This document shows, in pieces, positions 1 through 64,000 of a stretch of DNA of 64,000 nt (position 1 is the first letter of the stretch; each line of letters starts with the position of its first letter). The DNA is from Galbibacter marinus (GTDB taxonomy: Bacteria; Bacteroidota; Bacteroidia; Flavobacteriales; Flavobacteriaceae). Location of the stretch: assembly GCF_000300875.1 (NCBI RefSeq), contig NZ_AMSG01000004.1, positions 124,001-188,000 of the forward strand. Direction: 5' to 3'. The notes under the pieces are model-generated. The model was given only the letters and a program-made list of their open reading frames with translations, did no database searches and had not been told where the DNA came from. The position numbers were made by a program, and so were the translations under genes.

Positions 1-2049
1 GACTTCAATACCATTGATAGCAGTTTTATCAATAAGAAGATATTTAAGGGTATGGAGTTTATTTTTGACCAAGTAGATACCTCCAGTATTACTGGAAAGA
101 CTTACCTGCCCATTTTTATCAACGAATCCTACTCAGAGGTTTACGGAGATAACAACTTAAACACAAATATTGAAAAATTACTCGGAAATAAAAATTCCGG
201 TTTTAGTAACAACCAGAGTATTGTCATGTACGTGAAGGATCTCTATGCAGACTATAATATCTATGACAATTATATAAGGCTATTTAATAAAAGTTTTGTC
301 AGTCCGCTTTCTCGTACCGGTGTGGATGTATATAATTATGTCTTATCAGATAGCGCCTATATTGGTGACAAATGGTGTTACAATATTATCTATTACCCAA
401 GAAGGTCAAACGAATTGACTTTTAAAGGTAATTTCTGGGTGAATGACACCACCTTTGCCGTTAAAAAAATTAATATGCAAGCCTCCAAGAGCGCCAACTT
501 AAACTGGGTTAAGGAGTTGTATATAGAACAGGAATTTGACGTGCTAAACGATACAGTATTCTTATTAAAACGAGATTATTTGTTAAGTGATTTTAGTCTT
601 CGCCAAAAAGAAGAATCTAAGGGTGTTTACGGAAAACGAACCACTATTTATGATCATTATGAGTTTGATGATGAGAAGCCAAAAAGCTTTTACATCAAAC
701 GTGTTGATCCTTATAACGAATTAGTATACAATAGGGATAGTGTTTTTTGGGAACAGAATCGAATGGAGGCGCTAAACAATGATGAGAAGGGAGTGTATAA
801 GATGTTGGATACTTTAAAAACTGTTCCAAAATTCAAGCGACTCTATGATCTTGCTACTATTTTGGTCTCAGGTTATGTGGAGTTGAGTGATTTTAATCTT
901 GACTATGGGCCAATCTACTCTACCTTTGGTTTTAATGATGCTGAAGGGGTGAGACTCCGAGCCGGGGGAAGAACTTATTTTGGGCCAAATGATTCGTGGC
1001 GTCTAGAAGGATATACAGCATATGGTTTTAAGGATAAAAAATTCAAATACGGATTCTCCGCCAAATGGTTGTTAGATCGTAAAAACCGATTGATTGTTTC
1101 TGCAGGGACCCGTAGAGATATTGAACAATTAGGAGTTAGTTTAACTGCCACCAACGATGTTCTTGGACGAAGCTTTGCTTCCTCAGCCATTTTTACCTCT
1201 GGAAACAATTATACCTTAACGGATATTAATCTGACAACCTTTAGTTTGGGTTATGAGCCTCTTAAAAATCTAACCTTAAGAACCGAACTAACCTATAGAA
1301 CACTGAAATCCGCTTTGCCAGATCAATTTAATTTAGATTATGTTGATATGGACGAGCCCACAGGAGTTGCAAGTCAAGTTAAACAATTTGATATTAAAGC
1401 TGAGATCGAATACACCCCAGGTAAAAAGACCATTGGCTATGGGGTAGATAGAGGAGTGGTAAGTAATGACTATGCGCGTATACATCTTTTATATACTGCA
1501 GGATTTGAAGGATTCTTGGAAAGTGACTTTGATTATCGAAGGCTTCAATTTTACTATCGTCAACCCTTTCATTTAGGAGGTTTGGGACGAAGTATTACCA
1601 CCATTGAAGCAGGGAAGACATTTAGCGAAGTACCACTTAGTCTTCTGAGTCCAATTCCTGGGAACCAGACTTATTTTTCGATTTATAATACATTTCCGAA
1701 TCTTAACTTCTACGAATTTGTTACCGACACTTATGTCTCTGGACAGCTTGAACACAACTTTAATGGTAAGATATTTTCAAGGATTCCTCTGCTCAAGAAA
1801 TTGAATCTTAGAGAAATTGTTGGTATTCGTGGAGTTTGGGGAGATATATCGGATGAGAATATCGCACTTAATGCCCCTTCTGGAAATTTATTGATTGCAC
1901 CTTCAGACCAGGTGTATTATGAATATTCTTTTGGAATTGGGAACATATTTAAACTCCTGCGAATCGACTTTAACTTTCGGGGGAATTATCTTGATCTACC
2001 TGAGGCTCGAAACTTTTCGGTTACAGGGAATTTGCAATTTTCTTTTTAA
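1..2049 (+). CDS. DUF5686-family outer membrane protein, 5' end cut by window
   Basis: The ORF track begins at an internal ATG (52), but the frame is open back to base 1 (DFNTIDSSFINKK...), so this is the 3' part of a longer gene. The visible ~680 residues resemble the DUF5686 proteins of Bacteroidota. These normally carry an N-terminal carboxypeptidase-regulatory-like domain (here it would lie upstream) followed by an outer-membrane beta-barrel. The C-terminal half has alternating aromatic/hydrophobic strands (GYGVDRG, FYYRQPFHLGGLG) and ends in aromatic residues (LQFSF), as expected for a barrel. The exact function of the family is unknown. It is followed by the ppa promoter, so it is likely the last gene of its own transcript. 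Family assignment is fairly confident; role is not assigned. Confidence 0.72.
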   Translation, partial: DFNTIDSSFINKKIFKGMEFIFDQVDTSSITGKTYLPIFINESYSEVYGDNNLNTNIEKLLGNKNSGFSNNQSIVMYVKDLYADYNIYDNYIRLFNKSFVSPLSRTGVDVYNYVLSDSAYIGDKWCYNIIYYPRRSNELTFKGNFWVNDTTFAVKKINMQASKSANLNWVKELYIEQEFDVLNDTVFLLKRDYLLSDFSLRQKEESKGVYGKRTTIYDHYEFDDEKPKSFYIKRVDPYNELVYNRDSVFWEQNRMEALNNDEKGVYKMLDTLKTVPKFKRLYDLATILVSGYVELSDFNLDYGPIYSTFGFNDAEGVRLRAGGRTYFGPNDSWRLEGYTAYGFKDKKFKYGFSAKWLLDRKNRLIVSAGTRRDIEQLGVSLTATNDVLGRSFASSAIFTSGNNYTLTDINLTTFSLGYEPLKNLTLRTELTYRTLKSALPDQFNLDYVDMDEPTGVASQVKQFDIKAEIEYTPGKKTIGYGVDRGVVSNDYARIHLLYTAGFEGFLESDFDYRRLQFYYRQPFHLGGLGRSITTIEAGKTFSEVPLSLLSPIPGNQTYFSIYNTFPNLNFYEFVTDTYVSGQLEHNFNGKIFSRIPLLKKLNLREIVGIRGVWGDISDENIALNAPSGNLLIAPSDQVYYEYSFGIGNIFKLLRIDFNFRGNYLDLPEARNFSVTGNLQFSF

Positions 2050-2093
2050 GTGTTTTTGCTGTCTTAAATTTGTGACAAATTATGCACTTTACA

Positions 2094-2124
2094 TTGCTAA
2101 TAAAGAAGCTTTTCACTACTTTTG
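2094..2124 (+). promoter_or_regulatory. Bacteroidota-type promoter for ppa
   Basis: TTG at 2094-2096, a 20-base spacer and TACTTTTG at 2117-2124 match the flavobacterial consensus TTG-N17-23-TAnnTTTG. Transcription would begin near 2131, giving a leader of about 70 bases before the ppa ATG at 2202. This is among the best consensus promoters in the window. Confidence 0.65.
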
Positions 2125-2201
2125 CACCCCGATAAATAAGAGTTATAACGGCTTTTGTCATGACCTAATGAGGGTAGACAAGGCTTTAAATATATAAATA
2201 A

Positions 2202-2729
2202 ATGAGCGCAGATCAGATTTCTTCATTCGATGTACTTATCGAAATCCCTAAGGGAAGTAGAAATAAATATGAGTATGATTTTAAACTAAAGAAAGTCAGA
2301 TACGATCGTATGATTTTCTCTTCTATGATGTATCCAGCTGATTACGGATTTGTTCCAGAAACATTAGCCTTAGACGGAGATGCATTAGATGTGTTGGTTT
2401 TAGTTACCGAACCTACCTTCCCTGGATGTGTGATGGAGGTGAAGCCTATTGGTGTATTCCATATGGAAGATGAAAAGGGTCCAGATGAAAAGATCATTTG
2501 TGTGCCTGTTTCTGATCCAGTATGGAACCGTGTGGGTGACTTATCTGAACTCAATCCTCATTTAATTAAAGAAATTGAACACTTTTTCCAAGTTTACAAA
2601 GACTTAGAAAAGAAAAAAGTATCTATTGGAGGCTGGGGTGACCACCAAGAAGCGAAGGAAATTGTCGCTTTATGTGTTAACCGATTCCAAGATAGCGATG
2701 TGCCTCGTGATGAAGTTTGCATCGATTAA
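2202..2729 (+). CDS. ppa: Soluble inorganic pyrophosphatase (family I)
   Basis: Cytoplasmic hydrolysis of pyrophosphate to two phosphates, pulling biosynthetic reactions forward. The 175 residues are typical for family I. The family signature appears as DGDALDVLV (around residue 58), with Ala where Pro or Glu is usual, and the metal-binding acidic residues are kept. Further family segments are MMYPADYGFVPET and KKKVSIGGWGDHQEA. It has its own promoter upstream and a terminator directly behind it, so it is probably monocistronic. The next gene is the membrane pyrophosphatase, so both enzymes acting on pyrophosphate are neighbours. Start ATG at 2202 fits the family N-terminus. Confidence 0.95.
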   Translation: MSADQISSFDVLIEIPKGSRNKYEYDFKLKKVRYDRMIFSSMMYPADYGFVPETLALDGDALDVLVLVTEPTFPGCVMEVKPIGVFHMEDEKGPDEKIICVPVSDPVWNRVGDLSELNPHLIKEIEHFFQVYKDLEKKKVSIGGWGDHQEAKEIVALCVNRFQDSDVPRDEVCID

Positions 2730-2754
2730 GGATTAAAAACGATCATAATATTTT

Positions 2755-2784
2755 AAACAGTAACTCAAAAGGTTGCTGTTTTTT
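2755..2784 (+). terminator. Rho-independent terminator after ppa
   Basis: AAACAGtAAC (2755-2764) pairs with GTTgCTGTTT (2772-2781) and runs into a T tract. It lies 25 bases behind the ppa stop codon and separates ppa from hppA. Confidence 0.6.
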
Positions 2785-2838
2785 ATTTCTATTGGTTTTA
2801 GTACATTTAACAATAATTGTATTAACTAACATATATTT

Positions 2839-5199
2839 ATGGAAACCAATATTATTTATCTGCCTATTATCATGGCCATTATCGGCCTTATATTTATGGT
2901 CGTTAAAGCTGGATGGGTTAAAAAACAACCAGCTGGAAGCGATAAAATGCAATCAATCTCAAAGAGTATAAAGGAAGGAGCGCTCGCTTTTCTTAATGCA
3001 GAGTATCGATTGCTGTTTATTTTTGTAATTATTGCCTCGGTAGCTTTATTTGGGATATCAGTACTTGTCCCTACAACTAGTTGGATGATTGTACCTGCCT
3101 TTATCTTTGGTGCTTTTTTTTCTGCTTTGGCTGGAAATATCGGGATGCGCATTGCCACAGAGGCCAATGCTAGAACCTCGGAAGCGGCCAAAACTAGTCT
3201 CCCTCAAGCTTTAAAAGTATCCTTTTCAGGAGGAACGGTAATGGGACTGGGTGTTGCAGGTCTTGCTGTACTAGGACTCAGTTTATGGTTCTTATTTTTC
3301 ATTGGACAATTTGTTGGCTCAAGTGCAGATTTCTACAGCGATATGACCATTGTTCTAGAGGCTCTGGCCGGATTTTCTTTAGGAGCTGAATCTATAGCAT
3401 TGTTTGCTAGAGTAGGTGGAGGGATCTACACCAAGGCAGCAGATGTGGGTGCGGATTTAGTAGGAAAAGTAGAAGCTGGAATTCCTGAAGATGACCCACG
3501 AAACCCCGCGACCATTGCTGATAATGTTGGTGATAATGTTGGAGACGTGGCAGGTATGGGAGCTGATTTATTTGGCTCTTATGTGGCTACAGTGCTCGCG
3601 GCCATGGTACTTGGGAATTATATCATCAGAGATATGAGTGTTGACACTCCATTTGTGGATGCCTTTAATAATATGGGACCTATTTTACTTCCTCTGGTGA
3701 TTGCTGGAGTAGGTATATTGGCCTCCATTATAGGAACCTTTCTTGTGCGTATATCTAGTAATGATGCCCGAGAAGCGCAGGTTCAAAGAGCTTTGGATAC
3801 AGGAAATTGGGTGGCTATTGGACTTACCTTACTCTCTAGTTATTTTTTGATTCAGTATATGCTTCCAGAGATGATGTATATGAATTTATTTGGTAGGAGT
3901 GAAGCTGTTGCTGTTCCCTCTATCAACGTGTTTTGGGCGGCTTGTATTGGACTCGCTGTTGGTGCATTAATTTCGTATGTAACTGCTTATTATACAAGTT
4001 TAGGTAAAAAACCAGTGATGGATATTGTACAGAACAGTTCTACGGGAGCTGCTACTAATATTATTGCTGGATTGGCTGTTGGTATGAAATCAACCTTTTG
4101 GTCGGTATTGTTATTTGCCGTGGCTATTTATGGATCTTATGAATTGGCTGGATTCTACGGTGTTGCGTTGGCTGCATCTGCAATGATGGCAACCACCGCT
4201 ATGCAGTTAGCAATCGATGCCTTTGGGCCTATTGCAGATAATGCAGGAGGTGTGGCTGAGATGAGTGAATTGGAGCCTCAGGTTCGTGAGCGTACAGATA
4301 TTTTGGATTCTGTGGGTAATACCACTGCTGCTGTAGGTAAAGGATTTGCGATAGCCTCTGCTGCATTAACTGCTTTGGCCTTGTTTGCAGCCTATGTGAC
4401 CTTTACTGGTATCGATGGGATTAATATTTTTAAAGCCGATGTGTTAGCGACGCTTTTTGTGGGTGCTATGATCCCAGTAGTGTTCTCCGCCTTAGCTATG
4501 AAGTCTGTCGGTAAAGCAGCTATGGAAATGGTTCAGGAGGTGCGCAGACAGTTTAGAGAAATTCCAGGTATATTAGAAGGTACGGGAACCCCAGAGTATG
4601 GAAAATGCGTGGAAATATCCACCAAAGCAGCTTTAAAAGAAATGCTTCTACCTGGCTTGTTAACTATAATTACCCCCATAATCATCGGATTGCTTTTAGG
4701 GGCTGAACCACTCGGTGGCTATATGGCTGGAGTTTGTGTATCAGGAGTTATGTGGGCGATATTTCAGAACAATGCTGGTGGTGCATGGGATAATGCAAAA
4801 AAATCCTTTGAAGCTGGAGTGGAAATCGATGGGGAAATGACCTATAAAGGTTCTCCTGCACATAAGGCAGCCGTTACAGGTGATACCGTTGGGGATCCAT
4901 TTAAGGATACCTCTGGGCCTTCTATGAATATTTTGATCAAACTCACCTGTTTAGTAGGACTGGTAATTGCTCCTATTCTTGGCGGACACCACAATGATTC
5001 TGCTGAGGTGGTGGATCATAATCAACAACAAAAAGTTATTAGTGTGACTCTTGCCTCAGAAAAAGATGGTCAAACCACAGCTACAATTAAAACCCTAGAA
5101 GTTCAAAGTGGTAAAGAAATCGCAAGTGAATCTATCATAGGTGGAACATCTGAAGAAATACAACAAACGATAGAGAAAGTAAAAGGGACTATCGAATAA
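2839..5199 (+). CDS. hppA: Membrane-bound ion-pumping pyrophosphatase
   Basis: Integral membrane enzyme that couples pyrophosphate hydrolysis to cation export. The 786 residues contain many membrane segments and the family hallmarks [18 protein letters not shown] and [18 protein letters not shown]. The motif [10 protein letters not shown] has Ala where K+-independent enzymes carry Lys, which predicts potassium dependence. The gate glutamate found in Na+ pumps as ADLxESY is missing (ADLFGSY); instead Glu184 occurs in GAESIALF, where most homologues have Ser. This suggests the displaced-glutamate subclass and proton transport (inference). A hydrophilic tail of about 70 residues follows the last membrane segment. 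It sits directly behind ppa, separated by a terminator. Confidence 0.95.
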
Positions 5200-5260
5200 T
5201 TTCAGTCAAAGACCTTTTGGAGAAATCCCAAAAATAATTAAAGTCAATTGACTCCAAATA

Positions 5261-5294
5261 AAAAGCCTCTCGATATAAAAACGAGAGGCTTTTT
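5261..5294. terminator. Terminator after hppA, possibly bidirectional
   Basis: AGCCTCTCG (5264-5272) and CGAGAGGCT (5282-5290) form a perfect 9-bp stem, with A's on the left and T's on the right. It would end hppA transcription and may also stop minus-strand transcription from the SulP gene. The bases from 5300 to 5490 are A+T rich and show no gene. Confidence 0.8.
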
Positions 5295-5490
5295 CCCTAA
5301 ACTAATACCTACTACTATGTAATGATTACTTTATATACGCTGCAATTTTAGATTTGGATTTCGAAAAAGTAATTATTTTCAATTTATTTTTTGTTTTATT
5401 TTAATATACTCTATAACTGTCTGATAGTAAATATCTTGTGGATCGATAAAAAATTAAACTTTTTTTTGATTTTAAATGATTCTCGCTCCT

Positions 5491-7023
5491 TTAACGTGGC
5501 ATAACTTTATAAGTTGGGTCTTCAATGATATTGACATCAATGACTGATTCGGCATTTTTAATTAACCGTCGGCAATCTGAGCTTAAGTGACGCAAATGAA
5601 TGGTCTTTCCTTCTTTTTTATATTTCTCTGTAAGTTTATTTAGCGCATCAATGGCTGACATATCCACGACCTTACTTTCTTTAAAATCTATTACGACTTC
5701 TTCTGGGTCATTAAGCACATCAAATTTATCCATAAACACTGTGGTGGATCCAAAAAATAGTGGCCCGAAAATCTCATAATGCTTTACGCCTTGATCATCG
5801 ATGTGTTTTCTTGCTCTAATGCGTTTGGCGCTTTCCCAAGCAAAGACTAGCGCAGAAAGCACTACACCAATTAAAACAGCTAATGCTAGATTGTGTAATA
5901 CAACAGTAATTACAGCCACTAACATTCCGATTAATATATCATGTCGAGGCATTTTGTTTATAATTCTAAAACTCGCCCATTCGAAGGTTCCTATGGCTAC
6001 CATCATCATCACTCCTACAAGTGCAGCCATGGGGATTTGCTCTATGACTGGACCTCCAATTAGGATGATAAATAAAATAGTCAAAGCTCCTATAATAGCA
6101 GAAATCCTTGTTCTTGCGCCTGCTCCTACATTGACCAGTGTTTGCGCTACCATGGCACATCCACCCATACCTGAGAAAAAGCCATTGGTGATATTGGCTA
6201 AGCCTTGGGCAGTAGCTTCTCGGTTAGATGAGCCCTTGGTGTTGGTGATTTCATCTACCATATTAAGGGTAAGGAGTGTTTCTATTAAACCCACTCCAGC
6301 CATTACTAGGGCATAGGGGAAAATTACCTTTAGCGTTTCGAGGCTAAAGGGTACCTGTGGTATATTAAACGGAGGGAACGTACCTTGTACTGAAGCAATA
6401 TCGATTACTCTTTTAGTGTCAATATTCAAAAAGTAAACTAGTGCGAAAACAACCAAAATCGCTACCAATGAAGCGGGTATTGTTTTTGTGAATTTTGGAA
6501 GTACCAGAACAATGGCGATGGTTAGCAAAGTCAGACCTATCATGATGAACAATTCGTTTCCTTGCATCCAATGTTCTATCCCGTTTTCTTTGAATTTAAA
6601 CTGAGCCACCTGGGACATAAATATAATTACTGCTAAACCATTTAAAAATCCGTACATGACTGGTTGAGGGATGAGTCTTACAAATTTCCCCAATTTAAAA
6701 AGTCCTACAAGCATTTGAAATATTCCAGCTAAAATAACTGCAGCAAATAAATATTCAACCCCGTGAGAGGCTGCTAAGGCCATTAATACCACAACAGTGG
6801 CGCCAGCTCCACCAGATACCATAGCGGGTCTTCCTCCAAAGATCGCGGTTACAAGCCCCATTAAAAAGGCAGCATAAAGACCAGTTAGTGGTGAGAGCCC
6901 TGCTAAAATAGCGAAGGACAAAGATTCTGGGATCATGGTCATGGCAACCGTTAACCCAGCCAATAATTCGTTTTTAAAATTCACTTTTTGATTAAGGTCA
7001 AAAAAGTGTAGAACTTTTTGCAT
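5491..7023 (-). CDS. SulP family inorganic anion transporter with STAS domain
   Basis: Inner-membrane anion carrier of the SLC26/SulP family (sulfate, bicarbonate or other anions; substrate cannot be read from sequence). The 510 residues start with the family segment LLAGLTVAMTMIPESLSFAILAGLSPLTGLYAAF. About ten to twelve hydrophobic segments follow to residue ~400. The C-terminal cytoplasmic STAS domain (EVVIDFKESKVVDMSAIDAL) covers roughly residues 420-500. It is transcribed alone, convergent with hppA. A TACTTTTG box on the minus strand at 7045-7052 places the transcript start about 15 bases before the ATG, supporting the chosen start. Confidence 0.93.
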   Translation of the reverse strand: MQKVLHFFDLNQKVNFKNELLAGLTVAMTMIPESLSFAILAGLSPLTGLYAAFLMGLVTAIFGGRPAMVSGGAGATVVVLMALAASHGVEYLFAAVILAGIFQMLVGLFKLGKFVRLIPQPVMYGFLNGLAVIIFMSQVAQFKFKENGIEHWMQGNELFIMIGLTLLTIAIVLVLPKFTKTIPASLVAILVVFALVYFLNIDTKRVIDIASVQGTFPPFNIPQVPFSLETLKVIFPYALVMAGVGLIETLLTLNMVDEITNTKGSSNREATAQGLANITNGFFSGMGGCAMVAQTLVNVGAGARTRISAIIGALTILFIILIGGPVIEQIPMAALVGVMMMVAIGTFEWASFRIINKMPRHDILIGMLVAVITVVLHNLALAVLIGVVLSALVFAWESAKRIRARKHIDDQGVKHYEIFGPLFFGSTTVFMDKFDVLNDPEEVVIDFKESKVVDMSAIDALNKLTEKYKKEGKTIHLRHLSSDCRRLIKNAESVIDVNIIEDPTYKVMPR

Positions 7024-7044
7024 TTTTTGTTAAAATTTAAGGCG

Positions 7045-7052
7045 CAAAAGTA
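7045..7052 (-). promoter_or_regulatory. -7 promoter element of the SulP gene
   Basis: CAAAAGTA on the plus strand is TACTTTTG on the minus strand, a match to TAnnTTTG, 22 bases before the start codon. No TTG at a proper distance was found. The remaining bases of the 326-base gap 7024-7349 show no gene or other clear signal. Confidence 0.45.
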
Positions 7053-7349
7053 GCGTTTTATACTTAGAACTCCTTGAGTAAAGGATATAATTCCAAGTAA
7101 TACATGGTCTTTTTGTTACGATAAAGCTTGGGATTTTAGGTTATTAATTGCTCCTGATGAGGTTGTGATTTGAGAAGCGTAATTTAAGTAAGTGCTTTCT
7201 TAGTGTAAAATGTAAGAATTATGATTATTTTTCGTTTCTGTAAAGATGTTGTGCCAAAGGATTTATTTAACCCTTGGTATATTAAAACCCAAAACGATAC
7301 ACTTCTAAAACTAAACAATTGGAATTAGTAGAATTAAATTAAATAACAA

Positions 7350-8150
7350 ATGACCATGAAAATTATTAAAGCTATTCCCTTATGCATGTTATTGCTTTTT
7401 ATTGCCGCCTGTTCTAGCAGCGATGATTCTCAGCCAATTGCTGAAACTTCGGATATAAAAGCCAATGTTTATCCTATTGGAGTTGGATTAGAGCGAAAAA
7501 GTGAAACCAAAATTTTCCTTAGTGAACTTCCTTATGAATCTTACCAGAGTTTTCAGCCGCTCACCTCAGTTGAAGTGCCAGAGGATATCACTGTAGTGGA
7601 TCCAGTTACCATAGATGTGGCAGAATACAAGGGAAAAACACTTTACTTTGTCGCCTTGAGAAAATATCTGTTCTCGGATGATTATTACAGTGTTACTTCG
7701 ACAACTTCAGGGCCGTTGTCAGATTACAGCGCAACTATACAGGAGGTGGATTCAGTGTATGAAGTGTCTCTAGTGTTAAGTGAGCCTTCCTCGACTGATT
7801 ACTGGGATACTTCTAAGTTGACCTTAACTGTTGAGCGTGGTGGAGCAGTTGTTCCTAATATGGAAGTGTACTGGTTTGGAGAAAGTTCTCTGTGGACACA
7901 GGAGCTCAAAGAAAATATTGAAACTCGTTATATGGTCGATGGAAGTGTCGCCTACTCTTCAATGACTCAAACCAATGCTGATGGATCCCTGGTTATTAAT
8001 GTTCCTGTAAATGAAGCAGGAGAAGTTCAACAGGGGGGAACAACTAGAAATTATAATAGTCACGTTTTTTTCGTTATTGACAACAATGTTGTTCAGCCTA
8101 CAACTGTTGATATCACCGGACTTGAAGTAGAGCATACCTTAAGTTACTAA
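7350..8150 (+). CDS. Hypothetical lipoprotein
   Basis: A 266-residue protein with a lipoprotein signal peptide: MKIIKAIPLCMLLLFIAACSSSDD, cleavage before Cys in IAAC. The rest is rich in Thr, Val, Ser and Tyr with alternating beta-strand character (DYSATIQEVDSVYEVSLVLSEPSSTDYWD, LTLTVERGGAVVPNMEVYWFG), suggesting one or two Ig-like beta-sandwich domains. I do not recognise a named family. An ATG two codons later (7356) is an equally good start because it begins MKII. It stands alone between the SulP gene and a response regulator and has its own terminator. Confidence 0.8.
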   Translation: MTMKIIKAIPLCMLLLFIAACSSSDDSQPIAETSDIKANVYPIGVGLERKSETKIFLSELPYESYQSFQPLTSVEVPEDITVVDPVTIDVAEYKGKTLYFVALRKYLFSDDYYSVTSTTSGPLSDYSATIQEVDSVYEVSLVLSEPSSTDYWDTSKLTLTVERGGAVVPNMEVYWFGESSLWTQELKENIETRYMVDGSVAYSSMTQTNADGSLVINVPVNEAGEVQQGGTTRNYNSHVFFVIDNNVVQPTTVDITGLEVEHTLSY

Positions 8151-8202
8151 ATCATATGGTTTCTTAAGATGCAGCGGGGTCTTATCCCTTTGTATTAGAT
8201 GA

Positions 8203-8238
8203 AAAAAAATAGCCCTTTCTTGACGGAAAGGGCATTTT
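8203..8238 (+). terminator. Terminator after the lipoprotein gene
   Basis: GCCCTTTC (8212-8219) and GAAAGGGC (8226-8233) form a perfect 8-bp stem with a T run behind and an A run in front, about 60 bases after the stop codon. It could act in both directions between the convergent lipoprotein and response regulator genes. Confidence 0.75.
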
Positions 8239-8423
8239 GAATATATATAGACGCTTGGAGCGGTATGTTTTAATTATATACGCCCCAGTCGTCTATTTTG
8301 GATGACTTGTTTGTGTTAAAAAAATACAAATTTTTAACAACGGTTTACCTTTCGAGCCTAGTTTAATCTAGAAGATTTTGCTTGCTCTTTTGGGATTAAT
8401 GTTTAAAAAGCCACGGCTTAGTA

Positions 8424-9053
8424 TTAATATAATTCAAGCGCTTTGGCTTGTTGAAGCATATCAACCATGTTGTCCACATTGAGCTTTTTCATAAGTCTAG
8501 CCTTATAGGTGCTGACTGTTTTTTCATTGAGCCCTAATTCTTCTGCTACTTGTTTATTCCTGCGTCCTCGAGCAAGAAGTTTTAGCACTTCGATCTCTCT
8601 AGAAGATAATTTTCTGAAAAATTTCCTAGGTTTATTAGAACTCTCATCAAAAGCAATTCGTTGTGCGAGTTCATTGGTAATGAACATGCCGCCTTGTGCT
8701 ACTTTTAAAATAGCTGTAGTGATGGTGTCTAAACTAGCTGTTTTTGAAATATAACCAGATGCACCTGCTTTTATGGTGCTCAAAGCATACACCTCTTCAG
8801 GTTGAGAACTGAAAATTACAATTTTAATATCAGGAAAATCTCTTTTAATCCTTCGTAGAGCGGTTATACCATTAACCTCTGGTATATCCATTTCAAGAAT
8901 AATGACATCAGGTTGTCTACCAACTAAAAATCCAAATAATTCTGAGGTGGTACTCACATTTCCAATAATCTCAATTACTTCACTATCTTGAAGTACATTT
9001 TTAAGGCCTATCCTAACTATAGGATGGTTATCAGCCACTAGAACTTTAATCAT
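8424..9053 (-). CDS. NarL/LuxR-type response regulator with atypical receiver
   Basis: A 209-residue DNA-binding response regulator: receiver domain about 1-120 and LuxR-type helix-turn-helix about 140-205 (LSSREIEVLKLLARGRRNKQVAEELGLNEKTVSTYKARLMKKL). The acidic pocket starts with ADNHP (Asp8, Asn9), and the conserved Ser (IFSS) and Lys (GYISK) are present. The phospho-acceptor position in VIILEMDIP is Glu54 instead of Asp. No histidine kinase lies beside it, so it is an orphan here. Glu often mimics phospho-Asp, so the protein may act without phosphorylation (inference). It is monocistronic between convergent neighbours. Confidence 0.9.
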   Translation of the reverse strand: MIKVLVADNHPIVRIGLKNVLQDSEVIEIIGNVSTTSELFGFLVGRQPDVIILEMDIPEVNGITALRRIKRDFPDIKIVIFSSQPEEVYALSTIKAGASGYISKTASLDTITTAILKVAQGGMFITNELAQRIAFDESSNKPRKFFRKLSSREIEVLKLLARGRRNKQVAEELGLNEKTVSTYKARLMKKLNVDNMVDMLQQAKALELY

Positions 9054-9219
9054 ACATTTGACCGTTTTAAAGTTAAGTTTCGATAAGCCATGTTAAGAGG
9101 GTGTATAGAACATCTTCTTTACGGCTTGGGGGGTTTTGTCGCAATAGTAATGGCTAAAGGTAATGAATTTAAATTTTTCAACAAAAAACTACCGTAATTA
9201 CATGGGAAAATAGATGGTT

Positions 9220-10008
9220 TTACCTTAATTCACTAGGTATTACGCATACTGGTATGGAAGTCATTTTATGTTGATTTACCCGGTTTAATTTGGTGTATAT
9301 TTCAAAAACCTCGCGTTTTCGACCTGTGAACTCTGTAGAAATTTTTCCTTGTTCGCTCATGCTCATAGCCCATTCTAATTCTGGATAGCTAGCTCCAATT
9401 TGATCTTCATCATTTCGTTGATCCCCCCATAAACCATCTGTTGGTGCTGCATTTTGTATTTGTTGGTTTATTCCCATGCCTTTGGCCAAGGCATAGACTT
9501 CGGATTTAACTAAATCAGCTATTGGGCTTATGTCTACACCACCATCTCCATATTTGGTGTAGAATCCGACCCCAAAATCCTCAACTTTGTTTCCTGTTCC
9601 TGCCACCAAATAGTTCTTTAGTCCTGCAAAGTAATAAAGTGTTGTCATGCGTAGTCGTGCTCTGGTGTTAGCTAGAGCCATCATGCGGTCATTTTCATTA
9701 TCAACCCTTGGTACGGCTTCTACTAATTGATCAAAAACAGGGGTAAGGTCTGTGGTTAAACTGGAAACATTGGAATAGTTTTCTTTAAGCCATGCAATGT
9801 GATTTTGGGCCAGGGTCACTTGATTTGGGTTCTGATGAATGGGCATTTCAACACATAGGAGCTTTAATCCAGTTTTTGCACATAGAGTAGAGGTGACCGC
9901 CGAGTCAATTCCTCCAGATATGCCTATAACAAATCCACCTATTTTGGCGTTTTCTGCATAGGTTTTTAGCCAATCGACAATATGGTTGATAACAGCTTCT
10001 GTTTGCAT
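9220..10008 (-). CDS. nadE: NAD synthetase, ammonia-dependent type
   Basis: Last step of NAD synthesis: ATP-dependent amidation of deamido-NAD in the cytoplasm. The 262 residues have the N-type ATP pyrophosphatase loop GISGGIDSAV near residues 29-38. The substrate-binding region is GTGNKVEDFGVGFYTKYGDGGVDISPIADLVKSEVY. There is no glutaminase (nitrilase) domain, so ammonia is the expected nitrogen donor. It is divergent from gldB. nadE next to gldB-gldC is an arrangement I associate with Flavobacteriia, though I cannot check how widespread it is. Confidence 0.94.
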   Translation of the reverse strand: MQTEAVINHIVDWLKTYAENAKIGGFVIGISGGIDSAVTSTLCAKTGLKLLCVEMPIHQNPNQVTLAQNHIAWLKENYSNVSSLTTDLTPVFDQLVEAVPRVDNENDRMMALANTRARLRMTTLYYFAGLKNYLVAGTGNKVEDFGVGFYTKYGDGGVDISPIADLVKSEVYALAKGMGINQQIQNAAPTDGLWGDQRNDEDQIGASYPELEWAMSMSEQGKISTEFTGRKREVFEIYTKLNRVNQHKMTSIPVCVIPSELR

Positions 10009-10041
10009 GGTCTTTTATGAGTCTATTATAAGTTAATATTT

Positions 10042-10049
10042 TAAATTTG
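10042..10049 (+). promoter_or_regulatory. Possible -7 element for gldB
   Basis: TAAATTTG matches TAnnTTTG in the nadE-gldB divergent region, about 80 bases before the gldB ORF. A minus-strand counterpart, TACTTTTG (10119-10126), could serve nadE. Neither has a well-spaced TTG, so these are weak calls. Confidence 0.35.
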
Positions 10050-10127
10050 CCACTTTGGTTATTTTAAATATGTGGGTTTACAGTATGTTCATATATTTAA
10101 AGTCTAAAGTACTAAATACAAAAGTAG

Positions 10128-11138
10128 ATGTATCTTAAATTATTGAAAAACAAATTGCCTAAAGTTTTGAAAATACTGCCTATGTGTAAATTTTTTGGGC
10201 TATTTATTGCGATCCTTATAATGAGTTGCTCCTCGGATAGTAAATTGGAGGCGGAAATAGCTGAGGTCGATGTTAAAGTGCGCATTGATCGTTTTGATGA
10301 AAAGTTTGCTAATGGTTCTGCGCAAGATTTACCAGATTTAAAAAAGAATTATCCGTATTTGTTTCCAACCCAATTTTCTGATAGTGTTTGGATCGATAGA
10401 ATGCAGGATAGCTTGCATCAGGTGATGGCTAAAGAAATTAATCAAAAGTTCAGCGATTTTAAGCATGATACCATTGCGATACATCAATTGTTTCAGCACG
10501 TTAAATATTATTTTCCTGAATTTACACCTGTAAAAATTATTACCGTTAACTCTGATGTGGATTACAGAAATCGGATCATTTACGCCGACACATTAATGTT
10601 AGTGGGTCTAGATAATTATCTAGGAGCGGATCATGAGTTTTATAAAGGGATACAGCAATTTATAAGAGCGAATTTTGAAAAAGAGCGGGTGGTTATTGAT
10701 ATGGCTAAAGCGATTTCTCGAAGCACCATTAAAGCTACCCCTTCTAGAGACTTCTTAAGTAAAATAGTGTATTATGGTAAGCTCTATTATGTGATGTCTA
10801 ATTTTTTACCAAAGGTTGAGGATTCTCAGATTATCGGTTATTCTCAGGATCAGTGGCAGTGGTCTCTAACTAATGAGGAATATATCTGGAGGTATTTTAT
10901 ATCTAATGAACTGTTGTTTTCAACCGACTCTAAACTAGATGACCGGTTTATTGATCCAGCCCCGTTTTCCAAGTTCTATCTTGAGCTGGATAATGAATCT
11001 CCTGGAAGACTCGGGCAATTTATAGGATGGAGGATCGTTGATGCGTATATGAAAAATAATGAAGTATCTTTGCATGAGCTGCTAGGGGAATCAGCAGCAT
11101 CATTATTTAAAAAATCACAATACAAACCAAAGAAGTAA
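10128..11138 (+). CDS. gldB: Gliding motility lipoprotein GldB
   Basis: Lipoprotein required for flavobacterial gliding. Its molecular role is not defined; Gld proteins support the type IX secretion/gliding apparatus in the envelope. The 336 residues begin with a basic segment, a hydrophobic stretch and the lipobox LIMSC before SSDSK. The mature part opens with VKVRIDRFDEKFA and contains IGYSQDQWQWSLTNEEYIWRYFI and FIDPAPFSKFYLELDNESPGRLGQFIGWRIV, typical of GldB. The ATG at 10128 gives a long n-region; Met19 (10182, MCKFFGLF) is a possible alternative start. The stop overlaps the gldC start by one base (TAATG), indicating translational coupling. Confidence 0.9.
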   Translation: MYLKLLKNKLPKVLKILPMCKFFGLFIAILIMSCSSDSKLEAEIAEVDVKVRIDRFDEKFANGSAQDLPDLKKNYPYLFPTQFSDSVWIDRMQDSLHQVMAKEINQKFSDFKHDTIAIHQLFQHVKYYFPEFTPVKIITVNSDVDYRNRIIYADTLMLVGLDNYLGADHEFYKGIQQFIRANFEKERVVIDMAKAISRSTIKATPSRDFLSKIVYYGKLYYVMSNFLPKVEDSQIIGYSQDQWQWSLTNEEYIWRYFISNELLFSTDSKLDDRFIDPAPFSKFYLELDNESPGRLGQFIGWRIVDAYMKNNEVSLHELLGESAASLFKKSQYKPKK

Positions 11139-11479
11139 TGGCTGTAGTACACAAATCAGAAATAAATTTGAATGTTGAACTCGATGAGAATAAGGTGCCT
11201 GAAAAATTGAGTTGGACCGCCAAAGATGGTGGGGTTGAAAATGAAGCAGCTAAGGCTGTATTGCTTTCTGTGTGGAACAGTGAGCAGCAAGAGACTCTTA
11301 AGATTGATTTATGGACTAAGGATATGCCAATGGATGAAATGAAAAAGTTTATGCATCAAACTTTGGTTTCTCTTAGTGATACCTTCTACAAGGCTACTCA
11401 GGATGAAAAGATGACCGCAACGATGAAGGACTTTTGTGATTATTTTGCAGAAAAACTTGAATTGACAAAAGATAAATAA
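11138..11479 (+). CDS. gldC: Gliding motility protein GldC
   Basis: A 113-residue protein without signal peptide, beginning MAVVHKSEINLNVELDENKVPEKLSW and containing LKIDLWTKDMPMDEMKKFMHQTLVSLSDTFYKAT, characteristic of GldC. In Flavobacterium it improves gliding and is encoded with gldB. Here it is coupled to gldB by the TAATG overlap and is the last gene of the pair. Only 15 bases separate its stop from the convergent engB stop, so termination must occur inside or across the opposite gene. Confidence 0.9.
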   Translation: MAVVHKSEINLNVELDENKVPEKLSWTAKDGGVENEAAKAVLLSVWNSEQQETLKIDLWTKDMPMDEMKKFMHQTLVSLSDTFYKATQDEKMTATMKDFCDYFAEKLELTKDK

Positions 11480-11494
11480 TTATTAGTTGTCTTA

Positions 11495-12100
11495 TTACTT
11501 TTGAATTTGTTTGTTGATCTGATCGATGTAATCTAATAACTCCTCTCTGCCAGTTCCATTAGAGGAGGAAGTAACGAAATAGTTAGGTGTTTCTTCCCAT
11601 AGATCATCAAGCATTGCTTGAAGGTAGGCCTGAATATTTCGCTCGATGGCTTTTGGTTTTAATTTATCCGCTTTAGTAAAGACTATTGAAAAAGGTATTT
11701 GATTCTCTCCAAGCCACTGCATGAATTCCATGTCGATAGCCTGAGGACTGTGCCTGATATCGATCAGGATAAAGGCCGACACCAATTGTTTGCGCTGTGA
11801 GAAATAAGAGGTGATAAACTTTTGAAATTTACTTTTAGCGGTTTTAGATACCCTTGCATAACCGTATCCTGGCAAATCCACTAAAAACCAATTTCCATTG
11901 ATTTTAAAATGATTAATCAGCTGTGTTTTTCCAGGTCGCCCAGAGGTCTTTGCAAGGCTCTTTCGCTCTGTAAGCATGTTGATAAGTGAAGATTTCCCCA
12001 CATTTGACCGGCCAATAAAGGCGTATTCTGGCAAGGGCTCATTAGGGCACCTACTTACATCGGTATTACTTATAACAAATGTTGCTGATTTAATCTGCAT
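11495..12100 (-). CDS. engB: Ribosome biogenesis GTPase EngB/YsxC
   Basis: Small TRAFAC GTPase needed for assembly of the large ribosomal subunit. The 201 residues show G1 GRSNVGKSS (about 30-38), G3 DLPGYG with the family extension YARVSK, and G4 FTKADK. Its length is normal for the family. It lies 9 bases behind the alpha/beta hydrolase gene on the same strand, so the two probably form an operon. ATG at 12100 gives the usual N-terminus MQIKSATFVISN. Confidence 0.94.
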   Translation of the reverse strand: MQIKSATFVISNTDVSRCPNEPLPEYAFIGRSNVGKSSLINMLTERKSLAKTSGRPGKTQLINHFKINGNWFLVDLPGYGYARVSKTAKSKFQKFITSYFSQRKQLVSAFILIDIRHSPQAIDMEFMQWLGENQIPFSIVFTKADKLKPKAIERNIQAYLQAMLDDLWEETPNYFVTSSSNGTGREELLDYIDQINKQIQK

Positions 12101-12109
12101 GTCGCGGAT

Positions 12110-12874
12110 TTAGAAATTTCGTTCCTTAAGCCATTGGTGTAAAATAGCATTAAATTCATTGGGGTGTTCCATCATCGGTGCATGACCACACTTTTTAATC
12201 CAGTAAAGGTCAGAATCCGGTAAAAGCTCATGAAATTCCTCGGCCACATTTGGAGGAGTTACATTATCGTTCTCACCCCAGATAATACAAGTAGGAGTAT
12301 GCATATGTGGAAGGTCTTTCGACATATTGTGTCGGATAGCACTCTTAGCAATAGCAAGAGTTTTGATAAGTTTACTACGATCATTGACCGTTGCATAAAC
12401 TTCATCTATTATTTCTTTAGTAGCTACCTTTGGATCGTAAAAAACTTCCTCGGCCTTTTTCTTCATAAACTCATAATCGCCACGTTTGGGGTATCCATCA
12501 CCCATAGCGCTTTCATATAATCCCGAGCTTCCAGTGATTACTAGTGCTTTTACTTTAGTAGGGAATAGCTTCGTATGTAGTAGGCCAATATGTCCTCCAA
12601 GAGAATTTCCTAACAAAATGACTTCTTCAAGTCCTTTGTGTGTTATAAACTTTTCAAGATTGGTTGCAAAGCTCTTCACATTAGTCTTTAGCAACGGCAT
12701 AGTGTATATTGGAAGTTCAGGGATTAATACTTTGTAACCTTTAGAGGAAAAATAAGCTGCTACACCATCAAAATTACTGAGTCCACCCATTAGTCCATGT
12801 AGTACAATCATAGGTGTGCCTTCTCCCACTTCTAAGTAAGTAAATTTACCTTCCTTCTTTAAATCGTGTACCAT
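12110..12874 (-). CDS. Alpha/beta fold hydrolase
   Basis: Serine hydrolase of the alpha/beta fold: oxyanion segment LHGLMGG, nucleophile elbow GNSLGG, acid in WGENDNVTPP and catalytic His in KKCGHAPMMEHP. The substrate is unknown. The ORF track starts at 12904, but a minus-strand -7 element (TATATTTG, 12902-12909) covers that codon, so the transcript would begin near 12895. Met11 at 12874 (MVHDLKKEGKFTYLEVGEG), giving 254 residues, is the likely start. The gene is followed by engB after 9 bases, and this hydrolase-engB pairing probably forms an operon. Confidence 0.88.
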   Translation of the reverse strand: MVHDLKKEGKFTYLEVGEGTPMIVLHGLMGGLSNFDGVAAYFSSKGYKVLIPELPIYTMPLLKTNVKSFATNLEKFITHKGLEEVILLGNSLGGHIGLLHTKLFPTKVKALVITGSSGLYESAMGDGYPKRGDYEFMKKKAEEVFYDPKVATKEIIDEVYATVNDRSKLIKTLAIAKSAIRHNMSKDLPHMHTPTCIIWGENDNVTPPNVAEEFHELLPDSDLYWIKKCGHAPMMEHPNEFNAILHQWLKERNF

Positions 12875-12901
12875 TAAGGGTTTGTTACATTTCTTCGGAA
12901 A

Positions 12902-12909
12902 CAAATATA
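12902..12909 (-). promoter_or_regulatory. -7 promoter element for the hydrolase-engB operon
   Basis: CAAATATA on the plus strand reads TATATTTG on the minus strand, a full TAnnTTTG match. It overlaps the ORF-track start codon (12904), which is why the downstream ATG at 12874 is preferred. Confidence 0.5.
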
Positions 12910-13072
12910 GCGAATTAGGATATATTTTATAACATTTCTCCGCTGATGCTGTGAATTAAATGTGAAAAACGACACATTACAAATCATATCTCCTTTTAAG
13001 TCAGTTATTAACAATTTACGAAGCTAGAGTTTTACAGAGGCTTTCACGGAAATTAAAGAATTTATCAACAAA

Positions 13073-13107
13073 GTGGTAAAAAGTGGTAAAAAGTGATTAT
13101 TTGTGGT
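13073..13107 (+). promoter_or_regulatory. MraZ operator: four boxes at 10-bp period
   Basis: GTGGT at 13073, GTGGT at 13083, GTGAT at 13093 and GTGGT at 13103 are separated by exactly 5 A/T-rich bases each. This matches the direct-repeat MraZ boxes known upstream of dcw clusters (TGGGN/GTGGN units on one helix face). The fourth box contains the GTG used as start in the ORF track, so that start is probably non-functional. MraZ is expected to bind here and control its own operon. Confidence 0.8.
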
Positions 13108-13118
13108 AAATATTTCTC

Positions 13119-13126
13119 TATATTTG
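13119..13126 (+). promoter_or_regulatory. -7 promoter element of the dcw cluster
   Basis: TATATTTG is a perfect TAnnTTTG match just downstream of the last MraZ box. A TTTG at 13100-13103 is a candidate -33 element, but its 15-base spacing is shorter than the usual 17-23. Transcription would begin near 13133, leaving about 20 leader bases before the proposed TTG start at 13154. Confidence 0.55.
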
Positions 13127-13153
13127 AAAAGTAAACATTTAAAAGAGTTAGAC

Positions 13154-13636
13154 TTGATTCAATTTTCGGAAGAATATGAGTGTAAGGCAGATAGCAAGGG
13201 ACGCATTATGGTGCCTTCTTCTCTGCGCGCTAAATTGGCGCCCGTTTTGGGTGATGGTTTGGTGTTAAAACGCTCGATTTTTCAAAAATGCCTTGAGGTA
13301 TATACCATGGCAGCATGGGAAAAAGAAATGAAGCAGGTCGCAAAATTAAACCGTTTCGTTAAAAAGAATAATGATTTTATAAGGCAGTTCACCGCTGGAG
13401 TTCGAGTTGTAGAAATCGATTCAAATGGGAGATTGAGCATGCCGAAGAATCTTATTGCTTTTGCAGGAATCGAAAAAGAAGTTGTGCTTTCAGAATCCAT
13501 CGATCGTATTGAGATTTGGGATAAACAGCGCTATTACGATGTTTTAGATCAGGGAGCGGATTCGTTTTCTGATTTAGCGGAAGAGGTTATGGGAGGTTTT
13601 GAAATAGAACAAGAAGATGGAGATGGAATATCATAG
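13154..13636 (+). CDS. mraZ: Transcriptional regulator/cell division protein MraZ, TTG start
   Basis: DNA-binding regulator of the division and cell wall cluster, related to AbrB-fold proteins. Two MraZ repeats are visible: YECKADSKGRIMVPSSLRAKL and VVEIDSNGRLSMPKNLIAFAGI. The ORF track uses GTG at 13103, which lies inside an MraZ box and upstream of the likely transcript start, and adds 17 residues not seen in the family. The TTG at 13154 gives MIQFSEEYECKADSKGR, matching the usual N-terminus, and a protein of 160 residues, normal for MraZ. The 3' end overlaps rsmH by up to 20 bases. Confidence 0.85.
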   Translation: MIQFSEEYECKADSKGRIMVPSSLRAKLAPVLGDGLVLKRSIFQKCLEVYTMAAWEKEMKQVAKLNRFVKKNNDFIRQFTAGVRVVEIDSNGRLSMPKNLIAFAGIEKEVVLSESIDRIEIWDKQRYYDVLDQGADSFSDLAEEVMGGFEIEQEDGDGIS

Positions 13637-14519
13637 ATCAGTATTATTACAAGAGACAGTTGATGGTCTTAATATCAAAGAGGACGGAGTTTATGTGGAT
13701 GTTACCTTCGGAGGTGGAGGTCACTCTAAAGAGATATTAAATCGTCTCGGAGCAAAAGGAAAATTGTACGGTTTTGATCAAGATGAGGATGCTAAGAATA
13801 ATGCAATTGATGATGAGCGTTTTGTGTTGATTCCTCAAAACTTTAGACATATTAAACGTTTTTTGAAATTTTATGGTGTGCAAAGCGTCGACGGAATCCT
13901 TGGCGATTTCGGGGTTTCATCTCATCAGTTTGATGTTCCTGAACGTGGTTTTTCAACGCGTTTTGATGCGGATCTCGATATGAGAATGAGCAAACAAAAC
14001 ACCCTAAGTGCCTATGATGTGGTAAATACCTACGATCAAGGTGATCTTAAGCGTGTCTTTGGCCTTTATGGAGAGCTGAAAAATGCGGGAAGTATTGCGG
14101 CGGCTTTAGTTGAAAAACGGGCTGAGCAGCCAATAAAGACAACCGAAAATTTAAAGAATAGTTTACGAAAGTTTTTGCCAGCTTATAAAGAGAATAAAAT
14201 ATTAGCCCAACTCTACCAGGCTATTCGAATAGAGGTTAATCAGGAGGTAGAGGTGCTTAGAGAATTTTTATTACAGACACCAGAGTTAATTAAACAAAAA
14301 GGGCGATTGAGTTTGATAAGCTACCATTCATTAGAGGATCGTTTGGTGAAACGCTTTATAAGGAGTGGGAAGTTTGAAGGAGAAGTTGAAAAGGATTTTT
14401 ATGGAAACCCACAAGTTCCTTTTAAAAAGGTTTCTGGTTTAATTGTGCCTTCAAAACAGGAGATTGAAATTAATAGTAGAGCGAGAAGCGCAAAATTGCG
14501 AATCGCAGAAAAACTATAA
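13617..14519 (+). CDS. rsmH: 16S rRNA m4C1402 methyltransferase
   Basis: N4-methylation of C1402 in 16S rRNA using S-adenosylmethionine (also called MraW). The 300 residues start MEMEYHRSVLLQETVDGL and carry the SAM-binding loop YVDVTFGGGGHSKEIL. Family blocks GILGDFGVSSHQFD, ERGFSTRFDADLDMRM and LISYHSLEDRLVKRF follow. Met3 (13623) is an alternative start. The overlap with mraZ and the 4-base gap to ftsL place it in the dcw operon. Confidence 0.96.
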   Translation: MEMEYHRSVLLQETVDGLNIKEDGVYVDVTFGGGGHSKEILNRLGAKGKLYGFDQDEDAKNNAIDDERFVLIPQNFRHIKRFLKFYGVQSVDGILGDFGVSSHQFDVPERGFSTRFDADLDMRMSKQNTLSAYDVVNTYDQGDLKRVFGLYGELKNAGSIAAALVEKRAEQPIKTTENLKNSLRKFLPAYKENKILAQLYQAIRIEVNQEVEVLREFLLQTPELIKQKGRLSLISYHSLEDRLVKRFIRSGKFEGEVEKDFYGNPQVPFKKVSGLIVPSKQEIEINSRARSAKLRIAEKL

Positions 14520-14523
14520 GGCC

Positions 14524-14844
14524 ATGAGGGAAGGTATATTGGACATATTAAAGGGTAAGTTTTTGGTTAGTGATGACGCCTTCAAGAACTGGAGATTTAT
14601 ATTGTTTGCCTCTACTTTGGCAGTGATCATGATTTCTAGTGCGCACAATGCGGATAAGAAGGTTCATGAACTTGCAAAATTAAATAACAGAGTGTTAGAG
14701 CTAAGAAGTGAATTTGTGGATGTGCGTACACAGGTTCAACAAGTGAGATTGGAGTCGCATATTACATCAAAAGTGGAGTTTATGGGGTTAAAGCCATCAT
14801 TGAATCCACCTAAAAAAATAAAAGTAGTAGGAGATAATAAGTAA
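14524..14844 (+). CDS. ftsL: FtsL-like cell division protein
   Basis: Small bitopic division protein between rsmH and ftsI, the canonical position of ftsL. The start at 14524 (MREGILDILKGKFLVSDDAFKNW) gives 106 residues: a short cytoplasmic part, one membrane helix (FILFASTLAVIMISSAH, about 25-41) and a periplasmic coiled-coil segment (KVHELAKLNNRVLELRSEFVDVRTQVQQVRLE). The ORF-track start at 14443 lies inside rsmH and adds an unrelated extension. By position and shape it is the partner of FtsI/FtsW at the divisome; sequence identity to classical FtsL is low, as is normal for the family. Confidence 0.85.
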   Translation: MREGILDILKGKFLVSDDAFKNWRFILFASTLAVIMISSAHNADKKVHELAKLNNRVLELRSEFVDVRTQVQQVRLESHITSKVEFMGLKPSLNPPKKIKVVGDNK

Positions 14845-14846
14845 TT

Positions 14847-16844
14847 ATGCCAATAACGGATAAATCCATATTGAGTCGATTGTATTTTGTAGCAGGCTGT
14901 ATGTTTTTGCTTGCATTGGCTATTGGTGTAAAGCTTGTAGGTATTCAGTTCATTGACGGGGATAAGTACAGGGCGCTTTCTCAAAAACGTACAATTAAGA
15001 ATTTTACCATAGAGCCCAAGCGCGGTAATCTGTATTCTGATGACGGGAGTCTATTGGCTACATCGGTGACCAAATACGACATTCGGTTCGATGCACTTAC
15101 GCCCAGTAGAGCTGTATTTGAAGATCATATAAAACCGCTATCTGATTCTCTTTCTACAGTTTTAGGGAGACCTTCTTCTTATTACCAAAATTTGATGAAG
15201 GAGGCTAGAATTGAAAAAAACAGGTATTTGTTGATCGCTCGTGATTTAGGTTATACGAAATACATGCAAATCAAAGGGTTTCCGATGTTTAACCTTGGAC
15301 CTTATAAAGGAGGTTTTATTGTGGAACAAGAAACTCAAAGGGAATATCCCTTAGGAGGTATTGCACATCGAAGTGTAGGATATGAGAGAGAGAACGGTCC
15401 TAGCGTTGGACTTGAGGGTGCTTTCGGGCAATTCTTAAGAGGAGAAGAAGGACATCGTTTAAAGCAAAAAATTGCACAAGGGCAGTGGAAGCCAATTACG
15501 GATTATAATGAAATTGAGCCTAAGGATGGTTATGATGTAGTGTCGACTATCAATGTTAATATCCAAGATATCGCACACCATGCCTTACTTACCCAGTTAG
15601 AAAAGTATAAGGCAATGCACGGAACGGTGGTTGTTATGGAAGTTAAGACTGGAGAAATTAAAGCTATTTCAAATTTAGGTAGGACTTCCGGAGGAAAATA
15701 TTTCGAGCGTTTAAATTATGCAGTGGGTGAGTCTCATGAGCCTGGATCTACGTTCAAATTGTTTTCAATGATAGCGGCTTTGGAAGACCACGCAGTGGAT
15801 ACCAGTGATGTCATAGATACTGGAAAAGGAGTAATCTCCTTCTATGGTAAAAAGGTAAGAGATTCAAAATGGGGTGGCTATGGTGAACTAAGTGTATCGG
15901 ATATTTTAGTTCGATCTTCCAATGTTGGAATCGTTAAAATTATTGATGATTTCTACGGTGATCAACCTGAGAAATTTGTCAATCGTCTATATAATATGGG
16001 GCTTAATGATAAGTTAGGTTTAGCCATAAAAGGAGAAGGCGTGCCTTATATACCCCATCCAAATGATAAAGAGCGTTGGAGTGGTATTGCGTTACAGTGG
16101 ATGGCCTATGGTTATGGCGTGTCTATGACTCCATTACAAACCTTGGCTTTTTACAACGCAGTTGCTAATGATGGTGAATTGTTAAAGCCTAGACTTATAA
16201 AAGAAGTACGGGATTGGGATAAGGTCATTCACAAATTTGATAAGGAAGTTTTGAATCCTTCTATATGCTCCTCAGAGACACTGAAGAAAGTTCAAGCGAT
16301 GCTGGAGAATGTAGTTAAATCGGATTATGGGACAGGGCATGGGTTGTATTCTGAGAATTTCTCAATGGCCGGAAAGACAGGTACCGCACAGAAGAATTAT
16401 GCTGATAAGAGTAAGCTTAAATATATCTCAAGTTTTGCAGGATACTTTCCTGCAGATGAACCTAAATATTCTTGTATCGTGGTAATTCACGAGCCAGATA
16501 AAGGTGTAGGGTATTATGGAGCGGATGTTTCAGGTCCAGTATTTAAAGCCATTGCTCAGAAGATTTATATTAATTCACCGCTGATTGATACCATCGATGA
16601 ATTAAATAAAGAAGATAGCGATTTGCTAGAGGATTATAAATCCTACTATGCAAAGGTTAAACAAAACAATTCCATCATTCCTAATGTAAAAGGGATGAGT
16701 GGGATGGATGCTGTTTCCATTTTAGAAAACCTAGGTCTTAGAGTAAAGATTCAAGGATCTAACGGAGGGACTGTTGAGAGTCAGTCTTTGGAAAGTGGTG
16801 CAAAAGTAGAGTCAGATAAAACTATCGTATTAAAGCTAACGTGA
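14847..16844 (+). CDS. ftsI: Septal peptidoglycan transpeptidase (PBP3) with PASTA domain
   Basis: Class B penicillin-binding protein that cross-links septal peptidoglycan in the periplasm. It has 665 residues. One membrane anchor lies near residues 11-30, then a dimerisation domain and the transpeptidase domain. The active-site motifs are STFK (Ser301), SSN (357-359) and KTGT (around 510). A single C-terminal PASTA domain (IPNVKGMSGMDAVSILENLGLRVKIQG) follows, a trait of Bacteroidota FtsI. It begins 2 bases behind ftsL, and its stop overlaps the murE GTG start (GTGA). The last codons contain a 12-base sequence repeated at the start of murE. Confidence 0.96.
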   Translation: MPITDKSILSRLYFVAGCMFLLALAIGVKLVGIQFIDGDKYRALSQKRTIKNFTIEPKRGNLYSDDGSLLATSVTKYDIRFDALTPSRAVFEDHIKPLSDSLSTVLGRPSSYYQNLMKEARIEKNRYLLIARDLGYTKYMQIKGFPMFNLGPYKGGFIVEQETQREYPLGGIAHRSVGYERENGPSVGLEGAFGQFLRGEEGHRLKQKIAQGQWKPITDYNEIEPKDGYDVVSTINVNIQDIAHHALLTQLEKYKAMHGTVVVMEVKTGEIKAISNLGRTSGGKYFERLNYAVGESHEPGSTFKLFSMIAALEDHAVDTSDVIDTGKGVISFYGKKVRDSKWGGYGELSVSDILVRSSNVGIVKIIDDFYGDQPEKFVNRLYNMGLNDKLGLAIKGEGVPYIPHPNDKERWSGIALQWMAYGYGVSMTPLQTLAFYNAVANDGELLKPRLIKEVRDWDKVIHKFDKEVLNPSICSSETLKKVQAMLENVVKSDYGTGHGLYSENFSMAGKTGTAQKNYADKSKLKYISSFAGYFPADEPKYSCIVVIHEPDKGVGYYGADVSGPVFKAIAQKIYINSPLIDTIDELNKEDSDLLEDYKSYYAKVKQNNSIIPNVKGMSGMDAVSILENLGLRVKIQGSNGGTVESQSLESGAKVESDKTIVLKLT

Positions 16845-16855
16845 TCGTATTAAAG
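16824..16855 (+). repeat. 12-bp direct repeat across the ftsI-murE junction
   Basis: ATCGTATTAAAG occurs at 16824-16835 and 16844-16855, 20 bases apart, so both proteins share an IVLK segment at the junction (IVLKLT stop / MIVLKD). It looks like a small tandem duplication that created or moved the murE start. Confidence 0.7.
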
Positions 16856-18322
16856 GACATATTGTACAAAGTTAAGATCGATGCCGTATACGGCAATACC
16901 GATACGCATATCAATGCGGTGCACTTCGATTCTAGGAAGGTGTCCTTGGATGATGTGTTTGTTGCCGTTCCTGGTACTGCGGTGGATGGTCATGATTATA
17001 TCACAAAGGCTATTGAGAGCGGTGCAATTGCGGTGATTTGTGAGCGTTTACCTGCTGAACTCATCAATGGGGTAACATATATTAGCGTTGAAAGTGCACA
17101 CCATGCCTTGGCTATTATGGCTTCTAACTTTTATGATAATCCATCTAAGAATTTAAAGCTTATAGGGGTTACTGGTACCAATGGAAAAACAACCATCGCT
17201 AGCCTATTATATGAGCTCTTTAAAAAAGCAGGTTATAAAACTGGTCTTCTCTCTACTGTAAAAGTGATGGTAGGTCAAGATAGACACCCAGCCACACATA
17301 CTACACCAGATCCAATGGCTATCAATGGATATTTAAAATCCATGAATTTGGCTGGGGTGGAATACTGTTTTATGGAAGTGAGTTCTCATGGGATTGATCA
17401 ACAACGTACTGCCGGTCTTGAATTTGTAGCAGGTGTATTTAGTAATTTGACACATGATCACCTAGATTATCACAACAGTTTTGCAGCCTACCGAGATGTT
17501 AAGAAAAGATTTTTCGATGAGCTCTCTCCAAAGGCTTTTGCACTGATAAATGTGGATGATAAAAATGGGGCTTTTATGCTCCAAAATAGCAAGGCTAGAA
17601 AGGTGACTTATGCTTTAAAAACCTATGCTGATTACAAGGCACAAATTCTAGAAAATCAATTCCACGGGTTACTACTTAAAATTGATAACAATGAGGTTTG
17701 GTCTAAGTTAATTGGAAATTTCAATGCCTATAATTTATTGGCGGTTTACGCTGTGGCCATTGAGCTTGGATTGGAAAAAATAGAAGTGCTTCAGTATTTA
17801 AGTGAATTGGAGAGTGTAGGTGGAAGGTTTCAGTATTTTATTTCACAAAGTGAAATTACAGCAATTGTGGATTACGCACATACGCCAGATGCCTTAAAGA
17901 ATGTCTTAGAAACAATCAATACCATTCGAACTGGTAATGAGAGCTTAATTACAGTGGTAGGTTGTGGTGGTGATCGCGATGCAACCAAACGACCTCTGAT
18001 GGCCAATATAGCCGCTTCACTAAGCAGTAAAGCCATATTTACCTCGGATAACCCGAGAACAGAGGATCCGGAGAAAATATTGCAGGAGATGGAGGCTGGT
18101 GTAGAACCTCAATTTTACAATAAAACCTTAACCATTTTGGATAGAAGACAAGCCATACGAACTGCTTGTCAACTGGCGCAAAAGAATGACATTATATTAA
18201 TCGCAGGGAAAGGACATGAGAACTATCAGGAAATAAATGGAGTTCGCAGAGAATTTGATGATATGAAAATTGTAACAGAACTACTAAATAATATGAATCA
18301 ACATTCCCAAGGGAATGTATAA
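16841..18322 (+). CDS. murE: UDP-MurNAc-tripeptide synthetase (meso-DAP adding)
   Basis: Cytoplasmic ligase adding the third stem-peptide residue to UDP-MurNAc-L-Ala-D-Glu. The 493 residues have the ATP-binding motif GVTGTNGKTT (about 109-118) and the Mur-ligase blocks NLTHDHLDYH and VDYAHTPDAL. The amino-acid recognition motif DNPR (SDNPRTEDP) indicates meso-diaminopimelate as substrate. The GTG start overlaps the ftsI stop, indicating coupling. An inverted repeat lies in the last codons. It is followed 29 bases later by mraY. Confidence 0.96.
   Translation: MIVLKDILYKVKIDAVYGNTDTHINAVHFDSRKVSLDDVFVAVPGTAVDGHDYITKAIESGAIAVICERLPAELINGVTYISVESAHHALAIMASNFYDNPSKNLKLIGVTGTNGKTTIASLLYELFKKAGYKTGLLSTVKVMVGQDRHPATHTTPDPMAINGYLKSMNLAGVEYCFMEVSSHGIDQQRTAGLEFVAGVFSNLTHDHLDYHNSFAAYRDVKKRFFDELSPKAFALINVDDKNGAFMLQNSKARKVTYALKTYADYKAQILENQFHGLLLKIDNNEVWSKLIGNFNAYNLLAVYAVAIELGLEKIEVLQYLSELESVGGRFQYFISQSEITAIVDYAHTPDALKNVLETINTIRTGNESLITVVGCGGDRDATKRPLMANIAASLSSKAIFTSDNPRTEDPEKILQEMEAGVEPQFYNKTLTILDRRQAIRTACQLAQKNDIILIAGKGHENYQEINGVRREFDDMKIVTELLNNMNQHSQGNV
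18301..18318. repeat. Inverted repeat at the murE 3' end
   Basis: ACATTCCC-AA-GGGAATGT is a perfect 8-bp inverted repeat in the last murE codons, 33 bases before mraY. There is no T tract, so it is not a classical terminator. It could be an operator, an RNA stem affecting mraY, or chance. Confidence 0.5.
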
Positions 18323-18351
18323 TGAGATAATTAAAGGATAGACGATAACGT

Positions 18352-19581
18352 ATGTTGTATTATTTGTTTGAATTTTTAGAAAATGAGTATGATTTCCCTG
18401 GAGCAGGGCTGTTTCAGTTCTTGACCTTTAGGGCTGCTGCTGCGGTGTTGTTGTCTTTATTGATCTCCACCATTTTCGGAAAGCGAATCATCAATTATCT
18501 AAGATCACAACAAATTGGAGAAAGTGTTAGGGAGTTAGGCTTGCAGGGGCAGACACAAAAAGCGGGAACGCCTACCATGGGTGGGATCATAATCATTTTA
18601 TCAACCCTGATTCCAGTGCTATTATTTTCTAAGCTTGACAATATTTATATCATCATTCTCATAGTGACGACTCTTTGGATGGGTGTGATTGGCTTTGTGG
18701 ATGATTATATCAAAATATTTAAAAGAGATAAGGAAGGTTTAAAAGGAAGATTTAAAATTCTTGGTCAGATTGGTATTGGAATTATCGTAGGAGCCACACT
18801 TTATTTTCATCCCCAGGTAACTGTTAAGGAGGAACTAAAGCTTACCAATGCCACTGAGGTGGTTTCCACAGGAACAAAGACTGAGTATGGAGAGGAAGAG
18901 AAATCAACTAAGACCACTATTCCTTTTGTGAAAAATAATGAATTTGATTACGCCATGCTTGTACAGTGGCTTGGAGATAACTATAAAAGTTATGCTTGGC
19001 TAATCTTTATTCCAGTGGTGATTTTTATCATTACTGCCGTGTCAAATGGAGCAAATTTGACAGATGGAATTGATGGCTTAGCCGCTGGGACATCGGCCAT
19101 AATAGTTATCACCTTGGGTATTTTCGCTTGGGTCTCTGGTAATATCATATTTTCTGATTATTTGAACATTATGTATATCCCTAGGGTCGGTGAAATTACA
19201 GTCTTTATAGCAGCATTTGCTGGGGGGCTTGTAGGATTTTTATGGTATAATGCCTTTCCGGCTCAAGTGTTCATGGGTGATACAGGAAGCTTGACCATAG
19301 GAGGGATTATTGCGGTTATTGCGATCGCTATTCGTAAGGAATGGTTGATTCCTATTATGTGTGGAATTTTCCTAGCCGAGAACTTATCAGTGGTATTGCA
19401 GGTAAGTTACTTTAAGTACACTAAGAAAAAATTTGGAGAGGGACGTCGTGTGTTTTTAATGGCACCTCTTCATCATCACTACCAAAAGAAGGGTTATCAC
19501 GAGAGTAAAATCGTAACTCGATTTTGGATTGTGGGCATATTGCTAGCCATTATAACTATTGTCACTCTAAAACTAAGATAG
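18352..19581 (+). CDS. mraY: Phospho-N-acetylmuramoyl-pentapeptide transferase
   Basis: Inner-membrane enzyme that makes lipid I from UDP-MurNAc-pentapeptide and undecaprenyl phosphate. The 409 residues show the motifs [45 protein letters not shown] and [13 protein letters not shown] hydrophilic insertion of about 60 residues ([29 protein letters not shown]...) separates two membrane segments; an insertion here is seen in Bacteroidota MraY but not in E. coli. The stop TAG is directly followed by the murD ATG with no gap. Confidence 0.96.
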
Positions 19582-20913
19582 ATGCTGTTGGTTGTACTAG
19601 GCGGTGGTGAGAGTGGAGTTGGTAGCGCCATATTGGCAAAAAAACACGGGTTTGATATTTTTCTTTCCGATAAAGGTAAGATTAAAGATCACTATAAAAA
19701 CGTTCTTGTAGATTTTGGAATTAATTGGGAGGATGAAAAGCATACGGAGGCTGATATTTTAAAGGCTGATTTAGTTGTGAAAAGCCCTGGAATACCTGAT
19801 AGCGCTCCCCTTATAGTAAAGCTTTTAGAGCTAGGGGTGCCGGTTATCTCTGAGATTGAGTTTGCATCGCGCTATACGGATGCTATGCTTATCGGGATTA
19901 CTGGGAGTAATGGGAAAACCACCACAACGATGTTAACCAATCACTTGCTATCTGCTGGTGGATTGAAGGTAGGTATGGCAGGAAACATAGGTGACAGTTT
20001 TGCGCAGATGGTTGCTCAAAGGGACTTGGATTACTACGTGCTTGAAATTAGTAGTTTTCAGCTCGATGGAATTGAGGATTTTGCTCCGCATATCGCTATT
20101 GTAACCAATATAACCCCTGATCATTTGGATCGTTATGATTACAAATTTGAAAATTATATCGCTTCAAAGTTTAGGATTACAATGAATCAAACTGAAGAGG
20201 ATTATCTGATTTACGATTATGACGATCCAGTGATTGCAGAGTGGTTGCAAAACAACAAAATACATGCCCGACTTCTTCCATTTTCCATAGAAAAGAAACT
20301 TGAACAAGGCGCATATTTAGAAGATAATAAAATAGTAATAACGATAGATAAACACCATTTTCAGATGTCAACAGATACTTTAGCACTTGAAGGAAAACAC
20401 AATGTTAAGAATGCAATGGCGGCTTCAACAGTAGCCCAATTGCTGAAAATTAGAAAGGCTACTATTCGTGAAAGCCTAGAGAATTTTCAAGGTGCAGAGC
20501 ACCGACTAGAAAAAGTACTAAAGATTCAAAATGTTCATTACATCAATGATTCTAAGGCTACCAATGTCAATGCCACCTATTATGCTCTTGATAGCATGAG
20601 TACTCCTACTGTATGGATTGTAGGAGGTCAAGACAAAGGGAATGATTATCTAACCCTTATGCCACTTGTAAGAGAAAAGGTTAAAGCGATCGTTTGTCTT
20701 GGGTGGGATAATGCTAAGATCATTGAAACTTTTGGAAGTGTTGTGGAGTTTATAGTGGAGACAACCTCCATGGAGGATGCTGTTAGAGTAAGTAAAGAAG
20801 TAGCACAACCAGGTGATTCAGTGTTATTATCACCAGCATGTGCTTCATTCGATCTGTTTTTGAATTATCAAGACAGAGGAGATCAGTTTAAAGAACAAGT
20901 AAGAAAATTATAA
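19582..20913 (+). CDS. murD: UDP-MurNAc-L-alanine:D-glutamate ligase
   Basis: Cytoplasmic ligase adding D-Glu to UDP-MurNAc-L-Ala. The 443 residues have an N-terminal Rossmann segment (VVLGGGESGVGSAILAKKHG), the ATP loop GITGSNGKTTT (about 111-121), NITPDHLDRY and INDSKATNVNATYYAL. The C-terminal LLSPACASFDLFLNYQDRGDQFKEQV is a MurD hallmark. It starts at the base following the mraY stop, so the two are translationally linked. ftsW follows after 10 bases. Confidence 0.96.
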   Translation: MLLVVLGGGESGVGSAILAKKHGFDIFLSDKGKIKDHYKNVLVDFGINWEDEKHTEADILKADLVVKSPGIPDSAPLIVKLLELGVPVISEIEFASRYTDAMLIGITGSNGKTTTTMLTNHLLSAGGLKVGMAGNIGDSFAQMVAQRDLDYYVLEISSFQLDGIEDFAPHIAIVTNITPDHLDRYDYKFENYIASKFRITMNQTEEDYLIYDYDDPVIAEWLQNNKIHARLLPFSIEKKLEQGAYLEDNKIVITIDKHHFQMSTDTLALEGKHNVKNAMAASTVAQLLKIRKATIRESLENFQGAEHRLEKVLKIQNVHYINDSKATNVNATYYALDSMSTPTVWIVGGQDKGNDYLTLMPLVREKVKAIVCLGWDNAKIIETFGSVVEFIVETTSMEDAVRVSKEVAQPGDSVLLSPACASFDLFLNYQDRGDQFKEQVRKL

Positions 20914-20923
20914 TAGTATAAAG

Positions 20924-22126
20924 GTGCAGGAGATTTTTAAAAATATCAAAGGAGATAAAGCGATTTGGGCTGTAGTGGCACTTTTGGCCTTGTTTTCTTT
21001 TTTACCAGTGTACAGTGCTAGTACCAACCTCGTTTATGTGGTCGGTAGTGGAACTACATTTGGTTACCTGCTCAAACATGGTTTTTTATTGTTACTTGGT
21101 CTTGGGATTATCTATGCGATCCATCAAATTCCTTATAATTACTTTAAGGGACTTTCGATCATCGCCATGCCCATTACCATTTTGCTGTTAGTATACACTT
21201 TGGCTCAGGGGACCACCATTGGTGGAGCCAATGCGAGCCGCTGGATCCAAGTGCCATTTGTTGGTATAAGTTTTCAGCCCTCTACCTTGGCAAGCATTGT
21301 TTTGCTAACTCACGTGGCGAGGTATCTCTCCAAGATGAAAAATCAAACAATACGCTTTAAAGATAGCATCCTGCCGCTTTGGATTCCAGTATTTGTGTTT
21401 TTAGTACTGATACTTCCAGCGAATTTTTCCACCACAGCGATCCTGTTTTTTATGGTACTTGTGTTGTGCTTTTTAGGAGGCTATCCTTGGAAGTATTTAA
21501 TGGCTGTAGTGGGGGCTGGGGTTGTGGTGCTCAGTATGTTTGTGCTTACTGCTAAAGCATTTCCAGGACTGTTTCCAAATAGGGTAGATACCTGGATTAA
21601 TAGGGTTGAGAATTTTGCGGACGGTAAGGATACTGGAGAGGATTACCAGATTGAGCGGGCTAAAATAGCCATTGCTACTGGAGGGGTGGTTGGAGTTGGA
21701 GCAGGAAAGAGTATAATGAAGAATTTTTTACCTCAGAGTTCATCGGATTTTATATATGCAATTATTGTAGAGGAGTATGGTTTAGTAGGAGGTTTTGTAA
21801 TCATAGCCATATATCTCTTATTGCTTTTTAGAATCATTATTGTTGCCCATAAAGCCAATTCGACTTTTGGAAAATTGCTGGTCATTGCCGTTGGGCTGCC
21901 CATTGTTTTTCAGGCTTTTATAAATATGGCCGTTGCGGTGGAATTGTTGCCTGTAACTGGTCAGACACTTCCCTTGATTAGTAGTGGAGGAACCTCGATT
22001 TGGATGACCTGTTTGGCCATTGGGATTATTTTGAGTGTAAGTTCAAAAAGACAAGAAGAATTAGAGTTAGAAGAACAAGATATAGATAACCAAAATCCAT
22101 TAGATATTTTAAGTGAACAGTTATAG
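20924..22126 (+). CDS. ftsW: Septal peptidoglycan glycosyltransferase FtsW
   Basis: SEDS-family membrane protein that polymerises lipid II at the septum with FtsI. The 400 residues form about ten membrane segments and include [52 protein letters not shown] and [17 protein letters not shown]. The start codon is GTG (20924). A short acidic tail ([16 protein letters not shown]) ends the protein. The 3' end overlaps the murG start by 14 bases. Confidence 0.95.
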
Positions 22127-23219
22127 ATTTATAATATCAGGAGGAGGAACTGGAGGACATATATATCCAGCGATTGCTATAGCCAAGGAGCTAGAAGCAC
22201 GCTTTCCTGATGCCAAATTTCTATTTGTTGGCGCCAAGGATAAGATGGAAATGGAAAAGGTGCCTCAGGCAGGCTATGAGATTAAGGGCTTGTGGATCTC
22301 TGGATTACAGCGTAAACTTACCCTTAAGAACCTAATGTTTCCTTTTAAACTGATCCATAGTTTGATAAAGTCTAGATCTATAATAAAACGCTTTAAACCT
22401 GATATGGTGATCGGTACAGGTGGTTATGCAAGCGGTCCTTTATTAACCATGGCAGCCTCTAAGGGTATTCCAAGTGTGGTACAGGAACAGAATTCTTTTC
22501 CTGGGATCACCAATAAAGTTCTTGGTAAAAAGGTGCAGAAGATTTTTGTGGCTTATCAGGGACTGGAGCGTTATTTTCCTAAAGAAAAAATCGTAATCAC
22601 GGGTAACCCTGTTCGACAGGATTTGTTAAATCTCTCTGAGTACCAGGGAGCGGATGAAGGATTTTTTAGCAATACTACTGATCGTAAAACCCTGTTTATC
22701 ATGGGAGGAAGCCTGGGGGCTAGGAGGATTAATCAATTAGTAGAAAAGCAGCTAAACTTTTTCAAACAACACAACGTACAACTTATATGGCAATGTGGAA
22801 AGTTGTACTACCCAGAATACAAAAAATATCACAGTGAGTATGTGAAGGTGTATGATTTTATAAACGATATGAAATTGGCCTATGCGAGTGCTGATCTCAT
22901 TATATCACGCTCAGGAGCTATTTCAGTGTCTGAATTGGCCTTGGTAGGAAAACCAGTGTTTTTTATCCCTTCTCCCAATGTGGCGGAGGATCATCAAACC
23001 AAAAATGCGATGGCTGTGGCGGATAAACAAGCTGCCATACTGATTCCTGAGAATAGATTAGATGCAGAATTTGAAGATTCCTTTTTAAAAGTGCTCAGAA
23101 GCGAGGATTTGCAGCGATCACTTGGAGAGAATTTTAAAACTTTAGCATTGCCCAATGCAACAAAGGATATTGTAGATCATTTAGAACAACTATTAAAAAC
23201 TAAGAACGCAGCGATTTAA
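22113..23219 (+). CDS. murG: UDP-GlcNAc:lipid I N-acetylglucosaminyltransferase
   Basis: Peripheral inner-membrane GT28 enzyme converting lipid I to lipid II. The 368 residues begin [23 protein letters not shown] (donor-phosphate loop), followed by [38 protein letters not shown] and [28 protein letters not shown]. The start is GTG (22113) inside the ftsW 3' end. murC follows 5 bases after the stop. Confidence 0.96.
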
Positions 23220-23224
23220 TAACA

Positions 23225-24577
23225 ATGAGTTTAAATCAAACACATAACGTCTATTTCATTGGTATTGGAGGCATCGGTATGTCTGCACTAGCGCGTTATT
23301 TTAAATTCATAGGTAAAAACGTAGCTGGTTATGATCGTGTCGCTAGTCAAATCACGGATTCTCTTTTAGAGGATGGTATAGAGGTCCGCTTTGAGGATAA
23401 TGTGGAGCGTGTTGGGCCGGAGTTTAAGGATCCAAAGGCGACCTTGGTAGTGTATACCCCTGCGGTTAAAAATAATTCCCAGTTCGAGTTTTTTAGTAAT
23501 AATGGTTTTACCATTGAAAAAAGAGCTGCTGTTCTAGGTCGCATTACCAAGGATTCTTACTGTTTTGCAGTAGCTGGAACTCATGGTAAAACAACCACAA
23601 GTACTATTTTGGCCCATTTACTTCATGAGATCAAAACGCCTATAACCGCGTTTTTAGGAGGGGTATCTGAGAATTTTAATAGTAATTTCCTCATTGAAGG
23701 GTCACAGTATACGGTTGTGGAAGCTGATGAGTTTGATCGATCGTTTTTACACCTTTCCCCAACGGTTGCTTGTGTGACTTCTATGGATGCCGATCATTTG
23801 GATATCTATGGTGATAAGGAAAGCTTAACCCAGGCATTTAATGATTTTGCCGCACGATTAAAAGAAGGAGGGCAGATGTTTGTACGCTTCGGCCTGCCGC
23901 TAAAGGGTGCTACATTTGGATTGGAAGAAGAGGCTGACTATTCAGCTCAAAATATAACGATAACTGACTCAACCTACCAATTTGATTTCAAAACACCTTA
24001 TGAGACAATTTCAGGGGTGAAGTTCAACAAGCCTGGTGAGCACAATTTGTTGAACGCTCTGGCTGCAATGGCAATGGCGACTACTTTAGGCACCCCCCTA
24101 GGTCACATTGCCGAAGCCCTAGAAACTTTTAAGGGAATTAAACGCAGATTCACATATCACATTAATGAAAGTGATCTTGTTTACATCGATGACTATGCAC
24201 ATCACCCAACGGAAATTCAGGCTGTGCATCAAGCGGTGCGATCTGCTCACCCCAATAAGAAGGTTACCGTGGTTTTTCAACCACATTTATATAGTAGAAC
24301 AAAGGATTTTGCCCAAGAATTCGCAGAGAGCTTAGCCGATTTTGATGAAATAATCTTACTGGACATTTACCCTGCCCGAGAGCTACCCATAGAGGGGGTG
24401 GACTCCGAGTGGCTCCTTAGCTTAATCAACCATGGTTGTAAGCAAAAGGTTGCCAAGGAGGATCTTTGTGATGTGCTACAAAGGAGTACATCTGAAGTTT
24501 ACCTCACTTTAGGAGCAGGAGATATAGGACAAGAAGTTAATTCCGTAAAAGAAGTGTTAAGTGAAAAAGTATATTGA
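23225..24577 (+). CDS. murC: UDP-MurNAc:L-alanine ligase
   Basis: First Mur ligase, adding L-Ala to UDP-MurNAc. The 450 residues contain YFIGIGGIGMSALARYF, the ATP loop VAGTHGKTTTST, VVEADEFDRSFL, SMDADHLDIYGD and IDDYAHHPTEIQAVHQAV, all MurC-typical. The 3' end overlaps the ftsQ GTG start by 17 bases. Confidence 0.96.
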   Translation: MSLNQTHNVYFIGIGGIGMSALARYFKFIGKNVAGYDRVASQITDSLLEDGIEVRFEDNVERVGPEFKDPKATLVVYTPAVKNNSQFEFFSNNGFTIEKRAAVLGRITKDSYCFAVAGTHGKTTTSTILAHLLHEIKTPITAFLGGVSENFNSNFLIEGSQYTVVEADEFDRSFLHLSPTVACVTSMDADHLDIYGDKESLTQAFNDFAARLKEGGQMFVRFGLPLKGATFGLEEEADYSAQNITITDSTYQFDFKTPYETISGVKFNKPGEHNLLNALAAMAMATTLGTPLGHIAEALETFKGIKRRFTYHINESDLVYIDDYAHHPTEIQAVHQAVRSAHPNKKVTVVFQPHLYSRTKDFAQEFAESLADFDEIILLDIYPARELPIEGVDSEWLLSLINHGCKQKVAKEDLCDVLQRSTSEVYLTLGAGDIGQEVNSVKEVLSEKVY

Positions 24578-25280
24578 TTTTATAAAAGTATCCCTTGCGG
24601 TCATCGGACTAGTATTTCTGTTTTCTTTCTCAAATATGAGAAATAATAACAGGGAATTGGCGATGAATTCAGCCGTGGAATTTTTAAATGACGATGCTCA
24701 TTTTATTACCCGTAGCACGGTTAATAAATTGTTGATACAAAATAGGGACTCTGCTTCGGGGGTAACCAAAGATCAATTAGTTTTGAGTAAAGTAGAAGAA
24801 TCGCTCAACGCTCATAGTATGGTCGAGCATGCCGACGTGTATGTGTCTATAAATGGGGAGGTTGGGGCCAAAGTACGCCAACGTACCCCAATAGCAAGGG
24901 TCATTGGCGAACAGGAGTATTATATAGATTCGTACGGTAAAAAAATGCCATTATCACCTGTGTATTCAGCAAGAGTGCCATTAATCACTGGAAATAATGT
25001 TGATAAATCATGGTCATCTTTGTACGAATTGACGAAATATATATATGAGGATGATTTTTTGAAAAAGACAATAACGGGGATTCATTTAAAAGATCAGCAT
25101 TTTGAATTAGAGCTAAGAGAGGAGGATTTCACTCTTTTTATAGCTAGGGTTGATAACCTGGATTTAAAGTTCAACAACTTTAAGGCCTTCTATCAAAAGG
25201 GTAGAAATGACAAAACTCTAGGAAATTATAAAATGGTAAATCTCAGTTTTGATAATCAGGTAGTGTGTACCAAAAAGTAA
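24561..25280 (+). CDS. ftsQ: Cell division protein FtsQ
   Basis: Bitopic divisome protein between murC and ftsA. The 239 residues have one N-terminal membrane helix (FIKVSLAVIGLVFLFSFS, about 7-24) and a periplasmic part with POTRA-like features (VEESLNAHSMVEHADVYVSINGEVGAKVRQRTPIARVIGEQEYYIDSYGKKMPL). The start is GTG at 24561, overlapping murC. ftsA begins 3 bases after the stop. Assignment rests on position plus the FtsQ-like middle segment. Confidence 0.9.
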   Translation: MKKYIDFIKVSLAVIGLVFLFSFSNMRNNNRELAMNSAVEFLNDDAHFITRSTVNKLLIQNRDSASGVTKDQLVLSKVEESLNAHSMVEHADVYVSINGEVGAKVRQRTPIARVIGEQEYYIDSYGKKMPLSPVYSARVPLITGNNVDKSWSSLYELTKYIYEDDFLKKTITGIHLKDQHFELELREEDFTLFIARVDNLDLKFNNFKAFYQKGRNDKTLGNYKMVNLSFDNQVVCTKK

Positions 25281-25283
25281 GAT

Positions 25284-26648
25284 ATGGAAAATACTAAATA
25301 CGCGGTAGGATTAGATATTGGAACCACAAAGATTGTGGCGATGATTGGTCGTGAAAACGAATACGGTAAGATTGAAATACTTGGTATTGGAAAATCCAAA
25401 AGTTTGGGTGTTCATAGAGGGGTGGTTAATAATATTACTCAAACTATCCAGTCTATTCAGCAAGCAGTACAGGAGGCAGAAGGTGTTTCAGGTTTAAAGA
25501 TTAAAGACTGTGTTGTAGGCATAGCTGGTCAACATATTCGCTCTTTGCAGCACAGTGATTATATCACAAGACCAGATTCCGAGGAGGTAATCAATGAGGA
25601 TGATCTTGATAAGCTTTGTAATCAGGTGTATAAGCTGGTAATGTTACCAGGCGAGGAGATAATTCATGTGTTGCCACAGGAATATAAAATTGATGGGCAG
25701 GCAGAGATCAAAGAACCGATGGGGATGTACGGTGGACGATTGGAAGCAAACTTCCATGTTGTTGTTGGGCAGATCTCATCCATTCGAAATATTGGCCGTT
25801 GTGTGAAAAGCTCTGGGCTTGATCTAGCAGGTATAACACTCGAGCCTTTATCTGCTGCCAATGCTGTTTTAAGTCAAGAAGAAAAAGAAGCAGGGGTTGC
25901 ATTAATTGACATAGGAGGAGGAACCACTGATCTCGCGATATTTAAAGATGGCATTATTCGTCATACCGCAGTGATTCCATTTGGAGGAGGTGTAGTGACT
26001 GAAGATATTAAGGAAGGATGCTCCATAATTGAAAAGCAAGCAGAACTTCTAAAGATAAAATTTGGATCCGCATGGCCAGGAGAGAATAAGGAGAATGAAA
26101 TTGTTTCAATTCCTGGATTAAGAGGAAGGGAACCGAAAGAAATCTCACTCAAAAACTTGTCTAAGATAATTCATGCTCGTGTAGTGGAGATTATAGAACA
26201 GGTGTATGTGGAGATTAAGAATTATGGTCATGAAGATCAAAAGAAAAAACTAATCGCTGGAATTGTATTAACTGGAGGTGGAAGTCAATTAAAACACCTA
26301 AAACAACTAGTAGAATACATCACAGGGATGGATACTCGAATAGGGTATCCTAATGAGCATTTAGCAGGAGACTCGGATACAGAAATTGCGAGCCCTGTGT
26401 ATGCCACAGCCGTGGGACTAGTGATGAATGCGCTTCAGCAGCAAAAGCGAAATGCGACCTTTAAAGCTGAACCAACAGCACAGCCACAACTAGAAGATCA
26501 ACATCCGAATGTTGACAAAACTTTAGGCAACCAAGAGAGTATCGAAACTAAACCAACCCCCAAGCCTACCGCGCCACCACGAGAACGTAAATCGTTCCTA
26601 GAAAAGTGGTCAGAGAAGTTAAAGGATTTTTTAGATAATGCCGAGTAA
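25284..26648 (+). CDS. ftsA: Cell division protein FtsA
   Basis: Actin-like ATPase that tethers FtsZ filaments to the membrane. The 454 residues start with the phosphate-1 motif AVGLDIGTTKIVAMIG, then the 1C subdomain (CVVGIAGQHIRSLQHSDY), GVALIDIGGGTTDLAIF and the adenosine motif GIVLTGGGSQLKHL. The linker after ~390 is Pro/Gln rich (PTPKPTAPPRERK), and the C-terminal KSFLEKWSEKLKDFLDN is an amphipathic helix suited to membrane binding. ftsZ follows after 66 bases. Confidence 0.95.
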   Translation: MENTKYAVGLDIGTTKIVAMIGRENEYGKIEILGIGKSKSLGVHRGVVNNITQTIQSIQQAVQEAEGVSGLKIKDCVVGIAGQHIRSLQHSDYITRPDSEEVINEDDLDKLCNQVYKLVMLPGEEIIHVLPQEYKIDGQAEIKEPMGMYGGRLEANFHVVVGQISSIRNIGRCVKSSGLDLAGITLEPLSAANAVLSQEEKEAGVALIDIGGGTTDLAIFKDGIIRHTAVIPFGGGVVTEDIKEGCSIIEKQAELLKIKFGSAWPGENKENEIVSIPGLRGREPKEISLKNLSKIIHARVVEIIEQVYVEIKNYGHEDQKKKLIAGIVLTGGGSQLKHLKQLVEYITGMDTRIGYPNEHLAGDSDTEIASPVYATAVGLVMNALQQQKRNATFKAEPTAQPQLEDQHPNVDKTLGNQESIETKPTPKPTAPPRERKSFLEKWSEKLKDFLDNAE

Positions 26649-26714
26649 GTCATTGTCAAAAAAATTGTAAAAGAATTAAGTAGAAAATAGCAAAATAGGG
26701 TAAAACAAGTTATT

Positions 26715-28649
26715 ATGAGTAGCAAAACAACAGACTTAGGGAATATCTCGTTCGATTTGCCGAAGAATCAGAGTAATGTAATTAAGGTTATTGGCGTTGG
26801 AGGCGGCGGAAGTAACGCAATTAATTACATGTTTCAACAAGGAATTAATGGTGTGGACTTCGTGGTTTGTAACACCGATTCACAGGCTTTACAAAATACT
26901 GGTGTGCCGAATAAGGTTCAGTTAGGGGTTTCCTTGACTGAGGGGCTAGGTGCTGGTGCCAACCCAGAGGTTGGTGAGAAGGCAGCCATTGAAAGCTTGG
27001 AGGAGTTACAATCTATGTTAGATTCCAATACCAAAATGGTTTTTATTACCGCTGGTATGGGTGGTGGTACTGGTACAGGAGCTGCACCAGTTATTGCTAA
27101 ATTGGCCAAGGACATGGACATTCTTACCGTAGGTATTGTAACGATTCCTTTTCAATTTGAAGGGAAGATGCGTAATGAGCAAGCACAACGTGGGGTAGAG
27201 AAATTAAGAGCCCATGTGGATTCGCTCATTATGATTAATAATAATAAACTCAGAGAGGTTTATGGTAACCTAGGTTTTAAAGCTGGGTTCTCCAAAGCTG
27301 ATGAAGTGTTGGCCACCGCAGCTAAAGGTATAGCGGAGGTTATTACACATCACTACACTCAAAATATTGACCTTAGAGATGCTAAAACCGTACTCTCTAA
27401 CAGTGGAACAGCTATTATGGGGTCTTCTCAAGCTTCAGGAGCCAACAGAGCTTCAGATGCGATTATGAAAGCATTAGACTCTCCATTACTAAATGATAAC
27501 AAAATATCCGGAGCACAAAACGTACTGCTACTTATCGTTTCCGGAGCCGATGAAATTACCCTAGATGAAATCGGTGAAATCAACGATCATATTCAAAATG
27601 AGGCAGGTCATAACGCTAACATCATTATGGGTGTTGGAGAGGATGATAGCCTAGGTGATGCTATTGCCGTTACAGTAATTGCAACTGGTTTTAATGCTGA
27701 GCAACAGCATGAGATTGTCAATACTGAGGCTAAGAAAATCATCCATACCCTAGAGGATGAGCAAAAAGCTGAACGTGATTTGTTTTCCAAAAACCCAATC
27801 AGTACCTTAAATAGTGTGCAGGAGCCAGAAACCCCTCCAACTCCAGATCCTGAACCTAAAGAAGAACCAGTTGTACGTCATACACTTGATCAAGACAATG
27901 AAATGGAACTGATTTCTACCTCTGAGATTATCAAAAATATGAATGTGATCTATGAAGAGGTTAGTTTAGAGAACGAAGAAGACTTTATCATTATTGATAC
28001 GACTCCTAAGATCCGTGAGATAGAGGTTTCTGAGCCAGAAATAGTTAAACCTGTTACGCAACAGCAAACAACATTGGCCTTTGATATGCCTCTTGATGAT
28101 CATCCGCAAGAGGAAGAGAAGAGCAAAACAGTGACCTTTGATATGGAGGATAACGTATCACAATACGATGTAAAGGATGCTGTTGAGGTAGTTCCAGTTA
28201 CTGAGATTTCTGAGGATGGTACAAAACGATATAGTTTGGATGATTACATGGAGGTCGAGGATCGACTAAACAATGCGAAACCATCGGCTAAAAAACAGGA
28301 GCCTGTAATTGAAAAGGAACTTCAGTTTGAAAAGAAGGTCATCGAACAAAAGCCAACACAGGAGACTGAATCTGAAGATATTGATCCAATGAATAGTTCG
28401 ATTGAAGATAGTCTTAGAAGTAGAGCTGATGAGCGTCGTAGAAAGTTAAAGGATTTTAATTATAAATTCAATAAAAACAGTCACTGGGTTGAAGAGATAG
28501 AAAAACAACCAGCCTACAAGCGAATGGGAATTGATTTAGATTCAAGAGGATCTGATGATCAATCTTCTCGTATGAGTGTAGGTTCGGATAGCAATGATGA
28601 AATTCAACTTCGAAGCAACAATTCATTTTTGCACGATAATGTAGATTAA
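26715..28649 (+). CDS. ftsZ: Cell division protein FtsZ with long C-terminal extension
   Basis: Tubulin-like GTPase that builds the division ring. The GTPase core covers about residues 20-335: GVGGGGSNAINYM, the tubulin signature GGMGGGTGTGAAPV (around 115) and VITHHYTQNIDLRDAKTVLSNSGTAIMG. At 644 residues it is far longer than the ~380 of E. coli. An acidic, low-complexity linker of about 250 residues (PETPPTPDPEPKEEPV...) precedes a conserved-looking peptide, HWVEEIEKQPAYKRMGIDL. A further polar tail of about 35 residues ends the protein. Long linkers are common in Bacteroidota FtsZ. It is the last gene of the cluster and is followed by a terminator. Confidence 0.96.
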   Translation: MSSKTTDLGNISFDLPKNQSNVIKVIGVGGGGSNAINYMFQQGINGVDFVVCNTDSQALQNTGVPNKVQLGVSLTEGLGAGANPEVGEKAAIESLEELQSMLDSNTKMVFITAGMGGGTGTGAAPVIAKLAKDMDILTVGIVTIPFQFEGKMRNEQAQRGVEKLRAHVDSLIMINNNKLREVYGNLGFKAGFSKADEVLATAAKGIAEVITHHYTQNIDLRDAKTVLSNSGTAIMGSSQASGANRASDAIMKALDSPLLNDNKISGAQNVLLLIVSGADEITLDEIGEINDHIQNEAGHNANIIMGVGEDDSLGDAIAVTVIATGFNAEQQHEIVNTEAKKIIHTLEDEQKAERDLFSKNPISTLNSVQEPETPPTPDPEPKEEPVVRHTLDQDNEMELISTSEIIKNMNVIYEEVSLENEEDFIIIDTTPKIREIEVSEPEIVKPVTQQQTTLAFDMPLDDHPQEEEKSKTVTFDMEDNVSQYDVKDAVEVVPVTEISEDGTKRYSLDDYMEVEDRLNNAKPSAKKQEPVIEKELQFEKKVIEQKPTQETESEDIDPMNSSIEDSLRSRADERRRKLKDFNYKFNKNSHWVEEIEKQPAYKRMGIDLDSRGSDDQSSRMSVGSDSNDEIQLRSNNSFLHDNVD

Positions 28650-28666
28650 CACTTAAATGAGGTTTA

Positions 28667-28704
28667 TAAATTACCCGATTCTTAGTTAAGAATTCGGGTA
28701 ATTT
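28667..28704 (+). terminator. Terminator at the end of the dcw cluster
   Basis: AAATTACCCGATTCTT and AAGAATTCGGGTAATTT form a stem of about 16 bp with one bulged base and a 4-base loop, starting about 20 bases after the ftsZ stop. The right arm is followed only by a short A/T-rich run. Confidence 0.7.
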
Positions 28705-28750
28705 ATTTATCTTCGCACAGCATTTTTTTTACATTATATACCATCGCGTT

Positions 28751-29200
28751 ATGAGTTTACAGGAAAAAGTAATGGCAGAGATGAAATCTGCAATGAAAGC
28801 AAAGGATTCAGTAGCTCTTGAATCATTGAGAGCTGTAAAATCAGAACTACTTCTGGCAAATACTAGTGCTAATTCCAAAGATGGATTAACAGAAGAAGAG
28901 GAGCTTAAGCTTTTGCAGAAACTTGTTAAGCAACGTAAGGATAGTGCTGCGATATATACAGAGCAAGGAAGAGAAGACCTTGCAGCTCCTGAGCTTGCTC
29001 AAGCGAAGATTATCTCAAAATTCCTTCCTGATCAATTAAGCGAAGAAGAGATCGAGTCTGTTGTTGAAAATGTCATATTGCAATTAGGAGCTAGTGGAAT
29101 GAAAGATATGGGTAAAGTAATGGGTGCTGCAAACCAAGCCCTTACTGGACGTGCTGACGGAAAAACCATTTCTAAAATCGTAAAAGAGAAATTGAGCTAA
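28751..29200 (+). CDS. GatB/YqeY domain protein
   Basis: A 149-residue cytoplasmic protein of the YqeY family (MSLQEKVMAEMKSAMKAKDSVALESLRAVKSELLLANT; LVKQRKDSAAIYTEQGREDLA; EEIESVVENVILQLGASGMKDMGKVMGAA). The domain is shared with the tail of the GatB amidotransferase subunit and with Gln-tRNA synthetase extensions, so a tRNA-related role is plausible but unproven. It is the full length of the family. A near-consensus box TATCTTCG (28708-28715) lies 35 bases before the ATG. The tRNA-Arg gene follows. Confidence 0.92.
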   Translation: MSLQEKVMAEMKSAMKAKDSVALESLRAVKSELLLANTSANSKDGLTEEEELKLLQKLVKQRKDSAAIYTEQGREDLAAPELAQAKIISKFLPDQLSEEEIESVVENVILQLGASGMKDMGKVMGAANQALTGRADGKTISKIVKEKLS

Positions 29201-29224
29201 TAATGTTAGCTTAATAATACACAG

Positions 29225-29298
29225 GGCCCCTTAGCTCAACTGAATAGAGCACTGGATTTCGGCTCCAGCGGTTCGGGGTTTGAATCCCTGAGGGGTCA
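29225..29298 (+). tRNA. tRNA-Arg(TCG)
   Basis: A 74-base cloverleaf is visible: acceptor GGCCCCT/AGGGGTC (one G-T pair), D stem GCTC/GAGC, anticodon stem CTGGA/TCCAG around loop TTTCGGC with anticodon TCG (Arg, CGN codons). The T stem is CGGGG/CCCTG around TTTGAAT and the discriminator is A. CCA is not encoded. No copy of its 3' end was noticed further downstream, so there is no evident attachment-site duplication. Confidence 0.93.
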
Positions 29299-29303
29299 CT
29301 ACA

Positions 29304-29356
29304 AAAAAACGACACTTAGCTAATTACCAATAATTTGGCTTCGGGTCGTTTTTTGT
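29304..29356 (+). terminator. Possible terminator after tRNA-Arg
   Basis: AAAAAACGAC (29304-29313) pairs with GTCGTTTTTT (29345-29354), forming a 10-bp stem with a long 31-base loop and a T tract, directly behind the tRNA. Confidence 0.55.
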
Positions 29357-29484
29357 TTTGTTTATCTCATTGTGGATTAATGGTGGATAGAAAGCTGTAA
29401 TTTGGTTATGGATAGACTCTTCTTTATTGAACAATAGCAGGTTAAAAAAGAAAAAGGTGCGTATCAGTTTAATTTAAAATATAG

Positions 29485-29697
29485 CAGACGGCCTTCTTCG
29501 ACGAATTTAATGCAATCAATTTATTACGCTACGCAATTGAAGATTTGAAATTTCATCGCCTATTAAGAAAAAAATCATTTCCAATAATCATGTCTGGAAC
29601 TTATATTAAGGGAATGTCTCAAACGGGAACAGGAAAGACCTTTGCCTATATGCTCCTTATTCTCTTAATTTCTACAGCGGAATACTATACAGTGTAA
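29485..29697 (+). pseudogene. Decayed DEAD-box RNA helicase, N-terminal fragment
   Basis: Reading frame QTAFFDEFNAINLLRYAIEDLKF...SFPIIMSGTYIKGMSQTGTGKTFAYMLLILL then stop. This is the start of a DEAD-box helicase: the leading aromatic region, then Walker A/motif I in SQTGTGKT. The Q motif that should read like PTPIQ is replaced by RLLRKK, and GRDVVG-like residues before Walker A read TYIKG. An in-frame TAG lies directly upstream, and everything after motif I (DEAD box, motifs III-VI) is missing. It is therefore a degenerate remnant, and the rest of 29301-29828 shows no intact gene. Confidence 0.65.
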
Positions 29698-29771
29698 TAG
29701 GTATGGATTTTCATAAAGAAATAACATTATTTTCACTAAATAGATTAGAATATATCATAACTTGTTCATTA

Positions 29772-29800
29772 GTACGTAGAAGGAAGTACTTTCTAAGTAC
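29772..29800. promoter_or_regulatory. Inverted repeat upstream of the GlcG/HbpS-like gene
   Basis: GTACGTAGAA (29772-29781) and TTCTAAGTAC (29791-29800) are 10-base arms with one mismatch. The 9-base spacer contains AGTACT, which is itself palindromic. The whole element ends 28 bases before the ATG at 29829. It looks like a dimer-binding operator; the regulator is unknown. Confidence 0.45.
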
Positions 29801-29828
29801 CAATTAATTTTAATTAAAAATTTACAAA

Positions 29829-30227
29829 ATGGACATTACGTTAATTCAAGCTGAAAGTATTATAGAAAAAGCCAAAGCTAAGGCCGTAGAAATAGATACA
29901 AAAATGAACATTTCTGTTGTAGATTCTGGTGCAAACCAAGTAGCATTTGTTAGAATGGATGGCGCATGGCTCGGTAGCGCGGATATTGCATTAAAGAAAG
30001 CCAAGACGGCACGGTTTTTTGACATGCCAACGGGGGAAATAGGAAAATTATCACAGCCCGGAGGGTCTCTTTACAATATTGAACACTCCAATGGTGGACT
30101 TATTTCATTTCCAGGAGGTGTACCAATTAAAAACAGTGGAGGCGAAATTATAGGTGCTATTGGAGTAAGTGGAAGCACAGTAGAAAACGATCATGCAGTT
30201 GCTGTGGCAGGATCTCAAGCGATTTAA
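29829..30227 (+). CDS. GlcG/HbpS family heme-binding-like protein
   Basis: A 132-residue protein of the GlcG/HbpS (DUF336) family: [59 protein letters not shown], then [26 protein letters not shown] and [24 protein letters not shown]. Family members bind heme or small ligands, or act as accessory proteins in oxidative metabolism. The substrate is unknown here. No signal peptide is seen, so it is cytoplasmic. It is convergent with the AraC regulator and preceded by an inverted repeat. It lies between decayed genes behind the tRNA. Confidence 0.87.
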
Positions 30228-30291
30228 GTATTAATCAACTTTTAACTACCACCAAACTACAAAGAATTTTCCACGGTTCAGTTTGGGTAGT

Positions 30292-31179
30292 TTACTTTTT
30301 GTATTCACTTTTGTATTTCGAAGGCGATATTCCTAAGACTTTTTTAAACATTCTTGAAAAGTAATACGGGTCAGAGAACCTTACCGCAACAGCTATTTCT
30401 TTTATACTCATATTTGTAAAGTAAAGGTACTGACAAGATTTCTGCATTTTAAGGTGTATAAAGTAACTTATTGGAGAACTACCTGTTTCAAATTTAAAAA
30501 CCTCAGAATACCGGGAGATTGATAACGATTGCTCGGACGCCAACTCAGAGATGGTTAGTGGTTGGTCAATATGTTTTTTCATGAAATTGATTGATTTTGA
30601 GACAGGATTATTTGTTTCAGTTATACTAGTAATTAAAGGTTGGTAGACTAGTGTAGTTATAAATTGAACCAAATAGGAGTTGGAAAGTTCAAGATAGGCA
30701 TCGTCATAGCTGCGTTCTAACAATTGGATAATTTTTAAAAACAGATCACATTTTTGTTCGTTAAATGGGATTTTTATGGGGTCTAAATCAGTTTGTTTGG
30801 TGTATCTAAAATAAAGATGATCTGCGTTTTTACCGTTAAAGTGTACCAAGTAGATACTCCAAGGATTAGTGGTTGAGCTTTTGTAATGATGTGCAATATT
30901 TGACGGAATAATGAAAAATTCATTGGCTGAAAGTGTAATTGTTTTGTTATAAATTTTAATTGTTCCTTGGCCTTCCAAGCAATAAAGTAAAATGTATTCA
31001 TCACAGCCTTTTTTGCGTTCTCTATCGTGATATACTGCATGTGGGTAATGACCAATTGCGGTCAAATGGAAGTCCTTGATGATTTCATTGGACAATATTT
31101 TTTGTCTGATATCTGGAGGCAGAACCAGCATTCGTTGTCCTAAAAACCCTTCTTTAATTTTTAATTGCTCAATTTCCAA
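30292..31179 (-). CDS. AraC family transcriptional regulator
   Basis: A 295-residue regulator. The N-terminal cupin-like sensor domain (YILLYCLEGQGTIKIYNKTITLSANEFFIIPSNIAHHYKS) spans about residues 40-160. The C-terminal double helix-turn-helix spans about 195-292 (LTISELASEQSLSISRYSEVFKFETGSSPISYFI; SIKEIAVAVRFSDPYYFSRMFKKVLGISPSKYK). This layout resembles regulators of sugar use (AraC/XylR type), so a sugar ligand is possible. The neighbour it controls is not clear. It is convergent with the GlcG-like gene and its start abuts a decayed gene. Confidence 0.9.
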   Translation of the reverse strand: MEIEQLKIKEGFLGQRMLVLPPDIRQKILSNEIIKDFHLTAIGHYPHAVYHDRERKKGCDEYILLYCLEGQGTIKIYNKTITLSANEFFIIPSNIAHHYKSSTTNPWSIYLVHFNGKNADHLYFRYTKQTDLDPIKIPFNEQKCDLFLKIIQLLERSYDDAYLELSNSYLVQFITTLVYQPLITSITETNNPVSKSINFMKKHIDQPLTISELASEQSLSISRYSEVFKFETGSSPISYFIHLKMQKSCQYLYFTNMSIKEIAVAVRFSDPYYFSRMFKKVLGISPSKYKSEYKK

Positions 31180-31185
31180 TAATAG

Positions 31186-31594
31186 TTGGCATCAAAAAAA
31201 ATATTCAATCGCAAGTACGTAGTTAATTTGGAAAGTGATCTAAATCAACTAAATAATATTTATTTGCAAACAGATTATATTGGCGATAGAGGCATAGCCT
31301 TTAAAGACGGCCTTTTGGTAACAGATCATTTCTATCTGTTTATTTCAATCTAAAAGTGGTTCTTCGTCACTTTTGATGAAGTAAAATAGAAAAAAAATGG
31401 GAAATAGGTTTAAAAGAATTTTATCCACGGTTAAAAGAAAAGGAAATGGTATTAATATTTCATCCGCTTTATGAGGATCAAGAGGCACTGATAGATTTTG
31501 ATCATCTTCCTGAATTTAAAGATGGTAAGTATCTTAAAATAAATGACATAGGTGTAGCTAATGAATACATGACTAAGGTGTTGTATGAGCAGTG
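31186..31594 (+). pseudogene. Decayed gene of unknown family, frameshifted
   Basis: Two consecutive open segments look like parts of one former protein. The first, 31186-31353 (frame ASKKIFNRKYVVNLESDLNQLNNIYLQTDYIGDRGIAFKDGLLVTDHFYLFISI), ends at a stop. The second, from about 31380 to the TGA at 31592-31594, reads KKWEIGLKEFYPRLKEKEMVLIFHPLYEDQEALIDFDHLPEFKDGKYLKINDIGVANEYMTKVLYEQ. Residue composition is protein-like in both, and neither has an ATG or start signal of its own. I do not recognise the family. It lies just upstream of the AraC gene on the opposite strand. Confidence 0.45.
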
Positions 31595-31834
31595 AAATTA
31601 TGATAATGGTTATATAATAAAATTGGGGGAGCACTGCAATGGCAGTAATTGAGCAATAAATAAGGTAATATTCTTCTCAAAAGAAGAGTGTAGAGTTAGA
31701 TTTCTTAAAATTTACATTCATCCCTAGTAGGCTTGGAGAAATTTGCAAATTCAAGGAATGTTTTGTTTTATGTTGGATATTTGATCATATCGAGTACCTT
31801 GCAAACGAATTATAAAACACTCTTAAAGAAAAGA

Positions 31835-32296
31835 ATGGCGAAGTCTCAACAAACATACAATAAAACAGAAAAAGAAAAAAAACGCTTAAAAAAGCGTGAA
31901 GACAAAAGAAAGAAGATGGCTGCTCGCCGGGCAGAATCTAAAGATTCTAATAAAAAAGGAATTGAGTTTGCCTATGTTGACCACAATGGTAATTTAACAG
32001 ATACACCGCCAGACCCATCATTAAAAGTTGAAATTGATATTGAAGACATAGAAATTAATGTCTCTAGAACAATAGAAGGAGATCGCGAGGAATTTGACCC
32101 TGTTAGAAAAGGAACTGTTTCTTTTTTTGATACTTCAAAAGGATTTGGTTTTATAATTGATTCTGAAGATCAAGAAAAATACTTTACTCATGTGAGTGGT
32201 ATTATCGATGAAATTCAGGAAAATGATAAAGTAACTTTCGAACTTGAAAAAGGAATCAAGGGTCTGAATGCTGTTAAAGTTACCTTACAAAAATAA
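31835..32296 (+). CDS. Cold-shock domain protein with basic N-terminal region
   Basis: Nucleic-acid-binding protein. The start ATG at 31835 (MAKSQQTYNKTEKEKKRLKKREDKRKKMAARR) gives 153 residues; the ORF track's TTG at 31733 adds an implausible leader. The first ~40 residues are Lys/Arg-rich. The C-terminal cold-shock domain (about 90-152) has RKGTVSFFDTSKGFGFIIDSEDQEKYFTHVSGI with RNP1 (KGFGFI) and RNP2-like (YFTHVS) motifs. A role as RNA chaperone is expected. The preceding 240 bases contain no gene and may include its 5' leader. Confidence 0.88.
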   Translation: MAKSQQTYNKTEKEKKRLKKREDKRKKMAARRAESKDSNKKGIEFAYVDHNGNLTDTPPDPSLKVEIDIEDIEINVSRTIEGDREEFDPVRKGTVSFFDTSKGFGFIIDSEDQEKYFTHVSGIIDEIQENDKVTFELEKGIKGLNAVKVTLQK

Positions 32297-32490
32297 ATCG
32301 AGTGGTTGGTACCTGCTTATACATCATGACTAAGTAGAGCTGTCAAACTTATCCATAGACATTTCGTTTGCCAAAGTAAGTAGCTTCACATTATTTGATT
32401 ACTTGATTAAAGTTAATTATGCTATTTCGGCAAGCTTCTAATGAAATAATAGTATCTGATTGTCGGTTAAAGAATGTAGTATACAAAACC

Positions 32491-32498
32491 TATATTTG
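32491..32498 (+). promoter_or_regulatory. -7 promoter element just before the YdjM-like gene
   Basis: TATATTTG, a perfect TAnnTTTG match, ends 8 bases before the ATG at 32507. With transcription starting about 6-7 bases downstream, the mRNA would be leaderless or nearly so. A good -33 TTG was not found. Confidence 0.5.
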
Positions 32499-32506
32499 CA
32501 GACTAT

Positions 32507-33505
32507 ATGGATTCACTTACTCAAATTGTATTAGGCGCGGCCGTCGGGGAGGCTGTCCTTGGGAAGAAAATAGGCAATAAAGCGATGCTCTACGGGGCTA
32601 TAGCAGGCACGATACCGGATTTGGATGTGTTTGTAAACTCTTTTACAGATACCGTAAGTGCCATTGAAATCCATCGAGGCTTTACACACTCCATACTTTT
32701 CTCAATACTCTTTGCACCAATTTTTGGCTGGCTAGTTTCTCGCTTTGAACGCTATAAAAGTGTAAAAGACTGGTCGTGGCTGTTTTTTTGGTGTTTGCTA
32801 ACGCATCCGCTGTTGGATTCTTTTACTACCTGGGGAACTCAGTTATTTTGGCCTTTAAACACTAGAGTGGCTCTTAAAACTATATTTGTTATAGATCCAC
32901 TCTACACGGTACCTTTTATTGTATTTTTAATACTTGCAATGTTCCAAAAACGTACCTCAAAAAAGCGTCGATTTTATAATAATATGGGATTAATAGTTAG
33001 CACCTGTTACTTAGTAATTACATTGCTTTTAAAATGGTTTACATATACTAAATTTGAAGAAGCTTTAATTGAGCAAAACATTGCTTATACTGAAATTGAT
33101 ACCCGCCCATCACCCATGAATACCATTTTGTGGAGCGCCAATGTAGCGACTAAGGATGCGTTTTTAATTGGGAGCTATTCTTTGTTTGATTCCCAACCCA
33201 TTATTTTTAATTCCTATCCAAAAAACCATGAATTGATTGCAGATTTTACAGATAACCTTAAAATGCAACGCATGATAAGCATCTCTAATCAGTGGTATTG
33301 TATAACTGAGAAAAACGACGAATTATATTTTAATGATTTACGCTTTGGTTTATTAAGTATGGAACCTGATGCTCAAGATTTCGTGTTTCAGTATAAATTT
33401 GAAATCAATGAGAATGGTGACCTGTTTTTTACAGAAACCGAAAAGGACAGAGGCGATGCTGAAAAATTGCTAAAGCAACTGTGGGAAAGAATTAAAGGGA
33501 ATTGA
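32507..33505 (+). CDS. Membrane-bound metal-dependent hydrolase, YdjM/DUF457 type
   Basis: A 332-residue protein of the YdjM-like inner-membrane hydrolase family. The N-terminus MDSLTQIVLGAAVGEAVLGKKIGNKAMLYGAIAGTIPDLDVF carries the PDLD metal motif. HRGFTHSILF and LTHPLLDSFTTWGTQLFWP supply His/Asp ligands. Several hydrophobic segments lie between residues 55 and 190, followed by a soluble C-terminal part of about 140 residues. The substrate is unknown; homologues have been linked to phospholipid metabolism or the SOS response. It is monocistronic, with a -7 element almost touching the ATG. Confidence 0.9.
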   Translation: MDSLTQIVLGAAVGEAVLGKKIGNKAMLYGAIAGTIPDLDVFVNSFTDTVSAIEIHRGFTHSILFSILFAPIFGWLVSRFERYKSVKDWSWLFFWCLLTHPLLDSFTTWGTQLFWPLNTRVALKTIFVIDPLYTVPFIVFLILAMFQKRTSKKRRFYNNMGLIVSTCYLVITLLLKWFTYTKFEEALIEQNIAYTEIDTRPSPMNTILWSANVATKDAFLIGSYSLFDSQPIIFNSYPKNHELIADFTDNLKMQRMISISNQWYCITEKNDELYFNDLRFGLLSMEPDAQDFVFQYKFEINENGDLFFTETEKDRGDAEKLLKQLWERIKGN

Positions 33506-33589
33506 GTTTGTTGTATATTAAGTGCAACGGGCCTATTTAACTTTATTTTTTGTGTCTTAGTAGTAGCACAAAATAATGTACTTCAACTT

Positions 33590-34390
33590 TTACTTGATGC
33601 TGAACTCTGAAGGTTTCCGAACCAAATATCGCATTAGAATTCTTCGAATATCACGGTTATCTTGTCTGTAGGAGATATAATCTAAGAGCTGCTCTTTAGG
33701 AGTGTCAATTGGACAATACCCAAATCCCTTATATACGCCGTTTTCTATGTAAACTATTCCCATTTCACTTTCTTGTCTTCCTGGTAGTTTACAAAGTTGG
33801 GTAGTTATCTTTGGATATTGATCGGAGATAAAACGGTCAACTCTTTGGTTGTATAATTCTACAGGTTCCTGACCTATACATGCACCATTGCAAGATTTGA
33901 TTTGATATTGAAAACACGAAGTGGAGGATTTGTAGAGTCCGTTTATTTTTTGGCACAACTGGTAGTTTTCTGTGATCCTGTATAAAGCCTCTTTAGCTTC
34001 TAGAAGTGAGCAGAAAGTTGTAAGCTCCTCATTTCTTTGATTGATTTTTTGAATGCCTAAGCTCTTATATCCATTAACTTCGTTTATATACAAACCATAT
34101 TGATATAGAGTTCGACGTTGTGCTCTATTGTATATAGGTTTGTGTTTTTTAATTAAATCGGATTCATAAAGAAGCGCAATAAGTTCACTTCCAGTGATCT
34201 CATAATTGATCTTTTTAGTAAAATGCTGTAGTTTAAAAGATTTTCTGTCTCTACCTCCAAAATGCTGTTTTACCCTTTTCTGAATATTTATGCTCTTTCC
34301 AATGTAAATAAGATGGTCCTCATTGTCATAAAAGAAGTATACTCCAGGGAGAGATGGAAGATTTGATATTTGTGAACTTATACTGATCAA
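33590..34390 (-). CDS. GIY-YIG nuclease protein lacking the exonuclease half
   Basis: A 266-residue protein. The GIY-YIG domain is at the N-terminus (LPSLPGVYFFYDNEDHLIYIGKSINIQKRVKQHFGG), followed by a UvrC/Cho-like region (ELIALLYESDLIKKHKPIYNRAQRR) with a Cys-containing segment (CFQYQIKSCNGACIGQEP). Many Flavobacteriia have this module behind a DnaQ-like exonuclease; here only the second half is present. No ATG is available: the frame starts after a TAA 30 bases upstream, and the likely start is TTG at 34390. A minus-strand -7 element lies at 34423-34430. It may be a functional short form or a truncated gene. Confidence 0.8.
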   Translation of the reverse strand: MISISSQISNLPSLPGVYFFYDNEDHLIYIGKSINIQKRVKQHFGGRDRKSFKLQHFTKKINYEITGSELIALLYESDLIKKHKPIYNRAQRRTLYQYGLYINEVNGYKSLGIQKINQRNEELTTFCSLLEAKEALYRITENYQLCQKINGLYKSSTSCFQYQIKSCNGACIGQEPVELYNQRVDRFISDQYPKITTQLCKLPGRQESEMGIVYIENGVYKGFGYCPIDTPKEQLLDYISYRQDNRDIRRILMRYLVRKPSEFSIK

Positions 34391-34422
34391 CTGCCTTTTT
34401 GGAGTGTGGATTAATTATAGCA

Positions 34423-34430
34423 CAAAGTTA
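34423..34430 (-). promoter_or_regulatory. -7 promoter element for the GIY-YIG gene
   Basis: CAAAGTTA on the plus strand is TAACTTTG on the minus strand. It predicts a transcript start near 34416 and a leader of about 27 bases to the TTG at 34390. Confidence 0.4.
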
Positions 34431-35024
34431 ATCATTTTCTTTTTCTCGTATTGATACATAAGATCCGTTCTAGTCTTAAAGAAGTGAGGTTGTAGATGGA
34501 AATGTGGTAAGCTATCACAGACTAAATTATTAAATTCCCTGGCAACTGTTGGGCTAATGTTTGAGGTATTAGGGACTGAAATCACGAACGATAATATATT
34601 TCTTACAATTATCATTGATAAATCCTATATGTTGTCAGATTATTTTGTAGTTTTAATTCTTTAAATTTAATATTGTTTTAAAAGAAAATTTAACCAGAAA
34701 TCAATCAAATCGAAACCATGAGAATTCGTGTGTATTACAGTGCTTTTCTATAGAAGCATTCAAAATGATCATCATTCAACCAATTAAGAATGTAGACTTT
34801 TTGAAACGATCCTTGATTCCCCTTCCTTATCCCCCCTTTTTATATTTTCTATGATGTGGTCCTCCACATTATAGAGTTATAGCCTAATGGTTTTTTCCTT
34901 TGGCTAATTTGTATTTAAATATTCTGTCTTCCCTAATGCGATAAGAATTTGGAGAGACTGCGTTTTTTTTGAGTATCGAATCAACATAAAACAACTATCA
35001 TAATTAACCAAAAAAAAAGAATCT
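34431..35024. other. Gene-poor interval before the tail-collar gene
   Basis: About 590 bases with no convincing gene. The 66-residue minus-strand ORF of the track (34415-34615) overlaps the GIY-YIG promoter and matches nothing I recognise. The most distinct feature is the imperfect palindrome at 34849-34874. The segment just before 35025 is A-rich, as is usual for flavobacterial translation starts. Confidence 0.5.
34849..34874. repeat. Imperfect palindrome upstream of the tail-collar gene
   Basis: CTATGATGTGG (34849-34859), TCCT, CCACATTATAG (34864-34874): 10 of 11 positions pair. It lies 150 bases before the tail-collar ATG, with no T tract, so an operator or a structured leader is more likely than a terminator. 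Confidence 0.45.
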
Positions 35025-35561
35025 ATGGAACCATTTTTATGTGAAATTAAATTATTTGCGGGAAACTACGCTCCTAGGGGATGGGCTTTTTGCAATGGAC
35101 AAATCCTTCCAATTTCTCAGTACCAAGCTGTATTTACTATTTTAGGATATACCTACGGTGGCGATGGAAAAACGACTTTTGCACTACCAGATTTAAGAGG
35201 AAGGGTTCCAATTCATACTGGAGCAAGCACAGGACCTAGAGCGCGTGAAGTTCGATTGGGCGAATCCTCTGGAAGTAACGATAATACTCTTACTATAGGT
35301 AATTTACCAAAACATAATCATCCTGTTTTTGCGAATAATCAACAAGGAACTTCAGGGAATCCAACTGATAACTTTCCAGCAAATTCAGGAGCGTCAGATA
35401 AAGAGTATACTGACAATTCTAATACTTCTATGAATCACCACATGACTGGTTTAGTTGGTGGGGATCTGCCTGTAAATAACATGCAGCCTTATCTAGGACT
35501 CAATTTTATTATTGCACTTTATGGAGAATTTCCAAGCCATGATCAATCATACCAACCTTAA
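35025..35561 (+). CDS. Phage tail-collar/microcystin-dependent protein homologue
   Basis: A 178-residue protein of the tail-collar (MdpB-like) family: MEPFLCEIKLFAGNYAPRGWAFCNGQILPISQYQAVFTILGYTYGGDGKTTFALPDLRGRVPIHTG, then LGESSGSNDNTLTIGNLPKHNHPV and NNMQPYLGLNFIIALYGEFPS. In phages this domain is at the receptor-binding end of tail fibres. In bacteria it occurs as free-standing proteins of unclear role, often near surface proteins. No signal peptide is evident. No other phage genes are near. The next gene starts 10 bases after the stop, so it forms the first gene of a three-gene unit with a large secreted protein and an OmpA-type protein. Confidence 0.9.
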   Translation: MEPFLCEIKLFAGNYAPRGWAFCNGQILPISQYQAVFTILGYTYGGDGKTTFALPDLRGRVPIHTGASTGPRAREVRLGESSGSNDNTLTIGNLPKHNHPVFANNQQGTSGNPTDNFPANSGASDKEYTDNSNTSMNHHMTGLVGGDLPVNNMQPYLGLNFIIALYGEFPSHDQSYQP

Positions 35562-35571
35562 CTTTTTCCTC

Positions 35572-38500
35572 ATGAAAAATAAATTACTTCTATTTTTTAT
35601 TATAACCTTGTTCTCTGGTTTTCATAGCCAAGGATTTGGGCAGGATATTACCATGATAGTATGTCAAAATGCCAATTTCAGCTCTTCTTATTCACTTACA
35701 GCGAGCGGTACGATCACTGATGATGGAATTTCGCGTACTACTTATATGAGCGATCCTAATGTAGGAGATTTTGGGGATATGATCATTATTAAGTGGAATA
35801 CTACATTAGATCAGTGGGAAATTTTATTTAACAACTTCGATGGTGGAGATGGCCCTGCCAATGAGTTACAATATTATAGTTCAAATGCAACTTTTCCTAA
35901 TCCGCCCAATATATCAATTGGCAATTGGATAACAGTAGGTGAATTTGCTTGTGATCCTATGGTTCAATTAACTGGGGATGTTGCAGGGATTAACAGTGAT
36001 CCTACCGTCACAGGCTTACCCCTATCTATTACCGTGGATGAAGATTCTAATGAGGAGCCATTGGGTATATCTTCTACGCTTATAGATGATGTTGACGCAG
36101 GCGGTGGTGCATTGACTTTGAAATTCGATGCTACGGGCGGTATTTTTGATATTGCTGCCGGTACAGGAGTTACTCTATCTGGAAATCTTAGCAATCATTT
36201 AGAAATTACAGGGAATATAGGGGACGTAAACCATTATATAAGTGTGCTTTCGAATATTTACTTTAGACCTGACAGTAATCTATATGGCAACAATGCGGCT
36301 AGTGTAGATGTTTATATTAACGATAACGGAAATACAGGCACTGGTGGTGGAAATGATATTTTTGTGGGAACCATTATAGTTAATATTACTGCGGTTAATG
36401 ATGCTCCCGATATATCCGTTCCTAGCTCCATTAGTGCAATTGCAAATACCGATACACCTTTGACAGGAATTAGCATAGAAGATGTTGACGCTGAGGATGG
36501 AGAATTATCTGTCTCTATTGGTATTGTTGCTGGGACATTATTAGCTTTGCCGAGTGGCGGGGTGAGTGTGAGTGGGAGTGGAACAAATCAACTCTCTCTT
36601 CAAGGCTCGCTTTCAGATTTAAATACATTTCTGGCAAGTTCTAATATCATCTTTAAGAACGAACCTGATAATATCGATGATCAAACGCTCACTGTCTCTG
36701 TTAATGATAACGGAAATACTGGAGGTGATCCTTTGATTTCAGAAGATACAGCAACTATAATTCTTGCCCAGCAACCTGCTGAAATTAGTAGTGTTTCGGT
36801 TCCTCCCAGTGGTTCATACGGTTTGGGAGAGGAGCTTGATTTTATTGTTAATTACAATAAGCCTGTAAATGTAAACACATCTTCAGGTACACCTGAACTT
36901 GTTTTGCAAGTAGGGGGCCAAGCTAAAAATGTCCCTTATATGTCGGGAAGTGGCTCGACAAGCCTTGTTTTTCGTTACACTGTTGTAGAGGGGGATGAGG
37001 ATGACGATGGAGTGCTTGTGGAGACACTATTACTTAATGGCGGTACTATTACAAATGAAGGAGTAAATTCAAGTCTAGTACTACAAAATATTGATAATAC
37101 TGAAAATGTAATGGTTGATGCGGTTGCTCCTTCTGGGTATGCAATTACGATTGATCAAGATCTCATCCATGTGGGGAATCAAACTGAGATAAGTTTTACC
37201 TATAGTAATGCTGAAGTTGCAACAACCTATACATATATAATTACAAGTCTTCAAGGTGGAGGGACAGTTAATGGAACGGGTCAAGTTCTTACCTCAACGG
37301 ATCAGGTAACAGGATTAAATTTAAGTAATTTAAATGATGGTGTTGTTTCTATTTCTTTCATGCTTGAAGACGCAAACGGTAATATTGGTATACCAGTGGT
37401 GAGCACCATTTCAAAACAAACCAATCATGCCCCAGTGGCTTCTGATGATCATCATAGTTTGGGTGTTAATACTAATCATATTGCAAATGTTTTGGATAAC
37501 GATAGCGATGGAGATGGTGACAATATAGATGCTTCCTTGGTTGATTCTCCTTCTAATGGAACTATTATATTTAATGTCGATGGTGAGTTTAACTACACCC
37601 CAAATACAGATTATGTTGGCTTAGATAGCATAAGTTATAAAATCTGTGATGACGGAATCCCAAGCTTGTGTGATACAGCTGTTGTTTACTTTGAAGTTTT
37701 GGATACGAATATCCCCACTGGATATTCAGTGGCTTGGGCAGAAGAATTCATCAATGAATCAGAGGCCAATGCAGCTGCTTTTAAAGTGTCAGATGCTACT
37801 GTTGGTGCCACACTGAATTACCAGGTGTCCAGTAATGGGGATGGCAACAGCCAAATTATTTCAGGCAGTCAAATAGTTACAAGTATAGAAGAAGATTTTA
37901 TGGTAGATGTAAGTGGCTTACAAGATGGGACCTTAACAACTGAAATTTTCTTAACCTCTATATACGGCACCCCTGGAATAACTACAAGCGATTCCAATGC
38001 AATTTTAGATCAAACCGCACCTTCTGGACATACTGTAAGTATTGATCAAAATCCGATAGATAGAGTAAATCAATCAGCTGTTAGTTTTACCATGTCCTCA
38101 TCTGAATTAGAAGCTCACTATGATTATACCCTCTCAAGTACGCAAGGTGGACAGGATGTTACGGGTTCAGGTGTAGTAACTTCTCAGACCCAAAGTGTTA
38201 CAGATATTGATTTAACTAACTTAGCTCAGGGAGATATTACGCTCTCTTTAATTCTCACAGATCGTGCAGGTAATATAGGAGATCCTGTCAATACTACTTC
38301 AATAAAAATCACCAATGAAGCTCCTACGGTTTCTGATATAGAAGTTAACGGTTCTTTAATTATCACAGAACAATTATCGGCCAACTATGTATATGCTGAC
38401 TCTGATGGGGACCCTGAAAGTGGTTCTACCTATTTGTGGTATCTCTCTGAGGATAGTTCTGGTGCAGGGAAGTCAGAAATCCCTAATGGGACAGCTTCGC

Positions 38501-40068
38501 AGTATACCCTTAAGCAGAGTGATCGAGGTAAATACATTAGTATTGCAGTTACTCCTAGCGATGGACGTGATGTTGGTACTACAGTTGAAAGTCCTTTAGT
38601 AGGGCCAGTGAAAATGGTACAAAACATTACTTTTCCTAGCATTTCTGAAAAGACCTATGGTGATGCCCCATTTATCCTAGGTGACGCTCAAACCGACCAA
38701 GGCCTAGCCGTGATTTACACAGCCGCAGATCCCAGTTTGATAGAGATCAATGGGAATCAGGCCACAATACTCAAAACTGGAACTACGACCATTACCGCAA
38801 CCCAAGAGGGAGATGACCAAACAAGTGCAGCTGAGCCTATCGCACAAACGCTTATTGTTAATGCTGTGCTTCTAACAATAGAAGCTGATAATTTTTCTAA
38901 AATATATGGTGAATCTGATCCCGAATTATCGGTAAGTTATAGTGGATTCATAAATGGTGATGATGAGACTTCTCTTGATGGAAGCCTTGTTGTCAGGCGA
39001 GCAGAAGGAGAGTCAGTAGGTGATTATCCAATTTCTGTTTCGGGTTATACTTCTGATAAGTACACCATCAATTATGTGGATGGGAATTTCGATATTCAAC
39101 CAAGATTGCTTAGTATCATTGTAGATCCAAATCAAAATAAAGTTTATGGGCAGGATGAGCCACAATTAAGCTATACTGTACAAGGGTTTTCAAATGGAGA
39201 CGATCAAGGTATGATGCAAGGGGATTTATCTAGAGAACCTGGTGAAGATGCTGGTCTTTATGCTATAATCATAGGAACCTTAAATGCAGGAAACAACTAT
39301 GAACTTCAAATAGAGCCTTCAGAATTTGAGATATTAAAGGCAGAACAAGCAATTGTTTGGAACCAAGAATTAACTTTTGGTTGCAACTCTGATTCCCAAG
39401 TAACATTATTAGCAGAATCTAATAGTGGACTTCCTATTACTTATATGGTGGAGGACTCTTCTATCGCTGAGGTAGAAGGTAATGTTTTAACCAAACTTCA
39501 ATCAGGAGTTACTACAATTTCTGCTCAGCAGCTTGGGGATCAAAACCATCATGCTGCACCGGAAGTTCATAAAGAAGTTCAAATTAACCAACAAGGGTTG
39601 ATTCGTCAGCATTGGGATGATGTACTAGTTTTTGATAATAGTAGTGAGAATTTTGTCAGTTATCAGTGGTATAAAAACGGTAATGCTATCCCAGGGGCAA
39701 CCAAACAGTATTATTCAGAAGAGCAGACTTTAAATGGAGAATATTATGTAGTAGCCACTATGGAAAATGGTGCGCAAATCACCTCCTGCTTATTGGAAGT
39801 TTCTCAGCAAAGTGTTACCAACACTTTAAAGGTAGTTCCCAACCCTGCCCTTGGCAGCTCAGAGTTTAGCATAAAGGCTAGTTTTAATCAGGAAGCACTT
39901 AATGGAGCCACTATTAGTTTAATAGATCTTAATGGACGTGTTTTGCAGACCACAGCGGTAACAGGTGAGCAAACCACCATGATTGCTCCCTCACAAACAG
40001 GAATCTATATTGTAGTTATGAACCTCTCAGATGGAAAGAGAAAAACAGTTAATCTTTTAGTACAATAG
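35572..40068 (+). CDS. Giant secreted multi-domain protein with type IX sorting signal
   Basis: A 1,498-residue surface or secreted protein. The ORF-track start (35512) lies inside the upstream gene; ATG at 35572 gives a good signal peptide (MKNKLLLFFIITLFSGFHSQGFGQ). Visible modules are two cadherin-like repeats with NDNGNTG motifs (about 135-400), and two ~97-residue repeats beginning APSGYAITIDQ and APSGHTVSIDQ. Between these two repeats lies a cadherin-like/Big_9 segment (NHAPVASDDHHSLG...VLDNDSDGDG). Then come a bacterial Ig-like segment, two MBG/YDG domains (SKIYGESDPEL, NKVYGQDEPQL), and a C-terminal sorting domain (VVPNPALGSSEFSIKA...GIYIVVMNLSDGKRKTVNLLVQ). No catalytic domain is recognised, so an adhesin or matrix role is inferred. 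The next gene begins 2 bases later. Confidence 0.88.
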   Translation: MKNKLLLFFIITLFSGFHSQGFGQDITMIVCQNANFSSSYSLTASGTITDDGISRTTYMSDPNVGDFGDMIIIKWNTTLDQWEILFNNFDGGDGPANELQYYSSNATFPNPPNISIGNWITVGEFACDPMVQLTGDVAGINSDPTVTGLPLSITVDEDSNEEPLGISSTLIDDVDAGGGALTLKFDATGGIFDIAAGTGVTLSGNLSNHLEITGNIGDVNHYISVLSNIYFRPDSNLYGNNAASVDVYINDNGNTGTGGGNDIFVGTIIVNITAVNDAPDISVPSSISAIANTDTPLTGISIEDVDAEDGELSVSIGIVAGTLLALPSGGVSVSGSGTNQLSLQGSLSDLNTFLASSNIIFKNEPDNIDDQTLTVSVNDNGNTGGDPLISEDTATIILAQQPAEISSVSVPPSGSYGLGEELDFIVNYNKPVNVNTSSGTPELVLQVGGQAKNVPYMSGSGSTSLVFRYTVVEGDEDDDGVLVETLLLNGGTITNEGVNSSLVLQNIDNTENVMVDAVAPSGYAITIDQDLIHVGNQTEISFTYSNAEVATTYTYIITSLQGGGTVNGTGQVLTSTDQVTGLNLSNLNDGVVSISFMLEDANGNIGIPVVSTISKQTNHAPVASDDHHSLGVNTNHIANVLDNDSDGDGDNIDASLVDSPSNGTIIFNVDGEFNYTPNTDYVGLDSISYKICDDGIPSLCDTAVVYFEVLDTNIPTGYSVAWAEEFINESEANAAAFKVSDATVGATLNYQVSSNGDGNSQIISGSQIVTSIEEDFMVDVSGLQDGTLTTEIFLTSIYGTPGITTSDSNAILDQTAPSGHTVSIDQNPIDRVNQSAVSFTMSSSELEAHYDYTLSSTQGGQDVTGSGVVTSQTQSVTDIDLTNLAQGDITLSLILTDRAGNIGDPVNTTSIKITNEAPTVSDIEVNGSLIITEQLSANYVYADSDGDPESGSTYLWYLSEDSSGAGKSEIPNGTASQYTLKQSDRGKYISIAVTPSDGRDVGTTVESPLVGPVKMVQNITFPSISEKTYGDAPFILGDAQTDQGLAVIYTAADPSLIEINGNQATILKTGTTTITATQEGDDQTSAAEPIAQTLIVNAVLLTIEADNFSKIYGESDPELSVSYSGFINGDDETSLDGSLVVRRAEGESVGDYPISVSGYTSDKYTINYVDGNFDIQPRLLSIIVDPNQNKVYGQDEPQLSYTVQGFSNGDDQGMMQGDLSREPGEDAGLYAIIIGTLNAGNNYELQIEPSEFEILKAEQAIVWNQELTFGCNSDSQVTLLAESNSGLPITYMVEDSSIAEVEGNVLTKLQSGVTTISAQQLGDQNHHAAPEVHKEVQINQQGLIRQHWDDVLVFDNSSENFVSYQWYKNGNAIPGATKQYYSEEQTLNGEYYVVATMENGAQITSCLLEVSQQSVTNTLKVVPNPALGSSEFSIKASFNQEALNGATISLIDLNGRVLQTTAVTGEQTTMIAPSQTGIYIVVMNLSDGKRKTVNLLVQ

Positions 40069-40070
40069 CC

Positions 40071-41414
40071 ATGGAAAGTATAAAAAAACAATATCAGATG
40101 AAAACAGCACTATTTGCAGTATTTTTTATAATTACAATGATTATTGGACAAGCTCAGGAGCTCTCAGTTTCTGTACATGGCGGAGTCTCTGGTTTATCCT
40201 ATAAAAGCGATGTTGGGGAAGGTAAACAAGGATTAGGCGGCGGAATTGGACTGGAATATACACACTACTTTAGTGGTCATTGGGGTGTTTTAACAGGTGT
40301 GGAGGCCCGTTATAATAGCAATACCTTTGAGCTTGATGACAATGTGCAGTTTCTGTCCAATGAAATCGATGATAGGGGTTCAGCTTTTGAATATCGCGTG
40401 AGAACAAGTGGATATGAAGAAGATCAGAGATTTTACTCCTTCGGAATTCCAGTTATGTTACAGTATCGAGGCGCTATTTCTGATAAAACGGGTTTTTACA
40501 TAGGGCTTGGAGCAAAAGTATTGCTGAGTCAAAAACTTAAGGCAGATGCTCAATCGAAAATCATGGATCTTAGGGGATATTATCCCGATTTAAATCTAGT
40601 GATCGATGATCTTCCATCTCATGGATTTGGAACCCTTAATGATTGGGAAGGGGATGCTGAGGTTTCTCTAAAAACCTCCATATTGCTAGGTTTAGAAGGT
40701 GGTTTAACCTTTAAGTTAAAAGAGAATCTGAAATTATATACAGGGATTTACGCCGATTATGGCCTCAGTGACATGCAAAAAGATAATACGGCTTCCAACA
40801 TAGTAAGTTACAATCCTGAATCCATCCAAAGTGTTATCTCAAATGGCGTATTGTCCCATGAGATTATCGTGGAAAAAAGCAATTATCTCTCTGCTGGGGT
40901 GAAGTTAAAGCTAGGATTTATGCTTGCAAAAACTAAACAGGCCCCGACAAAGGAAATTATGGAACCAGAAGAAGTGGTTCAAACGAATCAACCAACCCAG
41001 ATAGTAGAACAAGAGGTTGTAGTAGCGGAAGAAGTAGAACCTCAGGAACATGTGCTTTCCGATGAGCAAGTGGCCTATATTGAGCAACCTTTAGTCTTTG
41101 GTGAAATTGATAAAGCAGATGTTCCTTCATCGCTGCAAGCGCGATTGGATTCCATCGCGAAATTAGTGAATGATAATGCAGGTGTAAATATTAAAGTAAC
41201 AGGGCATACTTGTGATCTTGGAAGTGAGTCCCTTAACCAGCAAGTTGGCATGAAAAGGGCAGAAGCGGTGGCCGAATATCTTAAAACTATTGGGGTGGCC
41301 AGCGACCAAATGGAACTGGAGTCCAAGGGTGAGTCTGATCCTGATTTCCCAAATACGACAGCTTTAAATAGAGGGAAAAATAGAAGAGTCACTATAGAGG
41401 TGTTAACTCAATAA
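40071..41414 (+). CDS. Outer-membrane beta-barrel protein with C-terminal OmpA domain
   Basis: A 447-residue envelope protein. The signal peptide is MKTALFAVFFIITMIIGQAQ (Met10; starting at 40098 would give a more usual n-region than 40071). It is followed by a porin-like barrel of about 280 residues (GLEYTHYFSGHWGVLTGVEARYNSN, FYIGLGAKVLLSQKLKA). A Gln/Glu/Pro-rich linker leads to an OmpA peptidoglycan-binding domain (about 345-445: VNIKVTGHTCDLGSESLNQQVGMKRAEAVAEYLKTIGV, LNRGKNRRVTIEV). Two bases separate it from the giant protein gene, so both are co-expressed. It may anchor or help export that protein, as PorP/SprF-OmpA proteins do for other type IX substrates (inference). Confidence 0.88.
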   Translation: MESIKKQYQMKTALFAVFFIITMIIGQAQELSVSVHGGVSGLSYKSDVGEGKQGLGGGIGLEYTHYFSGHWGVLTGVEARYNSNTFELDDNVQFLSNEIDDRGSAFEYRVRTSGYEEDQRFYSFGIPVMLQYRGAISDKTGFYIGLGAKVLLSQKLKADAQSKIMDLRGYYPDLNLVIDDLPSHGFGTLNDWEGDAEVSLKTSILLGLEGGLTFKLKENLKLYTGIYADYGLSDMQKDNTASNIVSYNPESIQSVISNGVLSHEIIVEKSNYLSAGVKLKLGFMLAKTKQAPTKEIMEPEEVVQTNQPTQIVEQEVVVAEEVEPQEHVLSDEQVAYIEQPLVFGEIDKADVPSSLQARLDSIAKLVNDNAGVNIKVTGHTCDLGSESLNQQVGMKRAEAVAEYLKTIGVASDQMELESKGESDPDFPNTTALNRGKNRRVTIEVLTQ

Positions 41415-41469
41415 TTTAAAATTGGCAATGGCCTTAGAGCGGTAAAAAGTTCACGGGTCTTGTCTTTTT

Positions 41470-42315
41470 TTAAAAATTCACACTCACCCCTAACTGACCT
41501 GGAGAAAATTGGAGATTCCAGGTGTACTTCTTTTTATTTTGATTGTATTTTTGATCATATCGACTGTCGAGGTACTTATCGATAGCCTCGACTGTAGCAA
41601 TACTGATGGCTACTCCAACAACCACATCAGTGAGCCAGTGCGCTCCTTCCCACAACCTTGAAACCCCGGGGACAAGGCCTACGGCATATAGCCCACCTTT
41701 AATCCATGGACTTTTGAATTGCTTGGCAATAGCGTAGGCATTTGAAAAGGCCAATATTGTATGTCCTGAAGGGAATGAGTGGTAGTCTTTATCGGATGAA
41801 AACGGATAAAAGCTATTGTAATTATCTCCGCTTCGAGGGCGGGCCCTACCAAAGGCATATTTACTGGCTTGTTGTAGTAATCCAGCTGCAGAGGCAGAGG
41901 CAATTAAAAGCACGCCAGTTCTTCTTAGCTTTTCGTTTTTAAGAGCTAATCCCGTGGCGTATACTCCAGCTGTTAGCATATAGTTGTTCTGTGGGCTTCC
42001 GTAGTACCATCCATAGTCACGTACCACTTGAGGAATGTCATCTGCTTGGTCTACGAAAAATTCTGAGGTCTGTTGGTCAAATAGGTATAAAATAGACGTT
42101 CCTGCTGCTACACCCCCAAACTGCATCCATTGTTTTTTCTCCCAGTGAAATGGGCGGCTGTAAGAGTATATAATTCCTCCAAAAATACTTCCTGTATCAT
42201 ATTTGAGCATTTGCCAACGTGTGGCATCCTTTGTGGGTATATTGCTGTACTGCGCTTGTACCCCAAATGATGTTCCAAGGAGCATGAAAACAACGGGTAA
42301 TAGGAGATTTTTCAT
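41470..42315 (-). CDS. PAP2 superfamily phosphatase
   Basis: Membrane-associated phosphatase of the PAP2 type (phosphatidic acid, undecaprenyl pyrophosphate or lipid A phosphates are possible substrates). The 281 residues begin with a signal peptide (MKNLLLPVVFMLLGTSFGVQA). The three PAP2 motifs are present: KYAFGRARPR (K-x6-RP), FPSGHT and SRLWEGAHWLTDVVVG (SR-x5-H-x3-D). The signal peptide suggests a periplasmic active site. It has its own -7 element (TAAATTTG, minus strand, 42336-42343). A LacI-type palindrome lies about 115 bases upstream. Confidence 0.92.
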   Translation of the reverse strand: MKNLLLPVVFMLLGTSFGVQAQYSNIPTKDATRWQMLKYDTGSIFGGIIYSYSRPFHWEKKQWMQFGGVAAGTSILYLFDQQTSEFFVDQADDIPQVVRDYGWYYGSPQNNYMLTAGVYATGLALKNEKLRRTGVLLIASASAAGLLQQASKYAFGRARPRSGDNYNSFYPFSSDKDYHSFPSGHTILAFSNAYAIAKQFKSPWIKGGLYAVGLVPGVSRLWEGAHWLTDVVVGVAISIATVEAIDKYLDSRYDQKYNQNKKKYTWNLQFSPGQLGVSVNF

Positions 42316-42335
42316 AGACTGTTGCGTTGAATATG

Positions 42336-42343
42336 CAAATTTA
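42336..42343 (-). promoter_or_regulatory. -7 promoter element of the PAP2 gene
   Basis: CAAATTTA on the plus strand is TAAATTTG on the minus strand, 20 bases before the start codon at 42315. No TTG at the right distance was seen. Confidence 0.45.
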
Positions 42344-42428
42344 GCAATATTCCTACAATCCTATCTGTTAATTTTCGTCTGAACGACTTGAACTTAATTT
42401 GCTCAACTTAGCTTAACAAAACTGGTAG

Positions 42429-42442
42429 TGCAACCGATTGTG
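42429..42442. promoter_or_regulatory. LacI-type operator-like palindrome, copy 1
   Basis: TGCAACCGATTGTG shares 12 of 14 bases with the palindrome before susC (45754-45767) and has the central CG typical of LacI-family operators. It lies between the esterase gene stop and the PAP2 start, so it could control PAP2 or be a leftover of an earlier gene order. Confidence 0.5.
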
Positions 42443-42477
42443 TAAAATAGCCTTTTTTCTCACTAAAACGACTGTTT

Positions 42478-44394
42478 TTAATCTGTTTTAAATGGACTCG
42501 CTGGAAGCCCTTCTTTATTGTAGAGATTTGCATGTTCTGGATTGTCAGCCCAAGCATATCGAACATATTTTGGATTGGTAATCTCAGGGCTCCAAACCTC
42601 AATCTTATCTCCTTTTATTTCAGCTTTGGCCCATACAAAATTCTTATCCGCCCCAGCTATGGCAAATTCTTTTAAAGCTCCGTTGGAAGTAAGGCCAGAA
42701 CCTATGTGGTCAAAACTCAATACGATCTTTTGTTGATCAATTTCTTGAGATATAAATTGCGGGCCACTGTAGACGATGTCTTTGTCACCATAGGCCAGTC
42801 CTTTAGCGGCAAGAGCAAGACGATGTCCGACATCTTTTTTGTTCAAGGGGTGAATGTCGTTCCATTCACCTATATCGATTGTTACGGCCATCGCGGTGTT
42901 GTTTACCTCCAGGGTTTGAAGCTGCGCGTCTCTTAAAGCTGCCCAATTGCTCTGCGAAGGCTTTTCTTTGGCTTGCATAAAGTTTGGTAACTGAACGTAT
43001 AGGAAAGGAAATTTCCCTTGATTCCAATCCTCTCTCCAGGTCTTAATTAAGGTGGTGAATAATTCTTGGTATTTTTCAGGCTTACCTGTGTCTGATTCTC
43101 CTTGATACCATAAGGCTCCTTTAATACTGTAATTCATTAAGGGGGCTATCATAGCGTTGTAAAGCCCTCCTGGTTCCCAGCGTACGAAAGTTTGTCCAGC
43201 TAAAGGGTCTGCTTTGGCGCCTTGTCGTATGCTCCATGAGCCTTTAAGATCTATTTCCTTGTTGTCAATTACGATCTTATAATCTTTTTGAGGTGTAAAT
43301 CCTCCACGGCCTCTTTCGTTGATCACTTTAACAGCGATGGTATTGGCTCCTTCTTGTAGAAGATCTTTAGGAATCGTATACCTTCTAGGAGGATATTGAT
43401 AGGTGGTATGGCCCACATAGCTACCATTGATAAATACCGAATCTGCGTCAACAATGGTTCCTAATAGTAGTTTTGCTTCCTTGTCTAAGGAAGTTTTAGA
43501 AACTTCAAATTCTTTTCTTAACCATACAATGCCATGCTGAAGTTCTGGGTAGGAAGTAGCCCAAAAGCCAGGCATTTGAATTTTATCCCAGTTCTCAGTG
43601 TTGAGGTCTTTACTTTCCCAATGATCTTTCTGTCCTTTGTCTTGACCGTTTACTGTTTTATACCAGTTTTGAATTCGTTTGTGGTCTGCTTGTTTAATCG
43701 AATCGATATAGTGGTCTTGTTGGAATATTTTATGTTGTTGGTAGGCCTCAGGGAACTTTCTAAGAGCCTTTTCACTCAGCCATGCATCGATGGGTGAACC
43801 TCCTAAGGCTGAGTTAATCAGTCCAATAGGAATGTCATAGGTGTTGTGGATTTCGTGTGCAAAGAAGTAGGATACGGCTGAAAATTTCAAGACCGTTTCT
43901 GGTGTTGTCTTAGTCCATTTACCACCATCAATACGCTTTAAAGGCTCCTTGAAGTTAAATGTTTTAGGGACTTCAAAATACCTGATGTTTTCGAAATTAG
44001 CGCTTTTGATCTCATTGGGATATAAAGGACTTGTTCTATCAAGGGATATTTCCATATTAGATTGTCCTGAACAGAGCCAAACATCCCCAATTAGTATGTC
44101 ATCTAGTGTGATGGTGCTATCTGTACTGCGAATAACCATTTGGTATGGGCCGCCTGCCTCGATAGGAGGCAGGGTAGTAGCCCAATATCCTGTATTATCT
44201 GCTATTGCTTGATGTGTACTACTGTTGAACTGTATCTCTACGGTGTCTTGTTCAGTTGACCAACCCCAGATCTTCAGGGGAATGTCTCGTTGCAATACCA
44301 TACCATCACTAATGAGTTTTGGTAATTGTAATTGACAATAAACATTGATGCTACATAGTAGTAGCAGACACTTAATCAGTAAAGGTTTCATCAA
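42478..44394 (-). CDS. Sialate O-acetylesterase-type carbohydrate esterase
   Basis: A 638-residue SGNH-type esterase that removes acetyl groups from sugars. The signal peptide is MKPLLIKCLLLLCSINVYC. The nucleophile block is LCSGQSNMEISL (about 108-119), then NSALGGSPIDAWL and ALWYQGESDTGKPEKY. The catalytic Asp/His region is likely WNDIHPLNKKDVGHRLALAA. A jelly-roll-like insertion with WLRKEFEVSKTSL and GHTTYQYPPRRYTIP lies in the middle. It starts 60 bases behind the GH43 gene on the same strand, so both likely form an operon. In this context it probably deacetylates a plant or algal polysaccharide such as acetylated xylan rather than sialic acid (inference). Confidence 0.9.
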   Translation of the reverse strand: MMKPLLIKCLLLLCSINVYCQLQLPKLISDGMVLQRDIPLKIWGWSTEQDTVEIQFNSSTHQAIADNTGYWATTLPPIEAGGPYQMVIRSTDSTITLDDILIGDVWLCSGQSNMEISLDRTSPLYPNEIKSANFENIRYFEVPKTFNFKEPLKRIDGGKWTKTTPETVLKFSAVSYFFAHEIHNTYDIPIGLINSALGGSPIDAWLSEKALRKFPEAYQQHKIFQQDHYIDSIKQADHKRIQNWYKTVNGQDKGQKDHWESKDLNTENWDKIQMPGFWATSYPELQHGIVWLRKEFEVSKTSLDKEAKLLLGTIVDADSVFINGSYVGHTTYQYPPRRYTIPKDLLQEGANTIAVKVINERGRGGFTPQKDYKIVIDNKEIDLKGSWSIRQGAKADPLAGQTFVRWEPGGLYNAMIAPLMNYSIKGALWYQGESDTGKPEKYQELFTTLIKTWREDWNQGKFPFLYVQLPNFMQAKEKPSQSNWAALRDAQLQTLEVNNTAMAVTIDIGEWNDIHPLNKKDVGHRLALAAKGLAYGDKDIVYSGPQFISQEIDQQKIVLSFDHIGSGLTSNGALKEFAIAGADKNFVWAKAEIKGDKIEVWSPEITNPKYVRYAWADNPEHANLYNKEGLPASPFKTD

Positions 44395-44454
44395 GAATAT
44401 GGTTTTGCTAGGCCTTAGCCTAGCTGTTGGTTTATAGTTGGTTATTAGATATTA

Positions 44455-45576
44455 CTATGGTTGTTCTACCATGGCATCGATGGTTTTAATGCTACCATCT
44501 GCATTATGCTCTAATGGAGCAACTTTCATGCTTCTTAGGTATGTTTTTCCACCTGAAAGAGAACTGTCATGGAAGAATAAATACCACTGACCATCGAATT
44601 CAACTATCGAATGGTGGTTTGTCCAACCCAATACTGGTTTTAGAATCACCCCTTGGTATGTGAAAGGTCCATAAGGAGAATCACCAATACCATAAGCAAT
44701 ATTATGCGTATCACCAGTGGAGTATGACAAATAGTATTTTCCATTGTATTTGTGAACCCAAGCAGCCTCAAAGAATCGACGATCGTTATCCCCTGTCAAT
44801 AGTGGATTTCCTTCCTCATCCAAAATAAGGACATCTTTAGGTTTTTCAGCCAAAGACACCATGTCATCACTTAGTTTGGCAATTTTAGCCGTCAACGCAG
44901 GCTCGTCATCAGCTGGGTAAGTGTCGGTTCCAACATAGGTTCCATTATCCCAACGTTGAAGCTGTCCACCCCAAATACCTCCGAAGTACATATAGTAATC
45001 GTCTCCGTCTTTAAAAATTGCTGGATCAATACTATAGGTGTCCGCAATCGGTTGATCTAATGCTGTAAATGGACCATGTGGTGTTGGGCCTGTAGCTACT
45101 CCCATTCTAAAAACCTCAGAAGAATCCTTGGCTGGGAAATAAAGATAGTAGGTGCCATCTTTCTCAGCAGCGTCCGGAGCCCACATTTGTTTTTTAGCCC
45201 ATTTCACATCTTCTAAGTCCAATACTTTCCCGTGGTCTTTTACCGGGGCGCCAAAGCTATCCATAGAATACACGTGGTAATCCTTCATGTTGAAATGGTT
45301 TCCCAAATCATCTTCAGGGACTCCTGAATCCCAGTCATGAGAAGGGTAGATGTATATTTTGTTCTCAAACACATGAGCAGATGGATCTGCTGTATAGTTG
45401 TCTGTAACAAGAGCTGGGTATTTCTCTTTTTGTTCACTGTCTACTGTGGCAATCTCTGTAGTGTTCTTAGAATCTTTTTTAGTGTTGGTGTTACAGCTAA
45501 CACAGAAGACAGTAAATGCCAGAGCTGCAAAGTATAGGCTCGGGTGTTTTTTGTTTAATAATGTTAAATTGCTCAT
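44455..45576 (-). CDS. Glycoside hydrolase family 43 lipoprotein
   Basis: A 373-residue five-bladed beta-propeller enzyme. The lipobox is TVFCVSC before NTNTKKD. GH43 catalytic signs are ADPSAHVFENKIYIYPSHD (general base Asp), SIDPAIFKDGDDYYMYFGG (pKa-modulating Asp) and FFEAAWVHKYNGKYYLSYSTGD (general acid Glu). Another block is KQMWAPDAAEKDGTYYLYFPAKDSS. Members are mainly beta-xylosidases and alpha-L-arabinofuranosidases; which one cannot be decided from sequence alone. It is probably outer-membrane attached. It is divergent from susC and followed by the acetylesterase, so the four genes form a small utilization locus. Confidence 0.9.
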   Translation of the reverse strand: MSNLTLLNKKHPSLYFAALAFTVFCVSCNTNTKKDSKNTTEIATVDSEQKEKYPALVTDNYTADPSAHVFENKIYIYPSHDWDSGVPEDDLGNHFNMKDYHVYSMDSFGAPVKDHGKVLDLEDVKWAKKQMWAPDAAEKDGTYYLYFPAKDSSEVFRMGVATGPTPHGPFTALDQPIADTYSIDPAIFKDGDDYYMYFGGIWGGQLQRWDNGTYVGTDTYPADDEPALTAKIAKLSDDMVSLAEKPKDVLILDEEGNPLLTGDNDRRFFEAAWVHKYNGKYYLSYSTGDTHNIAYGIGDSPYGPFTYQGVILKPVLGWTNHHSIVEFDGQWYLFFHDSSLSGGKTYLRSMKVAPLEHNADGSIKTIDAMVEQP

Positions 45577-45753
45577 GAATTCGTTTTAATTTTTGGTTGT
45601 ACTTTTATTGAATTATCTGCACGAATATATAAAAAAATAAAATCAATCGTTTTCTTAAATGATTTTTATTTTTATTTAACTGAATATTAAGTGGTTGTCT
45701 GTTTTGGGTTTTATGTAAACATCTTTTTATGTACTAAAATTATAAAAATTTTG

Positions 45754-45767
45754 CGCAACCGATTGCG
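45754..45767. promoter_or_regulatory. LacI-type operator-like palindrome, copy 2, before susC
   Basis: CGCAACCGATTGCG is a 14-base palindrome with one mismatched central pair and a central CG, as in LacI/GalR operators. It lies 100 bases before the susC ATG in the divergent GH43-susC region. A weaker related half (CAATCGTTTTC at 45644-45654) lies nearer to the GH43 start, so both directions could be controlled. No LacI-type gene is in the window. Confidence 0.55.
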
Positions 45768-45866
45768 TTAATCGAATATTTATGTATATTTATCCAATCA
45801 AATAAAATTTAGAATAAATCAACTAATAACGCATTAAACCAACTCATTCATTAAACATTCTACAAA

Positions 45867-48800
45867 ATGACTAACCCATTTTTATTTAAAATTCATTATG
45901 AAAGGAGATTACTGTTTAGTTTTCTTCTGTTCATGTTCTTTGTCTTTGGTAATGTGCTTTATGCTCAAAACCAAAATGTTTCTGGTGTGGTTTCTGATCA
46001 AATGGGACCCTTGCCAGGTGTAACTGTAATTGTCTCTGGAACTAATATAGGGACTACTACAGATTTTGATGGAAAGTATTCACTTTCAAATGTGCCTTCA
46101 AATGGTGTTTTGGAGTTTAGCTATATTGGTTTTTCTGTTCAACATGTGAATGTTAACGGTCAGAATCAGATAAATGTTACCCTTGAGCAAGACACACAGC
46201 AACTTGATGAAGTTGTGGTAGTGGGGTATGGTACACAAAGGCGTGAAGCTGTTACTGGTTCTGTAGCTTCTATTAAATCAGAAGCCATTACGGAGGTGCC
46301 ATCTCCAAATATTTCTCAAGCCCTACAAGGTAGAATCGCAGGGGTTGAAATGACTCAGACTTCCTCCAAGCCAGGGGCCTCAATGCAGATTCGAATTCGT
46401 GGAACACGTTCTTTGAATGCTAGCAATGATCCTTTAATAGTACTTAATGGTATACCATTTGCAGGTTCTATTGGGGATATCAATCCAAATGATATCGAAA
46501 GTATTGATATCTTAAAAGATGCTTCTTCTTCTGCTATTTACGGTTCTCGAGGTGCTAACGGGGTTATCCTTATTACCACCAAATCAGGTGTTGCAGGGCA
46601 AAAAGCTTCCTTTACTTATAATGGATACTCTGGTATCTCAACACTTTTCTCTGAATTCCCAATGATGAATGGTGAGGAATTCGTGAAACTTAGAGCAGCT
46701 GCAGGACAATATCAAAATACCCTTGATGAGTCTGATGATATTTATACAGACTGGCAAGACATGATCTTCCAAACAGGTTCCATTACCAGTCATGATGTTG
46801 GTGTTACTGGAGGAACTGAGAGTGGAAGTTACAATTTTGGTTTAGGTTATTACAAAAATGAAGGTGTTGTTCCTTTACAGGAGTATGAGCGTATTTCAAT
46901 GAGAGCCAATTTTGATCAAAATATAGGATCTTTATTAAGAGTTGGGCTTACAACAAATACGAACTATGCTATTACCGATGGTAGTAGCGTGCCCGCAGTA
47001 GGAATGGCTCTTGCTCGTTCACCTATTGCAAATCCTTACAATCCAGATGGTAGTTTAAAAGAGACGATTTTAGAGCAAACCTCTGGTGCACAATGGGTGC
47101 CAACCAATGATCGTTTTTATTCCCTAGGGGATAAGTATATAAACCAAAACAGATCCTTCAGTTCTTATAACAGTTTGTTTGGGGAGTTAAAGATTCCATT
47201 TATTGATGGTTTAAAATACAGAATCAATGTAGGGCTTAATTACAGACAAAGTAATGATGGTAGTTATACAGGTGAAGGTGTTTTTAACGGAAATCCAAAC
47301 AATCCATCTTCAGCATCTGTAGCCAATTCCCACACCACAAGTTGGACTGTAGAGAATGTATTGACCTACGATAAAACTTTTGCAGAGAAACACCATGTTA
47401 ATGTAACGGCATTGTATTCTTCTCAAGAGGAACGTTACAACCGTTCACATATGTCTGCTCTAGATATTCCAGCAGATCATTTTCAGTTTTATAACTTAGG
47501 TCGCGCGGAAGGAGAAATTAATGTAGATCCAGGTCAACAATGGTATTCTGTATGGGGATTGATGTCTTATATGGGAAGAGTGATGTATTCATTTGATGAT
47601 CGCTATATGCTCAGTGCTGCATTTCGTTCAGATGGTTCGTCTCGATTGGCTGATGGTCAAAAATGGCATTCATATCCAGCAATATCAGCTGGATGGAATA
47701 TTGCAAATGAATCCTTCTTAGAGAATAGCTCAGTTATTAATCAGCTAAAGCTAAGAGCAGGATATGGACAAACAGCCAATCAAGCGATTGATCCATACAA
47801 AACATTGGGACTTCTTAATACCAGACCCTATAACTTTGGTGACCAATTCTCAACTGGATACTATGTGTCGGAATTACCTAATGAAAATTTAGGTTGGGAA
47901 TATTCTGAAACTTATAACTTTGGAGTGGACTTCTCACTTTTCAATCATCGACTCTCTGGTACAGTAGAATATTATATTCAAGACACAAAAGATGTTCTAC
48001 TAGGTGTAAACCTTCCTTCGACCTCTGGTGTTAATAGCTATACCGCTAACATAGGACAAACACAAAACAAAGGGGTTGAGGTTTCTTTAAACGGTTTAAT
48101 AATTGACAATCCAGATGGATTTAGCTGGGAGGCTGGAATTAATGTGTACGCTAACAGAAATAAACTTGTTAAGCTTGCCTCTGGTCAGGAGCGTGATGAA
48201 TCAAACTGGTGGTTTGTGGATCACCCAATTAACGTGATCTATGACTATGAAAAAGTTGGGCTTTGGCAAGAGAATGATCAGCATTTAGATATTTTAGAGC
48301 CAGGAGGTAATCCAGGGATGATCAAAGTAAAATACACAGGCGGATACAATGCTGATGGAACTCCAGAGCGTGCTATCGGGCCTGATGATAGACAAATCAT
48401 GAGCTTAGAGCCAGATTTCCAAGGTGGATTTAATACACGATTCTCTTATAAGAATTTTGATCTTACAGCAGTGGGAGCCTTTAAAAGTGGAGGCGTTCTT
48501 ATTAGTTCATTATACAGTTCTTCTGGGTACTTAAATACCTTAAATGGACGTGCTGGAAACAACGTAAGTGTAGATTACTGGACTCCAGAGAATACAGGAG
48601 CTAAATATCCAAAACCAGGGGGTGTTCAAAGTAGTGATAATCCAAAATACGGAAGTACATTAGGGTATTTTGATGCTTCATATCTTAAAATAAGAACCTT
48701 GTCTTTAGGGTACAATTTTGATCAAGAGTTCTTTTCTGATCTTGGACTTGAGAAGTTCAGACTTTACTTAACGGTTCAAAATCCATTAGTGATGTTCTCT

Positions 48801-48950
48801 CCATACCACAAAGAATCAGGAATGGATCCTGAGACCAACTCTTATGGGGATGAAAACGTAGCAGTAGGTGGACAAAGAAGGTTATTGATTATTGGAACCA
48901 ACACCCCTGCGACAAGAAACTTCTTAGTAGGATTAAATCTAACATTTTAA
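45867..48950 (+). CDS. susC: SusC/RagA-type TonB-linked outer-membrane transporter
   Basis: A 1,027-residue outer-membrane transporter that imports oligosaccharides with a SusD lipoprotein. The signal peptide is followed by a carboxypeptidase-regulatory-like domain (NVSGVVSDQMGPLPGVTVIVSGTNIGTTTDFDGKYSLSNV, about 35-105). Next is the SusC signature QLDEVVVVGYGTQRREAVTGSV, the plug (IRGTRSLNASNDPLIVLNGIPF; IDILKDASSSAIYGSRGANGVILITTKSG), and a 22-strand-type barrel ending NFLVGLNLTF. The symbol is used in the family sense. It is paired with susD after 14 bases and lies under the LacI-type palindrome. The nearby GH43 and acetylesterase suggest a xylan- or arabinan-like substrate. Confidence 0.95.
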   Translation: MTNPFLFKIHYERRLLFSFLLFMFFVFGNVLYAQNQNVSGVVSDQMGPLPGVTVIVSGTNIGTTTDFDGKYSLSNVPSNGVLEFSYIGFSVQHVNVNGQNQINVTLEQDTQQLDEVVVVGYGTQRREAVTGSVASIKSEAITEVPSPNISQALQGRIAGVEMTQTSSKPGASMQIRIRGTRSLNASNDPLIVLNGIPFAGSIGDINPNDIESIDILKDASSSAIYGSRGANGVILITTKSGVAGQKASFTYNGYSGISTLFSEFPMMNGEEFVKLRAAAGQYQNTLDESDDIYTDWQDMIFQTGSITSHDVGVTGGTESGSYNFGLGYYKNEGVVPLQEYERISMRANFDQNIGSLLRVGLTTNTNYAITDGSSVPAVGMALARSPIANPYNPDGSLKETILEQTSGAQWVPTNDRFYSLGDKYINQNRSFSSYNSLFGELKIPFIDGLKYRINVGLNYRQSNDGSYTGEGVFNGNPNNPSSASVANSHTTSWTVENVLTYDKTFAEKHHVNVTALYSSQEERYNRSHMSALDIPADHFQFYNLGRAEGEINVDPGQQWYSVWGLMSYMGRVMYSFDDRYMLSAAFRSDGSSRLADGQKWHSYPAISAGWNIANESFLENSSVINQLKLRAGYGQTANQAIDPYKTLGLLNTRPYNFGDQFSTGYYVSELPNENLGWEYSETYNFGVDFSLFNHRLSGTVEYYIQDTKDVLLGVNLPSTSGVNSYTANIGQTQNKGVEVSLNGLIIDNPDGFSWEAGINVYANRNKLVKLASGQERDESNWWFVDHPINVIYDYEKVGLWQENDQHLDILEPGGNPGMIKVKYTGGYNADGTPERAIGPDDRQIMSLEPDFQGGFNTRFSYKNFDLTAVGAFKSGGVLISSLYSSSGYLNTLNGRAGNNVSVDYWTPENTGAKYPKPGGVQSSDNPKYGSTLGYFDASYLKIRTLSLGYNFDQEFFSDLGLEKFRLYLTVQNPLVMFSPYHKESGMDPETNSYGDENVAVGGQRRLLIIGTNTPATRNFLVGLNLTF

Positions 48951-48964
48951 AAAAAAATAGAAGC

Positions 48965-50917
48965 ATGAAACGTATTTATAAAGCTAAATTTATAGGAATA
49001 GGGCTGCTGTTGTTTTTTATGGCTTCCTGTTCTAAAGATATATTAGAAGAACAGCCCAGGAGTATTTATGAACCTGGGTATTTCCAAACTGAAAACGGAG
49101 TTCTAGGTGGACTTACTGCGATGTACGCGCATTTGCGTTATATCTATGGTCAAGCCTATTATTATAACTCCTGTCTTACAGGAACTGATGAGGTGACTTA
49201 TGCACAAAGTGCTGATGGGAACTTCAAAGATATGGACCTTTCAGGAGTAGGGCAATTAACTGCTGCAACCAGTAGATCTGATGTGCTTTGGGGAACTGCA
49301 TTTACAAACATCAATACCGCGAGTGGAATTATCGAGAATGCGGAGGTTGTTGGAACTATTTCTGATGCCCTTATTGCAGAGGCGAGATTCTTTAGAGCCT
49401 TTGATTACTTTTTATTAGTACAAACTTTTGGTGGAGTACCATTGGATCTTGGAGCTGGGGAATTAAAGTTTAATACCTCTACTGCCAGAACTTCTATTAG
49501 AAACACTGTTCCAGAGGTATATACAAAGGCAATATTTCCTGATCTAATTACAGCAGTAAACGATCTTCCAATGGAAGGTCGTGTCACTGGAGGTGCTACC
49601 AAAACCCTAGCTAGACTTTTTCTTGCCAAGGCTTACCTCACCTATGGGTGGTGGTTAGAAAACCCAGGTAATATTCCAACTTATCCAGAGGTTGCTAGAA
49701 CTGATCCTGATGGGCACGATGCACAGTGGTATTTCCAACAGGCATATGATGTTGCTATGGAAGGTATACAGAATCCAGGTCCATTTGCATTGCAGGAAAC
49801 TTATTATGATGTGCATTTAGCATCTAATGATAGAAACAATGAGATTTTGCTTTACGCAGATCATACAGAGGATAGTGAACTCTATAACGGAGGAAGCTTA
49901 ACCTATGGTAGCGGTGGGGCTCCTGATAACTTCGCAGTATGGATGATGACTTGGAACTATACCAACTTAAAAAGTTCTTTGGATCCAGCTTGGACGAGTG
50001 AAGCGAGCTCGGTTCAAAGAGAAGCGGCTCAAGCATATGGTCGTCCATGGACGCGTATGTGTCCAACCATCAATGTGATAGAGGAAACCTTTGCTGACAA
50101 AGTGGATGATTCAAGATATGACGGAACCTTTGTGACTACCTTTAGAGCGAATTGGCCTAAGGGTGGATCAGATGCCGAAGTGATGTATGGTGCGAACTCA
50201 TTGCCTATTTATCCTGGAGATGCAGTTTTGACATTTTTAGATGAAGAACCTGCAGGTACGATTGATTATTCAAACTCCCAATACAATAGTGGTATTGGGG
50301 CTGGTGTATTGCCAGGGCGTGCGGATTTTGTAATCTCTCCTAGAGGAATCAGTAGATTTACCTATCCTGGATTATGGAAATTGGGTACATATAGAACAGA
50401 TAATGGTGATGGTTTAGGCTCACCAAATGCTGGTAGTACAAGACCATTTAACATCGCAAAATTTTCGGAATTATATTTCATTGCAGCAGAAGCAGCTGTT
50501 AAAGGAGCCTCTACTTCAGGTCAAAGTGCAAGAGATTTAATAAATGTCATTAGAGCCAGAGCTGGTAAATGGCGTTGGGATAACAACGGTGATGAAGTAA
50601 AAATCGAGGATCACAGTGCGCAAATGGTTAGTGAGACTCCTGGAACCATTACCATCGATTATTTGCTGGCAGAACGCTCTCGTGAGTACTATGGAGAAGG
50701 CTACCGTTGGTTTGATTTAGTGAGAACCCAGAAATGGCAAGAACTAGCGAGTAGTTATGAAATCGCTGGTCCAGAACTTGGAAATCACACCGCTGAGACT
50801 TTCACGCGTACCATTGAAGATTATCATTACCTGCGTCCTATCCCACAAGGTCAGCTTGAGGGGATGGAAATGACAGAATCTGAGAAAGAAGCGTATCAGA
50901 ATCCTGGATATAGATAG
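48965..50917 (+). CDS. susD: SusD/RagB-type glycan-binding lipoprotein
   Basis: A 650-residue surface lipoprotein that captures glycan at the SusC channel. The lipobox is FFMASC before SKDILEEQP. Family marks are the N-terminal LEEQPRSIYEPGYFQTENGVLGGLTAMYAHLR, the TPR-like helices (FRAFDYFLLVQTFGGVPLDL; TKTLARLFLAKAYLTYG), and the C-terminal LLAERSREYYGEGYRWFDLVRTQKW and YHYLRPIPQGQLE. It follows susC by 14 bases and ends at a strong terminator. Length is at the upper end for SusD homologues. Confidence 0.95.
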   Translation: MKRIYKAKFIGIGLLLFFMASCSKDILEEQPRSIYEPGYFQTENGVLGGLTAMYAHLRYIYGQAYYYNSCLTGTDEVTYAQSADGNFKDMDLSGVGQLTAATSRSDVLWGTAFTNINTASGIIENAEVVGTISDALIAEARFFRAFDYFLLVQTFGGVPLDLGAGELKFNTSTARTSIRNTVPEVYTKAIFPDLITAVNDLPMEGRVTGGATKTLARLFLAKAYLTYGWWLENPGNIPTYPEVARTDPDGHDAQWYFQQAYDVAMEGIQNPGPFALQETYYDVHLASNDRNNEILLYADHTEDSELYNGGSLTYGSGGAPDNFAVWMMTWNYTNLKSSLDPAWTSEASSVQREAAQAYGRPWTRMCPTINVIEETFADKVDDSRYDGTFVTTFRANWPKGGSDAEVMYGANSLPIYPGDAVLTFLDEEPAGTIDYSNSQYNSGIGAGVLPGRADFVISPRGISRFTYPGLWKLGTYRTDNGDGLGSPNAGSTRPFNIAKFSELYFIAAEAAVKGASTSGQSARDLINVIRARAGKWRWDNNGDEVKIEDHSAQMVSETPGTITIDYLLAERSREYYGEGYRWFDLVRTQKWQELASSYEIAGPELGNHTAETFTRTIEDYHYLRPIPQGQLEGMEMTESEKEAYQNPGYR

Positions 50918-50979
50918 AATGTAGCTTAGATAAGATTGAAAGAGAAAAACAGTAGACTGTTTTTTAATGTTAGTTTGCT

Positions 50980-51010
50980 TAAGAGAGGGTATTGTGCTTA
51001 CCCTCTCTTA
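50980..51010 (+). terminator. Terminator of the susCD operon
   Basis: TAAGAGAGGGTA (50980-50991) and TACCCTCTCTTA (50999-51010) form a perfect 12-bp stem with a 7-base loop, followed by T/A-rich sequence, about 60 bases after the susD stop. Confidence 0.8.
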
Positions 51011-51168
51011 TATTTTATAACCCCCTGTGATTTCTTATAATATTTGTCGTTTTGGGATGATTTTGAGAATGTTACTCATCGAATTAGTTGTAGTATTTTA
51101 GTTGCTAAGTGGTAGGTTTTTGTATTTTAGTTGGAACTATCAACGATAAACGCTAAAAACAAATTCTC

Positions 51169-52560
51169 ATGAAACTACAACTATTGTTGCTTCTGTGTCT
51201 GTTTTTTCTCTCTTGTGATGAGCAGAAATCAAGTGCAGAGGAGAAGGATTCTACAAGTGCATACTCGGTGCCTGTGGAGTACTTTAAACTTGACAATGGG
51301 CTTAAGGTTATCCTTTCTAAGGATGATACTGCCCCAACGGCTATTGTAGCAGTGTACTACAATATCGGCTTTAGAATAGAGCCGAAAGATCGAACTGGTT
51401 TTGCTCATTTATTTGAACACATGATGTTTCAAGGTTCCGAAAATCTCCGGAAAATGGAATTTATCAATCTAGTTCAAAAGAATGGTGGTATTTTAAATGG
51501 ATCCACTCGTTTTGATTTTACCAATTATTTTGAGATTGTCCCAGCTCATAAATTAGAAACCATGCTTTGGGCTGAAGCTGACCGCATGAGAGGATTAGAT
51601 ATCACTCAGGAAAATCTAACCAACCAACAAGGGGTGGTGAAAAATGAAGTAAAAGTCAACGTGCTTAATCAGCCATATGGTGGTTTTCCATGGCTAGATA
51701 TGCCACAATATGCCAATGAGAATTGGTACAATGCTCATAATTTCTATGGAGATTTAAAGGATTTGGATTCTGCAAATCTGGAAGATGTGGCAGATTTCTT
51801 TAAAACCTATTACGCCCCTAACAATGCCGCTTTAGCGGTTGTAGGCGATTTCTCCGCTGAAGAGGTGAAGGGATGGATTCAAAAATATTTTGGCGATATA
51901 CCTTCGGCAGAACTTCCCGCGACTCCTGATATTTCAGAGCCGAAGCAAACAGAAGAAAAGTTTTTCATCAAAGACGATTCCTTAGCTAATAAACCTGCCA
52001 TTGCAGTGGCCTATAAAATGCCAAAGAGAAATACACCTGAGTATTACGCGATGGGTCTTTTAGATCAAATTTTGGTTCAAGGCGATAATTCATTGCTTCG
52101 ACAAAAGCTTGTCAATGAAAATGGTTATACATCCAATGTGAGTGGCGGCATAAACTACTTAGGAAATATGTTTAATTATAAAGGGCCTATGCTTTGGATG
52201 TTTAATCTGACTTATGATAATGACACTTCAAAGGATCAAGTGATGGCTGCAGTGGATTCCGTACTTAACAATTTAAAATCAAAGGTTACAAAGGAAAGTG
52301 TAGCTGGGGCACTAGTAAAGATGAGGTCGAGTTTATATGATGAACTAGGAGGATCCTTCGGACTAGGAAGAGCAGATTTGCTCTGTAGTTTTGCTTTATT
52401 TGATGATGACCCCGGGAGAATCAATACTTTGGAGCAGGAGTTTAAAAAAGTCACTCCTGAACTGATCCACGCTACTATTGATTCTTATCTCAGACCAACT
52501 AATAGAACGGTACTAGTGGTAAATCCTTTATTAGATAATTCTAAAACAAGCAAAAGATGA
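51169..52560 (+). CDS. M16 family zinc peptidase, catalytic member of a pair
   Basis: A 463-residue lipoprotein (LLCLFFLSC before DEQKSS) of the insulinase/mitochondrial-processing-peptidase-like family. The inverted zinc motif HxxEH is present as HLFEHMMFQGSE (about 78-89), and the third ligand Glu lies in NQQGVVKNEVKVN. It starts VPVEYFKLDNGLKVILSKDDTAPTAIVAVYYNIGFRIEP, typical of M16B. The next gene, overlapping by 4 bases (ATGA), encodes a non-catalytic homologue. The two should form a heterodimer in the envelope. Substrate unknown; small peptides are likely. Confidence 0.93.
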   Translation: MKLQLLLLLCLFFLSCDEQKSSAEEKDSTSAYSVPVEYFKLDNGLKVILSKDDTAPTAIVAVYYNIGFRIEPKDRTGFAHLFEHMMFQGSENLRKMEFINLVQKNGGILNGSTRFDFTNYFEIVPAHKLETMLWAEADRMRGLDITQENLTNQQGVVKNEVKVNVLNQPYGGFPWLDMPQYANENWYNAHNFYGDLKDLDSANLEDVADFFKTYYAPNNAALAVVGDFSAEEVKGWIQKYFGDIPSAELPATPDISEPKQTEEKFFIKDDSLANKPAIAVAYKMPKRNTPEYYAMGLLDQILVQGDNSLLRQKLVNENGYTSNVSGGINYLGNMFNYKGPMLWMFNLTYDNDTSKDQVMAAVDSVLNNLKSKVTKESVAGALVKMRSSLYDELGGSFGLGRADLLCSFALFDDDPGRINTLEQEFKKVTPELIHATIDSYLRPTNRTVLVVNPLLDNSKTSKR

Positions 52561-53945
52561 AAACAGCACACTTATATCTATTGATGCTTTGTTTTGTGTG
52601 GAGTCTTTCTGCGCAAGAGAAACAACTTCCACCTGAGGGTGGGGAGCCTCGAGCTTTTACTTTGCCTGAAAAACAAGTAGTACAGCTCGATAATGGATTG
52701 GAGCTTGTCATGGTGCCTTATGGGGCTATTCCTAAAGCTACTATTAGTATTCAGGTTAAAACGGGTAATATTAACGAGACCAAGGATCAAGTATGGCTAT
52801 CTGATTTGATGGCTGATTTGATGGAACAGGGTAGCCGCTCTATGGATGCTAAAGTACTTTCTGACACCATGGCTTCCATGGGAGGAAATTTAAATGTTTC
52901 TGTCAGTCCGCATGTTACCTCTTTAAGTTCCAGTGTACTGTCAGAATTCACCACTTCAGCATTGGAAGTGATGGCTGAGGTATTGCGGTATCCCAAATGG
53001 CCAGAAGCAGAACTTGATCGCTTGAAAAACGATATGAAAAGAAACTTGGCAATAAGTCTTTCTAGACCTAGTTCACAAGCCAATGCAGCATTTTTTGATA
53101 AACTCTATAAGGATCACCCGTATGGGAATTTTTATCCCACAGATACGATGATTTCTTCGTACACCATGAAGGATGTTACTGAGTTTTACAATGATAATTT
53201 TGGTGCTAAAAGAACGGTGGTTTATGTAGTGGGTAAATTTGATCCTGCCCAAGTGGAGCAAGCAGTTCGTGCAGGTTTTGATTCTTGGCAAGTTGGTCCA
53301 GATGTAAATTATCCTACCACAGAACCACAAACACAACAGCTCGTACAGATAATTGATCGACCTAATGCACCACAATCAACTATTATTTATGGGTTGCCGA
53401 CCATTGATCCTTCCAATGATGATTTCTTAGCCTTAGATATCACCAATTCGCTTCTCGGGGGGTCGTTCGGGTCTCGAATCACCAGTAATATACGCGAAGA
53501 CAAAGGTTATACTTATTCGCCGTATAGTAATTTGAAAAGTAATTATAAATCTGGGGTATGGTATGAATCGGCAGATGTTACCTCTGAGTATACGGGCGCA
53601 TCACTTCAGGAGATTAAAAAAGAAATTATCAAACTTCAAGATTCGGTGCCTAGTGGCGAAGAACTCAAAGGAATTAAAAATTATGAAGCTGGGGTATTTG
53701 TATTGCAGAATTCCTCGCCTGCAGGTATAATAGGTCAATTGAGTTTCTTGGATTTACATGGACTTCCAGAGTCTTGGCTGGAGAATAAGGTGGATAACAT
53801 TATGTCAATTACTCCAGAGCAGGTTAGCGAAATGACTAAGAAATATATCAGGCCTGAGGATATGACTTTGATTATTGTCGGAGATAAGGAAAAAGTGAAA
53901 ATGCAAGTCAAAGAAACCTTTTTAAATAATGTTATAATAGATTGA
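52557..53945 (+). CDS. M16 family peptidase homologue, non-catalytic partner
   Basis: A 462-residue M16-like protein with an N-terminal signal peptide (MKTAHLYLLMLCFVWSLSA). The fold is clear (VQLDNGLELVMVPYGAIPKATISIQVKTGNI; LLGGSFGSRITSNIREDKGYTYSPYS). The HxxEH zinc motif is replaced by the sequence LSDLMADLMEQG, so no zinc site is expected. It keeps the Arg/Tyr-containing C-terminal region that helps bind substrate in M16 pairs (REDKGYTYSP). Translationally coupled to the catalytic partner by the ATGA overlap. Confidence 0.92.
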   Translation: MKTAHLYLLMLCFVWSLSAQEKQLPPEGGEPRAFTLPEKQVVQLDNGLELVMVPYGAIPKATISIQVKTGNINETKDQVWLSDLMADLMEQGSRSMDAKVLSDTMASMGGNLNVSVSPHVTSLSSSVLSEFTTSALEVMAEVLRYPKWPEAELDRLKNDMKRNLAISLSRPSSQANAAFFDKLYKDHPYGNFYPTDTMISSYTMKDVTEFYNDNFGAKRTVVYVVGKFDPAQVEQAVRAGFDSWQVGPDVNYPTTEPQTQQLVQIIDRPNAPQSTIIYGLPTIDPSNDDFLALDITNSLLGGSFGSRITSNIREDKGYTYSPYSNLKSNYKSGVWYESADVTSEYTGASLQEIKKEIIKLQDSVPSGEELKGIKNYEAGVFVLQNSSPAGIIGQLSFLDLHGLPESWLENKVDNIMSITPEQVSEMTKKYIRPEDMTLIIVGDKEKVKMQVKETFLNNVIID

Positions 53946-54003
53946 TTTAGAATTCACTTTTTTAACCTAAGAAGTTAAAACTTCAATTTATTTTATAAAA
54001 ATT

Positions 54004-54045
54004 CAAAGCTACTGATTGTGTTAAAATTAGTAGCTTTGTGTTTTT
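54004..54045 (+). terminator. Terminator of the M16 pair
   Basis: CAAAGCTACT (54004-54013) and AGTAGCTTTG (54029-54038) form a perfect 10-bp stem followed by GTGTTTTT. The right arm includes TAGCTTTG, which also matches TAnnTTTG and could double as an mdh -7 element, 42 bases before the mdh ATG. Confidence 0.65.
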
Positions 54046-54080
54046 AACATACAACGTTTAAATATAAATCTTTAAAAAAT

Positions 54081-55007
54081 ATGAAAGTTACAGTTGTTGG
54101 TGCGGGATCGGTAGGTGCGAGCTGCGCCGAGTACATTGCTATTAAAGACTTTGCATCTGAGGTAGTTTTATTGGATATCAAAGAAGGATATGCAGAAGGA
54201 AAAGCCATGGACTTGATGCAAACAGCCTCTTTAAATGGTTTTGATACCAAAATTACGGGAGTTACTGGAGATTATTCCAAAACAGCCGATACGGATGTTG
54301 CCGTGATCACTAGTGGTATTCCACGTAAACCAGGGATGACACGTGAGGAGCTTATTGGAATTAATGCAGGAATTGTTAAGGATGTATCTGATAATTTAAT
54401 AAAGCATTCTCCAAATGTGATTATTATAGTGGTGAGTAATCCAATGGATACCATGACATATTTGGTGCATAAAACAACTGGACTTGCAAAAAATAAAATT
54501 ATTGGAATGGGTGGTGCTTTAGATAGCGCTCGTTTTAAATACAGATTAGCAGAAGCTTTAGAGGCTCCTATCTCTGATGTTGACGGAATGGTTATCGGTG
54601 GTCACAGCGACACTGGAATGATTCCATTAACAAGATTGGCTACTCGTAACAGCCTTCCAGTTCATAAAATTCTCTCCGAAGAACGTCTTACTCAAGTGAG
54701 TGAAGAGACTAAAGTTGGTGGGGCTACACTTACTAAATTACTAGGGACATCTGCATGGTATGCACCAGGAGCAGCGGTATCTGGCTTAGTTCAAGCTATT
54801 GCTTGTGATCAAAAGAAAATGTTCCCATGTTCTGCACTTTTAGAAGGAGAGTATGGAATGTCTGATATCAGTATAGGGGTGCCGGTTATACTTGGTAAAA
54901 ACGGAATTGAGAGCATTGTTGAGATTGAATTAACAGAGGCTGAAAAAGCTAAAATGGAAGAAAGTGCTGCGGGTGTACGTAAAACAAACGGCCTGTTAGA
55001 ATTATAA
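54081..55007 (+). CDS. mdh: NAD-dependent malate dehydrogenase
   Basis: Oxidises malate to oxaloacetate in the citric acid cycle. The 308 residues belong to the lactate-dehydrogenase-like type. The NAD loop is VVGAGSVGASCAEYIA, and the Asp binding NAD ribose lies in VLLDIKEGYAEG. The substrate loop is SGIPRKPGMTREEL (the Arg after Pro selects malate over lactate), and VVSNPMDTMTYL follows. The catalytic His lies in MVIGGHSDTGMIPL, where most homologues read GGHGDxMVP; the His and Asp are kept. It is monocistronic between two terminators. Confidence 0.95.
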   Translation: MKVTVVGAGSVGASCAEYIAIKDFASEVVLLDIKEGYAEGKAMDLMQTASLNGFDTKITGVTGDYSKTADTDVAVITSGIPRKPGMTREELIGINAGIVKDVSDNLIKHSPNVIIIVVSNPMDTMTYLVHKTTGLAKNKIIGMGGALDSARFKYRLAEALEAPISDVDGMVIGGHSDTGMIPLTRLATRNSLPVHKILSEERLTQVSEETKVGGATLTKLLGTSAWYAPGAAVSGLVQAIACDQKKMFPCSALLEGEYGMSDISIGVPVILGKNGIESIVEIELTEAEKAKMEESAAGVRKTNGLLEL

Positions 55008-55037
55008 AACTTACCACTCCATTGTCAATTTAATAAA

Positions 55038-55076
55038 ATATCCTGCGAAGATTACTCTTTCGTGGGATTTTTTATG
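55038..55076 (+). terminator. Terminator after mdh
   Basis: ATCCTGCGAAG pairs imperfectly with CTTTCGTGGGAT and is followed by TTTTTT, about 35 bases after the mdh stop. Confidence 0.6.
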
Positions 55077-55098
55077 ACTTAAATCTTGGAAAAAATAA

Positions 55099-55129
55099 TT
55101 GTCAGTTCATATCGTAAACGCTATATTTG
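55099..55129 (+). promoter_or_regulatory. Bacteroidota-type promoter for secDF
   Basis: TTG at 55099-55101, a 20-base spacer and TATATTTG at 55122-55129 match the consensus in every defined position. The transcript would start near 55136, about 29 bases before the ATG at 55165. Confidence 0.7.
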
Positions 55130-55164
55130 TCCGTTTTTATAATTGACCATTAAAATAAATCAGA

Positions 55165-58152
55165 ATGCAGAATAAAGGACTTGTTAGGCTATTTGCTGTT
55201 TTGTTCGCTCTTGTAAGTATTTATCAGTTGTCATTTACCTTTGTTGCAAGCAAGGTAGAAGCAGATGCAGAGGAGTATGCTTACAATAAAATCTCAGATC
55301 AAGAAGAGGACTACGTAGCGAAGCGTGAGAAGGTGGAATCTAGATACTTAGATTCACTTCAAAATGAAAAGGTATTTGATCTTGGATTTACAGACTTCAC
55401 ATTGAAGGAAGTAAAAGAGAAAGAACTCAACAAAGGTTTAGACCTTAAAGGGGGGATCAACGTAACCCTCCAGGTATCGGTTAAGGATATATTGAAAGGA
55501 TTAGCAAATGACTCTAAAGATCCAATCTTCAATAAAGCCTTGGATCAAGCTGATGAAGCTTCGAAAAATAGCCAAGATGACTATGTTGATTTATTCTTCC
55601 AAGAATTTACAAAATTAAGTGGTGGTACAACCAAGTTGGCTTCACCGGATATTTTTGCTAATAAAGTATTGAGCGAGGATATTAATTTCCAAATGACCGA
55701 TGCACAGGTACAACCTGTTTTGCGTAGAAAAATTGACGAGTCTATTACTTCAGCCTTTGAAGTATTACGTCAACGTATCGATAAGTTTGGGGTTACCTCT
55801 CCTAATATCCAGAGACTTGGAACTTCAGGGCGTATTCTAGTTGAATTACCTGGGGCTAAGGATGTGGATCGAGTAAAAAGTCTTCTACAGAGTACTGCGC
55901 AGTTAGAGTTCTGGGAAACCTACAAAGCAGAAGATGTAAATTCTTTTATGATTGCTGCTAACAATAGGCTAATTGATATTCTAGAGGTAAACGATACTAC
56001 AACAACTCAGGAAGATGATGAAGAAGCTTCTGAGATCGACTCTTTGCTTTCTGATGCTGTTAAAGATTCTGCTGATGTAGCTACCCAAGTTAATCCATTG
56101 TATGACCTTATGGTTAGCGGTGGAATGCAAGGTTCTCCAATTATAGCAAGAGTTGCTATTAAGGATACGGCAAAATTCAATGAATATATTAGTATGCCTG
56201 AGATTCGTCAGTTATTACCAGCGAATCTGCAGTATGTTGAATTTGGATGGGGTATTGCTCCTAAGGATTCACAAGTTTTAGATTTATATGCCCTTAAAGG
56301 GAACCGTGAGAGTCAACCTAATATGAGTGGTGATGTGATTACGGATGCACAGCAGACCTATGATATGGCTGGTAGACCAGCAGTATCTATGCAAATGGAT
56401 AATCGTGGTGCTAAAATATGGGAAGAACTTACTGGAAAAGCATTTAGAGAGGGTGGTAATATTGCAATCGTTCTTGATAATGTTGTATACTCAGCACCTG
56501 GTGTTTCTAAAGGTGCTATTAGTGGTGGTAATTCTGAAATTTCAGGAGACTTTACCCTCAATGAAGCAAATGACTTAGCGAACGTTTTAAGAGCAGGTAA
56601 ATTACCCGCTTCAGCGGATATTATTCAATCTGCTGTTGTTGGACCCTCATTAGGACAAGAGGCTATTGATAGTGGAATGTTCTCATTCTTAGTAGCCGCT
56701 TTTCTGGTACTTGTTTGGATGATAACTTACTATGGAAGAGCGGGATTATATGCGGATGTAGCATTAGTGCTTAACATTGTATTGATCTTCGGAATTCTCG
56801 CTGGACTAGGCTTTGTTTTAACCCTTCCTGGTATTGCTGGTATTGTACTTACAATTGGTATGTCAGTGGATGCAAACGTGATTATATTTGAACGTATAAA
56901 AGAGGAATTACGTGCAGGGAAAGGGCAAATTCAAGCGATCACTGATGGTTTTGCAAATGCATTATCCTCAATTCTTGATGCAAATATTACCACGGGATTA
57001 ACTGCTATTGTTCTTTTGATGTTCGGTTCAGGACCAATTCAAGGATTTGCAACAACTCTTATAATTGGTATCCTTACTTCTTTGTTTACGGCAATATTTA
57101 TTACTCGACTAATGTTAGAGGGTGATCTTGCAAAAAATAAAAGGAATTTCACCTTTACCACATTTATCACAGATAAATTACCTAAAAACCGTAATATTGA
57201 TTTCTTAGGTAAGCGTAAGATAGCATATATTATATCAGGAGTACTTGTCCTTATAAGTATTGTTAGTTTGACAACTAAAGGACTTGAGGGTGGTATTGAT
57301 TTTGTAGGTGGTCGTTCTTATCAAGTTCGATTTGTTGACCCTGTGAATCCTACTCAAATTGGCGAGGAATTGAGTGCAGTTTTAGGAAGCACAGAGGTGA
57401 AAACCTTTGGAGATGCCAATCAGGTTAAAATTACCACTAAATATAAAGTTGATGTTGAGGGTAGCGAGGTAGATGATGAAATACAAAATTTGTTATATGA
57501 TAATTTGGTGAAGTACTACCCAGAAAACTTCACGTATAACGATTTCACTCTTGGAGCAAATTCTTCTCAAATAGGTATTTTACAAGCCGTAAAAGTTGGA
57601 CCTACTATTGCAGATGATATAAAAAAAGATGCGCTTTGGGCTGTACTAGGTTCTCTAGTTGTTATATTCTTATTTATTTTACTTAGATTCCGTAAATGGC
57701 AGTTCTCCTTAGGAGCAGTAGCTTCCCTTACTCATGATGTGATTATCGTTCTTGGAGTCTTCTCACTCACATCACACTTAATGCCTTTTAGCATGGAGGT
57801 AGATCAGTCCTTTATTGCAGCTATCCTAACTGTGGTTGGTTATTCTATTAACGATACGGTTATTATATTTGATAGGATTCGTGAAGAAACTCAAAAACGT
57901 GGTTGGAGAGGTGTGGCTATTGTAAATAGCGCTTTAAATAGTACAATTAATAGAACATTGAATACTTCATTAACTACTTTGGTAGTGCTTATTTCCATCT
58001 TTATATTTGGAGGTGAGTCATTACGTGGATTTATGTTTGCGATGATTGTAGGTATTACAGTAGGGACATTCTCATCTTTAATGATAGCAACTCCTATTAT
58101 GTTTGATACCACTAAGGATAAGGGTGAACAAGACAAAGCTTTAGATGCTTAA
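55165..58152 (+). CDS. secDF: Fused protein translocase subunit SecDF
   Basis: Inner-membrane proton-driven accessory of the Sec translocon; here SecD and SecF are one 995-residue chain. SecD part: first membrane helix, periplasmic P1 (ELNKGLDLKGGINVTLQVSV; FEVLRQRIDKFGVTSPNIQRLGTSGRILVELPG), then membrane block (GIAGIVLTIGMSVDANVIIFERIKEELRAGK) with the functional Asp. SecF part starts near residue 685 (KIAYIISGVLVLISIVSLTTKGLEGGIDFVGGRSYQVRF) and contains VVGYSINDTVIIFDRIREE. Fusion of the two is normal in Bacteroidota. An insertion of acidic residues (TTTQEDDEEASEIDSLLSD) lies in P1. Confidence 0.96.
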   Translation: MQNKGLVRLFAVLFALVSIYQLSFTFVASKVEADAEEYAYNKISDQEEDYVAKREKVESRYLDSLQNEKVFDLGFTDFTLKEVKEKELNKGLDLKGGINVTLQVSVKDILKGLANDSKDPIFNKALDQADEASKNSQDDYVDLFFQEFTKLSGGTTKLASPDIFANKVLSEDINFQMTDAQVQPVLRRKIDESITSAFEVLRQRIDKFGVTSPNIQRLGTSGRILVELPGAKDVDRVKSLLQSTAQLEFWETYKAEDVNSFMIAANNRLIDILEVNDTTTTQEDDEEASEIDSLLSDAVKDSADVATQVNPLYDLMVSGGMQGSPIIARVAIKDTAKFNEYISMPEIRQLLPANLQYVEFGWGIAPKDSQVLDLYALKGNRESQPNMSGDVITDAQQTYDMAGRPAVSMQMDNRGAKIWEELTGKAFREGGNIAIVLDNVVYSAPGVSKGAISGGNSEISGDFTLNEANDLANVLRAGKLPASADIIQSAVVGPSLGQEAIDSGMFSFLVAAFLVLVWMITYYGRAGLYADVALVLNIVLIFGILAGLGFVLTLPGIAGIVLTIGMSVDANVIIFERIKEELRAGKGQIQAITDGFANALSSILDANITTGLTAIVLLMFGSGPIQGFATTLIIGILTSLFTAIFITRLMLEGDLAKNKRNFTFTTFITDKLPKNRNIDFLGKRKIAYIISGVLVLISIVSLTTKGLEGGIDFVGGRSYQVRFVDPVNPTQIGEELSAVLGSTEVKTFGDANQVKITTKYKVDVEGSEVDDEIQNLLYDNLVKYYPENFTYNDFTLGANSSQIGILQAVKVGPTIADDIKKDALWAVLGSLVVIFLFILLRFRKWQFSLGAVASLTHDVIIVLGVFSLTSHLMPFSMEVDQSFIAAILTVVGYSINDTVIIFDRIREETQKRGWRGVAIVNSALNSTINRTLNTSLTTLVVLISIFIFGGESLRGFMFAMIVGITVGTFSSLMIATPIMFDTTKDKGEQDKALDA

Positions 58153-58172
58153 TTAAAAGCAACTAGTGTCAT

Positions 58173-58207
58173 AAAAAAAGAACTGTCAGTGAGGCAGTTC
58201 TTTTTTT
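58173..58207 (+). terminator. Terminator after secDF
   Basis: AAAAAAAGAACTG (58173-58185) and CAGTTCTTTTTTT (58195-58207) form a 13-bp stem with a 9-base loop and a T tract, 20 bases after the stop codon. Confidence 0.85.
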
Positions 58208-58352
58208 ATGATCTAACTCCAAGTAACATCTTTCTTTTGAAAGGTACTATTTGATGGGTGTCGCTGTATGTAATTCTCAGTAGCTTAACAAATATTCAAG
58301 TTGTACCGACTTTAATATCACTTTTTAATCTTTTTAGCGTAGAATTAATACG

Positions 58353-58360
58353 TAACTTTG
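58353..58360 (+). promoter_or_regulatory. -7 element upstream of the cobalamin riboswitch
   Basis: TAACTTTG matches TAnnTTTG and lies about 40 bases before the riboswitch core. The transcript would begin near 58367, so the metE mRNA leader is about 340 bases long. No TTG at correct spacing was seen. Confidence 0.5.
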
Positions 58361-58394
58361 CATCTTTAAAAATGTTCTTTACATAGGAATCAGT

Positions 58395-58552
58395 CTAGGA
58401 CGGTTTGGGTAATACCAACTAAGAGGGAATTGTGTGAAAATCACAAGCTGTCGCGCAACTGTAAGTAACCATTTAAAGTTTTTACAATTAAATCCACTGT
58501 TTTAATCGATGGGAAGGAAGTAAAAATGTTACAAGCCAGGAGACCTACCACT
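58395..58552 (+). promoter_or_regulatory. Cobalamin (B12) riboswitch
   Basis: The conserved core is visible in order: GGTTTGGGTAATACCAACTAAGAGGGAAT, then GTGTGAAAATCACAAGCTGTCGCGCAACTGTAAG, and the B12 box AAGCCAGGAGACCTACC at 58533-58549. This is a class I (adenosylcobalamin-type) layout. It sits 155 bases before metE, the B12-independent methionine synthase, so B12 is expected to switch metE off and favour the B12-dependent enzyme encoded elsewhere. Boundaries are approximate. Confidence 0.95.
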
Positions 58553-58643
58553 ACTAAAATGATAATGCTTTCGCGAATTTGAAGCTGTATCAGATACTGA
58601 TGAACTTTTCCTTTTTAAAGGGGAGGTATCATTGGTCAAAGTT

Positions 58644-58695
58644 TTAAATCAGCAGAGCCTCTAGGTCTTGAACGTTCTTTGTTTAACTGATTTAA
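58644..58695 (+). promoter_or_regulatory. Stem near the metE start, possible expression platform
   Basis: TTAAATCAG (58644-58652) and CTGATTTAA (58687-58695) form a perfect 9-bp stem ending 9 bases before the metE ATG. It could hide the ribosome binding region when B12 is bound (translational control). This is inference; no T-tract terminator was found between the B12 box and the ATG. Confidence 0.4.
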
Positions 58696-58704
58696 TTCAT
58701 AAAA

Positions 58705-61023
58705 ATGATTACACACAATCTGGGGTATCCGCGTATTGGTACCAAAAGAGCGCTCAAGTTTGCGCTAGAAGATTATTGGTCTGGTAAAATTACCCAAGAC
58801 ACACTTCTTTTAAAGGCTAAGCAGCTTCGAAAAGAGCACTGGCTAGTTCAACAAAACAACGGAATTGAGATTATTCCTACCAATGATTTTTCTTTCTATG
58901 ACCAAGTACTGGATCTTAGTTTTACCTTAGGAGCTATAGCTCCACGGTACATGGAAAGCTTTAATATTCCAGATCGGAGTTTAGATCTTTACTTTGCAAT
59001 GGCTAGAGGGCAGCAGAGAGAAGGAGCTGATGTTATTGCCATGGAGATGACCAAGTGGTTCGATACGAATTATCATTATATCGTACCCGAATTTTATAAA
59101 GATCAGGTTTTTGATCTCAATACTGATAAAATTCTTAATGAACTCCAAGAGGCAATAGAACTTGGTATTACACCTAAACCTGTATTAATTGGTCCTATAT
59201 CTTATTTGCTTTTAGGGAAGGAGAAAGAACCAGGTTTTGATCGACTGGATTTACTTGAAAAACTCCTGCCAATCTATATTGAGCTGTTGCAACAAATTAA
59301 AGAAAATGGCGCAAATTGGATTCAGATCGATGAACCATTTTTGGTAATGGATATTGCTAAAGATATGCAAGATCAATATACTGTCGTATTTGATAGGATA
59401 GCAAAAGAGGTTCCAGAATTGAAAGTGATTTTAGCGACTTATTTTGGTGACTTGGGTCATTGCAGTTCTTGGGTTACAAAACTTCCTGTACATGCACTGC
59501 ATGTTGATTTGGTACGTGGAAGAGATAGCTATAGTACGGTGTTAGAATCACTGGATCCGAATATAAGTCTTTCCCTAGGGATTGTTGATGGGCGTAACAT
59601 ATGGAAGAATGATTATAAGGTTTCTCTAAAACTTATACAAAAGGCAATAGGCGTTTTGGGAGCCTCTAGGGTGATGCTAGCACCTTCTTGTTCGCTTTTA
59701 CATGTGCCCTTTGATTTAGATCAGGAGAAGGAAACTGAAAGTCTGCCAAGTGAAGTTAAAAGCTGGATGGCCTTTGCAAAACAAAAACTAAAAGAAATTG
59801 TTCACCTTAGTGAATTGGCTGTCGACTCTCTCGGGAATGTGAGTGTTTTGGAACAAAATATGAAAGTGCACCGGGATAAACTACATTCCGATTTAATTCA
59901 CAACAGGCAGGTGAAATTAGCTGTGAGTGACCTAGAGGATTCTGACGCCGTTCGTAAGAGTGAATTTAAAGCCAGGCAATCGCTTCAAAAGCAGCACCTA
60001 AGGCTTCCTATCTTCCCTACGACCACCATTGGGTCTTTTCCTCAAACTTCTCAGATCAGAGCCTTACGTTCTAAGCTAAGAAACACAAGGATTGATCAAG
60101 GTGAATATGATTCACAAATCGCTCAAGTTATTAAAGAGACTATTTTATGGCAGCAGCAAATTGGGTTAGATGTTTTAGTTCATGGGGAATTTGAACGCAA
60201 TGACATGGTAGAATACTTTGGAGAGCAATTGGAAGGATTTGCTTTTACTAATTTTGGATGGGTTCAAAGCTATGGCTCTAGGGCAGTTAAGCCTCCTATA
60301 ATTTATGGAGATGTATTCAGACCACATCCAATGACTGTGAAATGGACCTCTTATGCCCAAGGCCTTACAGATCTTCCAGTAAAAGGTATGTTAACAGGCC
60401 CTGTAACCATCTTACAGTGGTCATTTGTACGCAATGACCAGCCACGAGAAACCACTGCGAATCAAATAGCACTTGCTATTAGTGAAGAGGTGAAAGATCT
60501 AGAAAAAGCGGGGATTCAGATAATTCAAATTGATGAGCCTGCTATTCGCGAAGGACTTCCTCTAAAGCGTGGTGATTGGGATACCTATCTCAATTGGGCT
60601 ATCAAAGCTTTTAGAATTAGCGCATCCAAGGTGCAGGACACCACCCAAATCCATACTCATATGTGTTACTCGGAGTTCAATGATATTATTAAGCATATAG
60701 CTGCAATGGATGCTGATGTAATTACCATAGAAACTTCTCGTTCTCATATGGAATTGCTCGACGCCTTTGTGGATTTTAAATATCCCAATGAGATTGGTCC
60801 AGGAGTGTATGACATTCACTCTCCTAGGGTGCCCTCTGAAAAGGAAATGACAGCCTTATTAGAAAAAGCCGCTTGTTTGATTCCAATGGAAAACCTATGG
60901 GTGAACCCTGATTGTGGTTTAAAAACAAGAGGTTGGATTGAGACCAAAGATGCTTTACTTAAAATGGTTAGTGCTGCTAAAGCACTACGCAGGAAGTATC
61001 AGGGTGACCTAGTTTCAGAATAA
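58705..61023 (+). CDS. metE: Cobalamin-independent methionine synthase
   Basis: Transfers the methyl group of 5-methyl-tetrahydropteroyltri-glutamate to homocysteine, the last step of methionine synthesis. The 772 residues have two related barrels: N-terminal half MITHNLGYPRIGTKRALKFALEDYWSGK, and C-terminal half starting LPIFPTTTIGSFPQTSQIRALR. Zinc ligands are visible in TQIHTHMCYSEFND (His and Cys), ITIETSRSHME (Glu) and VNPDCGLKTRGW (Cys). Other blocks are MLTGPVTILQWSFVR and QIDEPAIREGLPL. It is a single gene controlled by the upstream cobalamin riboswitch and ended by a strong terminator. Confidence 0.97.
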   Translation: MITHNLGYPRIGTKRALKFALEDYWSGKITQDTLLLKAKQLRKEHWLVQQNNGIEIIPTNDFSFYDQVLDLSFTLGAIAPRYMESFNIPDRSLDLYFAMARGQQREGADVIAMEMTKWFDTNYHYIVPEFYKDQVFDLNTDKILNELQEAIELGITPKPVLIGPISYLLLGKEKEPGFDRLDLLEKLLPIYIELLQQIKENGANWIQIDEPFLVMDIAKDMQDQYTVVFDRIAKEVPELKVILATYFGDLGHCSSWVTKLPVHALHVDLVRGRDSYSTVLESLDPNISLSLGIVDGRNIWKNDYKVSLKLIQKAIGVLGASRVMLAPSCSLLHVPFDLDQEKETESLPSEVKSWMAFAKQKLKEIVHLSELAVDSLGNVSVLEQNMKVHRDKLHSDLIHNRQVKLAVSDLEDSDAVRKSEFKARQSLQKQHLRLPIFPTTTIGSFPQTSQIRALRSKLRNTRIDQGEYDSQIAQVIKETILWQQQIGLDVLVHGEFERNDMVEYFGEQLEGFAFTNFGWVQSYGSRAVKPPIIYGDVFRPHPMTVKWTSYAQGLTDLPVKGMLTGPVTILQWSFVRNDQPRETTANQIALAISEEVKDLEKAGIQIIQIDEPAIREGLPLKRGDWDTYLNWAIKAFRISASKVQDTTQIHTHMCYSEFNDIIKHIAAMDADVITIETSRSHMELLDAFVDFKYPNEIGPGVYDIHSPRVPSEKEMTALLEKAACLIPMENLWVNPDCGLKTRGWIETKDALLKMVSAAKALRRKYQGDLVSE

Positions 61024-61034
61024 TTATTTCAACT

Positions 61035-61073
61035 AAATTAAGGAGCTGTAGGTTATTTACAGCTCCTTAATTT
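61035..61073. terminator. Bidirectional terminator between metE and DUF192 gene
   Basis: AAATTAAGGAGCTGTA (61035-61050) and TACAGCTCCTTAATTT (61058-61073) form a perfect 16-bp stem with a 7-base loop. It lies between two convergent genes (stops at 61023 and 61099) and has A/T ends on both sides, so it can serve both. Confidence 0.85.
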
Positions 61074-61098
61074 AAGCTTACTATTGTGTAATTAAGTC

Positions 61099-61590
61099 TT
61101 ATTCTTGAGTGAATTCAATGCGGTCTCCACTTTGAAGTTTCCACATTTCAATCATTCCGGCGTTAAGTTCTAAAACATATTGGGCTGGCCCTTGGGATCG
61201 TAATGATTCCTCGGACATTGGTGCGGCGTTTTCGATGCTATTGATAATCCTATTATTACTGTCGATAAATAAGATGTCTAATGGAATGCTGGTGTTTTTC
61301 ATGAAGAAGGAACGCGGCTGCTCATCTTCGAAAATAAAAAGCATCCCTTGATTGTTCTCCATAGAGGTTCTATACATAAGGCCAGTTTGACGTTCATATT
61401 CATTATCAGCAATCTCGATATCAATATTTCCTATCTTAAGTGAATCACCTTTATAGATGCTTAATTCACCTTCCTTTTTAAAACTTAATTCTGTAGTCTT
61501 AATTTCTTTCTTTGTTTGGGTTTCACAGCTAACTAAAGCCATACAAAAAAGAATGATTAGGACTAAAGTTCTGATTATAAAATTGATCAT
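61099..61590 (-). CDS. DUF192 family lipoprotein
   Basis: A 163-residue lipoprotein (FCMALVSC before ETQTKKE) with a DUF192 domain over about 50-160: IEIADNEYERQTGLMYRTSMENNQGMLFIFEDEQPRSFFMKNTSIPLDILFIDSNNRIINSIENAAPMSE, then QYVLELNAGMIEMWKLQSGDRIEF. Family function is unknown. Its start overlaps the lgt stop by 4 bases (ATGA), so it is translationally coupled to lgt, whose product would lipidate it. Confidence 0.9.
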   Translation of the reverse strand: MINFIIRTLVLIILFCMALVSCETQTKKEIKTTELSFKKEGELSIYKGDSLKIGNIDIEIADNEYERQTGLMYRTSMENNQGMLFIFEDEQPRSFFMKNTSIPLDILFIDSNNRIINSIENAAPMSEESLRSQGPAQYVLELNAGMIEMWKLQSGDRIEFTQE

Positions 61591-62429
61591 GTTGTTTTAG
61601 ATGATGTTGATGAATGTGGTTTTGGTCTAAACATAAAGTAGATTCCGATGATTATAAATGGAATACTGAGCCACTGACCAGTGGAGAGTAATCCAAGTTC
61701 ACTTTCGAACCCTCCTTGTGATTTTTTATAAAATTCTGCAATAAATCGAACCGTCCATAGAAGCACTAAGAAAAGTCCGAATATATACCCTGATTTATTT
61801 TTCTTGTCAGTTTTCCAGTAAAAATACCATAGGATCAGAAAAACAATTATGTATCCAACTGCTTCATATAGTTGCGCTGGATGTCTTGGGAAAGACTCAC
61901 CTAATTGCGCAAAGACTACTCCGTAATCTGAATTGGTTGGTTTACCAATGATTTCTGAATTAAAGAAGTTGCCGATTCTGACAAATACCCCACCTATGGC
62001 CACAGGGATTACAATTCTATCTAAAATCCAGAGTATCGGTTTTTTGATGACTTTCTTGCTGTAATAATACATGGCAATGATGATTCCGATCGCTGCTCCA
62101 TGACTCGCTAATCCTCTAAATCCAGTAAACTCAAAATTTGGAGTAAATTGAAAAGGTAGAATGATACTTAATGGATCGGTGATAAACACACTTGGCTCGT
62201 AGAATAGGAAATGGCCTAATCGCGCTCCTATTAAAGTCGCTAGTACGGTATATATAAATAGAGAATCTAGTGCCTCCTCTGTTTGATTTTCATTTTTGTA
62301 AATCTTTTTCATGATAAACCATCCTAATGAAAAAGCAATTACAAACATCAAGCTGTAGTAGCGTAGTTGGAAAAATCCTAGGTCAAGTAACACTTGATTT
62401 GGATCCCATGTAAAACTCAATAAATGCAT
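61587..62429 (-). CDS. lgt: Prolipoprotein diacylglyceryl transferase
   Basis: Inner-membrane enzyme that attaches diacylglycerol to the lipobox Cys, the first step of lipoprotein maturation. The 280 residues have seven or so membrane segments. The functional blocks are ATLIGARLGHFLFYEP, the His-containing loop FRGLASHGAAIGI, and the Lgt signature IPVAIGGVFVRIGNFFNSEIIGKPT, with HPAQLYEAVGYI after it. It is the first gene of a two-gene operon with the DUF192 lipoprotein. The many lipoproteins in this window depend on it. Confidence 0.95.
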   Translation of the reverse strand: MHLLSFTWDPNQVLLDLGFFQLRYYSLMFVIAFSLGWFIMKKIYKNENQTEEALDSLFIYTVLATLIGARLGHFLFYEPSVFITDPLSIILPFQFTPNFEFTGFRGLASHGAAIGIIIAMYYYSKKVIKKPILWILDRIVIPVAIGGVFVRIGNFFNSEIIGKPTNSDYGVVFAQLGESFPRHPAQLYEAVGYIIVFLILWYFYWKTDKKNKSGYIFGLFLVLLWTVRFIAEFYKKSQGGFESELGLLSTGQWLSIPFIIIGIYFMFRPKPHSSTSSKTT

Positions 62430-62654
62430 CTGTTTTATTTTAATACTTGGTAAATATAATCATAAAGTTTCTTGTGACCTTGTAGAGATTAAATAAACTT
62501 AAAAGCGAACATGGATTAGGTTGTAGAAGAATCTCATAAGGGGATGCCAAGGTGATTTTTGTGGTTCAGTTCAACAAATTTTTAGGTGTTTAGTCGTTTG
62601 GTTTGAAATTAATATTCATAACAATAGTAGATTTAAATATAAACCTAAAACCTA

Positions 62655-64000
62655 ATGCTGTTTAATTCATTCGATTTTCTATTTTTCTTTCCAATTGCAG
62701 TATTCGTCTTTTATTTTTTAAAACACAAGTACCGATGGATTTGGCTATTGCTCTGTAGTTATTTTTTCTATATGTATTTGGAACCAATGCTGCTACTATT
62801 GTTATGGACCTCGACACTTATAGATTATTTCTGTGGTCTTAAAATGGAGAAATACAGTGATCAAAAAATTAGAAAGCGATTTTTAATTTTGAGTATTGTT
62901 GCCAATCTGGGGCTGTTATTCTTTTTTAAATATTTTATCTTTTTCACAGAAAATGCAGTTGAAGTTTTGAGCTTCTTTGGAATTCAAATGGAAGCAACCG
63001 CAGGCGAGCATTCTGACTACGTTAAAATACTTCTGCCCATTGGTATTAGCTTTTATACCTTCCAAACGATGAGTTATAGTATCGATGTGTATAGGAAGGA
63101 GATACCAGCGGAACGTCATCTTGGTAAGTATGCATTGTTTGTTTCCTTTTTTCCTCAGCTTGTTGCAGGACCAATAGAGCGGAGCAAAAGATTACTTCCG
63201 CAATTTAGTAAAGTGATCCATTTTGATACTAATCGCATAAAAAAAGGACTGATCATGATGGCATGGGGTTTCTTTTTAAAGCTTGTGTTGGCCGACCGAT
63301 TAGGGGTATATGTGGATGATATACATTATAATGTTGCCGATTATAAAGGTTTGCCACTACTTTTGGGGAGTTACTTCTTTATATTTCAGATTTATTATGA
63401 TTTTTCTGCCTATTGTACTATAGCAATTGGAGCGGCTCAGGTCATGGGATATGATTTGATGCAGAACTTTAATCGCCCATTTTATTTAAACTCCATTGCT
63501 GACTTCTGGAGAAAATGGCATATTTCCCTTATGAAGTGGTTTCGAGACTACCTCTATATACCCTTAGTTCGAAAGTATAAGTTCTCTAAGGTTTCTGCTA
63601 TGATGGTAGTTTTTTTCTTTAATGGTTTATGGCATGGAGCAAGTTGGACCTTTGTGGTTTGGGGGGTACTTTGCGGGGTGTTGTTAATTGCTGACAATAA
63701 AACCATCCCTATTAGAAGAAAGATATTAAGCACTTTAGGTTTAAGTTATAAAATGAAAATTATCAAGGTTCTTAACGGAGCTATGTTATTTACTCTTATA
63801 GGTATTGTTACGGTGTTTTTTAGATCACCAAATATCGGTCAGGCTGGAATTTACTTAAATAATATGTTCTCACGCTCCTCGACTGCCTTTAACGTATATC
63901 ACGATTGGTTTGAGTTCTACCTGAGTTTATTTCTAATTGTTGTTGTTCAAATCATTCACTTTTATAAAGGGAACGATCGTGTGTATGAACTTGTTTGGAA
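62655..64000 (+). CDS. MBOAT family O-acyltransferase (AlgI-like), 3' end cut by window
   Basis: The frame opens with ATG at 62655 (MLFNSFDFLFFFPIAVFVFYFLKHKYRWIWLLL) and runs to the window end without stop, about 448 residues, so the ORF track omitted it. Family blocks are LLWTSTLIDYFCG, LLPIGISFYTFQTMSYSIDVYR, SFFPQLVAGPIERSKRLLPQF, DFWRKWHISLMKWFRDYLYIPL and the active-site His in NGLWHGASWTFVVWG. Such inner-membrane proteins move acyl groups to exported polysaccharides (as AlgI does for alginate). A partner acyltransferase would be expected downstream, outside the window. Confidence 0.93.
   Translation, partial: MLFNSFDFLFFFPIAVFVFYFLKHKYRWIWLLLCSYFFYMYLEPMLLLLLWTSTLIDYFCGLKMEKYSDQKIRKRFLILSIVANLGLLFFFKYFIFFTENAVEVLSFFGIQMEATAGEHSDYVKILLPIGISFYTFQTMSYSIDVYRKEIPAERHLGKYALFVSFFPQLVAGPIERSKRLLPQFSKVIHFDTNRIKKGLIMMAWGFFLKLVLADRLGVYVDDIHYNVADYKGLPLLLGSYFFIFQIYYDFSAYCTIAIGAAQVMGYDLMQNFNRPFYLNSIADFWRKWHISLMKWFRDYLYIPLVRKYKFSKVSAMMVVFFFNGLWHGASWTFVVWGVLCGVLLIADNKTIPIRRKILSTLGLSYKMKIIKVLNGAMLFTLIGIVTVFFRSPNIGQAGIYLNNMFSRSSTAFNVYHDWFEFYLSLFLIVVVQIIHFYKGNDRVYELVW

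Follow-up and report, generated by a model that had tools for sequence, protein, structure and literature searches.

The window, by which we mean the whole 64-kb stretch of Galbibacter DNA that was analysed, contains mraZ and, directly after it, rsmH, so that mraZ is the first gene of the dcw cluster; ORFs resembling ftsI, murE, mraY, murD and ftsW come next, as judged from their translations only. The product of mraZ, read from TTG 13154, matches the TIGR00242 profile with 102.3 bits (cut-off 98.35) and contains two PF02381 stretches, and the solved MraZ structures include relatives of this protein. The features of the region upstream of mraZ are collected in Table 1.

Table 1. Features at the head of the dcw cluster (window coordinates; predicted positions are relative to the transcription start)
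Feature	Coordinates	Strand	Predicted position	Remarks
TTATCAACA element, DnaA-box-like	13062..13070	+	-69 to -61	11 bp upstream of box 1
MraZ box 1, GTGGT	13073..13077	+	-58 to -54	
MraZ box 2, GTGGT	13083..13087	+	-48 to -44	
MraZ box 3, GTGAT	13093..13097	+	-38 to -34	weak
MraZ box 4, GTGGT	13103..13107	+	-28 to -24	contains the GTG wrongly called as start in the ORF track
TATATTTG, -7 element of the Bacteroidota housekeeping sigma factor	13119..13126	+	-12 to -5	
Predicted transcription start	13131..13132	+		4-5 nt past the -7 element, after PMC6847099
mraZ, 160 codons, TTG start	13154..13636	+		TIGR00242, PF02381; start alignment; upstream stops in relatives
rsmH (mraW), next dcw gene, ATG start	13617..14519	+		TIGR00006, 300.6 bits; overlaps the end of mraZ

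Predicted promoter of the dcw cluster and start codon of mraZ

The initial annotation had placed a perfect promoter box downstream of GTG 13103, and this is indeed the case: TATATTTG agrees at every defined position with the TAnnTTTG -7 element of Bacteroidota sigma-A promoters and is kept in relatives. In F. johnsoniae the -7 consensus, TAHHTTTG, spans -12 to -5 and transcripts start 4-5 nt later (PMC6847099), and in F. psychrophilum TAnnTTTG is likewise placed at -12 to -5 (PMC9723704). From this spacing we infer a transcript start at 13131 or 13132, and therefore a message in which the codons GTG 13103 and TTG 13124 would be absent. The predicted mraZ leader, of about 22-23 nt, compares well with the median of 24 nt published for F. 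psychrophilum (PMC9723704) and with the mode of 23 nt in B. thetaiotaomicron (PMC7366714). With the known TAnnTTTG promoters of Bacteroidota (PMC6847099, PMC9723704, PMC7366714) this promoter thus shares a perfect -7 element and the leader length, but its upstream half is occupied by the MraZ array. No TTTG was found 19-22 bp upstream of TATATTTG, in the -33 region; TTTG at -33 is not a defining promoter feature in Flavobacteriaceae, where promoters are generally without a clear motif at this position and those of F. johnsoniae have no evident one (PMC6847099). A leaderless mraZ mRNA was discarded for the window, because 27 nt separate the -7 element from the start codon.

Three in-frame start candidates precede the MraZ domain, namely GTG 13103, TTG 13124 and TTG 13154. 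As the initial annotation had remarked, the ORF-track start coincides with the fourth box, since the six-frame ORF opens at GTG 13103. The reading frame is open from this codon, and mraZ might accordingly be supposed to begin there (or at TTG 13124), with the repeats being coding sequence. This is highly improbable: the additional residues MVNISLYLKSKHLKELD are not conserved and relatives have in-frame stops at this place, one of the two codons precedes the conserved -7 element and the other falls within it, and the MraZ model scores slightly lower from GTG 13103 (101.8 vs. 102.3 bits). In fact, among Galbibacter, Joostella and Robertkochia the codon aligned with TTG 13154 is GTG, TTG or ATG in 9 of 10 cases (in L008 the start is three codons further upstream), and an in-frame stop is found 3-30 bp before the start in 8 of 10 close relatives (L002-L005, L007, L009-L011), members of the same genus being among those with a stop between the array and the start. 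Such a stop is present in 54 of 69 family genomes. TTG 13124 was also rejected as a start for itself, as it falls inside the -7 element, and so was, from the sequence, the next in-frame ATG, at 13208, which would delete the first DXXXR motif. The position of the -7 element, the in-frame stops of relatives and the aligned starts independently support the earlier proposal that mraZ is translated from TTG 13154 and not from the GTG; a start-codon call of a kind that gene finders get wrong is thereby corrected. The comparison of upstream regions across Flavobacteriaceae that had been suggested together with this proposal shows that boxes, -7 element and start position are conserved.

In the 69 family genomes mraZ starts with TTG in 30, GTG in 21 and ATG in 18, that is, with a codon other than ATG in 51. 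In 39 of these genomes rsmH was examined as well, and its start was ATG in all 39, as compared to 20 TTG, 11 GTG and 8 ATG for mraZ (Fisher p = 2e-14). These counts indicate that a non-ATG start is a conserved, gene-specific trait of mraZ. Moreover, 20 of 69 mraZ starts have A-3, a positive determinant of initiation in F. johnsoniae (PMC6847099), vs. 22 of 39 rsmH starts. We read the non-ATG start as a possible brake on MraZ synthesis. A different arrangement was observed in 26 Weeksellaceae-type relatives (L014-L039), in which TAnnTTTG lies only 6-7 nt before the mraZ start and the start is always ATG; judging from this distance, their mraZ mRNAs would lack a leader, in agreement with a requirement for ATG.

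The MraZ-box array and its conservation

The repetition of GTGGT/GTGGT/GTGAT/GTGGT every 10 bases, noticed at first sight of the window, was confirmed, with a period of exactly 10 bp, and turned out to be unique in both the window and the genome. The four-box pattern occurs once in the 64 kb even when up to 3 mismatches are allowed (100 dinucleotide shuffles expect 0.00), and in the 3.57-Mb genome GTGGT-N5-GTGGT-N5-GTG and GTGG-N6-GTG-N7-GTGG are each single-copy, both only upstream of mraZ. The genome-wide motif search thus confines the GTG array, with its at least three GTG(G) direct repeats at a 10-bp period, to the mraZ promoter. Box 3 is a weaker form of the core; the nearest relatives have their weak form (GTGAC or GTGC) at box 2 and GTGGT at the other three positions.

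TIGR00242 finds mraZ in 59 of 61 family genomes and in 109 of 118 genomes of the phylum. The repeat unit is short and of low complexity, and the array might be regarded as a chance A-rich/GTG tandem repeat that has no function; we consider the probability of this negligible, because 131 of 141 mraZ upstream regions of the phylum keep an array with a period of 10 only, with conserved cores and drifting linkers. At least three boxes are present in 94 of these regions, Markov-shuffled controls gave 3.4% (at least two boxes) and 0.06% (at least three boxes), and periods of 7-9 and 11-14 were seen in only 2-13 of the 141. Two family members that were scored as array-less carry an array with an ATGG middle box, which brings the family to 69 of 69. 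The number of boxes is four in the clade of the window and three in most of the family.

The strict three-box motif was found in 74 of 101 family genomes with 75 matches (backwards control: 5). Since the sole extra copy (G186) lies inside the coding region of a transporter gene, the motif behaves as a single-target operator, and the scan of these 101 genomes with the strict motif revealed no wider MraZ regulon.

The boxes, their spacing, uniqueness and conservation, as well as the start codon, are direct readings of the DNA, from which we infer the binding of MraZ. Very likely, the array is the MraZ operator that heads the dcw cluster, together with the TTG 13154 start of mraZ; sequence, position, conservation and uniqueness all favour the autoregulation site that the initial annotation had proposed. 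Its remark that such sites are rarely described in this phylum fits the part of the literature that was covered, in which we found no description of MraZ sites in Bacteroidetes/Bacteroidota; the sites themselves are nearly universal there. A near-universal MraZ operator in Bacteroidota is therefore what the sequence comparison adds.

Similar sites are known from other phyla. The MraZ site of Burkholderia cenocepacia, shown by EMSA, consists of four 7-nt repeats with 3-nt spacers, and in both Burkholderia and E. coli the boxes are located downstream of -10, over the transcript start (PMC7761207). According to PMC8475190 (citing Fisunov 2016), the sites of Mollicutes are AAAGTG[T/G] direct repeats. 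With the B. cenocepacia and E. coli dcw clusters the window has in common GTG direct repeats with a 10-bp period, in up to four copies, directly before mraZ and in an autoregulatory position; the difference is that their boxes are downstream of -10, whereas those of the window are upstream of -7. The core here is GTGGT, as compared to what we take to be a TGGG-type core in those two species. Mollicutes share a nearly identical unit (AAAGTGGTAA here), the direct repeats and the presence of only one site per genome, but have another sigma factor and promoter type, and the sign of control is debated there.

Geometry of the array and sign of the proposed regulation

The distance between the last box and TAnnTTTG is 15 bp in 19, 16 bp in 46 and 25 bp in 2 of 67 family upstream regions, the window being among those with 16 bp; in the two 25-bp cases the proximal box has decayed. 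No TTGAC -35 was found near the array in family members with a detected array. Of 48 cases from other classes of the phylum, 34 have a TTGAC that precedes box 1 by about 30 or by 36-46 bp, and for this reason the array is predicted to be downstream of -10 in these classes. Family f4 of Bacteroidia looks intermediate, with boxes that overlap a TTATTTTG-like element. The window, then, departs from E. coli and Burkholderia, whose boxes overlap the start site; this placement is a feature of the proteobacterial form and not of MraZ operators in general. This comparison, which relies on promoters predicted from sequence, suggests that the position of the array with respect to the promoter switched between classes, from over the start site to upstream of -7 or vice versa.

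We propose that this region is the operator-promoter of the dcw cluster, through which MraZ would control its own operon. An oligomeric MraZ ring may touch the four GTGG boxes, which would all lie on the same side of the helix, from -58 to -24, and the -7-only sigma-A promoter would give a transcript from which MraZ is translated starting at TTG 13154. Given that the array covers the sites of sigma region 4 and of the upstream face of RNA polymerase, MraZ would most likely compete with the polymerase between -58 and -24 and act as a repressor, giving negative autoregulation, and the weak TTG start may additionally keep MraZ scarce. Repression rather than activation appears probable to us. It is not simply transferable from E. 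coli and Burkholderia, because here the boxes are upstream of -7 and not over the start site, and the rigid 15/16-bp phasing would also suit an activator.

The same operator might in fact serve for activation, with the boxes replacing the missing -33 element and the ring contacting RNA polymerase at a fixed helical phase. The -33 region has no TTTG, the distance between the last box and the -7 element is almost invariant (15/16 bp) over about 60 genera, and the four-box array is centred near -41; the lack of a -33 element, however, is unremarkable in view of the flavobacterial promoters described in PMC6847099. Reports from mycoplasmas disagree on the sign: according to PMC8475190, overexpression of MraZ in M. 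gallisepticum accompanied raised FtsZ, whereas the mraZ deletion mutant of M. genitalium shows repression. On the whole we regard activation, the main rival, as unlikely, and repression as the preferred reading. The difference in geometry between the classes makes the question of repression or activation testable.

A TTATYAACA element at mraZ, HU and dnaB

Box geometry, gene-specific non-ATG starts and a conserved TTATYAACA neighbour of the array go beyond the initial annotation. As for the latter, of the 67 family upstream regions with a detected array, 60 have TTATNNACA at 11 or 12 bp before box 1, as compared to the 0.06 predicted by its frequency in the remainder of these sequences. The words at these 60 sites are mostly TTATTAACA (30) and TTATCAACA (27). 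In the four-box clade the element keeps its offset from box 1 and is thus one helical turn further from the promoter. In the window, the intergenic region that holds the conserved element has a second TTATTAACA at 13005-13013, 57 bp further upstream.

The consensus of the E. coli DnaA box is TTATNCACA. This consensus is not matched by the TTATCAACA of the window, and only 1 of 60 same-family sites reads TTATCCACA. The TTAT..ACA frame is shared with the E. coli box, and exact TTATCCACA stands at the same mraZ position in the relatives L015, L036, L038 and L039; the window and most of the family differ in having A as the sixth base (TTATYAACA). The simplest candidate for the protein that binds this DnaA-box-like element is DnaA. 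By inspection only, an IHF-like site and an inverted MraZ half-site were both judged poor fits.

The word is single-copy at the mraZ operator vs. tandem at HU and dnaB. One or two copies of the 20-bp tandem TTATNAACA-N11-TTATNAACA are present in 58 of 61 genomes of the family; the backwards control had no match. Nearly all of 43 inspected tandem loci (own-genome HU copy counted twice, last 11 by a slightly looser pattern) are situated in the fmt-HU interval or immediately before dnaB, as at L241 2068-2096 (-), L242 2289-2317 (+) and loci L246-L286, the dnaB copy following accA; the exceptions are the five loci L259, L263, L280, L281 and L283. The family genomes without an HU/dnaB tandem are G023, which is also without mraZ, G025, in whose MraZ array the middle box is degenerate, and G182.

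No cluster of TTATYAACA words was found beside dnaA. Five conserved TTATNAACA-like or TTATTAACA-like words, on mixed strands and with offsets of 0, +11, +24, +35 and +50, are present downstream of rplS, 10 kb from dnaA (L289 1501-1559, L290, L294, L288). The intergenic region that begins with them is about 700 bp long, has no Rfam match itself and is a candidate for oriC or for the start of an RNA. Among iteron plasmid origins, TTATCCACA was found twice in Cruoricaptor, one of the relatives with TTATCCACA at the mraZ site, TTATCAACA in one Capnocytophaga plasmid, and neither in five others. On the Cruoricaptor ignavus contig (L280 1501-1529) the iterons are GAGTGCAATTCCGAA, and TTATCCACA occurs twice at a distance of 20 bp; the 365-aa protein encoded beside them (L280 1658-2755) has no Pfam or NCBIfam match, and a 27%-identical relative of it is annotated as a RepB-type plasmid initiator.

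Tentatively, we suggest that in Flavobacteriaceae a factor linked to replication may act directly next to MraZ at the dcw promoter, and likewise, through the 20-bp tandem, at the HU and dnaB promoters; the simplest assumption is DnaA, with TTATYAACA as a box specific to the family. If this is true, genes of replication, nucleoid and division would be wired into one small regulon, and the TTATYAACA element common to mraZ, HU and dnaB would offer a handle on the coupling of division and replication in a phylum in which this coupling has received little study.

Follow-up and report, generated by a model that had tools for sequence, protein, structure and literature searches.

The window, a stretch of 64,000 nucleotides of Galbibacter marinus DNA, carries three genes on the same strand, which encode a small phage-tail-collar protein, a giant secreted protein and an outer-membrane barrel fused to an OmpA domain (Table 1). 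The ORF coordinates leave gaps of 10 and 2 bases between them and, together with the domain assignments, bear out the three closely spaced genes of the preliminary description. An in-frame ATG at 35542 is an alternative start of the giant gene, which would then overlap the collar gene. Just 5' of the collar gene the + strand holds no match to the Bacteroidota-type promoter motif TAnnTTTG, the counts of which are at chance level. The flanking genes that were scanned are host genes for housekeeping functions, gliding (GldB) and the cell wall. No phage genes were found among them, in line with the earlier remark that the phage-fibre-like domain stands without other phage genes. A stand-alone GIY-YIG protein like the UvrC N-terminus/Cho nuclease is encoded upstream on the opposite strand (33590-34390).

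In a profile search of the genome, the collar was the only match to PF07484. Given that the collar is present in just one of seven species of the genus, the three-gene unit is accessory. In the other species the genes that flank the locus lie apart from each other, so that no empty site could be demonstrated by comparison with them.

Table 1. Features of the three-gene locus, in positions of the window
Feature	Position	Strand	Residues	Remarks and basis
Collar gene	35025..35561	+	178 aa	MdpB/COG4675-like, without signal peptide; PF07484 E=4.6e-28; PHROG tail families
PF07484 collar domain	35043..35210	+	aa 7-62	confidently modelled part
P-x-H-x-H motif	35307..35321	+	aa 95-99	PKHNH; candidate metal site of putative trimeric fibre; read from sequence
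Giant T9SS substrate gene	35572..40068	+	1,498 aa	ORF list, domain matches
N-terminal Sec signal peptide of giant	35572..35643	+	about aa 1-24	read from sequence
Big_9/cadherin-like domain of giant	37423..37653	+	aa 618-694	
MBG_2 domain of giant	38872..39090	+	aa 1101-1173	best of two stretches
Pre-CTD Ig-like domain	39571..39819	+		profile A5; common to barrel-linked giants; alignment
T9SS type A C-terminal sorting domain	39835..40062	+	aa 1422-1497	TIGR04183
Outer-membrane barrel fused to OmpA domain, gene	40071..41414	+	447 aa	PF13568 + PF00691
Beta-barrel, about 10 long strands	40158..40922	+	aa 30-284	predicted structure
OmpA/Pal-type peptidoglycan-binding domain	41109..41384	+	aa 347-438	PF00691 1.8e-15; Foldseek

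The giant begins with MKNKLLLFFIITLFSGFHSQGFGQ and contains a Big_9 domain, two MBG_2 stretches and a sorting domain (CTD) of type A of the type IX secretion system (T9SS). The CTD scores 30.1 bits with TIGR04183 (cut-off 23) and 22.4 with PF18962, under the cut-off of 27 of that model, and at E<=0.001 the type A model was the only CTD model of NCBIfam to match, with no type B domain found. The genome encodes SprA, the T9SS translocon (TIGR04189, 2,843 bits, G000:C1). With its N-terminal Sec signal, its TIGR04183 domain and SprA in the same genome, the giant has the make-up of a type A substrate, and its export through the T9SS is predicted.

For the barrel-OmpA protein, the structure predicted with AF2 (mean pLDDT 87) displays in order about 10 long strands, a flexible linker and an OmpA/Pal-type domain, which in Foldseek matches Pal and the C-terminal domain of Capnocytophaga OmpA. 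The barrel matches PF13568/PF13505 and OmpA families only, with no PorP/SprF-type match. Close full-length relatives, at 45% identity, were found in only 2 of 200 other genomes of the family, and both (L051, L052) have a giant directly upstream. Barrel and OmpA domain form one protein only in the window, in these two loci and in L188-L190, and most barrels have no OmpA domain. Through this fused domain the protein would be anchored to peptidoglycan, and the modelled barrel would suit an anchor or receiver of the giant better than a channel for its export.

A search with a profile of the barrel detected more copies, in 24 of 398 genomes at the level of the order, and every fetched locus with an intact barrel has a giant next to it on the same strand, whole or cut by the contig end. 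These barrel-linked giants vary in length, from 1,341 to 4,598 aa, and in their N-termini, but they keep a C-terminal module: the last ~170 residues are common to all of them and to the giant of the window, and comprise an Ig-like domain of ~80 residues, for which there is no Pfam model, followed by the CTD. A profile of this pre-CTD domain gave 38 matches in 27 of 29 genomes and a barrel adjoins all 38, one of these barrels, beside the second G405 copy, being truncated. The remaining two genomes have neither the domain nor the barrel. In a 396-genome sample of the phylum, 20 matches to the pre-CTD domain and 20 strong matches to the barrel fall in the same 16 genomes, most of them already known from the earlier searches. 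The fresh one, G800, belongs to another family, and its barrel gene precedes that of a 952-aa giant by 19 bases; hence the pairing survives an altered gene order. Since the pre-CTD profile was built from barrel-linked giants, only 12 of its matches are fresh tests, and these copies from outside the profile, one of them in another family, are paired with a barrel in 12 of 12 cases. Furthermore, barrel distances correlate with those of the CTD at r=0.91, against r=0.81 for a region further upstream, a correlation that in part reflects plain common descent. The core of the system is thus the giant with its barrel, the OmpA fusion and the collar being recurrent add-ons, and the tail of the giant probably binds the barrel. 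The OmpA protein had been put forward as export partner or anchor of the giant; its one-to-one pairing with the pre-CTD domain lends good support to an anchor or partner, and a model of about 10 strands makes a channel unlikely.

Known T9SS substrates are of type A, with PorV as shuttle, or of type B, with cognate SprF-like shuttles. The arrangement at the locus resembles SprB-SprF and PG1035-PorP-PorE, in which a large T9SS surface protein likewise comes with an adjacent cognate barrel gene and an OmpA-type part, here a putative peptidoglycan binder. In contrast to these systems, the CTD here fits the type A and not the type B model, barrel and putative wall anchor share one chain, an Ig-like domain is conserved before the CTD, and the barrel is of the PF13568 kind with about 10 strands whereas the PorP/FadL type has 14. 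Given the type A CTD, the non-PorP-like barrel and its strand number, the pair is not a member of the SprB/SprF/PorE family. Five operons with a type B substrate, an SprF-like and a PorE-like gene are described in F. johnsoniae (PMC12618676; PMC9143113). A looser analogy would be AtaA-TpgA, where the gene of a giant adhesin adjoins that of an OmpA-domain protein; however, the NCBIfam TpgA model matches only the OmpA domain of the barrel-OmpA protein, no trimeric autotransporter is found here, and export would be by the T9SS. In the part of the literature covered by our search, neither the pairing of pre-CTD domain and barrel nor the collar linkage is described, and we found no paper that connects the collar with the T9SS, or with Bacteroidetes and secretion.

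The collar protein matches T4 gp12, the T4 gp37 tip and the fibre of cyanophage A-1(L), both by sequence profile, with E down to 2.5e-10, and in Foldseek. In T4-type fibres metal is bound by HxH motifs, and the PxHxH motif is kept in 218 of 228 collars. The monomer model is reliable for the first 60 residues only, and its poor quality beyond them is what would be expected of an interwoven trimer modelled as a monomer. The collar shares the collar fold and the HxH motif with these phage fibres, but it is a stand-alone chromosomal protein of 178 aa without phage context; the nearest phage proteins are less than 41% identical to it, whereas bacterial ones reach up to 57%. In its PF07484 domain, PxHxH motif, stand-alone gene and size it agrees with the bacterial 'microcystin-dependent' collars of about 170-190 aa (MdpB/COG4675), for which most of the literature gives no function. 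Those often occur in tandem copies, whereas here a single copy lies directly before a T9SS giant. A collar domain is also carried by RhiB of the rhiABC operon (PMC13133039). At five other loci (L056 at 4291-4662, L057, L059, L084 and L085) a gene of ~123 aa directly precedes the collar, and one copy of it weakly matches the trimerisation domain of T4 gp34 (E=0.0013), with no such match in the other scanned copies.

The collar of the window has no Sec signal peptide, as is the case for 221 of 234 collars, and neither a hidden signal peptide nor a missed gene was found before it in 34391-35025. The clade closest to it, however, consists mostly of collars that carry a Sec signal; in a 3,367-aa exported protein (L208) a collar domain lies close to the N-terminus, there are also several smaller collar proteins that are exported, and the exoproteome of Ruegeria pomeroyi includes a PF07484 protein (PMC4949626). 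In light of the Sec-bearing clade, the collar domains in exported proteins and this exoproteome, a role outside the cell is the better guess. The T4 gp12/gp37-type fold, the conserved PxHxH motif and the exported relatives make the proposed tip or ligand-binding part plausible. A conserved second context of collars, mostly ones with a signal peptide, is the site just downstream of the IF-2 gene (L060, L064, L070, L077, L078, L081, L105), where in L077 and L078 a small protein with a T9SS tail or of giant-like kind comes after the collar.

Collars and giants are neighbours far beyond the window. Of 80 GTDB collar loci, 32 have an ORF of 900 aa or more on the same strand within 300 bp, against 5 of 136 control genes taken from the same loci, and an exported-looking giant lies within 1.5 kb in 40 of the 80 collar loci across bacteria. 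In the family set, the supposed giant was the IF-2 gene in some of the counted cases, and these were removed. The 21 collar-linked giants that were scanned contain Big_9/cadherin repeats, SLH domains (Paenibacillus) or IPTL-CTERM-like motifs, and collar-linked giants carry the surface anchors of their clades, such as SLH in Paenibacillus and T9SS signals in Bacteroidota, where the order collar before giant is common. Several collar-linked giants from non-Bacteroidota phyla (L109, L110, L114, L130, L135, L149, L152, L156) share a similar C-terminal end of ~50 aa, like LPGYAG...NT...GF.GGAACPTP, possibly an unrecognised sorting/docking signal. In one of them (L109, 'midcut') an IPTL-CTERM/XrtH-type motif stands at aa 161-187, near the N-terminus and not at the C-terminus.

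The three genes had been taken for one unit, and the trio does recur in other genomes. One or more collars, a giant and a barrel with the same OmpA fusion are found together in L188-L190, and with a barrel without OmpA domain in L055-L057, L199-L203, L205, L217 and L218. The unit is therefore real and recurrent, but not obligate: where the flank is covered, 15 of 28 giant-barrel loci include a collar in their cluster, in some directly beside the giant and in several with one or two genes between, and the other 13 have none. The collar is also absent from the two genomes in the family sample with the closest barrel-OmpA genes (G021, G144), where no degenerate collar was found upstream of the giants. 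Accessory genes are frequent in collar-giant clusters (L059, L063, L074, L075, L079, L082, L088, L090, L188-L190, L199-L203). They encode a ~182-aa protein with a twin-arginine leader and a faint likeness to intradiol dioxygenases, proteins of ~340 aa that in some cases faintly resemble methyltransferases, a Peripla_BP_6-like protein that has no signal peptide, and a protein resembling formyltransferases.

The reading that we prefer, and to which we give about even weight for and against, is a contact or adhesion device in which a T9SS giant is held by a dedicated barrel with a fused wall anchor and the collar serves as a ligand-binding or capping trimer at the surface. The giant and its barrel, with or without the OmpA domain, could instead be the entire device, the collar being unrelated or loosely linked, for instance through a shared preference for the accessory islands that hold large surface-protein genes. 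Collars found without giants, the loci, genomes and congeneric species that lack one, all fit this; nevertheless, the excess of collar-giant adjacency over the controls, its recurrence in unrelated phyla with unrelated giants and the 10-base gap at the locus speak against it, and we consider it rather unlikely. The lack of a signal peptide in the collar of the window and in most others, along with the frequent collar-before-giant order in Bacteroidota, would suit an intracellular or periplasmic helper in folding or assembly of the giant that is not displayed. Such a helper is unlikely, given that most of the closest collars carry Sec signals, that collar domains occur inside exported proteins and in the Ruegeria pomeroyi exoproteome, and that T4-type collar domains are receptor-binding tips.

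A prophage remnant was rejected on the scanned host-gene flanks and the low phage identities. A wider origin as remnant of a phage or of a phage-derived injection machine, to which the PF07484 and PHROG tail-family matches could point, is very improbable as well: the collar is repeatedly linked to surface giants and not to phage genes, and the homologous loci so far lack tail tube, baseplate and sheath genes. Equally improbable is a barrel that acts as a two-partner-like export channel; an outer-membrane barrel gene does adjoin the giant gene, but the modelled barrel is too narrow for protein passage, and the giant bears a T9SS signal in a genome that encodes SprA.

In the preferred contact or adhesion device, according to the domain models and the presence of SprA, the giant would pass the inner membrane via Sec and the outer membrane via the type IX system. 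At the outer membrane, the dedicated barrel from the neighbouring gene would then hold or receive the Ig-like domain and type A signal of the giant, and would itself be tied to peptidoglycan through its OmpA domain; barrel and wall anchor would thus work in one polypeptide, in a manner likened to SprB-SprF or PG1035-PorP-PorE. The collar, given its fold, its recurrent linkage and its exported relatives, would work with the giant at the surface, where it may form a metal-bound trimer of the T4 gp12/gp37 type as ligand-binding or capping part. The net function would be contact with, or adhesion to, a surface, a polymer or a cell.

Since a paired barrel and a collar recur beside giants, the trio looks like a poorly described surface-attachment system. 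A broader and rather doubtful proposal is a further class of T9SS substrates and partners with an Ig pre-domain, a CTD of the type A family, a small barrel of its own and a captured T4-type collar trimer as tip, the same collar being used beyond Bacteroidota with giants that are anchored otherwise. If a type A-like signal is indeed always paired with its own barrel, this would be a new and directly testable matching rule. The 'microcystin-dependent / phage tail collar' proteins are widespread on bacterial chromosomes and mostly without a function, and the collar-giant linkage gives them a first role that can be put to the test.
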